A DNA stretch of 64,000 nucleotides, from NCBI RefSeq assembly GCF_025136295.1, contig NZ_CP062788.1:124001-188000 (forward strand), given 5' to 3'. This stretch comes from Aestuariispira ectoiniformans. GTDB taxonomy: Bacteria > Pseudomonadota > Alphaproteobacteria > UBA8366 > Aestuariispiraceae. Each line of letters opens with the position of its first letter. Position 1 is the stretch's first letter. Below the pieces are notes generated by a model that saw nothing but the letters and a program-made list of their open reading frames with translations, was not told the origin of the DNA and did not search any database. Positions 1-64,000 of this stretch are shown piece by piece. Both the position numbers and the translations under genes were made by a program.

Positions 1-49
1 CTTTGCTCTTGGTCGGTTTTTTCTTCTTTTGAGGGGCGGATTTAGTCAT
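1..49 (-). CDS. 5' end of an unidentified basic protein (truncated by window edge)
   Basis: A minus-strand ATG at 49 opens a frame that reads MTKSAPQKKKKPTKSK and runs off the left edge. The upstream sequence reads GGTGAC just before the ATG, a weak ribosome site. The lysine-rich start resembles the tails of nucleic-acid-binding proteins, but sixteen residues are too few to name a family. It is divergent from irr and shares the 157-bp intergenic region with it. Confidence 0.4.
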   Translation of the reverse strand, partial: MTKSAPQKKKKPTKSK

Positions 50-126
50 GTCACCATTCTTATGCCGATTCGCACGCAGAGGAATGCGGGATTTACCCTT
101 TGCCTTTTGCCTGAAAAAGCCCTAAA

Positions 127-143
127 ATTATAGCCATTCTAAA
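127..143 (+). promoter_or_regulatory. Degenerate Irr box upstream of irr
   Basis: The sequence ATTATAG-CCA-TTCTAAA keeps the right half of the Irr/ICE consensus (TTTAGAA-N3-TTCTAAA) perfectly and matches the left half at four of seven positions. It lies 63 bp before the irr start, which would suit autoregulation. Assignment rests on resemblance only. Confidence 0.35.
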
Positions 144-206
144 AAGAGCCCTTAATGGGTAAAATGGTTGGGTTTAACAAGGTAACGGGCTTCCCATATA
201 AAGCTC

Positions 207-623
207 ATGATTAAAGAACGCCCTTTCGCAAAAGTTTTGGAACAATTGTCTGCAGTCGGCCTTCGCCCGACGCGACAGCGGTTGGCTCTGGCGAAGCTGT
301 TGTTTGACAACGGTCATCACCATGTCACCGCAGAACAACTGTATTCAACCGCCTGCGCCAACAATGTAAAAGTCTCCTTGGCGACCGTCTATAATACCTT
401 GCACCAGTTTAAGGAAGTGGGGTTGTTGCGTGAGGTTGTTGTTGAAGCCGGTCGGTCCTATTTCGACACAAATCTGAGCGACCATCATCATTTCTTCCGG
501 GAAAGCACCGGCGAATTGATCGACATCCCCAAAGACGATATCGCGGTCTCCAATCTGCCTCAGCCGCCACAGGGAACCAAAGTCGACAGCGTCAATGTGA
601 TTATTCGCATACGCGATCAATAA
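207..623 (+). CDS. irr: Irr-like Fur-family iron response regulator
   Basis: This 138-residue protein has the Fur winged-helix fold. The DNA-reading helix lies around SLATVYNTLHQF (57-68) and is followed by the dimerisation half. The SDHHHFF stretch (His93-95) is the histidine cluster typical of alphaproteobacterial Irr. There are no paired CxxC motifs for structural zinc, which argues against Fur, Zur or PerR. In this class Irr senses haem/iron status and represses or activates iron-linked genes. It sits directly upstream of a rubrerythrin gene whose promoter carries an Irr box, so the neighbour is a likely target. There is no N-terminal haem-regulatory GCPWHD motif, so haem sensing would rely on the His cluster. 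Confidence 0.88.
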   Translation: MIKERPFAKVLEQLSAVGLRPTRQRLALAKLLFDNGHHHVTAEQLYSTACANNVKVSLATVYNTLHQFKEVGLLREVVVEAGRSYFDTNLSDHHHFFRESTGELIDIPKDDIAVSNLPQPPQGTKVDSVNVIIRIRDQ

Positions 624-664
624 TCATTATCATTACCCTTTAAAAACATGGTTTTTACAGACTG

Positions 665-681
665 TTTGGAATTATTCTAAA
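665..681 (+). promoter_or_regulatory. Irr box (ICE-type operator) of the rubrerythrin operon
   Basis: TTTGGAA-TTA-TTCTAAA matches the published Irr consensus TTTAGAA-N3-TTCTAAA at 13 of 14 specified positions. It ends 2 bp before the -35 hexamer at 684, so bound Irr would touch RNA polymerase. The regulator gene ends only 42 bp upstream. Confidence 0.75.
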
Positions 682-683
682 CA

Positions 684-712
684 TTGACAGCGATTGCATT
701 CTGGCTCATAGT
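684..712 (+). promoter_or_regulatory. Sigma-70 type promoter of the rubrerythrin operon
   Basis: TTGACA (684-689), a 17-bp spacer and CATAGT (707-712) form a good vegetative promoter. Transcription would start near 719 and give an untranslated leader of about 85 nt before the rubrerythrin ATG at 804. Confidence 0.65.
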
Positions 713-803
713 ATCAGTCTGGGTTTCCGGCCGCTTTGGCCCAATAAGATAACCAATGGGCAGCAAACTGCCCGCCATTCTTGGACTTATCAGGAGAGAA
801 GCC

Positions 804-1223
804 ATGTCGCTCAAGGGCACAAAAACCGAAGACAATCTGAAAGAAGCATTTGCCGGTGAAAGCCAGGCAAACCGCCGCTACCTGTATTTTGCACAGAAGG
901 CCGACATCGAGGGCTATAACGACGTTTCCGCCGTATTCCGCTCTACTGCGGAAGGTGAAACCGGCCACGCCCACGGCCATCTGGAATTTCTGGAAGAAGT
1001 TGGTGACCCCGCCACGGGCGAGCCGATCGGTAACACTGCCGCCAATCTGAAAGCGGCGATCGCGGGTGAAACCCACGAATACACCGATATGTATCCGGGC
1101 ATGGCCCGTACTGCCCGTGAAGAGGGCTTCGATGAAATCGCCGACTGGTTCGAAACGCTGGCCAAGGCCGAAAAAAGCCACGCCGGGCGTTTCCAGAAGG
1201 CTTTGGACTCGTTGGGCAGCTAA
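804..1223 (+). CDS. Rubrerythrin (ferritin-like diiron domain only)
   Basis: The 139-residue product is a four-helix diiron protein of the rubrerythrin family. It probably acts as a cytoplasmic peroxide reductase or iron-handling protein. Likely iron ligands are Glu19, Glu52-x2-His55, Glu89/Glu92 and Glu123-x2-His126. Classical rubrerythrins end in a rubredoxin domain with two CxxC pairs. Here the protein stops after the ferritin-like domain, so electrons must come from a separate partner. I chose the ATG at 804 because AGGAGA precedes it at the right distance and the family alignment starts there. An in-frame ATG at 756 has no such site. It is first gene of an operon with the Fe-S protein and DUF3501, behind an Irr box. 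Confidence 0.88.
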
Positions 1224-1239
1224 CGCGTTAAAGATGCCA

Positions 1240-1267
1240 GGCGGGGCCATGTGCCCCGCCTTTTCTT
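1240..1267 (+). terminator. Stem-loop after rubrerythrin (terminator or attenuator)
   Basis: GGCGGGGC (1240-1247) pairs with GCCCCGCC (1253-1260) across a 5-nt loop and is followed by TTTTCTT. It looks like an intrinsic terminator. Partial read-through would give more rubrerythrin than downstream proteins. A separate promoter for the next gene at 1339 is not obvious. Confidence 0.75.
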
Positions 1268-1338
1268 AAAGCCCACCACCGGAATTGACGGCCTGACAAG
1301 CTGTTTACCACATCCCCTTAGAGAGGTGAGGTAGCGCT

Positions 1339-2688
1339 ATGCGTGAAGGTAGCCTGGACGCACCGATCCGCCATCCCATCAATTGGACGGATCCCGAATT
1401 TTACGATGCGGAAAAACTGGACGAGGAATTACGCCGCGTCTTTGACATCTGTCACGGATGCAGACGCTGCTTTAACCTGTGCGATTCCTTCCCCCGCCTC
1501 TTCGATCTGATCGACGAGTCAGAAAGCGGGGAGCTGGATACGGTCGATTCAAAGGATTTCAAACCCGTCGCGGACGCCTGCACCTTGTGTGACATGTGCT
1601 TCATGACGAAATGTCCCTATGTGCCGCCGCATGAGTTCAACCTGGATTTTCCGCATCTCATGCTCCGCTATCGCGCTGTCGAATTGAAGAACGGTCAGCA
1701 GTCCGCCATGGACCGGCAACTGACGGAGACCGACCGCAACGGCAAGCTGGCCGGAATGGTCGCCCCCATTTCGAACTGGGCCTCAGACCGGCATAATTCG
1801 ATGACGCGCCCGGTGATGGAGAAGGTAACCGGTATCCATAAGGAGGCCGAACTTCCCAAATTCCATGCCAGTACCTTCGTCAAACGCGCCAGCAAGACAA
1901 AGCCGGAGGTGAACGCACAAGCCCCCGCCTATGGCCGCAAGGCGGTCCTTTATGCCACCTGCTTTGCCAATTACAACAACCCGACCATTGGAACGGCAGC
2001 CCAGGCGGTTCTGGCCCATAATGGCGTCGAAACGGAAGTGGTCTATCCCGAATGCTGCGGCATGCCACAGCTTGAGCACGGCGATCTTGCCCGCGTGTCG
2101 GACAAGGCAAAAACGGTTTCCAAGGCCCTCAAACCCTATATCGACCAGGGTTATGACGTTATCGCACTGGTGCCGAGCTGTACCCTGATGCTGAAATTTG
2201 AATGGCCGCTGATCACCCCGGAGGATGAGGACGTCAAACGCCTGTCCCAGGCCACGTTCGACATCAGCGAGTATATCGTCGATATCGCCAAGAAGGATGG
2301 CCTGGCAGATGGCCTGACGCCTCTGGATGGTGGCGTATCGGTTCATCTGGCCTGCCATGCGCGGGCCCAGAATATGGGCCAGAAGGCGGCTGAACTGATG
2401 CAACTGCTGCCGGACACCGACCTGAAGGTCGTGGAGCGTTGCTCCGGCCACGGCGGTTCCTGGGGCATCATGAAGGATAATTTCGAGGTCGGCATGAAAG
2501 TCGGACGCCCGGTCTTCCGGCAAATGGCCGACGGCGGCAAACCGAAATATATTGCCAGCGAATGCCCATTGGCCGGCCTGCATATCGGACAGGGCATCGA
2601 ACGCCAGGCAAAAGAGGGCGACACGCAGCCGGAAACCGTGCCGCACCCGATCATACTAATGGCGAAGTCCTACGGCCTGACCTATTAG
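1339..2688 (+). CDS. Fe-S oxidoreductase, GlpC/HdrD-like (two 4Fe-4S and two CCG domains)
   Basis: The 449-residue protein opens with two tetracysteine clusters, C38-x2-C41-x2-C44-x3-C48 and C81-x2-C84-x2-C87-x4-C92-P. These are ferredoxin-type 4Fe-4S sites. Two cysteine-rich CCG domains follow: one contains YPECCGMPQLEHGD and the other CHARAQ...CSGHGGSWG. This is the layout of glycerol-3-phosphate dehydrogenase subunit C and heterodisulfide reductase subunit D. There are no membrane segments, so it should be cytoplasmic. Its place between a rubrerythrin lacking rubredoxin and a DUF3501 protein suggests that it passes electrons to the diiron centre. That link is inferred from context. The true substrate is unknown. 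Confidence 0.82.
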   Translation: MREGSLDAPIRHPINWTDPEFYDAEKLDEELRRVFDICHGCRRCFNLCDSFPRLFDLIDESESGELDTVDSKDFKPVADACTLCDMCFMTKCPYVPPHEFNLDFPHLMLRYRAVELKNGQQSAMDRQLTETDRNGKLAGMVAPISNWASDRHNSMTRPVMEKVTGIHKEAELPKFHASTFVKRASKTKPEVNAQAPAYGRKAVLYATCFANYNNPTIGTAAQAVLAHNGVETEVVYPECCGMPQLEHGDLARVSDKAKTVSKALKPYIDQGYDVIALVPSCTLMLKFEWPLITPEDEDVKRLSQATFDISEYIVDIAKKDGLADGLTPLDGGVSVHLACHARAQNMGQKAAELMQLLPDTDLKVVERCSGHGGSWGIMKDNFEVGMKVGRPVFRQMADGGKPKYIASECPLAGLHIGQGIERQAKEGDTQPETVPHPIILMAKSYGLTY

Positions 2689-2730
2689 GCCGCTGGACGA
2701 ATAAACAACGAAGACCCACGGAGAGTAGAC

Positions 2731-3321
2731 ATGTCTGCAGCGCGTAAGATCACCAAGGACGATATCCTGCCGCTGGACGAATACATCAAGGTTCGCAAGG
2801 ACCGTAAGGCCGCATTATTGCCGCGCAAGAAAAAGCGGCGCGCGGAAATCGGCCCGGTTGCCACCGTCTATTTCGAATCCTTCGATACCATGCTGCATCA
2901 GATTCAGGAGATGCTCTATATCGAAAAAGGCGGCGACGAACAGTTACGGGACGAACTGGCGGCCTATAACCCGCTCGTCCCCAACGGGCGCGAGCTGGTG
3001 ACGACCGTCATGTTTGAAATCGACGATGAGATCCGCCGACGCAACTTCCTGTCTCGCCTCGGCGGGGTCGAAGAGACCATGTTCATCAAATTCGGCGATG
3101 AAGAGATTTTCGGCCGTCCGGAAGAGGATGTGGACAGGACCACAGCCGACGGCAAAGCCTCCAGCGTGCAGTTCATCCATTTCCCTTTCACCGATGAACA
3201 GGCCGCAAAGTTCAGCGAACCCGGCACGCAGGTCATCGTCGGCTTCAAACATCCCGAATATGCCCATATGGCGATCATTCAGGAGGAAAGCCGCGCCGAA
3301 CTGGCCGGTGACTTTGCTTGA
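2731..3321 (+). CDS. DUF3501 family protein
   Basis: The 196-residue protein starts at an ATG preceded by GGAGAG and reads MSAARKITKDDILPLDEYIKVR. I recognise it as DUF3501, a family usually encoded beside rubrerythrin and the GlpC-like Fe-S protein. It has a basic stretch (RKKKRR, near 31-36) and a mixed, charged soluble sequence with no cysteine motif or signal peptide. Function is unknown. It lies 42 bp after the Fe-S gene, so the three genes form one transcription unit. Its consistent partners suggest an oxidative-stress or iron role. Confidence 0.8.
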   Translation: MSAARKITKDDILPLDEYIKVRKDRKAALLPRKKKRRAEIGPVATVYFESFDTMLHQIQEMLYIEKGGDEQLRDELAAYNPLVPNGRELVTTVMFEIDDEIRRRNFLSRLGGVEETMFIKFGDEEIFGRPEEDVDRTTADGKASSVQFIHFPFTDEQAAKFSEPGTQVIVGFKHPEYAHMAIIQEESRAELAGDFA

Positions 3322-3330
3322 GAATACGGC

Positions 3331-4215
3331 TCAGGCCGCAATAACGACCTTGTTGCGGCCTGCTTCCTTTGCCTTATAAAGGGCCCGGTCCGCACGGCGG
3401 AGAACATCATCAAGTGTTTCGCCTTCGGACCATTGTGCAAGGCCGATACTGACGGTCACCTGGACATTCTCCCCGTCACCGACGTCAATTGAAGCGTCTT
3501 CAATTGCCTTGTGACAACGCTTGGCAACGGCCTGCGCCTCATCAGCCGATGTTTCCGGCAGGCAGATCGCGAATTCCTCGCCCCCCAGGCGCCCGATGCT
3601 ATCGGGTTCCCGCAGCGATTCCATGCATTTCTCCGCGATGAATTTGAGGACCTCGTCACCCGCGGCGTGACCATAGCTGTCGTTGACATGTTTGAAATGA
3701 TCTACATCCAGCATGCATAGCGTCAGCGGCTGACCATAGCGTTTGCAGCGTACGACCTCCCGTTCCGCCACTTCCATGAAATACCTGCGGATGAAGACAT
3801 TGGTCAGAAAATCTATGGTGGCCATGCGGCGCAGTTCCACCGTCCGCGCCCGCAGGGTCAGCAGGCTTTGCGCCCTTGCTATGAGTTCCACCGGTTCCAG
3901 GGGTTTCGGCACGAAATCATTCGCACCAGCCTCAAACGCCTGGCGCAACACGTCCCGCTCTTCCATGGCGGTTACCATCACAATCGGGAATTCTTCCTTA
4001 CTGCGCTGTTCTCTATAGGACCGGATGACATCAAGGCCATTCATTTTGGGCATCATGTAATCAACCATCAGCAGGTCAATTTCATTGTCCATGCAATACC
4101 GAAGTCCTTCTTCGGGATCGGTAAAGATAATGGGATCCACGCCCCCAATTTTCTTGAGATATTCCGCGATCAAACGCGCAGTAATCAATGTGTCGTCAAT
4201 GACAACAACCTGCAT
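3331..4215 (-). CDS. PleD-like response regulator diguanylate cyclase (REC-GGDEF)
   Basis: Residues 1-120 form a CheY-like receiver with phospho-acceptor Asp52 and Lys104. Residues 130-294 form a GGDEF domain with an intact GGEEF signature at 211-215. The RxxD inhibitory site (Arg202-Glu-Pro-Asp205) lies five residues before it. The enzyme should therefore make cyclic di-GMP from two GTP, be switched on by phosphorylation and be inhibited by its product. Unlike Caulobacter PleD it has one receiver, not two. No kinase gene is adjacent. It ends against the DUF3501 operon, which is transcribed towards it. Confidence 0.88.
   Translation of the reverse strand: MQVVVIDDTLITARLIAEYLKKIGGVDPIIFTDPEEGLRYCMDNEIDLLMVDYMMPKMNGLDVIRSYREQRSKEEFPIVMVTAMEERDVLRQAFEAGANDFVPKPLEPVELIARAQSLLTLRARTVELRRMATIDFLTNVFIRRYFMEVAEREVVRCKRYGQPLTLCMLDVDHFKHVNDSYGHAAGDEVLKFIAEKCMESLREPDSIGRLGGEEFAICLPETSADEAQAVAKRCHKAIEDASIDVGDGENVQVTVSIGLAQWSEGETLDDVLRRADRALYKAKEAGRNKVVIAA
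3332..3362 (+). terminator. Stem-loop at the convergent junction of DUF3501 and the GGDEF gene
   Basis: CAGGCCGCAA (3332-3341) pairs with TTGCGGCCTG (3353-3362) and is followed by CTTCCTTTG. It begins 11 bp after the DUF3501 stop and lies inside the last codons of the opposing gene. It could end the operon, although the T-tract is poor. Confidence 0.45.
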
Positions 4216-4310
4216 TCAACACGTCTCCCAACAGTGATCGTGTACCGTTAATGCGGCTTACTGATTCTAGGGTAGGTGTGTTTTGAACAGGAGTAAAGAC
4301 CATACACAGC

Positions 4311-4339
4311 AAAGCGGGAGCAACCAGGGCTCCCGCTTT
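4311..4339 (-). terminator. Bidirectional intrinsic terminator
   Basis: AAAGCGGGAGC (4311-4321) pairs with GCTCCCGCTTT (4329-4339) over a 7-nt loop. The A and T ends make it symmetric, so it can work on either strand. It lies just downstream of the small minus-strand ORF 4358-4549. Confidence 0.7.
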
Positions 4340-4357
4340 CATTCATATTTCCATATC

Positions 4358-4549
4358 TCAGAGATCTGAATCCCACCGCGCGTAATGAGAACCGATCCTT
4401 GTCCCCGCACTGGATTTGCGGGTGGCTAAATCGTCACTGGCAATCATCCAGCCACGTGCCGATAATTGTGCCACAATACCGTCCTTCGTCAACCGGGTAG
4501 TCGTGCAACGCGGCATCATTCTTCTGCTTTGGTGAAGATTTTTAACCAA
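4358..4549 (-). CDS. Small hypothetical protein
   Basis: A 63-codon frame ends 19 bp before a strong terminator on the same strand, the main reason to take it seriously. An internal ATG at codon 12 has a weak purine-rich site (AGCAGAAGA) and would give a 52-residue basic protein. I do not recognise the sequence. It has no signal peptide, membrane segment or cysteine motif. Confidence 0.35.
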   Translation of the reverse strand: MVKNLHQSRRMMPRCTTTRLTKDGIVAQLSARGWMIASDDLATRKSSAGTRIGSHYARWDSDL

Positions 4550-4735
4550 AGGTTTCTCAATGATACCTGTAACCTTTATTAACGTTTCGTTAACTACTTG
4601 GCGGCACGAAATGAATTCTCACAATCGGAACCGGGTTATTCAGGTAGCCAGGACCATACACAAGGTGGGATCATTGTGCAGCGCACAAAAACCGGTTCAT
4701 CCCAGGGTCGGAAAATGGCACAGACGCCGGTCGCG

Positions 4736-5200
4736 TTAATCTTTTTCGTCATCCGGGTCGTAATAAGGGAACGTATCCTCGTCGTAATGAGGCCATTTGA
4801 ATGTTATGGCTGAACGCTCCCCCATCTCCAGAGTACCGGCGGCATATTGGTCCAGCAGGTCTTCCGCGACCTGGGCAGCGAATTCCAACGCCACCTCCCG
4901 CGCCTTCTGGGCGGGCTGACGGGCAAACTCCGGGGAAAACAGGAGACGCGACAATCGGGGCTGCTGGGCCTTCAGGAATTTTGCCATATGCGTCAGGAAG
5001 GTTGTCTCCGACATGGCCTGAGGCAATGGTTCCGGCAGGTCTTCCAGACAGTGGGCCAGGATCATGAAGGCGATATTCTGTTTGTTCTCAAAGGCCGGGA
5101 CGGTGTCAATCGACGTCACAACCCTCTCATAATAGGAGCGTTGTTCCCCTTCCAGGGACCGGACTTTCCGAAGGACAACCTCCAAATAAGGGGTAGACAT
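4736..5200 (-). CDS. Conserved-looking hypothetical protein
   Basis: The 154-residue product is soluble and mainly helical. It has a strongly acidic C-terminus (YDEDTFPYYDPDDEKD) and no signal peptide. The middle part (AFMILAHCLEDLPEPLPQAMSE) looks like packed helices. I recognise no domain. It is transcribed in the same direction as phoB but is cut off from it by the terminator at 5292-5320, so it is probably expressed independently. Codon use matches its neighbours, consistent with a resident gene. Confidence 0.6.
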   Translation of the reverse strand: MSTPYLEVVLRKVRSLEGEQRSYYERVVTSIDTVPAFENKQNIAFMILAHCLEDLPEPLPQAMSETTFLTHMAKFLKAQQPRLSRLLFSPEFARQPAQKAREVALEFAAQVAEDLLDQYAAGTLEMGERSAITFKWPHYDEDTFPYYDPDDEKD

Positions 5201-5291
5201 GTTGCCGTCAGCCTCATCTCAACAATCGAGAGTTCAGAATGAACGCCAAGGTAGCGTCGCCCCCCTATATTAGGCAACCTCCATTATAAAG

Positions 5292-5320
5292 AAAATGGCC
5301 GGAACAAATCCGGCCATTTT
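5292..5320 (-). terminator. Intrinsic terminator after phoB
   Basis: AAAATGGCCGG (5292-5302) pairs with CCGGCCATTTT (5310-5320) over the loop AACAAAT. On the minus strand it ends in a run of T and lies 30 bp after the phoB stop. It therefore closes the pst-pho operon. Confidence 0.85.
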
Positions 5321-5349
5321 CCCGTCGTCAAAGTCTCAACAGCGGTGCG

Positions 5350-6057
5350 TCAGGCCGCAACCCCGTTGGCGTTTGTTTCCAGCGCATAGCCCGCGGAACG
5401 GACCGTACGGATCACATCCTCCCGGCCTTCCTGGTTCAGTGCCTTGCGCAAACGCCGGATATGAACGTCGACGGTACGCGATTCCACATAGACATCGCGG
5501 CCCCAGACGGCATCCAGCAACTGTTCGCGGGAAAAGACCCGGCCCGGATTTTCCATCAGATGACGCAGCAGGCGAAACTCTGTCGGCCCCAATTTGATCT
5601 CGTCGCCATTGCGGTAGACGCGATAGGCCGCCAAATCCATCTGCAATTCACCTGCCTCCAGCGTCTCATCCGTCAGGCTGGGGCGGGACCGGCGTAACAG
5701 GGCGTTGATCCTGGCCAGCAATTCACCGGGCGAGAAGGGTTTGACCATATAGTCGTCGGCCCCCGATTCCAGTCCGCGAACTGTATCGGATTCCTCGCCC
5801 CTGGCCGTCAGCATGATGATCGGCATGTTCCGCGTTTCCTGACGCCGACGCATACGGCGGCAGATTTCCACGCCCGACACATTGGGCAACATCCAATCCA
5901 GCAGCATGAGGTCAGGCTGTGCCTCTTCCACCTTGATCAGGGCCTCGTCGCCGTCATAGGCGACATCAACCGCGAAACCTTCACGTTCCAGGTTATATTT
6001 GAGCAGCGTTACGACCGCAGCCTCATCTTCAACAATTAAGATGTTACCTTTAGTCAC
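5350..6057 (-). CDS. phoB: Phosphate regulon response regulator PhoB
   Basis: The 235-residue protein has a receiver domain (phospho-acceptor Asp54 in LLDWMLP). An OmpR-type winged helix follows (about 135-230, including GPTEFRLLRHLMENPGRVFSREQLLDAVWG). PhoR phosphorylates it when phosphate is scarce, and it then binds Pho boxes. The start codon is GTG (MTKGNILIVED), fixed by the family N-terminus. No strong ribosome site precedes it, so translation may depend on coupling or remain low. It is last gene of the phoR-pst cluster, 36 bp after phoU. Confidence 0.95.
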   Translation of the reverse strand: MTKGNILIVEDEAAVVTLLKYNLEREGFAVDVAYDGDEALIKVEEAQPDLMLLDWMLPNVSGVEICRRMRRRQETRNMPIIMLTARGEESDTVRGLESGADDYMVKPFSPGELLARINALLRRSRPSLTDETLEAGELQMDLAAYRVYRNGDEIKLGPTEFRLLRHLMENPGRVFSREQLLDAVWGRDVYVESRTVDVHIRRLRKALNQEGREDVIRTVRSAGYALETNANGVAA

Positions 6058-6093
6058 CGTTTAACATCCCCACTATTTTACCGACGTCCCCAA

Positions 6094-6819
6094 TCAGGAC
6101 GCGTCGCCTTCAGGCTCAACAACCGTCATTGACGATGCATCAGCCTTTGGCCGTACGCCAGCAAGCGGCTGGCCTTCCACCCGATAGTATACAGTTTCCG
6201 CCACATTCGTCGCCAGATCGCCCATACGTTCAATGTTCTTGGCAATGAACAGCAGGTGCGTGCAGGGTGTGATATGGCGCGGGTCTTCCATCATATAGGT
6301 CAGCAACTCCCGGAAGAGGCTGGTGTAATGGTTGTCCACTTCCTCATCCGCCTGCCATACGGCAACGGCCTTTTCTGCATCACCCTGAATGAACGCATCG
6401 AACACGTCCTTCAGCATTGCCTGTACCGAACGGGCCATGCGCGTGATGCTGCCCGTCATGGGCATCGGCGCGGTCTGGTTCAGAATAATCGACCGCTTGG
6501 CAATGTTCTTCGCATAGTCGCCGATCCGTTCGATATCCGATGCCGTTTTCAGGCAGGAAATAATATAGCGCAGGTCATCCGCCATGGGCTGACGCAGGGC
6601 GATGGTCTTGACCGCAAGGTTTTCGATTTCCTTTTCAAGGTCGTCGATATCCTTGTCCGACTGCCGGACACTGTTCGCCAGCTCCTCGTTACGCGTTTCG
6701 ATTGCCTTCATGGCACCATCAAGCTGTGCTTCCGCCAGGCCGCTCATACGGCTGAACAGGCTGGAGAGCTGTTCCAGGTCGGAATCGTATGCCCGGACGA
6801 TATGATCTTTTGTTTCCAT
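6094..6819 (-). CDS. phoU: Phosphate transport regulator PhoU
   Basis: The 241-residue protein has the two PhoU three-helix repeats. Each contains the E/D-rich metal-binding signature: AVKTIALRQPMADDLRYIIS and ERIGDYAKNIA in the first half, IAKNIERMGDLATNVAE in the second. PhoU links the Pst transporter to PhoR so that kinase activity falls when phosphate is plentiful. The ATG is preceded by AAGGAAG. It lies between pstB and phoB, the normal position. Confidence 0.95.
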   Translation of the reverse strand: METKDHIVRAYDSDLEQLSSLFSRMSGLAEAQLDGAMKAIETRNEELANSVRQSDKDIDDLEKEIENLAVKTIALRQPMADDLRYIISCLKTASDIERIGDYAKNIAKRSIILNQTAPMPMTGSITRMARSVQAMLKDVFDAFIQGDAEKAVAVWQADEEVDNHYTSLFRELLTYMMEDPRHITPCTHLLFIAKNIERMGDLATNVAETVYYRVEGQPLAGVRPKADASSMTVVEPEGDAS

Positions 6820-6858
6820 CTCTTACTTCCTTGCGCCTATCGTCGCTTGTGCCAGCAA

Positions 6859-7659
6859 TTAACCGAAGCGGCCCGTGATATAACCTTGGGTTCGTTCGTC
6901 TTCCGGATTGGTGAAAATCTTCTCCGTCTCACCAACCTCGACAAGGTTGCCCAGGTGGAAGAAGGCCGTGCGCTGCGACACGCGGGCCGCCTGCTGCATG
7001 GAGTGGGTCACGATCACGATCGTATAGTTTTCACGCAGTTCGTGAATCAGCTCCTCGATCTTGGCCGTGGCGATCGGGTCGAGCGCGGAGCACGGCTCAT
7101 CCATCAGGATGACTTCCGGTTTCACGGCAATCGCACGGGCAATGCACAGGCGCTGCTGCTGACCACCGGAAAGGCCGGTGCCCGGCTGATCCAGACGGTC
7201 TTTGACCTCTTCCCAGATGCTTGCCTTGCGCAGGCTGGTTTCCACCACTTCGTCCAGTTCCGCCTTGTTGCTCACGATGCCATGAATGCGCGGACCGTAA
7301 GCGACGTTGTCATAAATCGACTTGGGGAAGGGGTTCGGCTTCTGAAAGACCATGCCGACGCGGGCGCGCAAATGAACCGGGTCCACATCTTTGGCGTAGA
7401 TATCTTCGCCATCCAGCGTGATCTTACCCTGGACCCGGCAGATTTCCACCACGTCATTCATACGGTTCAGGCAACGCAGGAAGGTGGACTTGCCGCAACC
7501 GGATGGTCCGATCAGGGCCGTCACTTCCTGTTCGTAAATGTCCAGATTGACATCGAACAGGGCCTGTTTCTCGCCATAGAAAACACGGACATCCTCGCCA
7601 CGCATCTTTGACCGCCGGCTTTCCGGGACGGATTGGACGATTTGTTCAACGGCTGCCAT
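6859..7659 (-). CDS. pstB: Phosphate ABC transporter ATP-binding protein PstB
   Basis: The 266-residue ATPase carries Walker [10 protein letters not shown], the ABC signature LSGGQQQR and Walker [14 protein letters not shown]. It also has the PstB-typical [21 protein letters not shown] stretch. It drives phosphate import through PstC and PstA. A short N-terminal extension of about 18 residues precedes the canonical start. An AAGGAT site lies upstream of the ATG. Confidence 0.96.
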
Positions 7660-7704
7660 TTTGATCGATCCTTATACTCAATCAGCTAGGGTCATTGATG
7701 CCGC

Positions 7705-9018
7705 TTACCAGCGACGTTCAAATTTCTTACGCAGCAATACCGCCGCAAGGTTCATCACGATGAGGAAGCCGAGCAAAACAATGATTGCGGCGCTGGTGCG
7801 CTCCACAAATGCACGTTCCGCACTGTCGGCCCAGAGGTAGACCTGAACCGGCAACACCGTCGACGGATCGGTCGGCCCGCCCGGAATGTCGGCAATGAAA
7901 GCCACCATGCCGATCATCAGCAGCGGAGCCGTCTCGCCCAGAGCCTGCCCCATACCAATGATGGTCCCGGTCAACATGCCCGGCAAGGCCAGCGGCAGGA
8001 CGTGATGGGTCACCACCTGCAGACGGCTGGCGCCCATGCCCAGGGCCGCTTCGCGGATCGACGGCGGCACGGCTTTCAGGGCCGCACGGCTGGCGATGAT
8101 AATCGTCGGCAATGTCATCAGCGTCAGGACCATACCACCGACCAGCGGCGCTGAACGCGGCAGCCCGAACCAGTTCAGGAACAAGGCCAGGCCCAACAGA
8201 CCGAAGACAATCGACGGAACCGCCGCCAGGTTGTTGATATTCACCTCGATCAGGTCGGTCCATTTATTCTTGGGCGCAAATTCCTCAAGATAGACCGCCG
8301 CAGAAACGCCGATCGGGAAAGACAGGACCAGGGTCACAAGCAGGGTCCAGAAAGAGCCGACAACGGCGCCCCAGAGACCGGCCATTTCCGGCTCGCGGCT
8401 ATCGCCCTGGGTCAGAAGACGCCAGTTGAACTTCTTCTCAATCGCCCCGTGGTCGATAAGTTCGTCGACCCAGGCGATCTGCTGATCGTTGACGCGGCGG
8501 TCACCCTCGGCAGCGCTCCGGTCGATTTTTCCCTTCATCAGCATGTCGATGTCATCGGCCGCCGGAACCCAGATATCAATCGTCTGTCCGATCTGATCCG
8601 GATGCTCAAGGACATATTCGCGCAATTCATACTGCGCGCCACTGCTGACAAGCTTGTACAGTTCGCGTTTGTCGCGACGCCCGGTTACCTCCGGGAACAG
8701 GTTACGTACAGATTCTTTGACCATGCCGTAATAGTTGGCGGCACCAATAGCCTCGGGGTCCTTCGTCCCCTGGGGGTCGATCTGTTCCTGCTTCAGGTCG
8801 ACCGTCAGCCGCATCTCGGACTGCTGGAAAGCCGACAGGCCGTTGGACAGGATCGTAATAAACAGCACCGACAGGAATGTCAGCGCCAGACCGATCGCGA
8901 TCAACCCGTAGGAACGGAAACGTTTTTCCGCCGCATGCCGCTTGGCCAACCGTGCCTTGATGCGGGCCTGACGTTCCTCGTGCTGCGTGTTTTCGTCTGA
9001 GATAGCCATATCAGTCAT
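7705..9018 (-). CDS. pstA: Phosphate ABC transporter permease PstA
   Basis: The 437-residue inner-membrane permease is longer than the roughly 290 residues of the E. coli protein. The extra length is a cytoplasmic N-terminus rich in Glu/Arg, one early membrane segment (about 37-62) and a soluble periplasmic insert of about 150 residues. The six-helix transporter core with the EAALGMGASRLQ coupling motif follows. The extended form is common in alphaproteobacteria. The start overlaps the pstC stop (ATGACTGA), so the two are translationally coupled. Confidence 0.93.
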   Translation of the reverse strand: MTDMAISDENTQHEERQARIKARLAKRHAAEKRFRSYGLIAIGLALTFLSVLFITILSNGLSAFQQSEMRLTVDLKQEQIDPQGTKDPEAIGAANYYGMVKESVRNLFPEVTGRRDKRELYKLVSSGAQYELREYVLEHPDQIGQTIDIWVPAADDIDMLMKGKIDRSAAEGDRRVNDQQIAWVDELIDHGAIEKKFNWRLLTQGDSREPEMAGLWGAVVGSFWTLLVTLVLSFPIGVSAAVYLEEFAPKNKWTDLIEVNINNLAAVPSIVFGLLGLALFLNWFGLPRSAPLVGGMVLTLMTLPTIIIASRAALKAVPPSIREAALGMGASRLQVVTHHVLPLALPGMLTGTIIGMGQALGETAPLLMIGMVAFIADIPGGPTDPSTVLPVQVYLWADSAERAFVERTSAAIIVLLGFLIVMNLAAVLLRKKFERRW

Positions 9019-10393
9019 ATTGTTCCCGATACTTGCGAACGACGCGAAGCGCGATGATGTTGAGGATCAAGGTGACAACAAAGAGCACCAGCCCCAGCGC
9101 GAAGGCCGCCAGCGTTTTGGGGCTGTCGAATTCCTGGTCACCGACCAGCAGGGTCACGATCTGCACGGTAACCGTCGTTACCGCCTGGAAGGGGTTCGCA
9201 GTCAGATTGGCCGACAGGCCCGCGGCCATGACAACAATCATGGTCTCGCCGATGGCGCGGCTCGCCGCCAGCAGGATCGAGCCGACGATGCCCGGCAGGG
9301 CCGCCGGCAGGATGACGTTGCGGATGGTTTCCGATCTGGTTGCGCCCAGCCCGTAGGAACCTTCGCGCAGGGAGTTGGGAACCGCAGCAATCACATCATC
9401 CGACAGGGAGGAGACGAAGGGGATGATCATGATCCCCATGACAAGGCCCGCGGCCAGTGCACTTTCCGACGCCACATCCAGCCCCAGCAGCGAACCGCCC
9501 TCACGAAGGAAGGGGGCGACTGTCAGGGCGGCGAAGAAACCGTAAACCACGGTCGGAATACCCGCCAGAATTTCCAGCAGCGGCTTTACCGTTGCGCGGA
9601 ATTTGGGCGAGGCATATTCCGCCATATAAATTGCGGCATAAAGGCCGATAGGCACCGCAACCAGCAAGGCAATCAAACTGATCAGGGCCGTCCCGGCAAA
9701 AATCGGAACCGCGCCGAATTTTCCGCTGGAGCCGACCTGGTCGGCGCGCAGGGCCGTCTGCGGGCTCCATTCCAGGCCGAACAGGAACTCATGTACCGGA
9801 ATTTTGGAAAAGAAATTACCGGTCTCGAAAACCAGCGACAGGATAATGCCGACGGTGGTCAGGATCGCCACACAGGAGCAGGCAATCAGCATCCACATGA
9901 TGATGCGTTCCACCGACTGACGGGCCCGCATCGCGGGGTTAATACGCGTCCGCGCAAAAGCCAGACCGGCGGAAGCCGCCGCCAGGAACACGACCAGCAG
10001 AGACATTTCGCTGATGAATTCCAGGTTTTTGTATTTTTCAACAGCCGCAACTATGGCCGGTTCTGCCTGGCTTATGTCGCCAAGGCCGGCCGCCATGTTA
10101 CGGATATCATTATAAACCAAACCAATTTGCGATTCCGTCATCCCCTGTAACGAGGACGCCAGATCGCCAAGAACAATCTCTTTAATGATGCTGCCTTCGG
10201 CCATGAGCCAGACCCCGGCCAGGGCCAGGGCGGGAATGGCACACCAGAGGGCAGCGAATACACCGTAATATCCGGGTAGCGAATGCAGGCTTACACCAGC
10301 CGCCTGCCCCAATCCGACCGCGCGGGTCCTGCCCAAACGAAAAGCCAGCGCCATGAGCGCCAGTAGACCGAGGGTAATGAGAAAGGATGTCAT
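9011..10393 (-). CDS. pstC: Phosphate ABC transporter permease PstC
   Basis: The 460-residue permease, like its partner PstA, is extended. Two N-terminal membrane segments and a soluble loop precede the core, which carries the EGSYGLGATRSETI coupling loop. I took the ATG at 10393 (MTSFLITLGLLALMALAFRLG), preceded by AGCAGG, because the longer frame would read through a stem-loop. It pairs with PstA to form the channel through which PstS-bound phosphate enters. Confidence 0.92.
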   Translation of the reverse strand: MTSFLITLGLLALMALAFRLGRTRAVGLGQAAGVSLHSLPGYYGVFAALWCAIPALALAGVWLMAEGSIIKEIVLGDLASSLQGMTESQIGLVYNDIRNMAAGLGDISQAEPAIVAAVEKYKNLEFISEMSLLVVFLAAASAGLAFARTRINPAMRARQSVERIIMWMLIACSCVAILTTVGIILSLVFETGNFFSKIPVHEFLFGLEWSPQTALRADQVGSSGKFGAVPIFAGTALISLIALLVAVPIGLYAAIYMAEYASPKFRATVKPLLEILAGIPTVVYGFFAALTVAPFLREGGSLLGLDVASESALAAGLVMGIMIIPFVSSLSDDVIAAVPNSLREGSYGLGATRSETIRNVILPAALPGIVGSILLAASRAIGETMIVVMAAGLSANLTANPFQAVTTVTVQIVTLLVGDQEFDSPKTLAAFALGLVLFVVTLILNIIALRVVRKYREQYD

Positions 10394-10425
10394 GCCTGCT
10401 ATCTGCTTTTTTCTGGAAATGGGAA

Positions 10426-10451
10426 GTGGCGGGCCGCATCGGGCCCGCCAC
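10426..10451 (-). promoter_or_regulatory. Intercistronic stem-loop between pstS and pstC
   Basis: GTGGCGGGCC (10426-10435) pairs with GGCCCGCCAC (10442-10451) over a 6-nt loop, 15 bp after the pstS stop. On the transcribed strand the following bases are TTCCCATTT, not a T-run. This suits an mRNA-stabilising or partially terminating structure that raises PstS over the permeases. Confidence 0.7.
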
Positions 10452-10465
10452 ACCATTCGTCCAAA

Positions 10466-11503
10466 TTACATGGACAGGTTCGTCAGGGACTGGGCAGCGG
10501 CTTTATATTTAGCACGCTCCTGAGCCGGCATCGGGATCAGACCCTTGTCAGCCAGGTAACCATCTTCACCCCAAGCAGCGTCGCTGGTGAATTCAGCCAG
10601 GTATTCTTCCATACCCGGGATCACACCAACGTGGGATTTCTTGACGTAGAAGTAGAGCGAACGGGACACGCCGTATTTGCTGTCGGCGATGTTGTCGAAG
10701 GTCGGCTCTACACCGCCAACTTTGGAACCCTGGATCTTGTCAGCGTTCTGGTCGAGGAAGGAGAAACCGAAGATACCAAAGGCATCTTTGTTGGCTTCCA
10801 GTTTCTGAACGATCAGGTTGTCGTTTTCACCGGCTTCGATGAAAGCGCCATCTTCACGCATTGCATGAGCAACGGCTTTGAAGGCTTTTTTGTCTTCTTT
10901 CTTCAGCGCAACGAGGCTGTCGAATTCTTCAGCGCCTTCTTCCATGACCAGTTCGACGAAAGCGTCACGGGTACCGGAGGTCGGCGGCGGGCCCAGAACT
11001 TCGATTTTGGTGTTCGGCAGGGAGCTGTCGATGTCGGACCATTTCTGGTTCGGGTTGGCGATCAGCTTGCCGTCTTTGCCCGGAACTTCCTTGGCCAGCG
11101 CCAGGAAGAGCTGTTCTTTGGTCAGGTTGACCTGCGTGGCGGACTTGGAGTTGGCGAAGACGATGCCGTCGTAACCGATTTTGATTTCGGTGATGTCGGA
11201 CACGCCGTTTTTCGCGCAACGCTCAACTTCCGATTTCTTGATACGGCGGGAAGCGTTGGTGATGTCCGGCGTTTCAACGCCAGCACCTTCACAGAACAGC
11301 TTCAGACCGCCACCGGAACCGGTGGATTCGATAACCGGGGTTTTGAAACCGGAGGTCCGGCCGAAAGTTTCAGCAACGGCAGTTGCAAACGGGAAAACCG
11401 TAGAGGAACCAACGATGCGGATCTGGTCACGCGCTTCAGCGGCACCGGCCACAGCGACCATGCCAAGAGCGGCGAAAGCTACGGACTTCGAGAAGAACTT
11501 CAT
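10466..11503 (-). CDS. pstS: Phosphate-binding periplasmic protein PstS
   Basis: The 345-residue protein begins MKFFSKSVAFAALGMVAVAGAAEA, a clear Sec signal peptide. The mature protein follows with the phosphate-binding motifs GSSTVFPFA, STGSGGGLKLFCEG and PTSGTRDAFVEL. I preferred the ATG at 11503 because AGGATGG precedes it. A frame opening at 11554 adds 17 residues before the signal peptide. It delivers periplasmic phosphate to PstCA. The upstream region holds a Pho box. Confidence 0.94.
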   Translation of the reverse strand: MKFFSKSVAFAALGMVAVAGAAEARDQIRIVGSSTVFPFATAVAETFGRTSGFKTPVIESTGSGGGLKLFCEGAGVETPDITNASRRIKKSEVERCAKNGVSDITEIKIGYDGIVFANSKSATQVNLTKEQLFLALAKEVPGKDGKLIANPNQKWSDIDSSLPNTKIEVLGPPPTSGTRDAFVELVMEEGAEEFDSLVALKKEDKKAFKAVAHAMREDGAFIEAGENDNLIVQKLEANKDAFGIFGFSFLDQNADKIQGSKVGGVEPTFDNIADSKYGVSRSLYFYVKKSHVGVIPGMEEYLAEFTSDAAWGEDGYLADKGLIPMPAQERAKYKAAAQSLTNLSM

Positions 11504-11623
11504 GGGTAAATCCATCCTGGTTTTAACAGCCACACTTTGTCTCGGATTAAACAAAGACCCCCAATTGGCTGTTGCTAATAATTGGGCCCCTGTTGCGACG
11601 AGACATACGCTCCGTTCGCTGCA

Positions 11624-11656
11624 CTTTTATGATGCGAATGTTACACTTGTGTGACT
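11624..11656 (-). promoter_or_regulatory. Pho box (three PhoB half-sites) upstream of pstS
   Basis: Read on the minus strand, three 7-bp elements repeat every 11 bp: AGTCACA, TGTAACA and CATCATA. Each is followed by a 4-bp spacer, as in PhoB sites of the CTGTCATA-N4 type. They lie about 120 bp before the pstS ATG and downstream of phoR. This implies a PhoB-driven promoter inside the cluster. Confidence 0.6.
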
Positions 11657-11721
11657 CAAACCACATTTTCTGCAGAAATTATGGTTTTTTGCTCAGGAAG
11701 GAGTGTCTTTTCGAGTCAGTT

Positions 11722-12999
11722 TTATGAAATCGGTAAGCTAACCGTAAAACAAGTGCCCTTGTCTTGCTCACTATCCACCGCCAGTCGTCCGCGATGGCGA
11801 TTTACAATGTGCTTCACGATCGCCAGTCCCAATCCGGTACCGCCGATTTCACGCGACCGTGCCGCGTCCACGCGATAGAAGCGTTCCGTCAAACGGGGCA
11901 GATGGTCTCTGGGGATTCCGGCCCCATGGTCGCGGATCGAGATATCGATGCGGTTGCTGCCCGTCGGTTTGGCCGACACCTCGACCGGGGTTCCCTCCCG
12001 GCCATATTTAATGGCGTTGTCGATCAGGTTCTGAAAGACCTGTATCAACTGGTCGCTGTCCCCGGCGACAGGCGGCAGGCTTTCGGGAATGTCGAACTGC
12101 AGTTCCATTTCGCGCTTCGCCGCCTTCATGGCAAGAACGTTATGCACCTTGCCCAGCACGTCCCTGATTTCCACCTGCTGGCTCGGCCGCGTATGTTCAT
12201 CCAGCTCGATACGCGACAAGGACAAAAGATCCTCGATGATGCGGAGCATTCGGCCCGACTGTTCCTGCATAATCTTGAGGAACTGTTCATGGGCGTCGAT
12301 ATCGTCCTTGGCCGGCCCCAACAGTGTTTCAATGAAACCGATCAGGCTGGTCAACGGCGTTCGCAATTCATGACTGACGTTGGCGACAAAATCGGCCCGC
12401 ATGCGTTCCGACCGGTGAGCCTGCGTAACATCCTGCATCGCCATCAAAAGCGCGGAGGCATTCTTGCGCTCCGGAATGCCGGGGGCATGATGAATAGGCA
12501 GCAACCGCACCAGAAACGTCTGTTCGACGGGGGCAGGAAGACTGATTTCCGCCATCTGCGCCTGTTCGGTCACAATGGCTTTCTCAACCGCGCTTAACAA
12601 TTTCGGCTGGCGGAACAGGTCCGTCAGACGGCGGCCGGGCTCCGCCGCCGCACCAAGGGCTGTCGCGGCAGTATTCACACGCATGATCCGTTGATCATGG
12701 GAGATGAAGATAAGCGGGTCGGGCAGCGAATCGATCATGCTTTCGATAATCGCCGCCCGCCTGACATCGTCATTATTCGAGATGGAAGTATGTTCCTTCA
12801 GACGCTGAAACTGCCGCTGAAGGGAAACTTCCGCATCAATCCGGTTGCGGACCAGCATGGCGATACTGACGACGATAACGATCGTCAGCAACACCACCGG
12901 CCAGACCGGCAGATGCCCGAGATAAACCAGCAAGGCAGCAAGTCCGACGTATGGCGCCGCAGCCAAAGCTGTCCATCGAATAACGCCCGCCTTCACCAT
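11722..12999 (-). CDS. phoR: Phosphate regulon sensor histidine kinase PhoR
   Basis: The 425-residue kinase has two N-terminal membrane helices (about 10-28 and 32-50). A PAS-like domain (about 85-190), a HisKA domain with phospho-acceptor His210 in NVSHELRTPL and an ATPase domain follow. The ATPase domain carries the N box (FQNLIDNAIKYG), G1 (DHGAGIP) and G2 (GGTGLGLAIVKHI). It phosphorylates PhoB under phosphate limitation. The gene is first in the cluster and is separated from pstS by 218 bp that hold the Pho box. Confidence 0.93.
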   Translation of the reverse strand: MVKAGVIRWTALAAAPYVGLAALLVYLGHLPVWPVVLLTIVIVVSIAMLVRNRIDAEVSLQRQFQRLKEHTSISNNDDVRRAAIIESMIDSLPDPLIFISHDQRIMRVNTAATALGAAAEPGRRLTDLFRQPKLLSAVEKAIVTEQAQMAEISLPAPVEQTFLVRLLPIHHAPGIPERKNASALLMAMQDVTQAHRSERMRADFVANVSHELRTPLTSLIGFIETLLGPAKDDIDAHEQFLKIMQEQSGRMLRIIEDLLSLSRIELDEHTRPSQQVEIRDVLGKVHNVLAMKAAKREMELQFDIPESLPPVAGDSDQLIQVFQNLIDNAIKYGREGTPVEVSAKPTGSNRIDISIRDHGAGIPRDHLPRLTERFYRVDAARSREIGGTGLGLAIVKHIVNRHRGRLAVDSEQDKGTCFTVSLPIS

Positions 13000-13034
13000 A
13001 CGCCTGTTTCCTCGCTGCCTTGCCTGTTACACCA

Positions 13035-15296
13035 TCATCTCAGCACGTCATGTGCCGCCAACGCTGCCGCGTTGACCAGATCGTTGACACTGGCGCCGGT
13101 TTGGACGATTTGCACCGGTTTGCCAAGCCCCATCAGCAACGGCCCCAGGACGGTGCCTCCGCCCATTTCCTGCAACAGCCGCGTTGCGATATGGGCCGTA
13201 TGCAGGCCCGGCATCACCAGGACGTTGGCCGCGCCGGACAAGCGACAGAAGGGATAGAGACGCTGCATATGTTCCGCGTTCAAGGCGACGGAGGGCGACA
13301 TCTCACCATCGAATTCGAAGTCCACCTTGCGGGCTTCCAACTCGTCAACCGCGGCCCGGATGCGTTCCGGATGGGCGCGGGCCGGGTTGCCGAAACTGGA
13401 CGCGCTCAGCAACGCCACACGCGGTACATGCCCAAGACTATGCGCAAAGCGCGCCGTCTGTTCCGCAATATCCGCCAGGGTCTTGCTGTCGGGCAATTCA
13501 TGGATCGAGGTATCCGCCACGAAGAATGTCCGGCCACGCGCAACAACAATCATGATCCCCATGACCACTTCACCCGGCATCGGGTCGATCACACGGGTCA
13601 CTTCCTCATAGGTATCGGTGAAGGCACGGGTCGTCCCGGAGACCACCGCATCCGTATCGCCCATGGCCAGCATGCAGGCGGCGAAAACATTGCGGTCCTG
13701 ATGCACAAGCCGTGCACAATCACGATACATCAGCCCCTTGCGCTGTTCGCGCTTATACAGGAAGTCGATATATTTCTGATTACGATGCGACAGCTTGGCA
13801 TTGATGATTTCGATGTCATGGACATCGGCCAGACCCAATTCCCGCATCGTTTCCTTGATACGCTCTTCACGGCCAACCAGAACAGGCGTGCCGTATCCTG
13901 CGTTCTTGAAGGCAACTGCCGCACGGATAACACGTTCTTCCTCGCCTTCCGCGAAGGTAACGCGGCGCGGGTTGGAACGGACCTTTTCAAAGATCAGGTT
14001 CAGCATGGATGCGGTCGGGTCCAGGCGTTCCTGAAGTTCCTGCTTGTAGCCTTCCATATCCATGATCGGCTTCTGGGCAACGCCGGAGTCCATGGCCGCC
14101 TGGGCGACGGCGGCAGGCACCGCCACGATGAGGCGCGGATCGAACGGCACAGGGATCAGATATTCCCCCCCGTAGATCAGCTTGCGCCCACCATAGGCCG
14201 CAGCAACCTCGTCCGGCACATCCTCGCGCGCCAGTTCGGCAATGGCCTTGGCCGCCGCAATCTTCATTTCGTCGTTGATCGTCGTCGCCCGGACATCCAG
14301 GGCCCCACGGAAGATATAGGGGAAGCCCAGCACATTGTTGACCTGGTTCGGATAGTCCGACCGGCCTGTTGCGACAATGGCATCCTTGCGCACGGTGCGG
14401 ACCTCATCCGGGGTGATTTCCGGGTCCGGGTTGGCCATGGCAAAGATAATCGGCTTCTCTGCCATTTCGGCAACCATCTCTCCGGTCACCGCCCCTTTGA
14501 CGGACAGACCAAAGAATGCATCCGCCCCTTTCAGGGCTTCGGTCAGGGTGCGGGCGTCGGTTTTGACCGCATGGGCGGACTTCCACTGGTTCATGCCCTC
14601 TTCACGACCCTGATAAATCACGCCTTTGGAGTCGCACATGATCACATTGTCATGCGGCAGCCCCATGGCCTTCATCAGTTCCACGCAGGCAATCGCCGCC
14701 GCCCCTGCGCCATTGACCACAAGCCTCGTGTTCGCGAGGTCACGACCGGTCAGATGCACCGCGTTCAACATGCCAGCCGCCGCGATAATCGCCGTGCCGT
14801 GCTGGTCATCATGGAAGACGGGAATATCCATCAACTCGCGCAGGCGCTGTTCAATGATGAAACATTCCGGGGCTTTGATGTCTTCCAGGTTGATACCGCC
14901 AAAGGTCTTGCCCAGATAGCGGACGCAGTTCACGAACTCGTCCACATCCGTGGTGTCGACCTCCAGGTCAATGCCATCGACATCGGCAAAACGCTTGAAC
15001 AGGACGGCCTTGCCTTCCATCACCGGTTTCGAAGCAAGCGCGCCAATGGCCCCAAGGCCCAGGACAGCCGTCCCGTTGGAGATGACCGCCACGATATTGC
15101 CGCGCGCGGTATAATCATACGCCGCAGACGGATCTTCCGCGATCCGCAGGCAGGGAACCGCCACGCCCGGCGAATACGCCAGGGAAAGATCACGTTGTGT
15201 GGTTAGGGGTTTGGTTGGAGATATTTCTAGTTTGCCGGGTCTTTTCTGCGCGTGAAACAGAAGAGCATCCTCGTCGGTCATTCTTTGGTCGGCCAT
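13035..15296 (-). CDS. maeB: NADP-dependent malic enzyme with C-terminal PTA-like domain
   Basis: The 753-residue protein joins a malic enzyme (about 1-430) to a phosphotransacetylase-like domain (about 440-750). The malic part has [12 protein letters not shown], the catalytic [11 protein letters not shown] and the nucleotide-binding [15 protein letters not shown]. The C-terminal domain in this class is regulatory and usually inactive as an enzyme. It oxidatively decarboxylates malate to pyruvate, yielding NADPH. An AGGGGCG site precedes the ATG. It ends 36 bp before phoR on the same strand, but a functional link with phosphate control is not evident. Confidence 0.95.
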
Positions 15297-15491
15297 GTGT
15301 CGCCCCTTTTGTTTTTGTTGTCGCTATCATGTCATGGCGCAACGGACTTTCAAGTGCCCAGAAGAAGAAAACAGTATCGTTCGTACGGCAATGATCCTTA
15401 CCATTACGCGATTAGCAGAAAACTATTTTACTTTGATGACAGATTTTGGGACCGAATATTATCATAAACTGATAAATAAGCCCCTGTTCCA

Positions 15492-15513
15492 CCGTATTGT
15501 TCATGCAATACGG
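15492..15513. other. Unassigned stem-loop in the maeB-SPW gap
   Basis: CCGTATTG (15492-15499) pairs perfectly with CAATACGG (15506-15513) over a 6-nt loop. An A/T-rich stretch with five T follows on the plus strand at 15521. It sits between the SPW gene stop and the maeB start, both on the minus strand, so a terminator for the SPW transcript is possible. Confidence 0.4.
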
Positions 15514-15559
15514 CATCCAAATTTTTACACGGTACCGGCCCTCCTGACCGGTTGACGGG

Positions 15560-15934
15560 TCAGGCGGTCGGGGCGGCACCCTTGTGGATCGAAATCTCCG
15601 TCCAGAGCGCCATGCAGGCCACGATCAAACCGACAATAACGAAGTTCAGCATCATCGCCGACATCATGGTCATACCCAGAACCCAGGGCGATACCACCAG
15701 CCAGATACCGAGTGCCGCGTCCAGCCATTCTTCCCATTCGGCAAAATTGGCAATGGCCGCAGCGGCCGATACGGCAATGATGACGCCGCAGGCATAGGCA
15801 TTCCATTCAAAGATGCGGGTATGAGCGAAACCGAAAACCCAGGGCGAGGCAATCAGCCAAAGCCCGAGAATGAGGTTGATGCTGTCACGCCACTGGCTTT
15901 TCATGGCCGACCACATATCAGGTTTCTTTTCCAT
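15560..15934 (-). CDS. SPW repeat membrane protein
   Basis: The 124-residue protein contains two copies of the SPW motif ([10 protein letters not shown] and [10 protein letters not shown]) and four membrane helices. This matches the SPW-repeat family, whose function is unknown. I took the ATG at 15934 because AGGAAAGAG precedes it and the domain starts right after. Longer frames would run into the mutS upstream region. It is divergent from mutS, with 172 bp between the two starts. Confidence 0.8.
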
Positions 15935-16106
15935 CAGTCTCTTTCCTTTCACCAAAGGAACGACACTCAAACCTCCAAGTGGAAAATTTTCTTTCCTGTT
16001 AAAGAATCTAGGTAGGTTTCTGTTGACTTCAACGGCTAAAAAATCATCCTTTGCGGCCCTCGTCGACGATTTACCAAACAGAGCCCATTCGCTATTCTGC
16101 GACGCC

Positions 16107-18767
16107 ATGACAAAGCCCATCGAAACAAAACCCGCCGCCAAGAAAGTCACCCCCATGATGGTCCAGTATCTGGCCATCAAGGAACAGCACCCGGAATGCC
16201 TTCTGTTCTACCGGATGGGGGATTTTTACGAGCTGTTTTTCGATGATGCGGTCAAGGCCGCTGCGGCCCTGGACATCACCCTGACCAAACGTGGCCACCA
16301 TGAAGGTGAGCAAATCCCCATGGCCGGGGTTCCGGTGCACGCCCATGACACCTATCTGGCGCGGCTGATTCGCAAAGGCTTCAAGGTTGCTGTCTGCGAA
16401 CAGACGGAAGACCCGGCAGAGGCCAAGAAACGCGGGGCCAAATCCGTCGTCCGGCGCGAGGTTGTGCGCGTGGTCACCCCCGGCACCCTGACCGAAGACA
16501 CGCTGCTGGACGCGCGGTCCAACAACTATCTTGCCGCCCTGGCAAAGGTGGGCCAGTCGCTGGCGCTGGCCTGGGCGGATATGTCGACCGGAGATTTCTT
16601 TGTCCAGCCGGCAACCGACGACAGCCTGGCCGCCATTCTGGCGCGGGTCCGGCCCGGTGAGCTCCTATGCCCGCAAAAGCTGATCGAACAGCCTGACCTC
16701 TATGACGTTTTCGCCGAATGGCAGTCTGTCCTGACGCCGCAACCGGATGCGCGTTTCGATTCCACCAACGCCGAGGCGCGCCTGAAGGAATTCTACGACG
16801 TCGCCTCGCTGGATGCCTATGGTGACTTCAACCGCGCGGAAGTTGCCGCGGCAGGCGCACTATTGGACTATGTGGAGCTGACCCAGGTCGGCCAGATGCC
16901 GCGCCTGGCGCGCCTTGCCCATGTGGCGCAGGGCGCGCTGATGGAAATCGACCAGGCGACGCGGCGCAACCTGGAACTGGTGCAGACGCTTTCCGGTGAA
17001 CGCCAGGGCAGCCTTCTATCGGTCATCGACCATACTGTCACCGGTGCAGGCGCGCGCCTGCTGGCGACGCGGTTGTCATCCCCCCTGACCGACCCGGCGG
17101 CAATCAACGCCCGCCAGGATATGGTGCAGTTTTTCCGGGATGCAGACCTGATCCGCGAAGACCTGCGCCAGCTTTTGAAGGAAACACCGGACCTTGAGCG
17201 CGCGCTTGGGCGGCTGTCGCTTGGACGCGGCGGTCCCCGTGACCTGGCCGCGATCCGCGACGGATTGGCCGCCACCAAACGCGCCCGTGAAATCCTGAGC
17301 CAGGACGGTGAGGGCCTGCCCTCCGGCGTTCAGGTGGCCGAAACCGATCTTGGTCATCATGAGGTTCTGGTTGAAAAACTGGGTCGGGCCCTGCAGGACG
17401 ACCTGCCCCTGATCACCCGTGACGGCAATTTCATCGCCGAGGGCTTCAACGCCCGGCTGGATGAGCTGCGGTCCATGGGCAGCGACGCCAAGAAGCTGTT
17501 GATGAACCTTCAGGTGAAATACCAGCAGGAAAGCGGCGTCGATAACCTGAAGGTCAAGCATAACAACGTGCTGGGCTATTTCCTGGAGGTCAGCGCCAAA
17601 AACGCCGACAAGCTGGGCGATCAGTTCATCCACCGCCAGACCATGTCCAACGCCATGCGCTATACCACGACCGAATTGTCGGAACTGGCACGCGACATTG
17701 TCGAGGCAAAAGACAAGGCCCAGGCTCTGGAACAGGAACTGTTTGAAGACCTGGCAACCGACGTGAAGGCCATGGCCGACGGCGTGGCGCTTGCCGCACA
17801 CAGCCTGGCGGAACTGGACTGGGCAACGGGCCTGGCACAGCTTGCCCTTGATCAGGACTATTGCCGTCCGATTGTCGACCACAGCCTTGCCTTCCATATC
17901 GAAGGTGGCCGACATCCGGTCGTGGAACACGCCCTGCGCAAGTCCGGCAACACGGATTTCGTGCCCAACGACTGCGAATTGAACCCGGATCAGAAATTAT
18001 GGCTGATCACTGGTCCGAACATGGCGGGTAAAAGTACCTTCCTGCGCCAGAATGCCCTGATCACGATCCTTGCCCAGATGGGCGGTTTCGTCCCGGCAAC
18101 GGCCTGCCATATCGGGGTCGTCGACCGGTTGTTCAGCCGTGTCGGCGCCGCCGACGATCTGGCGCGCGGGCGGTCCACCTTCATGGTGGAAATGGTGGAA
18201 ACCGCGACGATCCTCAATCAGGCGACCGACCGCAGCCTTGTCATCCTTGACGAAATCGGGCGAGGCACAGCAACCTTCGACGGCCTGTCGATCGCCTGGG
18301 CCTGCGTTGAACATCTGCATGAGGCCAACAAATCCCGTGCGTTGTTCGCAACCCATTACCACGAACTGACGGCCCTGACCGAACAACTGGCATCGCTGGT
18401 TTCCTATTCCATGCGGGTGAAGGAATGGCAGGGCGATGTCATCTTCCTGCATGAGGTGATGCGCGGGGCGGCAGACCGGTCCTACGGCATCCATGTGGCA
18501 CGTCTGGCCGGATTGCCGAAACCTGTTGTGCAACGGGCAGAAGACGTCCTGCATACGTTGGAAAAAGGGGAACAGTCGGGTGCTGTGACACGATTGGTGG
18601 ATGACCTGCCTCTGTTCCAGGCGATCCTCGACCAACCGGACCCCACTCCTGCGGAAGTCCCCGCCTCTGTCGTCGAGGATACCCTCAAGACAATCGATCC
18701 CGACGATCTGACGCCAAAACAGGCCCTGGACCGCCTCTATGAATTGAAAGCGCTGTTGAAGGACTAA
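16107..18767 (+). CDS. mutS: DNA mismatch repair protein MutS
   Basis: The 886-residue protein has the mismatch-recognition motif [15 protein letters not shown] near the N-terminus, whose Phe wedges into the mispair. The connector, lever and clamp domains follow, then an ATPase with Walker [10 protein letters not shown] (636-644), Walker [18 protein letters not shown] and ATHYHEL. The ATG at 16107 gives the family-typical start ([21 protein letters not shown]). An upstream in-frame ATG at 15870 would add 79 residues of no MutS likeness. It detects base mismatches and recruits MutL. Confidence 0.96.
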
Positions 18768-18836
18768 ATGCCTGTACCACGCCCTGATCAAGGGCAATGC
18801 AGACCAAACAGGGGTGATATCTGTTAAACTGGAAAT

Positions 18837-19967
18837 ATGCCCAATCAAACGCAGTTGAACCTGTCAGATGTAAAAGCAGCCCTCAGCTTCATAGGCCGGG
18901 GCAATGACAAGCCGGGAACAGAGGTTCTGCCCCTTCTGACCGGGCTGGCCGCACGCACGATAGCCAGCGACAAGACACTGCGGGGGCGGGTCGCACAGTC
19001 ACGCTTTACAGAAATTCTGCTGCGCACGCTGACCACGCGCTTTGTCGTTCAAAACCGCGCGGTGGACGAACAACAGGTCGCCCGCATGATCTCCAGCGCC
19101 ACGCGATTTCAGCACCTGTCCATCAAGGACCAGACCCATTACATCCCTGTTCACCTGGAATCCGTGCCCTCCGACGAGACCATCGAACTGGGGCCGGTTA
19201 CCTTCCATCCCCTGGCTGCCTTTGCGACAACAGACCGCGCCCCAAAAAAAGACGTCGCCGCCTGGATCGGGCAGGCGGACCTGATTGCGGAGATTACCGT
19301 TCCTGCCTGTGAACCGGTCATGTCACGACGCCGCGCCGAACAGGCCGTCGCCCGCGCACGGGATATGATCCGCCTGCTCTCTGCCGAGGCCAGCCTCATG
19401 CCGGTTTCCCCCGACGCGGCGCATTCCCTGCCGTCTTGGACGATGGTGACCGGGGCCGTGCCTGCCGGTCTTCTGGAACAGGCAGGCAGCAGCCTGCGCT
19501 GTCTCGTGGAACCGGACGCTGTCTGGCCCCTGGCGGAACGCTTTTTGGACGCCGTTGGCTGGTATGCCATGGCAGCGCGGGAACCGGCGGAGGCGGCTGC
19601 AATCACGCTTTGGGTCAACGCCCTGGAACGTCTGACCATGACACGGGACCATGAACGCATAACGGATTGCGTCGCACGCCGGACCGCCCTTCTGGTCATG
19701 CGCGCGGATGAGGCCCTGGGCTATGAGGCGGGGCGCACCATGGCCGACAACCTCTATATGGTGCGATGCGGTCTGGTTCACGGGGCTCTGCGCCCCTTTG
19801 ACGCCTCCCTGCCCGGCGAGCGTATCGAGGCGGAACGGATCACCCGCATGTCCCTGCTGGGCAGCCTGGCATTTTTCGGGGAAGTAGGCCTCTTGAGTAC
19901 CCGGACGACAATCAAGAAGCTGGAAGATGCCTATGACGCCATGGAAAAACGGCTGCAATCACGGTAG
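18837..19967 (+). CDS. Unknown protein with a possible HEPN domain (R-x4-H motif)
   Basis: The 376-residue protein has no signal peptide or clear membrane helices. I do not recognise the N-terminal two thirds. The C-terminal region (about 225-320) is helical and ends in LYMVRCGLVHG, where Arg310-x4-His315 fits the R-x4-6-H motif of HEPN domains, as in ApeA-like proteins. HEPN proteins are often RNases, but some only bind nucleotides, so activity cannot be claimed. It lies 69 bp after mutS and 48 bp before the glnD ATG on the same strand. Codon use matches its neighbours. Confidence 0.6.
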   Translation: MPNQTQLNLSDVKAALSFIGRGNDKPGTEVLPLLTGLAARTIASDKTLRGRVAQSRFTEILLRTLTTRFVVQNRAVDEQQVARMISSATRFQHLSIKDQTHYIPVHLESVPSDETIELGPVTFHPLAAFATTDRAPKKDVAAWIGQADLIAEITVPACEPVMSRRRAEQAVARARDMIRLLSAEASLMPVSPDAAHSLPSWTMVTGAVPAGLLEQAGSSLRCLVEPDAVWPLAERFLDAVGWYAMAAREPAEAAAITLWVNALERLTMTRDHERITDCVARRTALLVMRADEALGYEAGRTMADNLYMVRCGLVHGALRPFDASLPGERIEAERITRMSLLGSLAFFGEVGLLSTRTTIKKLEDAYDAMEKRLQSR

Positions 19968-20015
19968 TAATTGAGCAGGAACGCTGTTGCCTCCGATCAA
20001 CTCTCAGGCTTTTTC

Positions 20016-22793
20016 ATGAAAAACCTCAAGAACCGCCGCAAGATTATCAACCGTCAGGCCCTGCAGGAAGCACTGGAAGCCGTTCTGGATAAGGACCTTT
20101 CCACCCAGAAACGGCGCGCGGAATGGCTGTCGCTTTATAAACAGGCCCTGAATGACGGCTATGCCGAGGTAAAGCGGCGTTTCATGAAAGACCAGGACGG
20201 CGCGCTGGCAGTCCTCGGCAACGCCTATGTTATCGACCAGCTTATCCGCGCCATGTATCACATGGCCGCCCGGCATCTGTATCCTTCCGCCAACCCGACC
20301 AAGGCGGAAAAACTCTGCATCATCGCGGTTGGCGGCTATGGCCGTGGCGAACTGGCGCCGCAATCCGACGTCGATCTCCTGTTCCTGCATGCCTACAAGC
20401 TTTCGCCGCGGGTGGAACAGATCGTCGAGGATATCCTTTATCTGCTGTGGGATCTGGGCCTGAAAGTCGGCCAGTCCACCCGCTCACTCGACGAATGTAT
20501 CCGTCAGGCAAAAAGCGATTGGACCATCTGCACCTCCATTCTTGAAGCCCGGTTCATCTGGGGAGAGAAGGCTCTGTTTACAGAGCTGCAAAAGCAATTC
20601 CGCAAACAGGTGATGGAAGGCCGGGAAAACGACTTTCTGGAAGCGAAACTTCACGAACGCGACGAACGGCACAACAAGATGGGGGACAGCCGTTATGTGC
20701 TGGAACCCAACATCAAGGACGGCAAAGGCGGTCTTCGCGACCTCCACACGCTGTATTGGATCACCAAATTCCTGTTCCAGGTCACCGATATCTCCGAATT
20801 GCCGGACAAGGGCAAACTGACCCAGTCGGAAGTCGAAGGCTTTACCAAGACACAGCAGTTCCTTTGGACACTGCGCTGTCACCTGCATTATCTGACCGGT
20901 CGCCCGGAAGACCGCCTGACCTTTGACGTACAGCCGGAACTGGCGCGCCTGATGGGTTATACGGACCATGCGGGTGCTACCGGCGTCGAGCGCTTCATGA
21001 AGCACTATTTCCTGATCGCCAAGGATGTCGGCAACCTGACCCGGATTTTCTGTGCCGCCTTCGAGGCCAATTCAAAGCGCCGCCGCCTGCTCGATCTGCC
21101 CAAACGGGTGTTCCGGCGCGATATCGAAGGCTTTCCGGTCGAAAGCGGCCGCCTGACGGTGGACGATGCAAGGCGTTTCGAGAAGAAACCGGTTGATATG
21201 CTGCGCATCTTCCGCGCCTCGCAGCGTCAAAATGTGGATATTCATCCCGATGCACTTCAGGCCATCACCCGCAAGCTCCGCTATCTGAATAAGAAAATCC
21301 AGAAAAGCCCGGAGGCAAACGCTGTCTTCCTCGACATCCTGACCGCGAAGGAAGACCCGGAAGTCACCCTGCGCCATATGAACGAATGCGGTTTGTTTGG
21401 CCGCTTCATGCCAGACTTTGGACGTGTCGTCGCGCAGATGCAGTATGACATGTACCATGTCTATACCACCGATGAGCATACGATCCGGGCCATCGGCATT
21501 TTGAACAGGATCGAAAATGGCAGACTGGCCAGCGACCATCCTGTTGCCAGCCAGATCATCGACAAGGTTCTCAGCCGCGAGGTCCTTTATGTCGCCGTCC
21601 TGCTGCATGATATCGCCAAGGGACGCGGCGGCGACCATTCCGTGCTGGGTGCGGACCTCGCCCGCAAGATTTGCCCGCGCCTGGGCCTCACCGATGAACA
21701 GAGCGAAACCGTGGCCTGGCTGGTGCTGCATCACCTGGCCATGTCGGAGACGGCCTTCAAACGGGATCTGGGGGACCCGAAGACGATCCAGGATTTTGTC
21801 GGTCTGGTTCAATCGCCGGAGCGCCTGCGCCTGCTGTTATGTCTGACGGTTGTGGATATCCGCGCCGTGGGGCCGAAGGTCTGGAACAACTGGAAGGCCA
21901 CCCTGCTGCGGGAACTCTATTACCGGGCGGAAGACCTCATGTCCGGCGGCATGCTGGAGGAAGGCCGGGATATGCGGGCCGACGCGTTGCGGGACCAATT
22001 GCGGGAACGCCTTTCCCAATGGCCCCAGAATGACGTCGACGCCCATCTCAGCCGCGGCGGCACATCCTATTTCCTGTCCTACGACCTGGACAGCCTTGTG
22101 CGTCAGGCGGAGCTGATCCGCGTGGCACAGTCTCACGGTGAAGACCTGACCCTGGACGTTCTGGTGGACCGGGAAAAGGCCGTCACGGAACTGACCATCT
22201 ACGCCCCCGACCATCCGGGCCTGTTCTCACGCCTGTCGGGTGCAGTCGCCGTCTGCGGCGCGTCGATTGTCGAGGCAAAAATCCACACCTTTAGCGACGG
22301 CATGGCGCTGGATACCTTCCTGATCCAGGATTCACATGGGGCAGCCTTCAAACACACCGGCCGCGCCAGCCCCCTGGAAGAAACCATCCGCAAGGTTCTC
22401 TCTGGCGAAATGCGCCCGCTTCAGGAGTTGGAAAAGCGTGCGCGTACAGGCTTGAAAAGCCGTACGGATGTTTTCACCGTCGCGCCGCGTGTGCTGATCG
22501 ACAACAAGGCCTCCAACACACATACGGTCATCGAGGTCAACGGTCGCGACCGCCCCGGCCTGCTGTTCCAGCTTACCAGCACATTGACCCGTCTCGGGTT
22601 GCAGATCGGCAAGGCCAAGATTTCCACTTTCGGCGAACAGGTGGTCGACGTCTTCTATGTGAAAGATGTATTCGGCCTGAAAATCGACCATGAGAACAAG
22701 TTGAAGCAGATCAGGACCATGATGCTGGATGCGCTGAAGCAGAATGCAACCAGCAACAGAACCGGCAAGGCAGACAGGCGGGCAGCCGAATAA
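20016..22793 (+). CDS. glnD: Bifunctional uridylyltransferase/uridylyl-removing enzyme GlnD
   Basis: The 925-residue protein contains a nucleotidyltransferase domain (GGYGRGELAPQSDVDLLFLH), a GlnD-type helical domain and an HD domain (LLHDIAKGRGGDHS). Two C-terminal ACT domains follow (ELTIYAPDHPGLFSRLSG and EVNGRDRPGLLFQLTS). It uridylylates and deuridylylates PII proteins in response to glutamine and so controls nitrogen assimilation. The start is uncertain. The ATG at 20016 has CAGG 7 bp upstream. A TTG at 19971 would add 15 residues but has no ribosome site. Confidence 0.94.
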   Translation: MKNLKNRRKIINRQALQEALEAVLDKDLSTQKRRAEWLSLYKQALNDGYAEVKRRFMKDQDGALAVLGNAYVIDQLIRAMYHMAARHLYPSANPTKAEKLCIIAVGGYGRGELAPQSDVDLLFLHAYKLSPRVEQIVEDILYLLWDLGLKVGQSTRSLDECIRQAKSDWTICTSILEARFIWGEKALFTELQKQFRKQVMEGRENDFLEAKLHERDERHNKMGDSRYVLEPNIKDGKGGLRDLHTLYWITKFLFQVTDISELPDKGKLTQSEVEGFTKTQQFLWTLRCHLHYLTGRPEDRLTFDVQPELARLMGYTDHAGATGVERFMKHYFLIAKDVGNLTRIFCAAFEANSKRRRLLDLPKRVFRRDIEGFPVESGRLTVDDARRFEKKPVDMLRIFRASQRQNVDIHPDALQAITRKLRYLNKKIQKSPEANAVFLDILTAKEDPEVTLRHMNECGLFGRFMPDFGRVVAQMQYDMYHVYTTDEHTIRAIGILNRIENGRLASDHPVASQIIDKVLSREVLYVAVLLHDIAKGRGGDHSVLGADLARKICPRLGLTDEQSETVAWLVLHHLAMSETAFKRDLGDPKTIQDFVGLVQSPERLRLLLCLTVVDIRAVGPKVWNNWKATLLRELYYRAEDLMSGGMLEEGRDMRADALRDQLRERLSQWPQNDVDAHLSRGGTSYFLSYDLDSLVRQAELIRVAQSHGEDLTLDVLVDREKAVTELTIYAPDHPGLFSRLSGAVAVCGASIVEAKIHTFSDGMALDTFLIQDSHGAAFKHTGRASPLEETIRKVLSGEMRPLQELEKRARTGLKSRTDVFTVAPRVLIDNKASNTHTVIEVNGRDRPGLLFQLTSTLTRLGLQIGKAKISTFGEQVVDVFYVKDVFGLKIDHENKLKQIRTMMLDALKQNATSNRTGKADRRAAE

Positions 22794-22953
22794 ACTCAAA
22801 CGCCCCCTATTTCTGTCGCCACAGCCCGGTCATCTGCAATTTTCAGCCTGCCTCCAATTATGCATTGGCCCGCTGCGTGAAACAGGTTAAGACGTCAGCA
22901 AACGATAGTAACGACTTGCGATACAATCTCGCGGACGCCACTTTGGTATTGTA

Positions 22954-25494
22954 ATGAGCGTCATCAACACCCAACGCGGTCGGATTCGCGCGGTCCTGGG
23001 CCCCACGAATACCGGCAAGACCCATCTCGCCATCGAGCGGATGCTGGGCCATACCTCCGGCATGATCGGTTTCCCGTTGCGCCTGCTGGCGCGTGAAAAC
23101 TATGACCGGATATGCAGGCTGAAGGGTGTTTCCTCCGTCGCACTTATCACAGGCGAAGAAAAGATCATCCCGGCCAATCCGCGCTGGTATGTCTGCACGG
23201 TGGAATCCATGCCACTGGACAAGATGGTCGAATTCCTGGCCGTCGACGAAATCCAGCTTTGCGCGGACCGCGACCGTGGCCATATCTTCACCGACCGCCT
23301 GCTCCATGCCCGCGGTTTGGAAGAAACAATGTTCCTGGGTGCAGATACCATCGCAGACCTGATCAAACTGCTGGTGCCGGACGCAGAGATCGAAAGCCGC
23401 CCGCGCTTTTCCACCCTTTCTTACGTCGGCTCCAAAAAACTGACCCGCCTGCCGCGCCGCTGTGCGGTCGTCGCCTTTTCCGTCAATGACGTCTATGCCC
23501 TGGCGGAGACCATTCGCCAGCATCGCGGCGGCACCGCCGTCGTGCTTGGTGCCTTGAGCCCGCGCACGCGCAATGCGCAGGTGGACATGTATCAGGCGGG
23601 CGAGGTTGATTATCTGGTCGCGACGGACGCCATCGGCATGGGTCTGAACATGGACGTGGACCATGTGGCCTTTGCCGCCACCCGGAAATATGACGGCCAT
23701 GCCATGCGCCCGTTGAGCGCCGCCGAGGTCGGGCAGATCGGCGGACGCGCCGGGCGTCATATGAACGACGGTAGTTTCGGGGTTACCAACAATCTGCATG
23801 ATTTCGACGAAGACCTGGTCGAAGCTGTCGAGAACCATGAGTTTCAGAAGATCACGCAAATCCAGTGGCGTAACCGCAGGCTGGACTTCCGCTCGCCCAA
23901 GCTTTTGATCCGAAGCCTGCAACATGGCTCCAGCCGCCGCGAACTGGTGCGCACCCGTGATGCGGAAGACCATCTGACGCTGCTGTCCCTCATGCGCAAT
24001 GAAGAGGTCATGCAGCGTGCCGATGGCACTCGGCGCATGCAGATGCTGTGGGACCTGTGCCAGGTCCCCGACTTTCGCAAGGTCACCCCGGATCATCACG
24101 CGGAACTGGTCGGCGATCTCTTCATACAGCTTTGCGACCATGGACGCATACCCGACGACTTCCTCGCCGGGCGCATCAATCGCCTCGACAAGACAGAAGG
24201 CGATATCGACATGCTGACCCAGCGGCTGGCCTATATCCGGACCTGGGCCTATGTGGCGAACCGGCAGAACTGGCTGCGCGACGCGGTTCACTGGCAGGAA
24301 CGCACCCGCGCCATTGAGGACATGATATCGGATGCGCTGCACGACCGGTTGATGCAGCGCTTCGTCGACAAACGCGCGACAGCGCTCAACCGAAAAGGCA
24401 AGGATACGCCTGCCTTGTTTACCGCCATAGGCAAGGACAATCAGGTTCTGGTCGAAGGCCATATCGTCGGCCGCATCACCGGTTTCCGTTTTCAGCCGGA
24501 CCGCGCCCGCGACGCCCGCGAGGCCAAGGCCCTGCACACCGCAGCCGCCCCGGCCTTCGCCCAGGAAATGGCCGACCGTGTTGCAAGGCTGGAAAAAGCC
24601 GAGGACAAGGACATTCATCTCACCGCCCAAGGCATCATAAGCTGGGGTGAAATTGAGATCGCACGGCTGCGGAAAGGTCGTAACCTGCTGGAACCCTCCG
24701 TGGAACTCACCCCCAATGATATTGCCGACGGCGGCCTGCAGGCCCGCATCGTCACCCGCCTGGAAAAATGGCTGCAGGCCTATCTGGCGGACAGGCTGCG
24801 CATCCTGATCGCGCCAAAGACGGACAAGATGTCGCCACCCGCCAGGGGATTGCTGTTCCAGCTTCGTGAGGGGCTGGGCAGTTGCCGGGCAGATCAGGCG
24901 CGGGAACAGACCGGCAGCCTGACCGAAGAAGATCGCATCCTTTTTGCCAAGATGGGCCTCAGGATGGGCCGGGACTGGATTTATCTGGAGCGCCTTTTGA
25001 AACCCGCCGCGATCCGGCTGCGGGCAATTCTTTGGGCTGCCTTCCACGATGTTGAGCTTCCCGCGATCCCGGCAAAACAGCGTTTCTCCCTGCCCGGCGA
25101 TATGGCAACGACCGACGCCTGGGCCCATCTGGGATATGGTCTGATCGGCCCGGTTGCCCTGCGTCAGGACAGGGTTGAGCGTTTCTCTGCGATGTTGCGG
25201 AAACTGGCAAAGACCTCGCCTTTTACCATCCCGCCCGAAATGATGCAGATCACCGGCTGCACGGAAACCGACGTCCGGAATCTGTTGCGTGGCATGGGTG
25301 GAAAACGCGACAAAGAGACTGGCGAATGGTCGCTGCATGTCAAGGGACGCAAGCGACGCAAAAATGTCACATTTCAGACAAAAGATAACCACGGCGCGAA
25401 AGGAAAGATAAAACGACATAGTAGAAAATCGAAATCTATGTCAGAATCAGACTCGCCGTTTGCAGCATTAAAAGGGTTGCTGGACAAACAATGA
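22954..25494 (+). CDS. SUV3-like superfamily 2 RNA helicase
   Basis: The 846-residue protein has Walker A GPTNTGKT (16-23), a DEIQ Walker B box (98-101) and the helicase C-terminal motifs (VATDAIGMGLNMDVDHVAF and QIGGRAGRH). This matches the mitochondrial degradosome helicase SUV3 and its alphaproteobacterial relatives. The C-terminal 350 residues are a helical extension that ends in a basic tail (GRKRRKN, IKRHSRKSKS) likely to bind RNA. The gene overlaps the S4-domain gene by 4 bp (ATGA), so the two are coupled. The role in RNA unwinding or turnover is inferred from the family. Confidence 0.9.
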   Translation: MSVINTQRGRIRAVLGPTNTGKTHLAIERMLGHTSGMIGFPLRLLARENYDRICRLKGVSSVALITGEEKIIPANPRWYVCTVESMPLDKMVEFLAVDEIQLCADRDRGHIFTDRLLHARGLEETMFLGADTIADLIKLLVPDAEIESRPRFSTLSYVGSKKLTRLPRRCAVVAFSVNDVYALAETIRQHRGGTAVVLGALSPRTRNAQVDMYQAGEVDYLVATDAIGMGLNMDVDHVAFAATRKYDGHAMRPLSAAEVGQIGGRAGRHMNDGSFGVTNNLHDFDEDLVEAVENHEFQKITQIQWRNRRLDFRSPKLLIRSLQHGSSRRELVRTRDAEDHLTLLSLMRNEEVMQRADGTRRMQMLWDLCQVPDFRKVTPDHHAELVGDLFIQLCDHGRIPDDFLAGRINRLDKTEGDIDMLTQRLAYIRTWAYVANRQNWLRDAVHWQERTRAIEDMISDALHDRLMQRFVDKRATALNRKGKDTPALFTAIGKDNQVLVEGHIVGRITGFRFQPDRARDAREAKALHTAAAPAFAQEMADRVARLEKAEDKDIHLTAQGIISWGEIEIARLRKGRNLLEPSVELTPNDIADGGLQARIVTRLEKWLQAYLADRLRILIAPKTDKMSPPARGLLFQLREGLGSCRADQAREQTGSLTEEDRILFAKMGLRMGRDWIYLERLLKPAAIRLRAILWAAFHDVELPAIPAKQRFSLPGDMATTDAWAHLGYGLIGPVALRQDRVERFSAMLRKLAKTSPFTIPPEMMQITGCTETDVRNLLRGMGGKRDKETGEWSLHVKGRKRRKNVTFQTKDNHGAKGKIKRHSRKSKSMSESDSPFAALKGLLDKQ

Positions 25495-25877
25495 GTAATG
25501 AAACGCAGGAAAAACTGCGTGTCGACAAATGGCTGTGGTACGCACGTTTCTTCAAGACGCGCACGCTCGCTGCGACGATGGTTTCCGGCGGCCATATGCG
25601 CATCAACAGACAACCCGCCCGCAAACCCGGCACAACCGTCAAGGTCGGGGATATCCTGACCTTTCCCCAAGGCCCTCATATCCGTGTCATCGAAATCGTC
25701 GCCCTGGCGGACCGTCGTGGTCCGGCGCCGGAGGCACAGCAGTTGTATGAGGACCTGGATCCCCCTCAACCCAAACCAAAAAACGAAACACCCGAAGCGG
25801 CCTTGCGTGAAAAGGGAGCTGGTCGCCCCACGAAAAAAGAACGCCGTGAAACGGATCGGCTAAAAAGCGTTTTCTAA
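25491..25877 (+). CDS. S4-domain RNA-binding protein (Hsp15-like)
   Basis: The 128-residue protein opens with an S4 fold, LRVDKWLWYARFFKTRTLAATMVSGG...INRQPARKPGTTVKVGD, as in HslR/Hsp15, which binds ribosomal RNA in stalled 50S subunits. The C-terminal third is basic and disordered (GAGRPTKKERRETDRLKSVF), typical of the family. Translational coupling to the helicase suggests a common role in RNA or ribosome maintenance. Confidence 0.88.
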   Translation: MSNETQEKLRVDKWLWYARFFKTRTLAATMVSGGHMRINRQPARKPGTTVKVGDILTFPQGPHIRVIEIVALADRRGPAPEAQQLYEDLDPPQPKPKNETPEAALREKGAGRPTKKERRETDRLKSVF

Positions 25878-25892
25878 GGAGTAAGAAGGCAG

Positions 25893-26366
25893 ATGTGGTC
25901 CAAAATTCGAAAATTCCTCTTCATCGGATATGGTGAATCCGATTCCGGGGCAAAACAGCATTCTCTCGACGAATTGTATATCGCCGCCGCCGCCTTGATG
26001 GTGGAAGCGGCCCTGCTGGATGGCGAGCTGGATGACGATGAACGTGCAACAATCGTTGCCGCCTGCAAAAGCCATTTCAGCATTGACTGCGAGACCGCAC
26101 ATAAATTGTTGGACGAGGCAGTCATACGGCAGGAAAACGCTGTGGACATCCACAGCTTCGTCAACAAATTTGCGCCGAAATTCGACCATGACGAACGATT
26201 GAAGATCGTCGAGATGCTATGGGAAGTGGTCTATGCGGACGGGGAACTGCACCCCTATGAAGCAAACCTGCTGCGCCGTGTTTCCGGGTTGCTGGGCATC
26301 AAGGACCAGGAAAGCGGTGACGTTCGCAAATCCGTTTTGAACCGTCAGGCCCCCGCGGGCGCGTAA
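25893..26366 (+). CDS. TerB-like domain protein
   Basis: The 157-residue protein has the TerB helical domain: LYIAAAALMVEAALLDGELDDDERATIVA and a second acidic stretch, VVYADGELHPYEANLLRRVSGLLGI. The paired D-G-E-L loops are the family's metal-binding-like sites. An AAGGAG site precedes the ATG. The name derives from tellurite clusters, but no other ter genes are here, so a resistance role is not supported. It follows the S4 gene by 15 bp and probably shares its transcript. Confidence 0.82.
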   Translation: MWSKIRKFLFIGYGESDSGAKQHSLDELYIAAAALMVEAALLDGELDDDERATIVAACKSHFSIDCETAHKLLDEAVIRQENAVDIHSFVNKFAPKFDHDERLKIVEMLWEVVYADGELHPYEANLLRRVSGLLGIKDQESGDVRKSVLNRQAPAGA

Positions 26367-26376
26367 CAGACGCCCG

Positions 26377-27663
26377 TCAATCGGTTTCCAATCCCTTCGG
26401 GCCGGTGCCTGCCTCACCGGTCCGAAGCGGAATCAGCAAACCCAATCCCAGCGCCAGAAAGACCAGGATGGTCACCATGCCGAGGCGCTGGCTATCGAAA
26501 ACGCTTGTCACCCAGGCCAGGACCAATGGCCCCAGAAACGCCGTCGCCTTGCCCGACAGGGCGTAAAGCCCAAAGAACTCCGAACGCAAGGCCTCCGGCG
26601 TCAGACGCGCCATCAGGGACCGGCTCGCGGCCTGGGACGGGCCAATGAATGTTCCCACAATGATGCCAACGGTCCAGAAGACCGTTTTGCTTTCGGTCGT
26701 GAAGGCGATTGTGCCGAGCAGGATCAACGCCACCAGGGAAATCACCAGAACCGTCTTGCCCCCCCATTTGTCGTCCAGAAAGGCGAAAAGCGCCGCGCCC
26801 AGTCCGGCAGTTACATTCAGGGCGATACCGAACATGATCACCTCCGACAGCTTCATCCCGAAGGCGCCCGCCGCAAAAATTCCGCCAAAGGCAAAAAGCG
26901 TATTCAGCCCGTCGGTATAGATCATGCGCGCCAAAAGGAACAAAAACGCCGTGCGATAGGTGCGATAGTGGCGGAAGGTGGAAAACAGGCTTCTGACGCC
27001 CGACTTCACAGCAATACCCATTGGCTGTGTGGCACGCGGCTTTTCCCTGACAAACAGAAAGGTTGGCAGGCAGAAAACAGCAAACCACAGGGCGACCAGA
27101 ATGGTGGTCGCGCGGACATGAGCCGCCCCTTCCTTGGTAATGCCGAACAGGGGTGTGTCGGTCTGCACGAAACCGAACAAGGCAATGACCAGCGCACAAA
27201 GCCCCCCCAGATAACCAAGCCCCCAGCCCCATCCGGAGATGCGCCCGTAATAGTCCGGGCTTGCCACATCGGGCAGCATGGCATTGTAAAACACCATCCC
27301 CAGTTCAAAGCCGATCGTCGCCACGATTATCCCCGCCACAGCGATTGGAATGGCGCTCTCATCCGGGGTCACGAACCACAGCGATGCGGTCGCCACCATG
27401 CAAAGAACCGAAAAGACCGCCAGCCACGCCTTGCGGCCACCGCTGAAATCCGCGATTGCACCACAGACCGGGGCCAGAACCGCAATCAGGATCGCCGCAG
27501 TCGCCATGGCATTGCCCCAGATCGCCTGACCGCTGACCGGGTTTTCTGCAACAGCCGTGGTAAAATAGGTGGCAAAGACAAAGGTTGTGATGACGGTGGG
27601 AAACGCGGAATTCGCCAGATCATAGAGGCACCAGGAAATGGTTCCGCGCTTTTCATAGGCCAT
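26377..27663 (-). CDS. MFS transporter, Atg22/UMF1-like
   Basis: The 428-residue membrane protein starts MAYEKRGTISWCLYDLANSAFPTVITTFVFATYF. The YDLANSAF motif in the first helix marks the UMF1/Atg22 branch of the major facilitator superfamily. About twelve membrane helices can be traced. Yeast Atg22 exports amino acids from the vacuole, while the bacterial substrate is unknown. An in-frame ATG at 27696 would add eleven residues. The gene is convergent with the TerB-like gene and divergent from the YbjQ gene. Confidence 0.85.
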   Translation of the reverse strand: MAYEKRGTISWCLYDLANSAFPTVITTFVFATYFTTAVAENPVSGQAIWGNAMATAAILIAVLAPVCGAIADFSGGRKAWLAVFSVLCMVATASLWFVTPDESAIPIAVAGIIVATIGFELGMVFYNAMLPDVASPDYYGRISGWGWGLGYLGGLCALVIALFGFVQTDTPLFGITKEGAAHVRATTILVALWFAVFCLPTFLFVREKPRATQPMGIAVKSGVRSLFSTFRHYRTYRTAFLFLLARMIYTDGLNTLFAFGGIFAAGAFGMKLSEVIMFGIALNVTAGLGAALFAFLDDKWGGKTVLVISLVALILLGTIAFTTESKTVFWTVGIIVGTFIGPSQAASRSLMARLTPEALRSEFFGLYALSGKATAFLGPLVLAWVTSVFDSQRLGMVTILVFLALGLGLLIPLRTGEAGTGPKGLETD

Positions 27664-27744
27664 TGCGTGACTGCCCCTGTCTGATATCGTTGTCATTACC
27701 CAGGCGCAGCCTATTGAAAATTTTGATAAAGAGGAAGGCTCAAC

Positions 27745-28065
27745 ATGATCGTCTCCACCACCGATTCCATCGAAGGAAAACGCATTGTCGCCTATCATGG
27801 TATTGTCAGTGGCGAAACCATCTTCGGCGCGAATGTCTTCCGCGACTTCTTCGCAGGCATCCGCGACCTTGTCGGCGGGCGCTCCGGCTCATACGAAAAG
27901 GTCCTGAGCGAAGGCAAGGAAACCGCGATCGAAGACATGGTCGCCCGTGCGGAACAGGCCGGCGCCAACGCGGTAATCGGATGCGACCTGGACTATGAAG
28001 CCATCGGCCAGAACAGCTCGATGTTGATGGTTGTCGCCAGCGGCACCGCCGTCACCGTTGAATAA
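27745..28065 (+). CDS. YbjQ/UPF0145 family protein
   Basis: The 106-residue protein starts [32 protein letters not shown] and ends in a glycine-rich beta region ([13 protein letters not shown]...[11 protein letters not shown]). This is the YbjQ family, which forms homopentamers and has no settled function. An AGAGGAAGG site precedes the ATG. It stands alone between divergent and convergent neighbours. Confidence 0.88.
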
Positions 28066-28077
28066 TCCGGTTCCGTC

Positions 28078-28818
28078 CTAGCCTGAAAAGGACATCAGGG
28101 CGGCGGCGAGAATTCGCCCGCCGCCTTTTTCCTGCAGCAGGACCGCACAGCCGCCATCCCCTGGCACCTGTTCATTTGACAGCGCCAGGTCCATGGCCCC
28201 GCCCTTCCAACTGCCGACCGTATCCAGGGACCGGACCACATGGGCGTTGGTCATCGTGCGGCCCGCATTTTCCCCCCGTTTCACTTTGGTTTCATGCTTT
28301 TTGTCAAAGCTGACCAGAACGATATCAAAGGAACGCGGCGCATCGGGCCCGTCAATTGATACCGCAACACCATTATCCCCATGGGTCAGTGTTACCGACG
28401 GGGTAAAATCAAGCTTGTCCTGCCGCGCCAGCTTGATCGCCATTTCCACCGCCGAGCGCTTGGACCCGATTTCATGACGCCAGCCATCAATCACCATTTG
28501 CGGGGTGTAGACATATCTCTGCTCCAGATTGGCCGCATAGCGACGCTGACGGTTTGTAAAGGCAGGCTTCGCAAAGGGATCAGCCCAACCAATGTAATCC
28601 CAGTAATCAACGTGGAATTCCAACGCGACGATATCGTCCCGCCGTGCCAGTTCCTGTAGGTAGGCATCGGCGGGCGGGCAACTGTTGCAACCCTGACTGG
28701 TAAACAACTCAACAACCACGGCTGATTGTGTGGCGGACCCCGCCAATGCCCCGCCGGGAAAGTTCGCGACGGCCATAGCAGCAAAGATCAGGGCGTAAAG
28801 GATGTTCGTCTTTTTCAT
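28078..28818 (-). CDS. DUF1223 thioredoxin-fold secreted protein
   Basis: The 246-residue protein has an N-terminal signal peptide (MKKTNILYALIFAAMAVANFP). DUF1223 follows with the motif VVELFTSQGCNSCPPADAYL, where C-N-S-C is a thioredoxin-like active site. A redox role in the periplasm is likely but unproved. The ATG at 28818 fits the signal peptide. A GTG/ATG twelve codons upstream is possible. It converges on the YbjQ gene with 12 bp between stops. Confidence 0.82.
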   Translation of the reverse strand: MKKTNILYALIFAAMAVANFPGGALAGSATQSAVVVELFTSQGCNSCPPADAYLQELARRDDIVALEFHVDYWDYIGWADPFAKPAFTNRQRRYAANLEQRYVYTPQMVIDGWRHEIGSKRSAVEMAIKLARQDKLDFTPSVTLTHGDNGVAVSIDGPDAPRSFDIVLVSFDKKHETKVKRGENAGRTMTNAHVVRSLDTVGSWKGGAMDLALSNEQVPGDGGCAVLLQEKGGGRILAAALMSFSG

Positions 28819-28946
28819 GACATGACAATAGAAAGTCTCGCACTGCAGAACCAATCAAGCGATATCAACTTGAAGTGATGGATTTAGATTGAATTGCGAG
28901 GCTCCGGGACTAAGGTAGCGATGTAAGATCAAAACACGCGGCCAAC

Positions 28947-30809
28947 ATGCGCATTTCAATCAGAACACTTCTGCTATTCGGCTTCGGCGGCCTGACCCTG
29001 GTCGGGATTGGCATTATCCTGTCCCTTGGTTTTGTAACCGCCACGCGAAACACCTTCAGCCTGTATGCGCAAATGTCGAAAGACTTCATCGACACCATCA
29101 GCGATGAAGTCGAAGCCGAATTCAACCTTGTTCAAACACAAGGGGAATGGATGCGCCAAGCCTTCGAATCGGGCCGCATCCAGGTTGATGACTATAACGC
29201 CCTTGAAGATTTCCTCGATGGCTCGATGGCTGCAACCCCGGCGGTCATGGGAACCGTCCTGGTCACCGACGACAAACGTCAACGCCGTTTCGCCCGACAG
29301 TTCCCTCATCTGGTTTTGAGCAACGTACCGGAAAAAGAGTATGACCGGGAATGGAAAGTGCAGTTTCAAAGCGCTCAAAAAGCTGCGTGGAGCCAACCGG
29401 TTTGGATCGAGGAACTGCAGGAAACGGTCCTCAATCTACGGACGCCTCTGACACTTCCGGACGGTAGGCGTGCAATGATCATCCAGGTCGTGACCGTTTC
29501 AAAACTTTCTGAAATTCTGGGCTCGCTGGATTTCGAATTCGATTCCAGTCCCTTCATCCTCTATGGGTCGGAATATGTGCTGGCGCATCCGAAAATGCAC
29601 GCCGACCCGGCGTTACGGGATCAAGCGATCCCCCTGCCCCGTGTTGCCGACTATAGCGACCCGATTCTGGCAAAGTTTGAGACCAGGCAACCCCTGGACG
29701 GGATGAGCAAACCCCGGGGGCCAAACGACAAACGGGTGGAATTGCGCCAGTCAAAGAACCAGAAGGATGAAAATGTCATCTTCGTCAACGATCAGAACTA
29801 TGAAGTCAGTATCGTCGACGTGGATTCGCAGAACGAGCAGGAATATGTCTTCATTCACCGGGTTATCAACGGCTATTCCGACCGGCCCATCGTTGTCGGC
29901 GCTTATTTCAACAACCAAAGTACCAACCGTGAAATCCGCCGCCTGATTGGGTCATTCGCAGTATCCCTCGGTGTGCTTGTCATCACAGTCGGGGGCGCCC
30001 TTTTCATCGGCAGGAGGGTGGGTCGCCCGATCATGCAGCTTGCGGCTGCCGCCCAGAAACTCCGCGACGGTCATCTGAACGATGTACCTCATGTGAACCC
30101 CAGCCGGATTCTGGAACTGCGCGCTGCCGCCAAGGCCTTCAACGCCATGCTGAATGGCCTGCGCGAACAGGAGCGGATGCGGAATCTCTTCGGCAAGATG
30201 GTCCCGCGACGGGTCGCCGAACAGATGCTCAACAGTCCGGCAGGTCTTGCCCCGCAATCAGCCACAGCCACAGTTCTCTTCTGCGATATCAAGGACTTCA
30301 CCGCATTATCGGAAATGTCCCAACCGGTGGAGATCATCGACATACTCAACGCCTATTTCACGAAAATGGTCAGCATCATCGAGGCGCATAACGGCATTAT
30401 CACACAGTTCCAGGGCGACGCCATCCTGGCGGTATTCAATGTGCCGCTGCCGGACGAAAAACACGCCGAAAACGCCATTCGCGCCGCATTGGAAATGCTG
30501 GAAGCCGTTCGCACGGAAACATTCTGCGGGAAAAAGCTGGCCTGCCGGATAGGCGTCAACACCGGCCCGCTTGTCGCCGGTAATGTCGGGGCCGACAGCC
30601 GCATGAATTATACTGTCCACGGGGATGCCGTGAACACGGCCTCCCGCCTGGAGCAGCTAAACAAGGACCATGGGACCGTGCTTCTTGTCTCGGAGACAAC
30701 ACAGGACCTGGCCCAAATGCCCGACCTCACCGAGATCGGCAGTGTCACCCTGCGCGGCAAGCAAAAGCCGGTACGTATCTACACAAACGCGCCACAGGAG
30801 CGGACCTAG
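28947..30809 (+). CDS. Membrane-bound class III adenylate/guanylate cyclase
   Basis: The 620-residue protein has an N-terminal membrane helix (about 8-30), a periplasmic sensor region (about 31-335) and a second helix (about 336-356). A HAMP segment and a class III cyclase domain (about 430-610) follow. Metal-binding aspartates are Asp447 (LFCDIKDFT) and Asp491 (FQGDAILAVFN). The NYTVHGDAVNTASRLEQ motif supplies transition-state residues. It probably converts ATP to cAMP in response to an outside signal. The choice between ATP and GTP is not certain from sequence. It ends immediately before the convergent EamA gene. Confidence 0.9.
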   Translation: MRISIRTLLLFGFGGLTLVGIGIILSLGFVTATRNTFSLYAQMSKDFIDTISDEVEAEFNLVQTQGEWMRQAFESGRIQVDDYNALEDFLDGSMAATPAVMGTVLVTDDKRQRRFARQFPHLVLSNVPEKEYDREWKVQFQSAQKAAWSQPVWIEELQETVLNLRTPLTLPDGRRAMIIQVVTVSKLSEILGSLDFEFDSSPFILYGSEYVLAHPKMHADPALRDQAIPLPRVADYSDPILAKFETRQPLDGMSKPRGPNDKRVELRQSKNQKDENVIFVNDQNYEVSIVDVDSQNEQEYVFIHRVINGYSDRPIVVGAYFNNQSTNREIRRLIGSFAVSLGVLVITVGGALFIGRRVGRPIMQLAAAAQKLRDGHLNDVPHVNPSRILELRAAAKAFNAMLNGLREQERMRNLFGKMVPRRVAEQMLNSPAGLAPQSATATVLFCDIKDFTALSEMSQPVEIIDILNAYFTKMVSIIEAHNGIITQFQGDAILAVFNVPLPDEKHAENAIRAALEMLEAVRTETFCGKKLACRIGVNTGPLVAGNVGADSRMNYTVHGDAVNTASRLEQLNKDHGTVLLVSETTQDLAQMPDLTEIGSVTLRGKQKPVRIYTNAPQERT

Positions 30810-31697
30810 CTACACAGGTTGCTTCCTATGGCGGCGGACTGTCTTTCCCTGGCGGTTGATATAGTAGATCGCGCCCAGGACCATCAGGGCCCCCAGGCCG
30901 GTCTGCAGGGTCATGCCTTCGTTGAAAAGCAGGATGCTGTAGAAAACCCCGAATATCGGCGTCAGGACATAAAAGGGCATGACCATGGCTACCGGATAGC
31001 GTTTGAGCAGGGCAAACATGCTGACATGCCCCAACACGCTGACGCCAATTGCCGCATGAACAACCATTGCCCAATCCAGCCATTCGGCAGTCCGCAACGC
31101 CTTGATCTGCCCGCTTTCAAAGGTTAGAGACAGCGCCAGCATGACCGGTCCGGAAAGAACCGCCATCCAGGCGTTCATCACCCGCGCATCCAGGTCCTTC
31201 AACCCCCTGGAGAGCACCGTACTTGCGCCATAGGCCAGTGCCATGATCGCACACCAGAACAACGCATCAAGCGAGTTCAGCAGGGATGGGTCAAAGGCGA
31301 TAACAACGATACCGCCAAATGCTACGGCAATCGCGACCAGAACGGTCAACCGAACCGGTTCCTTCAGGAAGATAAACCCCAGTAACACCGCAAAAGGCAC
31401 GCTAAGCTGTGTTCCGATCACGATCGGCGATACAGTCGCCGCAAGGCTTAACGCCTGATACATTGCCGCGAAAACGGCAACCCCCATCATCATGGAAAAC
31501 AGCAACAGATACGGCCATTGGTGTTTCCTCACCGCCCGGAAGCGTAAAAAGGGCAACAGGGCCAGCGAGACCAGTCCGGCACGCAATGCGACAAAAAGAT
31601 AGGGCGGAAAGTGGTCCACCCCCACCTTACCCAAGGCATAGGCGCTGCCAAACAGCGCATTGATCGCGATAACAGCCAGAAGGTGGACAGGTTGCAT
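30810..31697 (-). CDS. EamA/DMT family transporter
   Basis: The 295-residue protein has ten predicted membrane helices arranged as two EamA repeats. It begins MQPVHLLAVIAINALFGSAYALGKVGVDHFPP. Members export metabolites such as amino acids, and the substrate here is unknown. GGGGAG precedes the ATG. Its stop is adjacent to that of the cyclase gene, with no terminator visible between the convergent pair. Confidence 0.87.
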   Translation of the reverse strand: MQPVHLLAVIAINALFGSAYALGKVGVDHFPPYLFVALRAGLVSLALLPFLRFRAVRKHQWPYLLLFSMMMGVAVFAAMYQALSLAATVSPIVIGTQLSVPFAVLLGFIFLKEPVRLTVLVAIAVAFGGIVVIAFDPSLLNSLDALFWCAIMALAYGASTVLSRGLKDLDARVMNAWMAVLSGPVMLALSLTFESGQIKALRTAEWLDWAMVVHAAIGVSVLGHVSMFALLKRYPVAMVMPFYVLTPIFGVFYSILLFNEGMTLQTGLGALMVLGAIYYINRQGKTVRRHRKQPV

Positions 31698-31867
31698 GGC
31701 GGAACTCCCCTTTTTCCTTCACCTATCCTCAATTGCCCTCCTCGGCAACGGTCACGAGGGAAAAAGCCTTTTGCCGCGAAATCGCGATCTCTGTCTTTTA
31801 ATGGGTAGGAAGCTGCCCTATTTAACGGTGTAAGCAACCCGAGACCAACCAAGGATCACCTTTACAA

Positions 31868-32359
31868 ATGGCCAACCAGATTACTGTTGGAGAACGCCTG
31901 CCCAACGTCCGCCTGCGCCGACTGGAAGACGGACGGCTAGAGGACTATTTCCTGCACGACCTCACAGCAGGTAAAAAGCTTTTGCTGGTGGGCTTCCCCG
32001 GGGCCTATACACCCAATTGCGATGGTCGCCATCTGCCAAGCTTTGTCGCCAATGCAGACCATATCCAGACGCAGGGGGTGGACCAGATTGTCGGCATCGC
32101 CGTCAACGACCCATGGGTAATGCAACGCTGGGAAGCGGAGACCCAGGCCAAGGGAAAAGTGCTGCTTCTATCAGACGGAAATGCGGACCTCACCCGTCAG
32201 CTTGGCCTGCTGTTCGATGGTCAGGAACTGGGTATGGGGCAACGGTGCCAGCGCTTTTTCCTGATTGCAGACAACGGCATTGTCAGGAAGATCAATGTCG
32301 ACCGGGGCATGGCCTATGCCTGCACACGGTCGGAAGACGTACTGCAGGTTCTGATCTGA
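31868..32359 (+). CDS. Peroxiredoxin (PRX5-like)
   Basis: The 163-residue protein has the peroxiredoxin core LLLVGFPGAYTPNCDGRHLPSF. The P-x3-T-x2-C motif identifies the peroxidatic cysteine (about residue 52). Length and sequence match the Prx5/AhpE-like branch. It reduces hydrogen peroxide and organic peroxides. Which thiol donor it uses is not visible, though other cysteines near 120 and 150 could resolve. AAGGATCACC lies before the ATG. Confidence 0.9.
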   Translation: MANQITVGERLPNVRLRRLEDGRLEDYFLHDLTAGKKLLLVGFPGAYTPNCDGRHLPSFVANADHIQTQGVDQIVGIAVNDPWVMQRWEAETQAKGKVLLLSDGNADLTRQLGLLFDGQELGMGQRCQRFFLIADNGIVRKINVDRGMAYACTRSEDVLQVLI

Positions 32360-32368
32360 GGAAACGGC

Positions 32369-34993
32369 TCAGACCGCTTGCCGGGCCGCCTCCTGGAGGG
32401 CGTCTTCCAATGCGGGGTTCAGGTCATTGAGATTTATATCGGTATTGGCCTGTTTGCTTTTAAGCTCATTTTCCAGCGAACGGCATAGGTCCGCAAGGCC
32501 ACAAAAGCCGATGTTGGATGCCACCCCTTTCAGCGTATGAAGCTGCATACGCAGCCCTTCAGAATCCTCCGCCTTGCGGGCATCCATCGCCGCCGAAATA
32601 AATTCATGACATTGGGATTTCAGCGTATCCAGAACCTGTGCCCTGTTCTGGTCCGGGAATAGGCCAAACGCGACAGACAGGCGCGCAGGATCCACAGACT
32701 TATTGTTCATTCCATCTGCCCTATCACGCATTTTTCCGTCACCTTTCACGGTATCATCCCGCAAGACAATCTCCGGGCTGGCCGCCATTTTGTCCTGCTC
32801 CACGGCAAGCGGCAACCCCTGTCCCGCCAACACGCGGTTCAACTCACTGATCTTGACCGGTTTTCCAATAACATCAGACATCCCCGACTTTCGGTACTGA
32901 CGAATATTTTCCTGCATGACATCCGCCGTCAGGGCGATAATCGGAAGGTTTGACCGACTGTCATCGAAGGATTCCCGCATCATCATTGCCGTCTCCATAC
33001 CATTCATATGCGGCATATGAATATCCATAAGGATGACATCAATCATGAAACCTGTATCGGAATGCATGATGGCTAGGGCCTCGGCACCGTCGGCGGCTTC
33101 TATCACCGTATGTCCTTCGGAGGTGACCAATGCCTTGACCAATTGACGGTTCACTTCAAGGTCATCGACCACCAGCATCGTGACCGGGGCGAGATGTGCC
33201 GTCTGTGGCAACAGGAGAAGATCCTCATCCTCCGCATAATCCCGCCAGGGCAGGGTCACCGTAAACCAGAAACGGCTTCCCTCTTCATGGGCACTCTCGA
33301 CGCCGATTTCGCCCCCCATGCTTTCCACCAGATGCTTGCAGATAGAAAGCCCCAGCCCGGTTCCGCCATAGTTTCTGGTCACGGAAACATCGGCCTGCGT
33401 GAAGGCGTCGAAGACCACTTCCTGTTCTTCACTGGTCATGCCGACACCCGTATCCGATACGGAGATTTCCATTTCCACACTATGATCGTCCTGTGCGACC
33501 TTTCTTGCCGCGAGCACGATTTCCCCACCGCTGGTGAATTTGATCGCATTGGACAGGAAATTCACAATGACCTGACGAATACGGGTTGGGTCGCCGATCA
33601 CACAGGGAGGCAGGTTATCGTCCAGTTCAAGACGTATCCTGTTGTTTCGCTCCTTGGCCGCGTCCACCATGATGGACCGCAGGTGTTCCATGACATCACG
33701 CCAGGAAAATTGAACCTTTTCCAATTCCAGTCGACCGGACTCAATTTTCGAGAGGTCGAGAATATCGCCAATCAATGCCTGAAGGTGGCTTCCGGCCATT
33801 TGGATGTTCTTCACATACGACCGATACCCCGGCGTCCCGAGCGGCCCCTCGGCCTCCCGCGACAAAACATCGGCAAAGCCCACGATGGCGTTTAACGGTG
33901 AACGCAGCTCATGGCTCATACGGGCAAGAAAGGTCGTCTTGGCCCGGCTCGCCATCACCGCGGCCTTTCGCGCCTTTTCCATTGTCTGGAGGGCCTGTTC
34001 CTTTTCGCGAACTGCCGAGACTTCCTTTGTGACGTCCAGCCCGACCCCACGATAGCCTTTAAAACGCCCCCAGCGATCGAAACAGGGCCGCCCGGAAATC
34101 TCGATCACACGGTCTGACCGGTGTTCCTGCGGTATCACAAAACGAACGCGCCGGAAGGGCTGACGGGTTTCAATCAGTTGGAATATGTCGTTTTTCACGT
34201 CGCCTCGGTCGAGGAGACTGCTGCCCCAGTAAGACAACAGCTCTTCGCGTGACTTCCCGACAGCCTCCTGCCTTGGCGTGCTGGTCACATGCTCAAACCG
34301 TTCCGAGAAGTAGCTGAAGCACCCCTCTTCATCCATCTCCCAGTAATAGTCGCTGCCAATCTCCGTAAAATCCCGGAACCGCTGCTCACTGACCAGCAAC
34401 TCATCCATCATGTTGGCGCGCCTGACTTCGTTGCGCAGGAATATACCGAGGATGATGACGCTGACGACTTCATAAATGAACACCGGCAGCAGGACCTTGC
34501 CCAGGGCCGGCAACGCCACCTCCTGTGGCAACAGGAACAATGTCGGCAACGACACGCCCGGCAGGAGAACGCCCATGATCAGGAAATCGGAAATACTGTA
34601 TTTTTCAGGGGCGGATTTACGCAGTTTCCAATAACCAAGCCCCAGCAGCGCGGCTGCCCCGATCCCCACAATCCCGGCCACAGCACCCGGGCCGCCCAGG
34701 GCCAGGCGATATCCCCCCGCGATCAATGCGGCGATCAGGCTGCCATAGCCCCCACCGAACGGGCCTGCGAGGACAACGGCGACAGTACGGCCGTCGAAGA
34801 TAATGCCGTCGGTCGGGGACAGGGGGAACAGCATCGCCACAATGGCAATCAGGCCAAACAGCAGGCCGGTGTAGAGGATGGAGAATTTACCGTATTGGCG
34901 GCAGAAGCGGTTGATGATCAGCCCATAGAAAAAGGCGGACAGAAAAAGCAGCGCGAGGTTTTCCCCCAATTGCAGCGCGACATTGCTTTCCAT
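32369..34993 (-). CDS. Hybrid sensor histidine kinase (5TM-PAS-HisKA-HATPase-REC-HPt)
   Basis: The 874-residue protein begins with about six membrane helices (1-190) that resemble the LytS-type 5TM receptor. A PAS domain (about 200-325) and HisKA with His361 ([13 protein letters not shown]) follow. Next come a HATPase ([22 protein letters not shown]), a receiver with Asp657 and an HPt domain with His819 ([13 protein letters not shown]). All phosphorelay residues are present, so it should carry phosphate from His361 through Asp657 to His819. No cognate output regulator is adjacent. Confidence 0.9.
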
Positions 34994-35084
34994 GCGCGTA
35001 TCTCTCAGCCAGCTCCAGGTTACATGTCACCAAACACAACCATGCCGTTCTCCAAAATACATCATTTCGCCCAAATAGCCAAAA

Positions 35085-35123
35085 ACACAAAAAAGAGAAG
35101 CGGGCCTCCGCAGAGGCCCGCTT
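35085..35123 (-). terminator. Intrinsic terminator after acnA
   Basis: AAGCGGGCCTC (35098-35108) pairs with GAGGCCCGCTT (35113-35123) over a 4-nt loop. On the minus strand CTCTTTTTTG follows the stem. This is a textbook terminator 38 bp after the acnA stop. Confidence 0.9.
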
Positions 35124-35160
35124 CCCGTAATCAATCGGCTGAATGCCCGGTCGGGCTTGG

Positions 35161-37848
35161 TTAAGCCGCCTTGCTTTCCGCCATGATGTTGCGCAGGACA
35201 TACTGCAGGATACCGCCGTTGCGGTAGTATTCCAGTTCGTCCAACGTATCGATACGGCACAGCAGATCGACTTCTTCCTTGGAACCGTCGGCACGCGTGA
35301 TGATGCATTTCACATCCTGACGCGGCTTCAGGTCGCCTTCGATCCCGACGATGTCGTAGGTCTCGGAGCCGTCCAACTTCAGGGTCTCACGGTTGACGCC
35401 ATCCTTGAACTGCAGCGGCAGCACGCCCATGCCAACCAAGTTGGAACGGTGGATACGCTCAAAGCTTTCCACGATCACAGCTTTCACACCCAGCAGGCGC
35501 GTGCCTTTAGCTGCCCAGTCACGGCTGGAGCCGGTGCCGTATTCCTTGCCACCGACAACCACCAGCGGCGTGCCTTCGGCCTGATAAGCCATGGCAGCGT
35601 CATACATGGTGGTGACTTCGCCATTCTTCTTGGTGAAGCCGCCTTCGGTGCCCGGGGCCACTTCATTGCGAATACGGATATTCGCAAAAGTGCCGCGCAT
35701 CATGATTTCGTGGTTACCACGACGGGACCCATAGGAGTTGAAGTCCGCCGGACGCACCTGACGTTCGGTCAGATATTCACCAGCAGGCGTCTCCGGCTTG
35801 AAGGAACCAGCGGGGGAGATGTGGTCCGTGGTCACGGAATCACCCAGGATCGCCAGTGCTTTCGCGCCTTTGATATCGGTGATGGCTTCCGGTTCCGGCT
35901 TCATGTCCTGGAAGAACGGCGGATGCTGCACATAGGTGGAACCAGCATTCCATTCGAAGGTCTGGCCTTCCTTGACGCTGATATCACGCCATTCCTTCGG
36001 CCCTTCGAAGACGTTGGAATAACGGGATTTGAACATCTCCGGCGTCAGGGACTTCAGCATGGTTTCCTGAATTTCCTGGTTGGTCGGCCAGATGTCCTTC
36101 AGGAAGACGTCATTGCCGTCCTTGTCCTGACCGATCGCATCCTTGGTGATGTCGATCTTCATGTTACCGGCCAGCGCATAGGCGACAACCAGCGGCGGGG
36201 ACGCCAGGTAGTTACCACGGGTATGCGGGGAAACGCGGCCTTCGAAGTTACGGTTACCGGACAGGACGGAGGTCACGACCAGGTCGCCCTCTTCAACCGC
36301 CTGGGCAATCGGGCCTGGCAGCGGGCCGGAGTTGCCGATACAGGTGGTGCAGCCATAGCCGACCAGATCAAAGCCCAGTTCGTCCAGGTCTTCCTGCAGG
36401 CCGGCGGCTTCCAGATAGTCGGTCACGACCTGGGAACCCGGCGCCAGCGAGGTTTTCACCCAGGGCTTGACGGTCAGGCCCAGTTCGCGGGCCTTGCGCG
36501 CAACCAGACCGGCACCGATCAGCACCGCCGGGTTGGAGGTGTTGGTGCAGGACGTGATCGCCGCAATTACAACCGCGCCGTCTTCCAGTTCGTAATCCGC
36601 GCCGTCAACAGGCTGTTTCTTGTCGGCGTGACCGAAACCTTCGGCAACCTTGACGAATTCCGGTGCGGCGTTGGAAAGCGCCACGCGGTCCTGCGGACGC
36701 TTCGGACCAGCCAGCGACGGCTCTACGGAGTTCAGGTCCAGTTCCAGCGTATCGGTGAAGACCGGCTCGACGGCACCCTTCTCACGCCACATGCCCTGCG
36801 CCTGTGCATAGGCTTTCACCAGCGCCACCTGTGCATCATCACGACCGGAGAATTTCAGGTAGTTGAGCGTTTCTTCGTCAACCGGGAAGATACCGCAGGT
36901 CGCACCATATTCCGGCGCCATATTGGCGATGGTCGCGCGATCGGCCAGTGTCAGGTTGTCCAGGCCATCGCCGTAGAATTCGACGAATTTGCCGACAACG
37001 CCCTTCTTGCGCAGCATTTCCACGACCATCAGAACCAGGTCCGTTGCGGTCATGCCTTCTTTCAGCTTGCCGGTCAGCTTGAAGCCGACGACTTCGGGGA
37101 TCAGCATGGAAACCGGCTGACCCAGCATGGCGGCTTCAGCTTCGATGCCGCCAACGCCCCAGCCCAGAACACCCAGGCCGTTGACCATGGTGGTGTGGCT
37201 GTCGGTCCCGACCAGCGTATCCGGATAGGCGATCTCGCGGTCACCGCCCTTTTCCTGGCTGCTCCAGACGGTGCGGGCCAGATATTCCACGTTCACCTGG
37301 TGGCAGATGCCGGTTCCCGGAGGAACGACGCTGAAGTTGTCGAATGCGGTCTGGCCCCAACGCAGGAAGCTGTAGCGCTCGCCGTTGCGTTCGAATTCCA
37401 GATCGACGTTTTTCTTGAAGGAATCCTTACCGCCGAAATAGTCGACCATGACGGAGTGGTCGATGACCAGATCCACCGGGGACAGCGGGTTGATCTTTTC
37501 CGGGTCGCCACCCATGGCAACCATCGCCTCGCGCATGGCGGCCAGATCAACCACCGCAGGCACGCCGGTGAAGTCCTGCATCAGGACGCGCGCCGGGCGA
37601 TAGGCGATTTCATGGGTCGATTTGCGCTCTTTCTGCCAGTCGGCAACCGCTTTCACATCGTCGGTGGTGACGGTGCGGCCATCTTCGAAACGCAGCATGT
37701 TTTCCAACAGCACTTTCAAAGAGAAAGGCAGACGGGAAACGTCGCCGATCTGGTCGGCGGCTGCCTGCAGCGAGTAATAATCGTATTCCTTACCGTCAAC
37801 GGTAAGGGTGCGACGGGTCTTAAGACTGTCCTGGCCGGTCATGGTCAT
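35161..37848 (-). CDS. acnA: Aconitate hydratase A
   Basis: The 895-residue enzyme interconverts citrate and isocitrate with a 4Fe-4S cluster. Visible signatures are [14 protein letters not shown] (first cluster cysteine) and [14 protein letters not shown] (the paired cysteines). The C-terminal swivel domain with [15 protein letters not shown] is also present. I took the ATG at 37848, which has GAGGAG upstream. Another ATG two codons later is possible. Length is as expected for the AcnA class. Confidence 0.96.
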
Positions 37849-37945
37849 GGGTGTCTTGCTCCTCAATCGTGATCCGTGTTGACAAAAGAGACGAATATCC
37901 GGCTTGAACGCCGGTTATCGGAACCGCACGGATGCCATTGTTATT

Positions 37946-37963
37946 CAACTGGTTCGCCAGTTG
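37946..37963 (-). promoter_or_regulatory. Tetraloop hairpin in the acnA leader
   Basis: CAACTGG (37946-37952) and CCAGTTG (37957-37963) pair perfectly around four bases. If acnA is transcribed from the promoter near 38030, the hairpin lies in a leader of about 170 nt. A role in stability or control is possible but unproved. Confidence 0.4.
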
Positions 37964-38021
37964 CATCATTTGACGAGGGTTTTACCGCTTCTCACCGGAA
38001 AATGGTAGTCCCGGCGGCAAC

Positions 38022-38050
38022 TATTTTTTGCGTTGCGTCATTTTTGTCAA
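38022..38050 (-). promoter_or_regulatory. Candidate acnA promoter
   Basis: On the minus strand TTGACA (38050-38045), a 17-bp spacer and AAAATA (38027-38022) form a plausible vegetative promoter, 174 bp before the acnA ATG. Confidence 0.45.
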
Positions 38051-38163
38051 AAAGCGCGCCAGACCGCCTCCCGATTGTCAAAACACCATTTGTTCTATTT
38101 TTGTTCTTTACTTTCCAACAACGCTCCCGTAAAGGTCAACAATCCCCAACACATAGCCAGAGC

Positions 38164-38188
38164 CGCATGCAAACCGCCTTTGCATGCG
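38164..38188 (+). promoter_or_regulatory. Perfect stem-loop upstream of the leader ORF
   Basis: CGCATGCAAA (38164-38173) pairs with TTTGCATGCG (38179-38188) over CCGCC. It ends 31 bp before the leader ATG. The next bases (TCCTT, then AAGGA at 38205-38211) could also pair and hide the leader's ribosome site. The arrangement resembles translation control but could also be an operator. Confidence 0.45.
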
Positions 38189-38218
38189 CCTTCGGTCCTT
38201 CAAAAAAGGAGATCCCCG

Positions 38219-38245
38219 ATGCCACGACATGAGGCCCATCGTTAA
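38219..38245 (+). CDS. Eight-codon leader ORF coupled to the first hydrolase gene
   Basis: AAAAAAGGAGATCCCCG, the strongest ribosome site in the area, precedes an ATG that encodes only MPRHEAHR. Its stop overlaps the next start in TAATG. The large ORF at 38245 has no good site of its own (GAGG ten bases upstream), so translation probably passes from the leader by re-initiation. An alternative is that a one-base change separated an original start from the gene. Confidence 0.45.
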   Translation: MPRHEAHR

Positions 38246-39606
38246 TGGGCGGTGCGTCCCAGGCCAAGGAAACAAGCGCCGCGCTGGACAAGGCAAGTGC
38301 CAGCGCCCCCTCGGCCAACACCAACCCGCCTACTCATCCTGCTGAAGTCAACAAAGCAGCCGACCGTCCGGTTGCGCCCCCCGCCGAACCGAGTGCTCCC
38401 GCGCCAAGCCAGGTCAAGCTGGACGTATTCCGCAAACCGCCGGAAAGACCGCCGGAGCCGGAGGTGACTCTTCGCTCTGCCGATTCATCTGCTAGCGGCG
38501 AGCCCAGTTTTGCCTATACTGAGCCTGCGACCGTGGCCACAGGCAGCTTCCCCATCGTCACAAAGCTGGACGTAACATCCAATTCCTCCGTAAGCAGCGA
38601 GGGGCCCAGGGAAGTATTCGGCAAGCTGACACCAATAACAAAATCTCATCATGCGGCTTCTCCACCTATGTCTCCGATGACACGAGCTCCTATTACTCAT
38701 AAGGAAGAAGGGACCGACAAAAGTGCGAATGGAATACTGGAACCAGCAGCAAACGGTTCAGATGGATTTAAAAACCAGAACCTGAAAATATTGCAAGTAC
38801 TCCAAAATGCTATTGAAAATGACATATCATTCGATGCGAACACCTATCAGAGCCTGGAAGCAGCGATCCAACGAAGCAACAAGCAACAAGCAAATTTAAA
38901 AAAAAATTTGCTTAGCATCTTAAGAAACTCCCAGAAACTTGGTGGACGGGATACAGCGTATGAAACGCTTGGGCGAGTAAAGAAGCGGCTGTACAGGCTC
39001 TACAAGATTACTCCACCATTGAAAGGAACCACGTTTTTCGGCGGAGCTGGCATGGAAGGCGACTATATAAACGATATGGTTCAAGCCCTTGAAGAAAAGG
39101 GAATATCAAATGTACGTTCCGCAGCCCCAGAAAAGTGGTCTACCGGCGGCATGTTTACAGACGCAGCGTCTGTTGTGTTCGATAATGATCGAGACGGTGC
39201 AGCCTCTGATTTTGATTCTTTTTCAACCGAGGGCGAGCAATTCAATCTTGTTGGGTACTCCTACGGCGGCCTGCAGGCAGCCCAGGCCGCGGCGGACTAT
39301 GCTGACGATGGTGGAATCGTAGACAATCTAGTCCTTCTGGGGACGCCAATAGAAGCAACCTTCCTGAAAAAGCTCGAAAGTCACCCAAATATTAAACATG
39401 TTGAAGTAATCAACCTGTCGGAAGAGGATGACCCGATATTTGCAGGCATGTCTGACCTCGATGTGGCAATGTCCACACCGAAACTCGCTTCACAGTTTTT
39501 CATAGAGCCCAGCGCCGGGCATTTTTACTATTCCGACCCCGGTGAAGAAGGTAACAAGAGACGCCGCGCCCTAGCGTCAAAACTATTCGATATCGGCCTG
39601 AGATAG
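38245..39606 (+). CDS. Unknown alpha/beta-hydrolase with long disordered N-terminus
   Basis: The 453-residue protein has three parts. Residues 1-160 are Pro/Ala/Ser-rich and look disordered. Residues 165-245 are helical, with basic patches. Residues 255-453 form a hydrolase with nucleophile Ser339 in GYSYGG, Asp395 or Asp396 in EEDDPIFAG and His426 in GHFYY. This suggests a lipase or esterase. There is no signal peptide. A long proline-rich N-terminus before a hydrolase is seen in secreted effectors, but I cannot name a family. Codons from about 38700 to 39450 are AT-rich compared with neighbours, suggesting transfer. The next gene is a shorter paralog. Confidence 0.65.
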   Translation: MGGASQAKETSAALDKASASAPSANTNPPTHPAEVNKAADRPVAPPAEPSAPAPSQVKLDVFRKPPERPPEPEVTLRSADSSASGEPSFAYTEPATVATGSFPIVTKLDVTSNSSVSSEGPREVFGKLTPITKSHHAASPPMSPMTRAPITHKEEGTDKSANGILEPAANGSDGFKNQNLKILQVLQNAIENDISFDANTYQSLEAAIQRSNKQQANLKKNLLSILRNSQKLGGRDTAYETLGRVKKRLYRLYKITPPLKGTTFFGGAGMEGDYINDMVQALEEKGISNVRSAAPEKWSTGGMFTDAASVVFDNDRDGAASDFDSFSTEGEQFNLVGYSYGGLQAAQAAADYADDGGIVDNLVLLGTPIEATFLKKLESHPNIKHVEVINLSEEDDPIFAGMSDLDVAMSTPKLASQFFIEPSAGHFYYSDPGEEGNKRRRALASKLFDIGLR

Positions 39607-39620
39607 GAAGCATAATAACG

Positions 39621-40379
39621 ATGACGAAAGCAAGCGTCTTCCTCATGATGGTATTGATTGCATCTTTGGTTGCCGACTTGGCGGAATCAGAGTTCCGGCA
39701 GGCGCCGCCCCGCTTTTGCAATGTGTTGGGCTACGCTCCCGGCCTTTCAACCCGGGAGAAAGCACCCGTTACAACCTCCATCCCGAAGGGCACCTATTTC
39801 CTGGGCGGGTCGGGCATGGAGGGACAGTATATTGCGGATATGGTTGAAACGCTAAAGGCGACCGGCATCCACTCCGCCCAAAGCGTCGACAGGAAAATTT
39901 GGTCTCGCGGGCCCGGCCTCGATGCCTTATCCGCCATTTGCAAACGCCACCCCCTTGGGGAAACCGCTATGGCAATGGAAGAATTTGCAGGGGAAAACCC
40001 ACAATTCAATCTGATTGGCTATTCCCACGGTGGCCTGGTCGCAGCGCAAATCGCAAGAGACTATGCAAGCCGACAGGGCCGGATCGATCACCTTGTCCTG
40101 ATCGCGTCCCCGATTTCCACTGACTTTCTTACGGAACTTCAGCAGATGCCCCAGATCGGGCAGGTCATCCTGGTCACTTTGCAGGATGAGGACGATCCGA
40201 TTTTCGCAGGGATGGGTTTCACCAACCTTTTGGGGTCGCTGCCCAAATTAACCCTACAGTTCCTGTCAGGCCCATTCGGGTCGAAATCCGGCCATTTCTA
40301 TCTGACCGATCCCAATAGCACGGGCAGGAAAGCAAGACGCCTATTGGCAGAAAAACTTTATGACGCAGGATTACGATAG
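39621..40379 (+). CDS. Secreted or membrane-anchored paralog of the preceding hydrolase
   Basis: The 252-residue protein starts with a hydrophobic segment (ASVFLMMVLIASLVADLA), probably a signal peptide or anchor. The remainder aligns with residues 255-453 of the gene before it. Matches include YFLGGSGMEGQYIADMVETL against FFGGAGMEGDYINDMVQAL, QFNLIGYSHGG against QFNLVGYSYGG, the shared DDPIFAG, and near-identical C-termini ending in DAGLR/DIGLR. The predicted triad is Ser135, Asp191 or Asp192, and His225. The gene lies 14 bp after its paralog. Sequence divergence is high enough that the duplication is not recent. Confidence 0.7.
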   Translation: MTKASVFLMMVLIASLVADLAESEFRQAPPRFCNVLGYAPGLSTREKAPVTTSIPKGTYFLGGSGMEGQYIADMVETLKATGIHSAQSVDRKIWSRGPGLDALSAICKRHPLGETAMAMEEFAGENPQFNLIGYSHGGLVAAQIARDYASRQGRIDHLVLIASPISTDFLTELQQMPQIGQVILVTLQDEDDPIFAGMGFTNLLGSLPKLTLQFLSGPFGSKSGHFYLTDPNSTGRKARRLLAEKLYDAGLR

Positions 40380-40388
40380 GTGACGTCA

Positions 40389-40724
40389 ATGCCCCACACC
40401 ACAATACCGGCAACTGCCTTACAAGTCGTGAGCATCCTCAGCCCCTTATCAGCCTTGACCTACACATTGCTGGCCGCTTTTGGATCGGGTTTTCTCATCT
40501 GGCAGGGTGTGGATGGCTTGCTGTTGGCCACCCGTCTCGTCAGCGCGGCGGCATTGCTGATTTCTCTCGGTTGTGTCGGGCTTTTGCGCATGCCACCGTT
40601 CACTCCCCGATGGCCTCTCAACCAAACCATCATCACGGCGAATGGAATCCTGATCTCCACCCAACTCCTGCTGACATGGGTGGCCCCCAACCTCTCGGCC
40701 TGCGGGCAATCATTCTGCAATTGA
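40389..40724 (+). CDS. Small three-helix membrane protein of unknown function
   Basis: The 111-residue protein has three hydrophobic stretches (about 12-37, 43-66 and 79-99) and a short polar C-terminus with two cysteines. I recognise no family. AGGTGA precedes the ATG at 40389, ten bases after the second hydrolase stop, so the two are probably co-translated. Small membrane proteins directly after lipase-type toxins are often immunity proteins. That role is only a hypothesis here. Confidence 0.55.
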   Translation: MPHTTIPATALQVVSILSPLSALTYTLLAAFGSGFLIWQGVDGLLLATRLVSAAALLISLGCVGLLRMPPFTPRWPLNQTIITANGILISTQLLLTWVAPNLSACGQSFCN

Positions 40725-40778
40725 AGTCTATGACTGCCGAGGTGGTACGCCGCTCTCCACGTAGAAGGCGCCATTTAC

Positions 40779-41459
40779 TTGCTCTCCGAACCGGACCGGC
40801 GAATTTCCCGGTTACGACGGCAGCCAGAGGAGAAACGAACCTATGTAGGATCGCCAACAACCGGTTTCGCAAGGGCGGATAGCATCTATCTGCCCGAGGG
40901 AGGAGAAGTTACCGAAGACTGGGCGAAGAAGACGACGAATATCGTGAATAAAACGACGCATGACGAAAAAGGCTTCCAGACGCGCGCCGAAATCTGGCGA
41001 GCCGCGCAAGCCGTCCTGCCAACCTCCCCCGAAAAACGCCTCGCGCTTAAAGAAGGGGTAATTGAAGATGCCTGGAAAAAAGCGAAACCGGCCCGCGACG
41101 ATATCCAACGCCTGTTTGAAGACAATATCGCAAAAGGTGCCTCCTATCCGGATGGAATGCCCGATATCATCCAAGTCCGCCATTTCATGGGGCCTGACGG
41201 AAAACTGTATGAGCGATCGGACGAACTCTATGACAAGTCATTTCTCCATGCTCTTATCCAAACATTGGAGACAGCCCGCGCATACGACTCCCGAGATCGG
41301 GCTTTAGAGGAAGGTAACACGATAGAATCGTTGGAATATCTCACGAGCGAGGGCTTACTTCTCTACCCGACGCAATCAATACCCGGCGGCCCTGCCATTG
41401 ATCCTTCAACGGATCCACGTTTTCTACAGCAACTGCGGTTCATACCGCCAAGACGCTAA
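40779..41459 (+). CDS. Orphan protein of unknown function; start uncertain
   Basis: The frame encodes about 226 residues from a TTG at 40779 with AGAAGG 10 bp upstream. It is open back to 40734 but holds no ATG there. A neighbouring frame has an ATG at 40730 and could have been joined to it by a one-base shift. The sequence is soluble and charged, with a helical middle (EKRLALKEGVIEDAWKKAKPARDDIQRLFED) and the loop RHFMGPDGKLYERSDELYD. I recognise no domain. It is followed by a clear terminator, which supports it as a real gene. Confidence 0.5.
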   Translation: MLSEPDRRISRLRRQPEEKRTYVGSPTTGFARADSIYLPEGGEVTEDWAKKTTNIVNKTTHDEKGFQTRAEIWRAAQAVLPTSPEKRLALKEGVIEDAWKKAKPARDDIQRLFEDNIAKGASYPDGMPDIIQVRHFMGPDGKLYERSDELYDKSFLHALIQTLETARAYDSRDRALEEGNTIESLEYLTSEGLLLYPTQSIPGGPAIDPSTDPRFLQQLRFIPPRR

Positions 41460-41468
41460 TATATCGAA

Positions 41469-41499
41469 GGGCGGCCACATAGCTGTGGCCGCCCTGTTT
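41469..41499 (+). terminator. Intrinsic terminator closing the hydrolase island operon
   Basis: GGGCGGCCACA (41469-41479) pairs with TGTGGCCGCCC (41484-41494) over a 4-nt loop and is followed by TGTTTC. It lies 10 bp after the orphan gene stop and 12 bp before the end of the convergent gene. Confidence 0.8.
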
Positions 41500-41510
41500 C
41501 TCAAGCACAT

Positions 41511-43295
41511 CTAGAGCGTCTGCTGTATTTCCTCGAAGATGGAATAATCACCCTTGCGCCAGGCTGCGGCCTTCTCATCGGCGTATCGCCGGGCGGCGTC
41601 CGCCTCCGCGCTGTCCAAACCGGACAACAGACCTTGGGTTTTGGCGTCGTCGACAGGCCAAATTTCGCCGGCAACTCGTGACAGGGCGTAGGCTTGTTTC
41701 ATCCTGCCGGCCTCACCTTGGCGCGCCATAACAAGCAATACATCAATGGCTTCGTCGTGGGACAGCCTGTCACCGGCTTTCGCCCCTTCAAGGAAATAGT
41801 GCAGGGCCTGTGCCTTATCCGCGGGATCATCGGACAAACTATTAAAGACCAGCCCCAGATAGCCATAGGCGTCCGGATTCCTGCTAATGGCTACTGCCCG
41901 TTTCATTCGGGACATCGCCATTTTCAAATACAGTCTTTGAAATTCAAGGCCGTATTTCCCGGTTCCATTACCATCCGTAATATGAAGGCCAAGCTGGGTA
42001 AGGTTTTGCGACCGGTCCCAGCGCATGAAAGTGGATTTCCCATCGAAATTATAATAGCCCAGCAACTGTTCGCTATAGATCGGATCGTCGTTATAGGTCA
42101 GTTTGACGCGAACGCGTGATGCATAGGGCAAATCATTGTTCCAGCCCTCTTCCATATAGACATAGGACGCCTCCTCCATATCCTTGACGTCCTTGTCATT
42201 CCTGTCCCGGCCTTGGCCCAGGAGGGCTTTGGCCCGCTCACGCAAGCTGTCCGCCAACGCGATCTTGATTTCGGGACTTCCTCCAGCGAGGGCCTTGGCA
42301 AAGTAGTCATTGGCAACCTCATGCCGCCTGTCATAGCCGCCATCCTGATCGCGGCTAGATCGTCCCAAACCATTGTCGATCATGAAATACATCGCAAAGG
42401 CAGCATCGGGATTACCTTGATCCGCAGGTTCCTTGAGCAATTTTCGGGCATAAAGATAGTTGCCGAGGTCAAAAGCCTGAAGCCCTTCCGCCGCCGGTCC
42501 AGAGCGCTCCGGAATTGGTTGAGCAGAAGCCGTATTGTAATCCTGCGGCTTTATCGGATCCCACCCGTCGGCGGTCAATCGGTCAAGCGCCCGCTTCGCT
42601 TCAAGACTGCCGGTGAGCTGCACCGCTCCCTGAAATGCAAAATAGGCGCGCTCTTTATACGGGTTCACAAGATAGGGCTTCACCGACCCATCAATGCCTT
42701 TAGTTTGTATCAGGTAATAATTTCCCCATGCTGTCAGGGCTTCCGCCTTATACCAGTCCGTCAACGGCCCGGAAGCCGTCTCAATCGCATGATTGGCGGC
42801 ATAGTCCACATTCCCCGCATCGGGCTTGGAGAAGTATTCTTCCGGCGTGCGCATATAAACAATGGCGTCGTAGGACGTATACTGGTCAATAGACACACCT
42901 GCCAGCCGATCAATGCCAGCCTGAACCTTCCGTGTCGCGACATCGCGTTCAGGGGAACCGGCAGGTGTGAGTTCGCCTTCGGTATAATCGAGTTCAAATA
43001 GCGCCGACCTCGCCGCGGGATACCTGGCCGTTTCAGCTACTTCCAGATAGCTGTAGGACTGGGCTATTGAAGCAGCCGTATCTTTGCCTTGGTCCCTAAG
43101 CCGACCCGAAATCCGGAAATGTGCAATGCCAGCCGCAAAAGCCGCATCAGCATTCGAGGCCGCGGCCTCTTCCAATGCAGGCAAGGCCTCCTCATATTTT
43201 CCAGCCGCGAAATCCTTGAACGCCTGGTCAAGCGCATCGGCGGATGCCGACAAAGGAATGAATAGAATACAAATAAAACCAATCAGATAGCGCAT
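41511..43295 (-). CDS. Secreted TPR/Sel1-like repeat protein
   Basis: The 594-residue protein has a clean signal peptide (MRYLIGFICILFIPLSASA, cut before Asp). Alanine-rich helical repeats follow, of the kind ALPALEEAAASNADAAFAAGIAHF, LKEPADQGNPDAAFAMYFM and AYGYLGLVFNSL. These suggest TPR or Sel1-like repeats, probably for protein contacts in the periplasm. AGGGGGAAG precedes the ATG. It converges on the hydrolase island, and whether it belongs to that system is unknown. Confidence 0.65.
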   Translation of the reverse strand: MRYLIGFICILFIPLSASADALDQAFKDFAAGKYEEALPALEEAAASNADAAFAAGIAHFRISGRLRDQGKDTAASIAQSYSYLEVAETARYPAARSALFELDYTEGELTPAGSPERDVATRKVQAGIDRLAGVSIDQYTSYDAIVYMRTPEEYFSKPDAGNVDYAANHAIETASGPLTDWYKAEALTAWGNYYLIQTKGIDGSVKPYLVNPYKERAYFAFQGAVQLTGSLEAKRALDRLTADGWDPIKPQDYNTASAQPIPERSGPAAEGLQAFDLGNYLYARKLLKEPADQGNPDAAFAMYFMIDNGLGRSSRDQDGGYDRRHEVANDYFAKALAGGSPEIKIALADSLRERAKALLGQGRDRNDKDVKDMEEASYVYMEEGWNNDLPYASRVRVKLTYNDDPIYSEQLLGYYNFDGKSTFMRWDRSQNLTQLGLHITDGNGTGKYGLEFQRLYLKMAMSRMKRAVAISRNPDAYGYLGLVFNSLSDDPADKAQALHYFLEGAKAGDRLSHDEAIDVLLVMARQGEAGRMKQAYALSRVAGEIWPVDDAKTQGLLSGLDSAEADAARRYADEKAAAWRKGDYSIFEEIQQTL

Positions 43296-43378
43296 AGACT
43301 TCCCCCTCTCATCAACACGAATAGCCTTAGACGATATCGCGTATAATGAGAAGGGGAGAGCCTGATTTTATGAGACCG

Positions 43379-45079
43379 TTACTCTGCGGCCTGCGTTTGC
43401 TGGGTAAAGCCGCGCATGGTTTGCAGGAAGTCGGCCACAAGGCCGCGCATGCGTTCTGCTTCCTGTTCAACAGAGGACATCTGCTGTTTGGAATTGTCGG
43501 CAATCTCGCGTGACTTGGAAGCCAGTTCGGCGAAACCGCCCAGACGCGTCATCGCCTCGCCCGCCGCACCGGAGGCCGTGCGCGCCGCACCGGCAATCTG
43601 TTCGGTTGTAACATTCTGCTCTTCCACCGCCGCGGCGATGGTGCTGGCGATTTCGGTCATGCTCTGCGCCCGGTTTGAGATATCGCGAATGGCCGAGACC
43701 GTATCCTTGACCGATTTCTGAATTTCGGCCACCTGGCTGCCGATTTCCTCCGTCGCGCGGCCTGTCTGGGTCGCCAGGCTTTTCACCTCGTTGGCGACCA
43801 CGGCAAAACCCTTGCCTGCCTCACCGGCGCGCGCGGCCTCGATGGTCGCATTCAACGCCAGCAGGTTTGTCTGTTCGGCAATATCCGTAATCAGGCCGAC
43901 CACCTCGCCGATACGATCCGCGGCCCGGTCCAGATTGCCAACCATTTCAGAGGATTGCCTGGCATCACGCAGGGTGGTGTCCGCGACGCTGACCGCCGTG
44001 GAAACCTGATTGCTGATTTCTGCGATGGCACGGCTCAATTCTTCCGTTGATTGCGCAACGGAATCGATATTTTCCGACACCAGTTGCGCGGAATTCATGA
44101 TCGTGCCGGTTTCGCCCTCAACCTCCGACGTGCCGGAGACCAGATGGTCGGACATGCCAAGCATCTCGCCAACCGCAGAGGACACATGGCCCAGGCTGCT
44201 TTGTGCGTCTTCGTCGAACCGCTTGGACACATCGACCACTTTCTGACTGCGTTCTGCATCCTGGCGCAGACGGTCTTGCTCCCGCTCCTGCTGGGCGCGC
44301 TGGTCGATCAACTGACCTCGGTAAAGCTCCATCGCCTGGGCGATCACCCCCAGTTCGTCCTTGGCATTCCGCTCCGCAACCGGTTCATCCAGTTGCCCGT
44401 CGCTGAGCGCGGCCACGGAATCCGTCACACGGCGGAAACGGCGGGAAACAATACGGCCGATGGCAAAGGATGCCCCGATGGCAAAGATCAGCGACAAAAC
44501 GCCAATCGCAATGCTGGTATCGATGGAATCCTGGAAATCCTTCGCCAGGGTGGCAGTCATGCCGTTGATCAGTTCGTCGTCCTGCGCCCGAATAGCCTTC
44601 AGCGCCTCGATCATCTCCTTGCTGGCATAGGCCAGATTGGATTGATAATCGAACTGCTTGGTATAATCCTGCTCTTCAAAGGCCTGACGCAGGCCAAGCA
44701 TATCTTTCCGATAGGCCTGCAGTTTTTCCGCAACCGCGCCATAGGCTGCGATTGCCTCTTCGGAAACGCCAGGCACTTTCTGATAGGCCTCGATGCGCGT
44801 GATCGCAGAATCGATCATGGGCATGCCTTCGTCGACCATTTCGGCGCTGCTGGAATCAATTGCGTCGTTGACGCTTTCATGGCCCTTGGAGATTTCCTCC
44901 TGCAGGTTCACCGTCAGGCGATAGGATTCAAAGGTCACATTGTTCAACACAGCAACATCTTGCTGCTGGTGGATTGCGGTAAATATTGATGTTCCCGTCG
45001 ACAGCGCCATAAAGATCAACACGATCACAGGCGCAATCAGCATCTTCGTAAAGATGGAACAATTGCGTAGCCAATTCAT
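43379..45079 (-). CDS. Methyl-accepting chemotaxis protein
   Basis: The 566-residue receptor has a membrane helix at 10-32 and a periplasmic four-helix ligand region (about 33-185). A second helix (about 190-212), HAMP and a signalling domain follow. The conserved hairpin tip is [33 protein letters not shown]. The C-terminus ([14 protein letters not shown]) has no CheR-binding pentapeptide. GGGGAGG precedes the ATG. It stands alone, with no che genes near, so it must feed a chemotaxis array encoded elsewhere. Confidence 0.93.
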
Positions 45080-45381
45080 ACAAGCCTCCCCAAACGCCCC
45101 CCTAGCCAGGCCGGGCAGCAGATATCTTTTTCATTCACGTGAATTTATTGTGAAAAATACTGGCACAAAATCCCGGTAGCAACTATCAGATATTAATACA
45201 ATTTTAAGAAAAAATGACTTATCAGCTATCTATTAGAATCAATGCAAGTCCCGGCCAGGCCGACAGGTGTGAAACCGGGTGCGGTTCATGGTAGTGGGCG
45301 TATTGTGGCATAGGTCCACGCGATATTTTAAATTATGGTAAGTGTAGGAACCACACTCATAAATAGACAGGCTGCAAAGGT
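45080..45381. other. Divergent intergenic region, chemoreceptor / receiver
   Basis: The 302-bp gap is AT-rich near 45180-45235 and contains a perfect 10-bp palindrome TTCACGTGAA at 45134-45143, 55 bp upstream of the chemoreceptor start. I see no gene, stable RNA or strong promoter hexamers. Confidence 0.4.
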
Positions 45382-45912
45382 ATGAGTGAAAAAATCGTGA
45401 CATCAGTCGGTATTGACAGTACACGCGTCGATCTGGCGTCGCTGAACATTCTGCTGTTTGATACAGACCGCATCAGCGCAAGCGTCACAAAGCTTGCATT
45501 ACAGCAATCAGACGACCTGAACTTCATCTTTTGCGATAATCAGGAAACAGCCTGCCAGCATCATCAGCACCGGCCGTTCAACATTGCTTTGGTGGATTTC
45601 ACACCAACCCGCTTCAGTCCTTCGGCTCATCTGGTCCGCGAATTACGCGACCCCTTCAAATTTGAACGGACCCCGCGCATCGTGGCCCTCCTCAGCGCCG
45701 CCAACAAACAAATCCTGAAGGCGGTCATCAAGGCTGGCGTGGATACTGCCTGGGTCAAGCCGCTATCGCCCGACGTCATACAGAAAAAGCTGATCAGTCT
45801 GCTGCGGGCGGAAATTCCCTATGTCACGATCGATGACTACCGCGGACCTGACCGCCGCCGCGTACCGGCCGATATCCATTATGATGGCGAAGAAAGACGG
45901 CAGGATGAATAG
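45382..45912 (+). CDS. Stand-alone response regulator receiver
   Basis: The 176-residue protein is a CheY-like domain (about 20-145) with probable phospho-acceptor Asp in IALVDFTP and a conserved Lys in AWVKPLSP. The N-terminal acidic pair is reduced to FDTD. A short tail, DDYRGPDRRRVP...DGEERRQDE, follows. This R-rich ending recurs in alphaproteobacterial receivers without an output domain. AAAGGT precedes the ATG. It converges with the HATPase protein, and the pair could act together. Confidence 0.8.
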   Translation: MSEKIVTSVGIDSTRVDLASLNILLFDTDRISASVTKLALQQSDDLNFIFCDNQETACQHHQHRPFNIALVDFTPTRFSPSAHLVRELRDPFKFERTPRIVALLSAANKQILKAVIKAGVDTAWVKPLSPDVIQKKLISLLRAEIPYVTIDDYRGPDRRRVPADIHYDGEERRQDE

Positions 45913-45933
45913 CCAAAGGGTTCCACCCATTCA

Positions 45934-46848
45934 TTACAGACAGTCTTCCTCAGACCCGTTTGCCATTTCCACCGTCACAACGCTGCCGGTGCCTTTATAT
46001 TGAATATTGCATCCGTCCATGACGCTCGCCATGGCGATCCCCCTGCCGCTGTACAACGGTTTACCTTGTGACAACCTGTCGCCGGTATATCTCTGCCAGT
46101 CGAAACCATCGCCCATATCCATAATCGTAACCAGGGTACGTTTGGAATCACGGTCGAATTGAACCGTTACTTTCTTGTCCATGTTTTCAGGCAACGCCTG
46201 TCGGCGCTCCACTTCCCGGGTCCACTCGCCCCTGGCAACCAGTTCACTTTTTTCCTCAAAGGAAATGCCCAGGTTTCCGTGCTCAATCGCATTGATAATC
46301 AGTTCGGACAGGACAAAAGCTGCTGACGGCGCATCGGGGCACGCCAACGACAGCATAGTGGTGAGGTTTTTTGCCTCGCGAACCGTCTTCACCTCAAAGA
46401 TGCCAGCCATGATCGTGCCGATTGCCGAAGAACGGGATTCCACCTCCCGTACCAGATCCCGATACCGGCGGTTCTCCAGAAAGGCAAACTGGACCGCCGT
46501 TGCAAGATCGTTCGGGTCAACTGTCTGTGGCAACGAATAAAAAAGCCGTTTCAACCGCATGGTTGTTGGAAGATTGTCACTACCGGTCAGGTCGATAAAG
46601 GGGACGAAGTCACATTCCTTGCAGTCCAGCAGATCGGCGAGACGCGCCCAATCATCGGACAACCCACCCGGCCCCAGGACAACAACGGCAATTTGGTCCC
46701 CATTGCCGTTAAAGTAGGCCGTGAAGTCATCAAATGTATTAAATTGGATGAACTTGATGCCGCGTGCTTCCAGTGAGGAGAAAACAGGACTGTCCAGTTC
46801 TTCCCCACCTCCCAAGAAAACGGCATAAAGTTTCCGTTGCTTACTCAT
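45934..46848 (-). CDS. HATPase (anti-sigma/RsbW-like) protein with receiver-like N-terminus
   Basis: Residues 1-120 resemble a receiver fold without the usual acidic residues (KLYAVFLGGGEELDS, then VVVLGPGG). Residues 150-300 are a GHKL ATPase with N box ELIINAIEHGN and a glycine motif MDMGDGFDW...SGRGIAMAS. This is the class that includes RsbW/SpoIIAB-like kinases. It could phosphorylate an anti-sigma antagonist or act as an ATP-driven switch. No sigma factor or STAS protein is adjacent, so the target is open. Confidence 0.75.
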   Translation of the reverse strand: MSKQRKLYAVFLGGGEELDSPVFSSLEARGIKFIQFNTFDDFTAYFNGNGDQIAVVVLGPGGLSDDWARLADLLDCKECDFVPFIDLTGSDNLPTTMRLKRLFYSLPQTVDPNDLATAVQFAFLENRRYRDLVREVESRSSAIGTIMAGIFEVKTVREAKNLTTMLSLACPDAPSAAFVLSELIINAIEHGNLGISFEEKSELVARGEWTREVERRQALPENMDKKVTVQFDRDSKRTLVTIMDMGDGFDWQRYTGDRLSQGKPLYSGRGIAMASVMDGCNIQYKGTGSVVTVEMANGSEEDCL

Positions 46849-46942
46849 GCCAGCCCGACAGTCCTCCTTCCGGATGCTAACATGAGAATAGCATCATAAG
46901 ATTTGGCTGGGAAGGAGGCGGGAACAACCATCGAGGGAAAAA

Positions 46943-47758
46943 TTAATGATCGGCCAAAACCGCACCGGTCATGGCTGCCGCCTTGGGCAGCCCCATCAAG
47001 GTCAGGATTGTCGGCGCGATGGATAACTGACAGGCCTCCTGCTCCTCACAAGGTTGTTCATCGCGGCCATGCAGGTGATAGAAGGCTACCTGCATCACCT
47101 CATCGCGTGTGCCCCCATGGGTGCCGATCTCGTCCATGCCATGATCGGCGGTGACAAGAACATGGTAACCCGCCTCCAGCCAGGACGGCGCATGGATGGC
47201 CAGCAGATCGTCCGCCTTACCCGCCTGCCGCCGATATTGCGGAGATTCCCCACCGAATACATGGCCTTTGAAGTCACATCCCATCGGATGCACCAACAGA
47301 TAATCCGGCTCATGCCTCCGAACCAGCATATCCGCCTGACGGAACAGTTCCGCGTCCGGATAGTCGTCTTCAGTATAGAACCGCCCATGCTGAATGACCC
47401 GGTTTTCGTCATCCACTTCCTTATCCATGACCGGATCATAGGGTACGTGATTATAAAGCTCTGAAAACCAGCTATAGGCCGCCGCAGCCGTTCGCCGCCC
47501 TGCCTGACGTGCAATCGAGAAGACATTCTCGTGGCGGCTGTTCCGGATGATGTTGTTGCTGGTCACCCCGTGGTCATAGGGTGCAAGGCCGGTATGAATG
47601 GTTTCGTAAAGCGGGCGCGACAGGCTCGGCAGGCCTACCCTCATTTTCCAGCGCCGCGCGGCCCCCTTGGCGACGGCCCCTTCCATAAAACCCATCTCGC
47701 TCACGGCCATCTCATAGCCAAGTCCATCCAACAACACGAGGATCACTTTATTTTTCAA
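46943..47758 (-). CDS. Alkaline-phosphatase-fold phosphodiesterase/pyrophosphatase
   Basis: The 271-residue protein reads MKNKVILVLLDGLGYEMA, with the metal-binding D-G pair. Later it has HPMGCDFKGH and VLVTADHGMDEIGTHGG, the conserved Asp/His metal ligands of the type I phosphodiesterase and nucleotide pyrophosphatase family. The nucleophile is probably Ser/Thr near GLPSLSRPLYETIHTG. The start codon is TTG, supported by AAGGGTAG upstream and by the domain beginning at residue 2. The substrate is not evident. It is divergent from nirK. Confidence 0.82.
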   Translation of the reverse strand: MKNKVILVLLDGLGYEMAVSEMGFMEGAVAKGAARRWKMRVGLPSLSRPLYETIHTGLAPYDHGVTSNNIIRNSRHENVFSIARQAGRRTAAAAYSWFSELYNHVPYDPVMDKEVDDENRVIQHGRFYTEDDYPDAELFRQADMLVRRHEPDYLLVHPMGCDFKGHVFGGESPQYRRQAGKADDLLAIHAPSWLEAGYHVLVTADHGMDEIGTHGGTRDEVMQVAFYHLHGRDEQPCEEQEACQLSIAPTILTLMGLPKAAAMTGAVLADH

Positions 47759-48059
47759 TGCACTACCCTTAACTCAGCAAAACAGCCACCCTGCGAACCG
47801 ACACGAGGCCCCAATCAATCCTGCTCGCCGATTTTACTTTTCAGGTCAACGCTATTTTTCACGAAATTTGACGTTTCTGGCGTCATTTCACCGGGTATTT
47901 CACAGAAATCGCATTATTTTTTCACTTCTTGATGAGCATCAAGGCCCCAGACGGGGTCCGCCCATAGGGTGCAGACACGGGAAACAAAAATAAACCCGAA
48001 AGAAAGCAACCAACGCTTCAGTAACTGCGAATAATCGCACGGTTATTGGAGGAAGAGAA
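47759..48059. other. nirK promoter region
   Basis: The 301-bp gap holds the FNR-type box at 47929-47942. The weak -10 CATAGG at 47963-47968 lies the right distance downstream for activation from position -41.5. No ORF of interest is present. Confidence 0.6.
47929..47942 (+). promoter_or_regulatory. Perfect FNR/Dnr/NnrR-type box upstream of nirK
   Basis: TTGAT-GAGC-ATCAA is an exact match to the Crp/Fnr-family consensus TTGAT-N4-ATCAA. Its centre lies about 40 bp before the expected start of transcription. Two candidate regulators are encoded at 52032-53473. Confidence 0.85.
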
Positions 48060-49205
48060 ATGACCGATAAAATCGCCACCGAACAACAAGGCGTCTCGCG
48101 TAGAACTCTGCTGAAAGGCACCACCGTTGCCGCTGGCATCGGCCTTGTGGGGTCCGGCCTGATTTCCCAGGCCAATGCGGCTACCGCACCGACAGACATC
48201 GACAGTCTGCCGCGCGTGAAACAGAAACTCGTCGCCCCGCCCTTCGTCCCCGAACATGACCAGGTTGCCAAAGGCGGCCCGAAAGTGGTCGAAGTGCGGA
48301 TGGTTATCGAAGAAAAGAAAACCGTTGTTGACGATGACGGCAACGAAACCTGGGTCTTCTCCTATGAAGGCACCGTACCGGGCCCGCTGATCGTCTGCCA
48401 CCAGGACGACTATGTCGAACTGACGCTGGTCAACCCGGCAAGCAACGAACTGGAACACAACATCGACTTCCACGCCTCCACGGGCGCATTGGGCGGCGGC
48501 GGCCTGACCCACATCACCCCGGGTGAAGAAGTCGTTCTGCGCTTCAAGGCAACCCGCGCCGGCGTCTTTGTCTATCACTGCGCGCCCGGCGGCTCCATGA
48601 TCCCCTATCACGTCGTCCACGGCATGAATGGCGCCATCATGGTATTGCCGCGCGACGGCCTGAAAGACGGCCAGGGCCGCCCGCTGAAATATGATCGCGC
48701 CTACTATGTCGGCGAGCAGGATTTCTACCTGCCGAAGGATGCAAACGGCGAATACAAGAAATATGCAACCGCATCCGAAGACTATGGCGACTGCATGGAA
48801 TCCATGGCGACACTGACGCCAAGCCACCTGGTCTTCAATGGTCGCGTCGGCGCATTGACCGGTGACAATGCCATGAAGGCAAAAGTCGGTGAAAACGTCC
48901 TGATCATCCACTCCCAGGCAAACCGCGACACCCGTCCGCACCTGATCGGCGGCCATGGTGACTATGTCTGGCCGACGGGTTCCTTCCAGGACGTTCCGGC
49001 AACGAACCTGGAGACCTGGCATATCGCAGGCGGTTCCGCTGGTGCGGCACTCTACAAATTCCGCCAGCCGGGCATCTACGCCTATGTGAACCACAACCTC
49101 ATCGAGGCCGTCGTCAAAGGGGCCACCGCGCATTTCAGCGTCGATGGCAAATGGGACGACAACCTGATGACCCAGGTATCCAAACCGCGCGCGATCACCT
49201 CGTGA
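48060..49205 (+). CDS. nirK: Copper-containing nitrite reductase NirK
   Basis: The 381-residue enzyme reduces nitrite to nitric oxide in the periplasm. A Tat-type signal (SRRTLLKG, 13-20) leads the protein. Type 1 copper ligands are His133, Cys174, His184 and Met189, and type 2 ligands are His138, His173 and His345. Asp136 and His294 fit the catalytic pair. The Cys174-His184 loop ([11 protein letters not shown]) is one residue longer than in the Alcaligenes enzyme. GGAGGAAG precedes the ATG. nirV follows, and a perfect FNR-type box lies upstream. Confidence 0.97.
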
Positions 49206-49243
49206 CCGGCGTATAGCAATCTACCGCAGTGGAGAATAGGGTC

Positions 49244-50050
49244 ATGTGGCGCAAGGCAAGTCTGTATATCGGCGGGGTAGCGGCCTTAACGGCAATCGCA
49301 ATCACCACAGCCTCAGCCGTACTGGACAACAAGCCTGGCGCCACTGACCTTCTTCCCAACCTTGAAATGGTCGCGGTAAAGTCAGGTTCCTATAACCTGA
49401 CTATTGCCGTTGCCGGTGCTTTTGGCATCGACTATATGTCCCGCCCTGCAAAGATCGCCAGTGACTTTGAAATCAGCCGCTATGAAATCACCATTGCCCA
49501 ATGGAACCGCTGTTATCAGGCAGGCGGCTGTCCTCATGCCGCCAAGACCCGCAGCTATCAGACAGACGACCAGCCGGTCACCAATGTAAACTGGCTCGAG
49601 GCCTTTCAATTCACACGCTGGCTGTCCAGCGTTACCGGCGAAAGCTACCGCCTTCCCACGGAAGAGGAATGGGCCTATGTCGCCTTCTCCGGGACCGATG
49701 TCACGCGGGAAAAGCTTGAAAAATGGTCCTTTGAACGAAACATCACGACAACGATCGGCACCAGCCGCATGCGAAAGATCGGCGCTTTCGGCCAAACGCC
49801 CTGGGGCGTGTCGGATGTGAAAGGCAATGTCTGGGAATGGACCATGACATGCTGGTTCAATTCCGACATTGAAAACAAACATGCCCGTTCCATCAAGGAA
49901 CTTGAAGACCCTGAGCTTTGCGCCAACCGCGTTGTCCAGGGGATCGAACGCGGCCATGTTCCCTTCTTCGTCGGCGAAACCTATAGCGGCGGCTGCAGTA
50001 CGGGCCGTCCCATCGACAATATCGGCTTTCGCATCGTACGCGAGCTGTAA
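49244..50050 (+). CDS. nirV: NirV-like formylglycine-generating-enzyme family protein
   Basis: The 268-residue protein has an N-terminal membrane anchor or signal segment (ASLYIGGVAALTAIAITTASA) and a SUMF1-type domain: FEISRYEITIAQWNRCYQAGGC, YRLPTEEEWAYVAF, GNVWEWTMTCW and NIGFRIVREL. Proteins of this kind follow nirK in many denitrifiers and are called NirV. Their role is unproved but may concern NirK maturation. I used the ATG at 49244, with GGAGAATAGGG upstream. A GTG five codons earlier is possible. It starts 38 bp after nirK. Confidence 0.9.
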   Translation: MWRKASLYIGGVAALTAIAITTASAVLDNKPGATDLLPNLEMVAVKSGSYNLTIAVAGAFGIDYMSRPAKIASDFEISRYEITIAQWNRCYQAGGCPHAAKTRSYQTDDQPVTNVNWLEAFQFTRWLSSVTGESYRLPTEEEWAYVAFSGTDVTREKLEKWSFERNITTTIGTSRMRKIGAFGQTPWGVSDVKGNVWEWTMTCWFNSDIENKHARSIKELEDPELCANRVVQGIERGHVPFFVGETYSGGCSTGRPIDNIGFRIVREL

Positions 50051-50080
50051 GCCTCAACCCCCGCTACATCATTTTCAGCA

Positions 50081-51400
50081 TTATACGTAACCGGTGGAAC
50101 CGCTTGTGACGGGTGCTTTCCCGCCGACCTTGCGGCGATGGCTGATGGCCCGCTTCAGGATCAACAGCCCATGGCTCAACAGAAGCAGGGCCGATGCGCT
50201 GCCGATAAGGCTCGCCGCCCAGAGCAAGGGCAGATTTTTGAAGACACAGGCCGCCGTCACCAACACCAGTGCCGTCGTATGACAGCCGAGTTGGGCCCAA
50301 GGCACCCATTTAGCGGAAAGGGCGGTGACCAAGGCAGGCTGGCGACAGTAATGGACGGTATACATCGCCGCCAGGAAAGGCAGAATCCGGGCAATAACGG
50401 CCACCACAAAGCTGAGCAGCCAGCCGTAAAAGGCCAGGACAGCGAAAACAGACAGCCAATCCTCTCCCAGCAGTCCAAGCAGCCCGGCAATGGCAGTCAG
50501 GAGAGAAGCTGCAAGACCGCCCCAGGACAAACGACAGAGAAAGGCCGTATCCATGCCTTTACGCCGCATTCGCCCCTTCAACACCCCTTCCATGTGAAAA
50601 ACATGCAGGCCAGCAACAATGAAGGCGAGGAAGGATGCACCCAGCAGGGCAAGGTTGTTCTCTGTCACGATCCCGCCCAGGGCGACCAGGAGGCTGACGA
50701 CAGATAATGCGATTACAGGCTGTCCAATCCTGGTTCCCCGCGGCCTTGCCAGAAAAACCATCGGCAGGACGAAGGGGCTGAAACCAAGGACCAGAAAGCC
50801 CATGAAGCCATAGGTGGCAAGCAGCCCATGAACCGGGCCGGCAATGTCCGGTCGGTCCAGCCAGGGATAGACATAATTGAACCCTATGCCTGCCCCAACA
50901 GCCAGGGCCAACCCCATGCAGGCCAGCGCCAGCACGGTGCCGAGCCGTGTTTCGGGATAGTGATGGAAGTCACCATGCCGCAAGATCGGCACCAGCAATC
51001 CTATGAACAGAATGATACCGATGGCGGTCAACGCCGCGCCTGCGGCCAGGGGAAGGGTCATATATGTGCCAAGGCCGAAAATCTGCAGGCTCTGCCCCGA
51101 TGCGATCAACGCAAAAACCGTCCAGCCACCGCCTGTGCGGGGTGGCTGGCATTGGCACAACACGGGTAGCATCTGGAAGCAGGCCCCGATTGCAATCGGC
51201 AGCAGCGTACCACCGGTCATCGCGTGCAGGGCCGCAAAGGCCGGGCCCGGCCCGATCGTGGCAAAGAGTGCATCCTCCCCCGCCACTCCCAACAGGACCC
51301 AGGCCACCAAATGCCCGACCAGCCCCAATCCGAAGAAAGAACAGATCAGGGCGGGGCGGTTCAGGGAGGGTCCAATATTGGACAGGGGAATTGACGTCAC
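50081..51400 (-). CDS. Multi-pass membrane protein of the denitrification island
   Basis: The 439-residue protein has about twelve membrane helices. Histidines lie near several helix ends (AALHAMTGG, GPVHGLLATYG, AGLHVFHMEG, YTVHYCRQP), so haem or copper binding is conceivable. I do not recognise a named family with confidence. It is somewhat like the NnrS group in size and setting, but the NnrS signature is not obvious. Its start overlaps the DUF2249 gene stop by 4 bp, so the two are coupled, and an FNR-type box precedes the pair. Confidence 0.7.
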   Translation of the reverse strand: MTSIPLSNIGPSLNRPALICSFFGLGLVGHLVAWVLLGVAGEDALFATIGPGPAFAALHAMTGGTLLPIAIGACFQMLPVLCQCQPPRTGGGWTVFALIASGQSLQIFGLGTYMTLPLAAGAALTAIGIILFIGLLVPILRHGDFHHYPETRLGTVLALACMGLALAVGAGIGFNYVYPWLDRPDIAGPVHGLLATYGFMGFLVLGFSPFVLPMVFLARPRGTRIGQPVIALSVVSLLVALGGIVTENNLALLGASFLAFIVAGLHVFHMEGVLKGRMRRKGMDTAFLCRLSWGGLAASLLTAIAGLLGLLGEDWLSVFAVLAFYGWLLSFVVAVIARILPFLAAMYTVHYCRQPALVTALSAKWVPWAQLGCHTTALVLVTAACVFKNLPLLWAASLIGSASALLLLSHGLLILKRAISHRRKVGGKAPVTSGSTGYV

Positions 51401-51972
51401 GAAAGGGTATCTCTTGTCAAACGCAGGATGGATTCATTCGGTTGGTCGGTCACCAACTGCCATTGAACATGGCGCTCTTCCAGTTCGGGCAGCAGGTGCA
51501 CCGGAAAATGCGGTGTGTGTACGAAGACCGCTCCCTCATGCGCGCCGCTGTCCAGAAACTCCAGAATCGCGATCATCGGCATGGGGGGTGGCATCTGCCG
51601 GACATCCATATGCAGTTCCTCGCCCTCAAGCCAGAAACGCTCTCCTTCATCACTGTCGAGGGTCTCGGAGGGGCGTATTCCACCCTCGTCCGCCGCAGCC
51701 CTTCGAACACGCAATATCGTCTTTCCCGTGCAATCCTCGGACGTCCAGCAGTCATAGCCGCCGCGTTCCAGGGCACGGATCAAGGGCGACGGGTCGAAGG
51801 ACGAGCGCAAAACCCCTCCTCCGTCCGCACCAAGATCGGCCAGGTGGTCCTGTACGATCGTCAGGGGAAACTCTCCGGCCCGCAACAAGGCGTCCGCGTC
51901 CAGATCGAATGCCGGCGCGGTATCTACTTGGCTCACCCAGTCGGGTTTTGGGACATGTCGCGTATCAGTCAT
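51397..51972 (-). CDS. Tandem DUF2249 protein
   Basis: The 191-residue protein appears to hold two DUF2249-like (TusA/SirA-like fold) units. The second is clear: LHMDVRQMPPPMPMIAILEFL and then VFVHTPHFPVHLLPELEERHVQWQL. The first (FDLDADALLRAGEFPLTIVQDHLADL) is degenerate. DUF2249 proteins occur in denitrification and nitric-oxide clusters, but their role is unknown. The ATG at 51972 is preferred over a TTG two codons earlier. It heads a two-gene unit behind the box at 52008. Confidence 0.8.
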   Translation of the reverse strand: MTDTRHVPKPDWVSQVDTAPAFDLDADALLRAGEFPLTIVQDHLADLGADGGGVLRSSFDPSPLIRALERGGYDCWTSEDCTGKTILRVRRAAADEGGIRPSETLDSDEGERFWLEGEELHMDVRQMPPPMPMIAILEFLDSGAHEGAVFVHTPHFPVHLLPELEERHVQWQLVTDQPNESILRLTRDTLS

Positions 51973-52007
51973 ACGCAATAGCTTAGCGCCCGACAGGGTC
52001 TTTTGCT

Positions 52008-52021
52008 TTGTCTTACGTCAA
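52008..52021 (-). promoter_or_regulatory. FNR/Dnr-type box upstream of the DUF2249 pair
   Basis: TTGTC-TTAC-GTCAA keeps both outer TTG and CAA elements and is a perfect palindrome at its arms except for the centre. It starts 36 bp before the DUF2249 ATG. This is close for a class II site, so the leader would be very short. Confidence 0.55.
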
Positions 52022-52031
52022 AAAGAAGTTC

Positions 52032-52757
52032 TCAAAGGCTGGCGAAGGAACGCCGCCCGCCAAAGGATTCGCAATAGTCGCGGAGACCTTCGATATCCTC
52101 GACCTGAACGTCATTGCCACGACAGATGATCCCCGCAGGCTCGAGACGCCGCAAGACGCGCGACAGGGTGGCGGGATCAACGCCGATCCGCCCGGCGATC
52201 AGTTGTTTATGCAACGGAAGCTGCCCCTTACCCTGCCAGTCCGTGACCTCATAGACCGTCAGCAGATAAGACGCCAGACGTTGCGCCGGAGACTGGGTGC
52301 GCAGTCGAAGCACCTCTTCCGTCAGGAAGGTCTGATGCGCGGCAAGCGCCTCGAACATCTCGACCAGCAATTCGGGACGGTCGCCAATCACGCTCATCAG
52401 ACGGGCCTTGTCGATACGCACCAGAACCGTATCCGCCTGCGCCTCCGCATTGACCGGGAAACGGCCGGACCCGAACATGGCGGCTTCGGCAAAGCTTTCA
52501 CCGGCGCGAATGATGCGAACCACGCCCTCGCTGCCGTCTTCGGTCAGAACCAGAAGATGAACCGCCCCCTGCAACACGGCATAGAAGCAATCAGCCTCGT
52601 CCCCCGCATTGAACAGCAGTGTCTCCGTACCGTATTCCTGCACGCTGTCGGACGCCAGAAGGTCCTGCAGGCAGTCCACATCCACATGGGAAAACAGCGG
52701 GATTTCCTTTAATCCTTCAAAATCCACTGCTTCCGGGGTCCGGTAAATTGCATTCAT
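52032..52757 (-). CDS. Crp/Fnr-family regulator (Dnr-like)
   Basis: The 241-residue protein has a cyclic-nucleotide-binding-like domain (about 20-140) and a helix-turn-helix domain (KQLIAGRIGVDPATLSRVLRRLEPAG). It lacks the N-terminal cysteine cluster of FNR, so it is more like Dnr or NnrR, which sense nitric oxide through haem. The recognition helix PATLSRVLRRLE carries the Ser-Arg pair for TTGAT sites, and its targets may be the boxes in this island. Its ATG overlaps the stop of the previous regulator gene. Confidence 0.85.
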   Translation of the reverse strand: MNAIYRTPEAVDFEGLKEIPLFSHVDVDCLQDLLASDSVQEYGTETLLFNAGDEADCFYAVLQGAVHLLVLTEDGSEGVVRIIRAGESFAEAAMFGSGRFPVNAEAQADTVLVRIDKARLMSVIGDRPELLVEMFEALAAHQTFLTEEVLRLRTQSPAQRLASYLLTVYEVTDWQGKGQLPLHKQLIAGRIGVDPATLSRVLRRLEPAGIICRGNDVQVEDIEGLRDYCESFGGRRSFASL

Positions 52758-53473
52758 TTCACATTCTCCAGATCGCCCCAGTCAATACCGCAGAATTCTG
52801 CCAGTTTCGCAATATCCCCGATATGAACCACGCGATGGCCTTCCGTGCGGATATCGGCCTTCTCAAGCTTTGCAAAGGAACGGGACAGGGTTTCCGGTGA
52901 CATGGCAAGTTTGTCCGCAACATCCTGCTTCCGGTATGGCAGTTTGATTGTTGCCGCCCCTTCGTTCTGATCACTGAGGCTGAGCAGCAGCATGCCCAAG
53001 CGCTGTGCGGTATTTTTCAGCTTCAGTTCCGTGACCTGCTGCAGCAAACGGCGCAAATTGGCGGAAATAATGGCAAGCGTCGCCAGGGCGTTTTCAGGAT
53101 CATTGGCCAGTTGCCGATGGATTGCCGCCCCCGGCAGGCAAAGCAGACGCACCCGGCTCAACGCCACTGCGCGGGTCATCGAAACGGCCCCTCGCGTCAG
53201 CGCGCTTTCGCCAAAGACAGCCCCTTTGTCCAGCACTTCAACGGTTTCACCGCTGCCCCCGTCATCCACCAGCATCAGCTTCACATGGCCGGCAGTAATT
53301 TTCAGGAGATCGGCGGACTGGTCGCCCGCATCGACGATAACATCGCCCGGCGCATATTCCCGGATACTCGCCGACTTCTGCAATTCGGCCCAAAGGGCCT
53401 CCGGCAGCAGGCCGCCACGGGCATTACCGCTATTTTTTGGGGATACTGCTTCCACGCTCTCGTCCTTCGCCAC
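52754..53473 (-). CDS. Second Crp/Fnr-family regulator
   Basis: The protein of about 239 residues has the same fold: a sensor domain with APGDVIVDAGDQSADLLKITAGHVKL and FGESALTRG, then a helix-turn-helix region (KQDVADKLAMSPETLSRSFAKLEKADI). It too lacks an FNR cysteine cluster. The start is doubtful. A GTG at 53512 lies inside a hairpin, and I prefer the GTG at 53473 just after it, although neither has a good ribosome site. It is translated before, and overlaps, the Dnr-like gene. Confidence 0.8.
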   Translation of the reverse strand: MAKDESVEAVSPKNSGNARGGLLPEALWAELQKSASIREYAPGDVIVDAGDQSADLLKITAGHVKLMLVDDGGSGETVEVLDKGAVFGESALTRGAVSMTRAVALSRVRLLCLPGAAIHRQLANDPENALATLAIISANLRRLLQQVTELKLKNTAQRLGMLLLSLSDQNEGAATIKLPYRKQDVADKLAMSPETLSRSFAKLEKADIRTEGHRVVHIGDIAKLAEFCGIDWGDLENVK

Positions 53474-53485
53474 ACAACAGACAAC

Positions 53486-53510
53486 GGTGCGGATTATGAC
53501 AATCCGCACC
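53486..53510 (-). promoter_or_regulatory. Stem-loop between norF and the regulator genes
   Basis: GGTGCGGATT (53486-53495) and AATCCGCACC (53501-53510) form a perfect 10-bp stem with a 5-nt loop. The following minus-strand sequence GTTGTCTGTTG has few consecutive T. It may end or attenuate the norCBQDEF transcript before the regulators, or serve as an operator. Confidence 0.55.
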
Positions 53511-53543
53511 ACATTTGTGCAGTGATTTTATCAACTATTTAGA

Positions 53544-53834
53544 TCACAACCATTGATCCAGAACATATATCCCCCAAAGAATACCGCACAAACACCAGAT
53601 GGACAGTCCGAAACCGGCACGCCAGGCCGCCGAGGAATGGCGCAGCCCCAGATAGACGTTCAAAATCTGATGGGCCTTGATTGTCGTCACCACCATCACA
53701 AGGGCGAACAGCAGCGGCCCAAGGGTCGTCATCGCCCCGGTTTCGGCCTTACCGCCAACGATCGAGACCATGGTCAAGCCAACCAGAAGCCCCCAGGCGG
53801 CAAACAATCTCTTTTTCCCAACATTCGCTGCCAT
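53544..53834 (-). CDS. norF: NorF-like / cytochrome oxidase subunit IV family protein
   Basis: The 96-residue protein has three membrane helices (LFAAWGLLVGLTMVSIVGG, LGPLLFALVMVVTTIKAHQIL, AGFGLSIWCLCGILWGIYVL). It matches the small subunit-IV-like protein called NorF in nor operons. It is not catalytic but helps nitric oxide reductase activity in other species. GAGGCGGAAAA precedes the ATG. The gene is ten bases after norE. Confidence 0.8.
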   Translation of the reverse strand: MAANVGKKRLFAAWGLLVGLTMVSIVGGKAETGAMTTLGPLLFALVMVVTTIKAHQILNVYLGLRHSSAAWRAGFGLSIWCLCGILWGIYVLDQWL

Positions 53835-53843
53835 TTTTCCGCC

Positions 53844-54425
53844 TCACCGCATCAGATAGACGACCGGGTACAGGATCACCCAGATCAGATCGACCATGTG
53901 CCAGAAGGCCGTCACGGTCACCACATTGCTGGTCGAACATCGCCACATGGCAATCCCCATCAGGATCAGACCAAAAACCACATGCAGGGCATGAAACCCC
54001 GTCAGCAGATAGAACAGGGTGAAGAAGGTATTGGTTTCGATGCCGATCCCCGATGCCGCCTTGTCACCATATTCCACCGCTTTCAAGGTCAGGAAGACCA
54101 AGCCACCGCCACAGGCCGCCAACAGCCACAAACGGCAGCCCCGCCGGTCGCCCTGCATGATTCTGGGCACGGCCAGGGCGGCGAACAGGCCGCTTGTCAC
54201 CAGAACCATGGTGTTCAATCCCCCCATCAACCGGGAAAGATGGGCCTGGGATTGGGCAAAGAGATCCGGTTCCAACAGGCGGTTTGTCGCAAAGATCACG
54301 AAAAAGGCCCCGAAGACCGCCAGTTCACTGATGATCAGAATCCACATCATCGGATTTCCGGGAAGCCGATCCAACGCCCCCCAGCCACCCTCTTCCAGTT
54401 CGGTGCTTTGGTCCGCCATGGTCAT
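53844..54425 (-). CDS. norE: NorE, cytochrome c oxidase subunit III-like protein
   Basis: The 193-residue protein has five membrane helices and the subunit III features GNPMMWILIISELAVFGAFFVIF, ETNTFFTLFYLLTGFHALHVVFGL and TAFWHMVDLIWVILYPVVYL. It belongs to the NorE group, an accessory of the cytochrome-c-dependent nitric oxide reductase. Its start overlaps the norD stop (ATGA), so the two are translationally coupled. Confidence 0.88.
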   Translation of the reverse strand: MTMADQSTELEEGGWGALDRLPGNPMMWILIISELAVFGAFFVIFATNRLLEPDLFAQSQAHLSRLMGGLNTMVLVTSGLFAALAVPRIMQGDRRGCRLWLLAACGGGLVFLTLKAVEYGDKAASGIGIETNTFFTLFYLLTGFHALHVVFGLILMGIAMWRCSTSNVVTVTAFWHMVDLIWVILYPVVYLMR

Positions 54426-56365
54426 ACCTTCGTCAACTGCCGGTATATCCGGGGAAGGCTTGCGGCCAATTTGTCCGCATGACTGACGATCTGGTAGGCG
54501 CCGCGCCCGAATATATAGGGGAAATAGTCCTGCGCCTTCTGGTCGACCGTCACCCCGAAAACGATCAGGCCCATGCGTTTCGCTTCCTGGATTGCCTTGC
54601 GCGCATCCTCCACACCATAGCGGCCTTCGTAATGATCCACGTCATTGGGTTTGCCGTCGGTGATCACCAAAAGAAGCTTTTGCTGGTTGGGACGTTCCGC
54701 CAGTTCTTCCGCCGCCAGACGGACAGCCGCCCCTATACGGGTATAAAAACCGGGTTTCAGCGCCGCAATCCGACGCCGGACCACAGGTGAAAAGCTTTCC
54801 CCGAAGGATTTCACCCGTTCGACACGGACGTAGTTCCGCTTGCGGGAGGTGAAGGTATTGATGGCAAAATCATCTCCGCAGGCCTCCAGCCCGAAGGCAA
54901 AAGTCTCCAGGGCCTCCTTTTCCACGTCGATCACCCGGCGGTTGCTCAGCCAGCTATCGGTGGATAGCGAAACATCCACCAGCACCGATACGGCAAGGTC
55001 CCTGCTCGCCACCCGGCTTTGGCAATAAAGCCGGTCAGACGCCGTGCCCATGGCGGCCAGTTCCGCCCGGGCGCGAACCGCCTCTTCGATATCGATTTCC
55101 GCCCCATCGGGTTGCCTGCGGAAGGTTTCACGCTGTGTCTGAAGGGCCTCGAACTGACGCCTGACCTGGCGAATGCGGCGGACGGCGGCCTCATCCGGCT
55201 GCCAGATATCGTCGCTGTCCTCCGCCGCGGTCCGCACCACAACAGCACAATGGTTAGGCAGATATTTTGCCTTTCGGTAATGCCATTCCGGCACCGTGCG
55301 CACCGCTGTCAGCCGGGTCTCGTCCACCTCATCGCTGGGCAGGTCCAGATCCATTTTCAGACGCGAGGCAGGTTTCTGGTCGTGTTTGGCCAGGGTGAGC
55401 TGATCCAGATCGTCGGCGGCCTGCAAGGCATCGTCGATATCGTCGTCATCCACGTTGCGGTTCAGGTTCAACATATCCACGACGGCCAGCAGCTTGTCAT
55501 AGATATGCAGGGCAAAGCCATCGTCCCGTTCCGCCTGATCAAGCTCGCGCCGCTGTGCCCGGCGTTTCTGGTTGGACGGATCGTTACCGGACTGGCCATC
55601 CTCCGGCATCTCGTCATCCTCATCGCCGGTCGACGGCAAAGAGGGAGCCTTTTCAAGCGCCTCGCCCCACAGGGGAACCGGCAGGAAGGTGCGATAACGG
55701 CCCGCCGTTTTGATACTGTCTGCACCACCGGTCACAATTCCCCACATGGCATGCGCCAAAGGATTATCCGGCAGGTCATCACCCAGCATATGGCGGATGA
55801 CCTGTTCAACCGCCTGTTCCGTTGGCGGCAACGGACGGTTCGGGCGAAGCCGAAGATGGGCCGCCGCCAACAGGTCCCGGATCGGACGCAGGCCCGGGAA
55901 CCGATTCAAGGCCTTGTCGGTCGCCGCATGGATTGCACGCAGCAGCGCGAGGTCTTCTGTCAGCCCCCTATTGCCGCCACGAGCCGTCGGCAAGGGTGCG
56001 GAGGCAAAATAGGCGGCGAGCCAGAAATAGAGTTTCCGGTTCAACTCTTTCGACGGAAAAGCCATCACCCGATCCGGCAGGCGCATCGTAACACCGTCAT
56101 AGGTGGGCCGGGGCAGACGTTCCCCGTCCGACCCCAGTTTCTGCCGGAAGGTCAGACGGTGGCCGGACCGTTCCTGCCCGGCCGCGGCGATCTCGACACC
56201 GCCGGAACCGCCAAGTGCCCGGAAGAAAACGGCCAACGCGTTTTTCACGTCGTCAAGGGCCACCGCATCTTCCTGAAAACGGGTAAAGCTGTCCACATCG
56301 GCGACCATCCGGTCCCAATGCTTGCCTACGAATTCCTCAACTTCCAGAATATCCAGGATCGACAT
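54422..56365 (-). CDS. norD: NorD, von Willebrand A-domain activation protein
   Basis: The 647-residue protein ends in a vWA domain with the metal-ion site D-x-S-x-S (LVDVSLSTDSW) and VITDGKPNDVDHYEGRYGVED. The middle is acidic and carries a QKRRAQRRELDQAERD patch. With the AAA+ protein NorQ it is thought to insert the non-haem iron of NorB. AGGGGGAGGTGA precedes the ATG. Confidence 0.93.
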   Translation of the reverse strand: MSILDILEVEEFVGKHWDRMVADVDSFTRFQEDAVALDDVKNALAVFFRALGGSGGVEIAAAGQERSGHRLTFRQKLGSDGERLPRPTYDGVTMRLPDRVMAFPSKELNRKLYFWLAAYFASAPLPTARGGNRGLTEDLALLRAIHAATDKALNRFPGLRPIRDLLAAAHLRLRPNRPLPPTEQAVEQVIRHMLGDDLPDNPLAHAMWGIVTGGADSIKTAGRYRTFLPVPLWGEALEKAPSLPSTGDEDDEMPEDGQSGNDPSNQKRRAQRRELDQAERDDGFALHIYDKLLAVVDMLNLNRNVDDDDIDDALQAADDLDQLTLAKHDQKPASRLKMDLDLPSDEVDETRLTAVRTVPEWHYRKAKYLPNHCAVVVRTAAEDSDDIWQPDEAAVRRIRQVRRQFEALQTQRETFRRQPDGAEIDIEEAVRARAELAAMGTASDRLYCQSRVASRDLAVSVLVDVSLSTDSWLSNRRVIDVEKEALETFAFGLEACGDDFAINTFTSRKRNYVRVERVKSFGESFSPVVRRRIAALKPGFYTRIGAAVRLAAEELAERPNQQKLLLVITDGKPNDVDHYEGRYGVEDARKAIQEAKRMGLIVFGVTVDQKAQDYFPYIFGRGAYQIVSHADKLAASLPRIYRQLTKV

Positions 56366-56383
56366 GACCGATCACCTCCCCCT

Positions 56384-57166
56384 TCAACCAACGGTAACGC
56401 GTACCGCCTCCATCAGACCGGCCTTCACATCCGGCTCATCGGTCAAAGGTTCGATCATGGCGTGCAGCACGGCATCGTCGAATTTCATACCGTCGCGGAT
56501 CAGGGTCGCGCAGTAGATCATCAGACGCGTGGACACACCCTCTTCCAGATCCTGGCCTTTCATGGCCCGCAGTTGTGCGGCCAGCTGCACCAGGGTTGCG
56601 GCACGGGCCTCATCCAACCCGCTTTCACGGGCGACAACCTTGATTTCCACCTCCGCTGGCGGGAAGTCGAATTCGATACCGAGAAACCGCTGTCGGGTAC
56701 TGGGTTTCAGGGATTTCATAACATTCTGATAGCCGGGGTTATAACTCACCACCAGCATGAAATTATCGGGGGCCTGAAGGGTCTCCCCGGTGCGTTCCAG
56801 GGTCAGGATACGCCGGTCGTCGGTCAGCGGGTGCAGCACGACGGTCACGTCCTTGCGCGCCTCAACAACCTCGTCCAGATAACAGATACCGCCTTCACGC
56901 ACGGCGCGGGTCAACGGGCCATCGGCCCAGACTGTGTCACCGCCCTTCAACAGATAACGCCCGGTCAGGTCTGCCGCGGTCAGATCATCATGGCAGGCAA
57001 CGGTGTGCAGCGGCAGTCCAAGGCGTTCGGCCATATGGCAGACAAAGCGCGTCTTGCCACAGCCGGTCGGCCCTTTCAGCAGCATCGGCAGCTTGTTGCG
57101 GAAGGCATGTTCAAACAGGGAAACCTCATTGCCGTTCGCCGCATAGTAGGGAAGCGCATTTGTCAT
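56384..57166 (-). CDS. norQ: NorQ, AAA+ ATPase (MoxR/CbbQ type)
   Basis: The 260-residue protein has Walker A (GPTGCGKT), Walker B (GICYLDEVVEARKD) and sensor motifs, and belongs to the CbbQ/NirQ/NorQ group. It should form a hexamer and activate NorBC together with NorD. The ATG at 57166 gives the family-typical start MTNALPYYAANGNEVSLFEHAF. A longer frame back to 57253 would run through the norB-norQ hairpin. Confidence 0.92.
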   Translation of the reverse strand: MTNALPYYAANGNEVSLFEHAFRNKLPMLLKGPTGCGKTRFVCHMAERLGLPLHTVACHDDLTAADLTGRYLLKGGDTVWADGPLTRAVREGGICYLDEVVEARKDVTVVLHPLTDDRRILTLERTGETLQAPDNFMLVVSYNPGYQNVMKSLKPSTRQRFLGIEFDFPPAEVEIKVVARESGLDEARAATLVQLAAQLRAMKGQDLEEGVSTRLMIYCATLIRDGMKFDDAVLHAMIEPLTDEPDVKAGLMEAVRVTVG

Positions 57167-57200
57167 TTTTTTCTGTCCCGTTGGCTTGAGATATTGGGAA

Positions 57201-57240
57201 TGGGGAGGGGCAGTCGAATGGGGGAAACCGCCCCTCCCCA
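57201..57240 (-). promoter_or_regulatory. Intercistronic hairpin between norB and norQ
   Basis: TGGGGAGGGGC (57201-57211) pairs with GCCCCTCCCCA (57230-57240), an 11-bp stem with an 18-nt loop. It lies 17 bp after the norB stop. No T-run follows, so mRNA protection of norCB over the accessory genes is more likely than termination. Confidence 0.65.
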
Positions 57241-57256
57241 TCTGGAGGATCAAGAG

Positions 57257-58600
57257 TTATTCGGCAGGTTGTGCCGCGGTCTTGATCGAAACGCGCTGGC
57301 GGCCGGGGACCAGCAGGGCGTAGACGATCAGGAGCACACCGAACACAACCACCACACCGGAACCCAGACGCATCCAGTAGAACAGCGACAGATATTCCTG
57401 GGTGTCCATGTAGGGTTCACCCATGACGCGCTGTACATGCGTCTGGACCGTCCCGGCAAAGGTCAGGGTAAAGGTCATGAAAGCCATGCCCGACGAGGCA
57501 ATCCAGAAGCCCCACATGTTCAGCACCTGACGATAGGGCTGACGGCCCAGCAGATGCGGCATCGCGTAGGTCATGATTGCCAGGTTCACCATCACATAGG
57601 CGCCGTAGAAGGCCAGGTGACCATGGGCCGCCGTGATCTGGGTGCCATGCGTGTAGTAGTTGATCGACGACAGGGTGTGCAGGAAGCCCCAGACGCCCGC
57701 GCCGAAGAAGGCAAAGACCGAGCAACCCAGCGCCCAGAGCAGAGCAGCCTTGTTCGGGTGCTGACGACCACCTTTCCAGACCATGTAGAAGGTGAACAGG
57801 ACCATGGCGAAGAAGGGTGCCACCTCAAACGTGGAGAAGACGGAACCGACCCACTGCCAGTAACCCGGCGTACCGATCCAGAAGTAGTGGTGCCCCGTAC
57901 CCAGAATGCCCGTGAACAGGGTCAGGCTGACGATCAGATAGAGCCATTTCTCGACAACCTCGCGGTCGACACCGGTCATCTTGATCATCAGGAAGGCCAG
58001 GATGGACGCCATAACCAGCTCCCAAACACCTTCGACCCACAGGTGGACAACCCACCACCAGAATATCTTGTCCAGAACCAGGTTGGTCGGATTGTAGAAG
58101 GCAAACAGGAAGAAGACGGCCACACCCCACAGCGCTACAAGCAGCACGAGGTTGACCGCGGTCTTGCGGCCCTTGAGAACCGTCATGGTCAGGTTGAGCA
58201 GGAAGATCAACGCGACGATCACAATGCCGAGCTTGGCCCAGAGGGGCTGTTCCAGGAATTCACGGCCACCGTGAATGCCAAAGATATAACCGATCACCGT
58301 CCCGGCGGCGGTCAGCAGGAAAAGCCAGAACTGCAGCACAGCCAGTTTGGGGCTGAAGAGTTCTGTCTCGCTTTCTTCCGGGACCAGATAATAGGCGGCC
58401 CCCATAAAGCCCATCAGCAACCACACGATCAAAGCATTGGTGTGGACCATCCGGATCACGTTGAAGGGAAGAACTTCCGACAGGAAATTCGGAATGACGT
58501 AGATCGTACCGGCCAGAACGCCGAAGGCGACCTGGGACACGAAGAGGACAAGGGCGCCGACAAAGTAATACAGCGCGACCTTTTGGGTTTGGTATTTCAT
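57257..58600 (-). CDS. norB: Nitric oxide reductase catalytic subunit NorB
   Basis: The 447-residue protein has twelve membrane helices of the haem-copper oxidase fold. Conserved histidines include MVHTNALIVWLLMGFMGA, WWVVHLWVEGVWE (haem b3/FeB region), TGHHYFWIG and the helix with AAHGHLAFYGAYVM. It reduces two NO to N2O, taking electrons from NorC. GAGGTGATGAT precedes the ATG. It lies 24 bp after norC. The length fits the cytochrome-c-dependent form without an N-terminal quinol extension. Confidence 0.97.
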   Translation of the reverse strand: MKYQTQKVALYYFVGALVLFVSQVAFGVLAGTIYVIPNFLSEVLPFNVIRMVHTNALIVWLLMGFMGAAYYLVPEESETELFSPKLAVLQFWLFLLTAAGTVIGYIFGIHGGREFLEQPLWAKLGIVIVALIFLLNLTMTVLKGRKTAVNLVLLVALWGVAVFFLFAFYNPTNLVLDKIFWWWVVHLWVEGVWELVMASILAFLMIKMTGVDREVVEKWLYLIVSLTLFTGILGTGHHYFWIGTPGYWQWVGSVFSTFEVAPFFAMVLFTFYMVWKGGRQHPNKAALLWALGCSVFAFFGAGVWGFLHTLSSINYYTHGTQITAAHGHLAFYGAYVMVNLAIMTYAMPHLLGRQPYRQVLNMWGFWIASSGMAFMTFTLTFAGTVQTHVQRVMGEPYMDTQEYLSLFYWMRLGSGVVVVFGVLLIVYALLVPGRQRVSIKTAAQPAE

Positions 58601-58624
58601 ATCATCACCTCGGTATGCGCGTGA

Positions 58625-59077
58625 TTAGCCTTCGACGGTCGGCGGCCAGTTCTGGGTATTGACCTGGCTGGTCCAGCGGAAGAATTCGACCAGTCCGTCC
58701 AATTCCTCTTCCGTCAGGTTGAACTGCGGCATCTGCCGGCGGCCTTCAATGCCGCTCGGCTGGGATTTCATCCACATCTTGATGAAGTCAGCAGCCCCTT
58801 CCGGGTCTTCCTCACCGCCGCGGCGGATCCAGACATTCCCCAGTTCCGGGGCAAAATAGGCACCTTCGCCGAATAGCGTATGGCAGTTAATGCAGGAATT
58901 CCGCTCCCAAACCTCTTTGCCGAGGGCAACTTTATCGCTGACCTTTCCTCCGTTGGGGGTCGTGTCACTGACATTGGCGACAGACTGGACAACCAACAGA
59001 ATAAAAATCGCGAAAAAGAATACCGTCCCTCCGTAGAAGATGTTGCGAGCGGCGCTGATTGTTAAGCGCTCTTTCAT
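58625..59077 (-). CDS. norC: Nitric oxide reductase cytochrome c subunit NorC
   Basis: The 150-residue protein has an N-terminal membrane anchor (FYGGTVFFFAIFILLVVQSVA). A single c-type haem site follows at C62-x2-C65-H66, and a probable axial Met lies in RRQMPQF. It passes electrons to NorB. I took the ATG at 59077, with GGTGAG upstream. A frame from 59137 adds twenty residues of no NorC likeness. An FNR-type box lies about 80 bp upstream. Confidence 0.95.
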   Translation of the reverse strand: MKERLTISAARNIFYGGTVFFFAIFILLVVQSVANVSDTTPNGGKVSDKVALGKEVWERNSCINCHTLFGEGAYFAPELGNVWIRRGGEEDPEGAADFIKMWMKSQPSGIEGRRQMPQFNLTEEELDGLVEFFRWTSQVNTQNWPPTVEG

Positions 59078-59155
59078 CTCACCGGTCTCCGTATTGTCCA
59101 CAATTGTGGCGATTGCTGAGTTCCGGCAGACAATCATTCCACCGTTTTAAGCGAC

Positions 59156-59169
59156 ATGATTCACGTCAA
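59156..59169 (-). promoter_or_regulatory. FNR/Dnr-type box upstream of norC
   Basis: On the minus strand TTGAC-GTGA-ATCAT differs from TTGAT-N4-ATCAA at two positions. Its centre is 86 bp from the norC ATG, so a start of transcription about 41 bp downstream would leave a 45-nt leader. Confidence 0.6.
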
Positions 59170-59317
59170 GTTTTGAGATAAAAACCTTACAGCCTTGTCG
59201 GACTTCCTTCCGGTCACAGGCTTTTTTTCGCAGTTTTGCGCAAAGTCAATGCTGCCTGTAAGAGGCTTTGCTTTACTGCTGTGGTCAGGATATCACATTC
59301 TACCTATGAGGGAAATA

Positions 59318-59728
59318 ATGATTACCGGCTGGCGCATTACCGCATTTACCGCAGCACTGCTCATGGTTGGCAGCATTCTATGGCTCGCCCTGGGCCAGCG
59401 CGACCCGCAGACCGTCAAATTCGTGGAATATGTCGCAAGCCTTCCGAAGGAACAGGTTATCCGCTATACCGCGCAGGCTCATGCTTTCAGCACCCTGTGC
59501 AACCTCGAATTCAATTCCCTGACCGACCAGGTCGTCTACAAGGCCGCAGGTATCCGCCGCAGCAAACTGGCAAAAGACCCCACAATTCACGCAGTTTTTG
59601 CAGACGCCCATAAATCGGCCCTCGCACTGGCCGACACGCAACCACGAAAGTCGCTGTGTAATAATGCGGTAAATCTTTTCGGGGAACAGGGAAGCGCGCT
59701 ACCGGGCATGCTTGGCCCGAAAGGCTGA
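59318..59728 (+). CDS. Small exported protein of unknown function
   Basis: The 136-residue protein has an N-terminal hydrophobic segment (ITAFTAALLMVGSILWLALG) followed by a polar domain with two cysteines (FSTLCNLEFNS and RKSLCNNAVN) that may form a disulfide. GAGGGAA precedes the ATG at 59318, and longer frames to 59195 are poorly supported. I recognise no family. It is divergent from norC and convergent with ectR, whose stop is 4 bp away. Confidence 0.6.
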   Translation: MITGWRITAFTAALLMVGSILWLALGQRDPQTVKFVEYVASLPKEQVIRYTAQAHAFSTLCNLEFNSLTDQVVYKAAGIRRSKLAKDPTIHAVFADAHKSALALADTQPRKSLCNNAVNLFGEQGSALPGMLGPKG

Positions 59729-59731
59729 GGT

Positions 59732-60220
59732 CTAGCTGTCGACTTTGCCCGGCTGGTGGATATGGCCGCTATCCAGAAGCGGCGCGGCGTCGATTTCCTC
59801 CGCATCCATCATGCCCGCCACCCGCTGCAGCACGGCAATCACCATATGCTGTTCCCAATCGCTAAGCTGTTCGAAGCGTTCCGAGTAGCGATCATGCAGG
59901 GCCATCGGAGCCCGGTTCAGAACGTCCTGACCGGCCTCCGTCAAATGGACATAGACCTTGCGCTTGTCACTGGCGCCCTTCTCGCGTTTGACCAGACTCA
60001 TCCCCTGCAGACGGTCAACCAGGGCGGTTACCGTGGCCTGCGCCAGTTGAACCTTGGCGGCAATCTCGCCAACCGTCATTTCGCCCGCTTCTTCAATGGA
60101 TTGCAGAACCAGCAATTGGGATGTGGTCAGATTCGTCGCCTTACCCAGTTTTTTCGTATGGATGTCGGTCGCGCGTAAAATACGGCGCAGGGCAATCAGC
60201 GACTCATTCAGACGATCCAC
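59732..60220 (-). CDS. ectR: MarR-family regulator EctR
   Basis: The 162-residue protein has a MarR winged helix (TTSQLLVLQSIEEAGEMTVGEIAAKVQLAQATVTALVDRLQ, then VKREKGASDKRKVYVHLTEAG). The position directly before ectABC and divergent from it, and the sequence, fit EctR, which represses ectoine genes at low salt. I prefer the GTG at 60220 (DRLNESLIALRR), with GGGAGG 7 bp upstream. A GTG five codons earlier overlaps that site. Confidence 0.85.
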   Translation of the reverse strand: MDRLNESLIALRRILRATDIHTKKLGKATNLTTSQLLVLQSIEEAGEMTVGEIAAKVQLAQATVTALVDRLQGMSLVKREKGASDKRKVYVHLTEAGQDVLNRAPMALHDRYSERFEQLSDWEQHMVIAVLQRVAGMMDAEEIDAAPLLDSGHIHQPGKVDS

Positions 60221-60330
60221 GGGCAGGCCTCCCACACATACAAACGGCCAGTTTACACCATTTCCTTATAAACCAAAGACATAGTGCAAGGGAAAGCCCC
60301 GGTCACGCGAAAAGAATTTTGTTCGAATTA

Positions 60331-60369
60331 CGATATAATTTTATATTTTGAACCGATATAATTTTATAT
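60331..60369 (+). promoter_or_regulatory. Tandem candidate EctR operators
   Basis: The 16-bp sequence CGATATAATTTTATAT occurs twice, at 60331-60346 and 60354-60369, with 23 bp between equivalent positions. Each contains ATATAA-TT-TTATAT, inverted half-sites with a 2-bp centre, which is the architecture reported for EctR1 operators. A third half-site in opposite orientation (ATTATATCG) lies at 60390-60398. Confidence 0.6.
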
Positions 60370-60451
60370 CACGACTTACTCAATTTTACATTATATCGTA
60401 TATTTTTCAGTAGTTTAATTTTAAACAACTAAATTAATTTCCGATTGACTG

Positions 60452-60480
60452 TTGACGCCTACGCTTCATTTTCCTATGTA
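60452..60480 (+). promoter_or_regulatory. Promoter of the ectABC-ask operon
   Basis: TTGACG (60452-60457), a 17-bp spacer and TATGTA (60475-60480) form a strong vegetative promoter. Transcription would start near 60487, leaving a leader of about 40 nt before ectA. Confidence 0.7.
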
Positions 60481-60528
60481 TTTTCCCACGAGATCAATCG
60501 ATCATCGAAATAAAAAGGGACACTTAAG

Positions 60529-62501
<1,973 letters not shown>

Positions 62502-62538
62502 TCGCCGGACATTGATTTGAGCAAACAAGGGTAGACCA

Positions 62539-62946
62539 ATGATCGTTAGAACACTTGAAAACTGCAAGAACAGCTCCCGCCATGTCGTCACCGAAACCTG
62601 GGAAAGCACGCGGATGCTGCTCAGCGATGACCAGATGGGATTCTCGTTCCACATCACCACCATCTATGCCGGGACGGAAACCCCGATCTGGTACAAGAAC
62701 CACCTGGAATCCGTTTACTGCATCTCCGGCGAAGGCGAAGTGGAAACCCTGGATGACGGCAAGGTCTACCAGTTGAAGCCAGGCACGCTGTATATCCTGG
62801 ACAAGAATGACCGGCACCTGCTGCGCGGCAAGACGGATATCACCTTTGCCTGCGTCTTCAACCCGCCGCTAAACGGTCGTGAAGTTCACGACGAAGACGG
62901 TGCCTATCAGTTAAATGAAGCGCCTCTGGAAAAAGAGAACGCCTAA
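62539..62946 (+). CDS. ectC: Ectoine synthase EctC
   Basis: The 135-residue cupin reads [28 protein letters not shown] and later [37 protein letters not shown]. These contain the iron and substrate residues of EctC. It cyclises N-gamma-acetyl-diaminobutyrate to ectoine with loss of water. The gene begins 37 bp after ectB. No hydroxylase (ectD) gene is present between it and ask. Confidence 0.97.
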
Positions 62947-63001
62947 TCCCGCAGGTATCAACCAGACACCCTGCGACAGGAACCAGACGGAAGGAAATCC
63001 C

Positions 63002-64000
63002 ATGTTTGCGGCTGAACAGCCAAAAACGGCTCGCCATACGGTCCACAAGATCGGTGGCACATCCATGTCGGAAGTCGATGCGGTCATGAATAATGTCCTG
63101 GTCGGCAAGCTGACCGGTAAAGAGCTCTATAACCGTATCTTCGTGGTGTCCGCCTATGGCGGCATGACCAATCTGCTGTTGGAAAACAAGAAGACCGGCG
63201 AGCCTGGGGTTTATGCGCTTTACGCCGGTTCCGAAAGTGAATGGGCCTGGGGCGATGCCCTGACCAATGTGGCTAGAAAAATGGCCGAGGTTAACGCGGA
63301 GATTTTCACCGATACCGTCGACCTCAATCTGGCGAATGCCTTTGTTCAGGAGCGGGTCGAGGGCACGCGCAGTTGCCTGATGGATCTGCATCGCCTTTGC
63401 ACCTTCGGGCATTTCAAACTGGAACAGCATCTGCTGACCGTGCGTGAAATGTTGAGCGCCATCGGCGAGGCCCACAGCGCCCATAACACCATGCTGTTGC
63501 TGCGCCGTCAGGGCATCGACGCCGTTTTCGTCGATCTCTCCGGCTGGCGGGAGCAGGACCAGTCGCTGACCCTGGATCAGAGGATCGAGAAATCCTTCGA
63601 CGGTATCGACGTTTCCCAGGAACTGCCGATCGTAACCGGCTATGCCCAATGTTCGGAGGGCCTGATGCGGCTTTACGGGCGCGGCTACAGCGAGGTGACC
63701 TTCGCGCGGATCGCCAGCCTCTCAAACGCGAAAGAGGCCCTGATCCACAAGGAATATCACCTCAGCAGCGCCGACCCGAAAATCGTCGGTGCCAATGAGG
63801 TCCGCCCCATTGGCCGTACCAACTATGACGTGGCAGACCAGCTTTCCAACATGGGGATGGAAGCCATTCATCCACGGGCGGCCAAAGGCCTTCGCCAGAA
63901 AGGAATTCCATTGCGTGTGGTCAATACCTTCGAACCGGACCATGCGGGTACGACCATCGAAGACGACTGGACACCGGAGGTCAGCAAGGCGGAAATCGTC
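63002..64000 (+). CDS. ask: Ectoine-cluster aspartate kinase Ask_Ect (3' end beyond window)
   Basis: The frame from the ATG at 63002 (GGAAGGAAATCCC upstream) stays open for 333 codons to the window edge. It starts MFAAEQPKTARHTVHKIGGTSM, the K-x-GGTS motif of aspartate kinases. Later it has FVVSAYGGMTNLLLE and IHPRAAKGLRQKGIPLRVVNTF. Aspartokinases in ectoine clusters are less feedback-inhibited and feed aspartyl phosphate towards ectoine. It lies 55 bp after ectC. The C-terminal ACT domains are not in view. Confidence 0.92.
   Translation, partial: MFAAEQPKTARHTVHKIGGTSMSEVDAVMNNVLVGKLTGKELYNRIFVVSAYGGMTNLLLENKKTGEPGVYALYAGSESEWAWGDALTNVARKMAEVNAEIFTDTVDLNLANAFVQERVEGTRSCLMDLHRLCTFGHFKLEQHLLTVREMLSAIGEAHSAHNTMLLLRRQGIDAVFVDLSGWREQDQSLTLDQRIEKSFDGIDVSQELPIVTGYAQCSEGLMRLYGRGYSEVTFARIASLSNAKEALIHKEYHLSSADPKIVGANEVRPIGRTNYDVADQLSNMGMEAIHPRAAKGLRQKGIPLRVVNTFEPDHAGTTIEDDWTPEVSKAEIV

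Follow-up and report, generated by a model that had tools for sequence, protein, structure and literature searches.

The window, a stretch of 64,000 nt comprising positions 124001–188000 of a 4.36 Mb single-contig genome, carries near its beginning a gene for a Fur-family regulator, followed on the same strand by the three genes of a rubrerythrin cluster. The regulator gene, irr (nt 207–623, forward strand), specifies a protein of 138 aa that was assigned to Irr/IrrA by NCBIfam models and by residue alignment. Beyond it lies the 17-bp palindrome TTTGGAATTATTCTAAA (nt 665–681; 7-3-7), found by pattern matching and kept in relatives, which agrees without a mismatch with TTTRGAA-N3-TTCYAAA, a sequence we take to be the consensus of the ICE, or Irr box; its symmetry is broken at a single pair. 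Two nucleotides (CA, nt 682–683) separate it from a -35 hexamer, TTGACA (nt 684–689, forward strand), and a spacer of 17 nt leads to the -10 hexamer, CATAGT (nt 707–712, forward strand). Both hexamers come from a sigma-70 scan of nt 1–3500, which returned 5 promoter-like sites compared to a shuffled mean of 1.9, and TTGACA-N17-CATAGT ranks best of these (10/12). The original prediction, that an Irr box abuts the rubrerythrin promoter, is borne out by this arrangement.

The rubrerythrin gene, rbr (nt 804–1223, forward strand), encodes a single-domain protein of 139 aa, of the aerobic, ferriperoxin-like type according to family and conservation. Its start is most likely nt 804, which conservation favors over the listed ORF start at nt 756. 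Downstream are genes for an Fe-S protein with a CCG domain (nt 1339–2688, forward strand, 449 aa; GlpC-like, the RFO of Cardenas 2016) and for a DUF3501 protein (nt 2731–3321, forward strand, 196 aa), so that the locus possesses all three components of the aerobic-type rubrerythrin module. A terminator-like hairpin (nt 1239–1261, forward strand; 9 pairs, then TTTTC) is situated between rbr and the Fe-S gene. The segment that holds it (nt 1230–1275) has a value of -21.5 kcal/mol (z -3.2), and terminator-like hairpins follow rbr in 14 of 95 loci versus 14 of 950 shuffles. Given this hairpin, perhaps only some of the transcripts begun before rbr continue through the genes for the Fe-S and DUF3501 proteins. 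The gene order of the proposed rubrerythrin/Fe-S/DUF3501 operon is therefore present, but its unity is weakened.

The identity of the gene preceding the box, also part of the original prediction, is confirmed by the NCBIfam IrrA model NF045678 (208.6 bits, cut-off 150); a second model, NF045677, gives 186.9 bits (cut-off 170), and PerR models score at most 72.9 bits against cut-offs of 180–250. The regulatory metal of PerR is held by five His/Asp ligands, H37, D85, H91, H93 and D104. When aligned (2FE3), these correspond to H39, D87, H93, H95 and D106 of the window Irr, residues that are present in 114, 112, 113, 113 and 113, respectively, of 114 Irr proteins. The HxH haem motif of the window Irr is H93-H94-H95, the outer two histidines each being found in 113/114 proteins. 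The CxxC structural zinc site is absent from the window Irr, where R98 and T101 stand in place of the two Cys residues. The N-terminal haem regulatory (CP) motif of the Bradyrhizobium type is not universal; it is absent from the window Irr and occurs in just 3 of the 114 Irr proteins as delimited, a count in which the choice of start may mask some cases (e.g. L241). By alignment, then, the residues needed for a PerR-like oxidation switch are present in Irr proteins, as is an HxH haem motif. In a tree Irr stands apart from Fur (99), with linked and unlinked Irr proteins mixed (11 changes), but 70 of 101 inner branches are open, so that ancestral irr-rbr linkage is at most a tentative reading of this tree. 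A search of plasmids with Irr gave 101 records, every one below 60% identity.

The number of matching sites is a poor guide to the significance of the box. The exact consensus occurs once in the 4.36 Mb genome, at nt 665–681, and the backwards pattern likewise has one exact match. Five sites have one mismatch and 22 have two, giving a total of 28 that is not above the 36 of the backwards-pattern control, and motif count was rejected as evidence for this reason. Within the window, one match with up to two mismatches compares to 0.34 expected, and shuffling the sequence 100 times produced one or more such matches on 28 occasions. Of the five single-mismatch sites, only that at sodB lies before a gene of peroxide or iron function; the other four do not (of the 27 sites with one or two mismatches, four fell outside the position filter and were left unscored for adjacent gene). 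Taken alone, such counts would suit a chance palindrome at nt 665–681, but its conservation and the fixed spacing between box and -35 throughout the class (described below) already refute this explanation, to which we give practically no weight. As judged from these comparisons, it is by position and conservation that the box is meaningful, not by number of sites.

The original prediction had named loss of the motif from relatives that keep the operon as its own refutation. Instead, the motif is kept upstream of orthologous operons in each of three samples. Among relatives, 45 of 59 genomes carry rbr, and in the best 30 loci (own included in both counts) irr is directly 5' of rbr and RFO 3' of it in 30/30, an intergenic box with up to two mismatches is present in 30/30, and TTGAC stands just behind the box in 28/30. 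A class-wide search of 289 genomes found rbr in 167 and irr in 178; 80 loci were taken, mostly one per family, and 65 of these have an irr-like gene within 600 bp 5' of rbr. At one of the 65 (L125) the neighbor has 31% identity and is probably another Fur-family gene. A box with up to two mismatches is present in 45/65, compared to 0.26% of mono-shuffles; the best box has no mismatch in 8 loci, one in 16, two in 21, three in 7 and at least four in 12, while one locus has too little intergenic DNA. For the third sample, named genome records yielded 576 confirmed matches, of which we took the 80 best; these include Pelagibius, Sneathiella, Ferruginivarius, Reyranella, Parvibaculum, Candidatus Pelagibacter ubique and numerous MAGs. 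Here an irr gene lies no more than 800 bp away in 60/80 loci, and 54/60 of these linked loci carry the box with up to two mismatches. In the 20 loci without linked irr, the mismatches number at least five in 15, four in 1, two in 2 and zero in 2, the exact boxes being those of L309, where irr lies 994 bp upstream, and of L311 (Ferruginivarius).

The class-wide and named samples partly overlap (e.g. G106 and L272). When their irr-linked loci are pooled, the box is found in 76/95, versus 0.56% of dinucleotide shuffles, and among distinct rbr upstream regions it is found in 132/184. In 117 of these 132, TTGAC/T lies no more than 12 nt behind the box, most commonly after a gap of 3 nt, compared to 5/132 for control 12-mers and 1.3% for shuffled sequence. 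The association of Irr with rbr thus looks both real and old, recurring across many Alphaproteobacteria. Against this, all four loci (L120–L123) in which irr adjoins a divergent rbr (60–70% identity, no RFO) lack the box. At L142 (G058) irr and an exact box are followed by a small ORF, then by a gene for a redoxin/AhpC-type peroxiredoxin, with rbr further 3'. Degenerate ICE-like sites (two mismatches) occur upstream of irr itself in 12/95 loci, versus 0.3% in shuffles, which suggests autoregulation of irr in some lineages; no ICE-like site precedes irr in the window.

Presence of the box also tracks presence of irr in the genome. Of 97 loci, 88 were kept for this count, after removal of 8 with rbr identity below 75% and 1 with a short upstream region. 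Where the genome has irr, the box is found at 59/75 rbr loci, including 10/11 at which irr is not adjacent, and 16/75 show no box with up to two mismatches. Where irr is lacking, the box is found at 0/13 loci (Fisher p 6e-8, without correction for kinship); a kinship-aware pair test, with a single supported pair, had no power. The 13 irr-less genomes were so classed by the IrrA model, with Fur-level matches only in 8 (46.5–61.8 bits) and none in 5, and some are drafts in which an irr gene may have been missed. Among five rbr operons outside the class, a box (one mismatch) is present only in the genome with an Irr-like protein, L253 (G526). At 126 bits this protein, from outside the Alphaproteobacteria, falls under the cut-off of 150, and its genome was counted as irr-bearing. 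Irr-type regulators have previously been predicted in Acidithiobacilli, according to the portion of PMC2631029 used here.

The window genome holds three Fur-family genes, irr and two others (the Fur-like L016 and a third, L018), and Fur-family boxes are palindromic, so one of the other two proteins might read the box in place of Irr. This is very improbable, as the box is absent from all 13 irr-less rbr loci even though 8 of the 13 genomes show a Fur-level protein, and sphingomonad-type loci without an adjacent irr (judged at the locus only) bear a different palindrome. The latter is near TTGCGAAT-N-ATTCGCAA, with 1–2 mismatches, in L287, L303, L310, L313, L325 and L330, none with adjacent irr. 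It lies at about -120 to -150 from rbr, and several of the loci are from Sphingomonadaceae, Sphingorhabdus or Novosphingobium. Seven further loci contain the same palindrome with 1–3 mismatches, the majority of them alongside an Irr box. It is as if a different Fur-family regulator had taken the place of Irr at the TTGCGAAT-N-ATTCGCAA loci.

The genes that bear the box were examined by a gene-blind search of 385 genomes for the exact box combined with a -35 (TTTAGAANNNTTCTAAWN{2,6}TTGA). This gave 30 sites in 29 genomes, compared to 3 sites for the reversed control, and the genes behind them were rbr (18), sufB (4), katG (3), dps (1), catalase (1) and others (3; L350, L364, L369), so that 27/30 are at peroxide, iron-storage or suf genes. 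The window genome gives no such site because its box reads TTTGGAA. Identities were taken from family models for SufB (L347) and catalase (L362), and the other three sufB genes were read by eye. The four sufB sites (L345–L348), with exact box and -35, are from genomes of one small-genome family. At L356 and L358 irr is directly 5' of katG instead of rbr, with the exact box and -35 between them; at the third katG site (L365, read by eye) the -35 is directed away from katG. In the relatives' loci (own included) the box is found at 13/18 dps and 7/18 katG loci. The Dps, Fe-superoxide dismutase and KatG queries were confirmed by family models, the Dps and KatG fragment falling below NCBIfam cut-offs and above those of Pfam. 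In the window genome the rbr box is exact, the sodB site has one mismatch, and the dps site has two and is followed by TTGAAA. As a core target sodB was rejected, since the box is present in 2 of 28 assessable loci, those of the window genome and one relative only. A PerR-like core regulon of peroxide defence and iron sequestration is probable from this distribution.

Control of this rbr promoter by Irr is well supported by the comparative data. Box, promoter, gene order, conservation and co-occurrence with irr are all sequence-based, and from these we infer binding, repression and signal. The best explanation, and in our view a probable one, is that the 17-bp palindrome is the operator for the neighboring Irr protein, and that irr, box, promoter, rbr, RFO and DUF3501 form an ancient alphaproteobacterial unit against peroxide that carries its own regulator, most likely a repressor. 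Transcription of rbr should start near nt 719, judging from the promoter hexamers, which would center the box at about -46. An Irr dimer would occupy the DNA immediately 5' of the -35 and most likely impede RNA polymerase at a strong promoter. Inactivation of Irr, by haem and/or by oxidation at the His/Asp site, would then permit production of rubrerythrin, which would reduce peroxide and hold iron, and the similar boxes at dps, katG and catalase genes would make up a small regulon for peroxide and iron sequestration.

The direction of control is held less firmly than the identity of the regulator. Irr, haem-free under low iron and bound just 5' of the -35, might instead recruit RNA polymerase, raising rbr during iron starvation. 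In most loci the box is indeed upstream of the core promoter rather than over it, and a review describes Irr as activating or repressing according to box position, with direct activation common, and far commoner than for Fur or DtxR (PMC7762939, in the part used here). In P. ubique under iron limitation, rbr rises 1.57-fold and suf 1.8–2.4-fold, which counts against classical low-iron repression, as this predicts otherwise. The P. ubique locus in our set (L328, so named by species and from a different strain than the expression study) has linked irr and boxes. Repression is nonetheless favored by additional boxes at the presumed place of the spacer or -10 (L296, L309, L328 and, read by eye, the katG locus L204; few loci, and partly one lineage) together with R. 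sphaeroides data on mbfA and ccpA. The -35 is moreover near consensus in many loci, which is unusual where a promoter needs an activator. R. sphaeroides Irr binds both mbfA and ccpA (ccpA by band shift), binding is favored by Mn, and the ccpA start lies ~40 nt 3' of the box; under iron limitation, mutation of irr raises mbfA ~8-fold and ccpA 1.8-fold, while at normal iron ccpA does not differ between mutant and wild type (PMC3413700, as far as the sections drawn on here go). With peroxide, mbfA rises ~9-fold and ccpA, which has the same box geometry as the window promoter, drops ~5-fold, and the abstract of that paper infers an activator function from most of the affected genes (PMC3413700). 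On balance we consider activation at the rbr promoter the less likely reading, yet a serious alternative, and repression by Irr remains favored.

As to the signal, iron status may act at this promoter as originally predicted, alone or together with peroxide, but published data on iron versus peroxide are mixed in the sections of PMC3413700 and PMC2864753 used here. Irr could read peroxide directly, because rbr, dps, katG, catalase and suf form a set for peroxide, iron sequestration and Fe-S clusters, and because the five PerR-type ligands are kept. More tentatively, and with the balance somewhat against it, Irr may originally have been, and in many Alphaproteobacteria may still be, a local PerR-like regulator coupled to rubrerythrin, along with dps, katG, catalase and suf, that senses peroxide and iron/haem through its His/Asp site, the global iron-haem role in rhizobia being a later expansion after irr left rbr.

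Both halves of this system are known separately, namely the Irr boxes of peroxide and iron-storage genes, and the rubrerythrin-RFO-DUF3501 cluster. A link between Irr and rbr was not stated in any source found by a literature search whose scope excluded subscription papers, Rodionov 2006 (the main comparative paper) and RegPrecise, and in the main text of Cardenas 2016 (PMC5114695) 'irr' has 0 occurrences and the cluster is not linked to Irr. The link would assign a regulator to a widespread rubrerythrin-RFO-DUF3501 module and provide Irr with a probable core target beyond the rhizobia. It would also reduce the role of Irr in most Alphaproteobacteria, Pelagibacter included, to a question at one promoter, and it raises the chemical question of whether Irr senses peroxide with the ligand set of PerR.

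Among the targets of B. subtilis-type PerR regulons are dps, katG, catalase and rbr. The system described here resembles them in its targets and in all five ligand positions, but the window Irr is without the CxxC zinc site and is assigned to Irr by NCBIfam. The three genes of the window cluster are those of the aerobic-type rubrerythrin-RFO-DUF3501 cluster of Cardenas 2016 (main text, PMC5114695), and the window rbr is of the same rubredoxin-less type as Hydrogenobacter ferriperoxin, a peroxidase, as described in the part of PMC3317640 used. The closest regulatory parallels are Irr/ICE control of mbfA, ccpA and bfr in Rhodobacter, Bradyrhizobium and Agrobacterium, where the regulator family and box are the same and the targets are likewise peroxide or iron-storage genes, as far as the sections of PMC3413700 and PMC7762939 used here describe them; the R. 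sphaeroides ccpA box lies ~40 nt before the start (PMC3413700), and the window box would be similarly placed. Unlike these systems, however, the target in the window is a soluble single-domain rubrerythrin whose gene adjoins irr.
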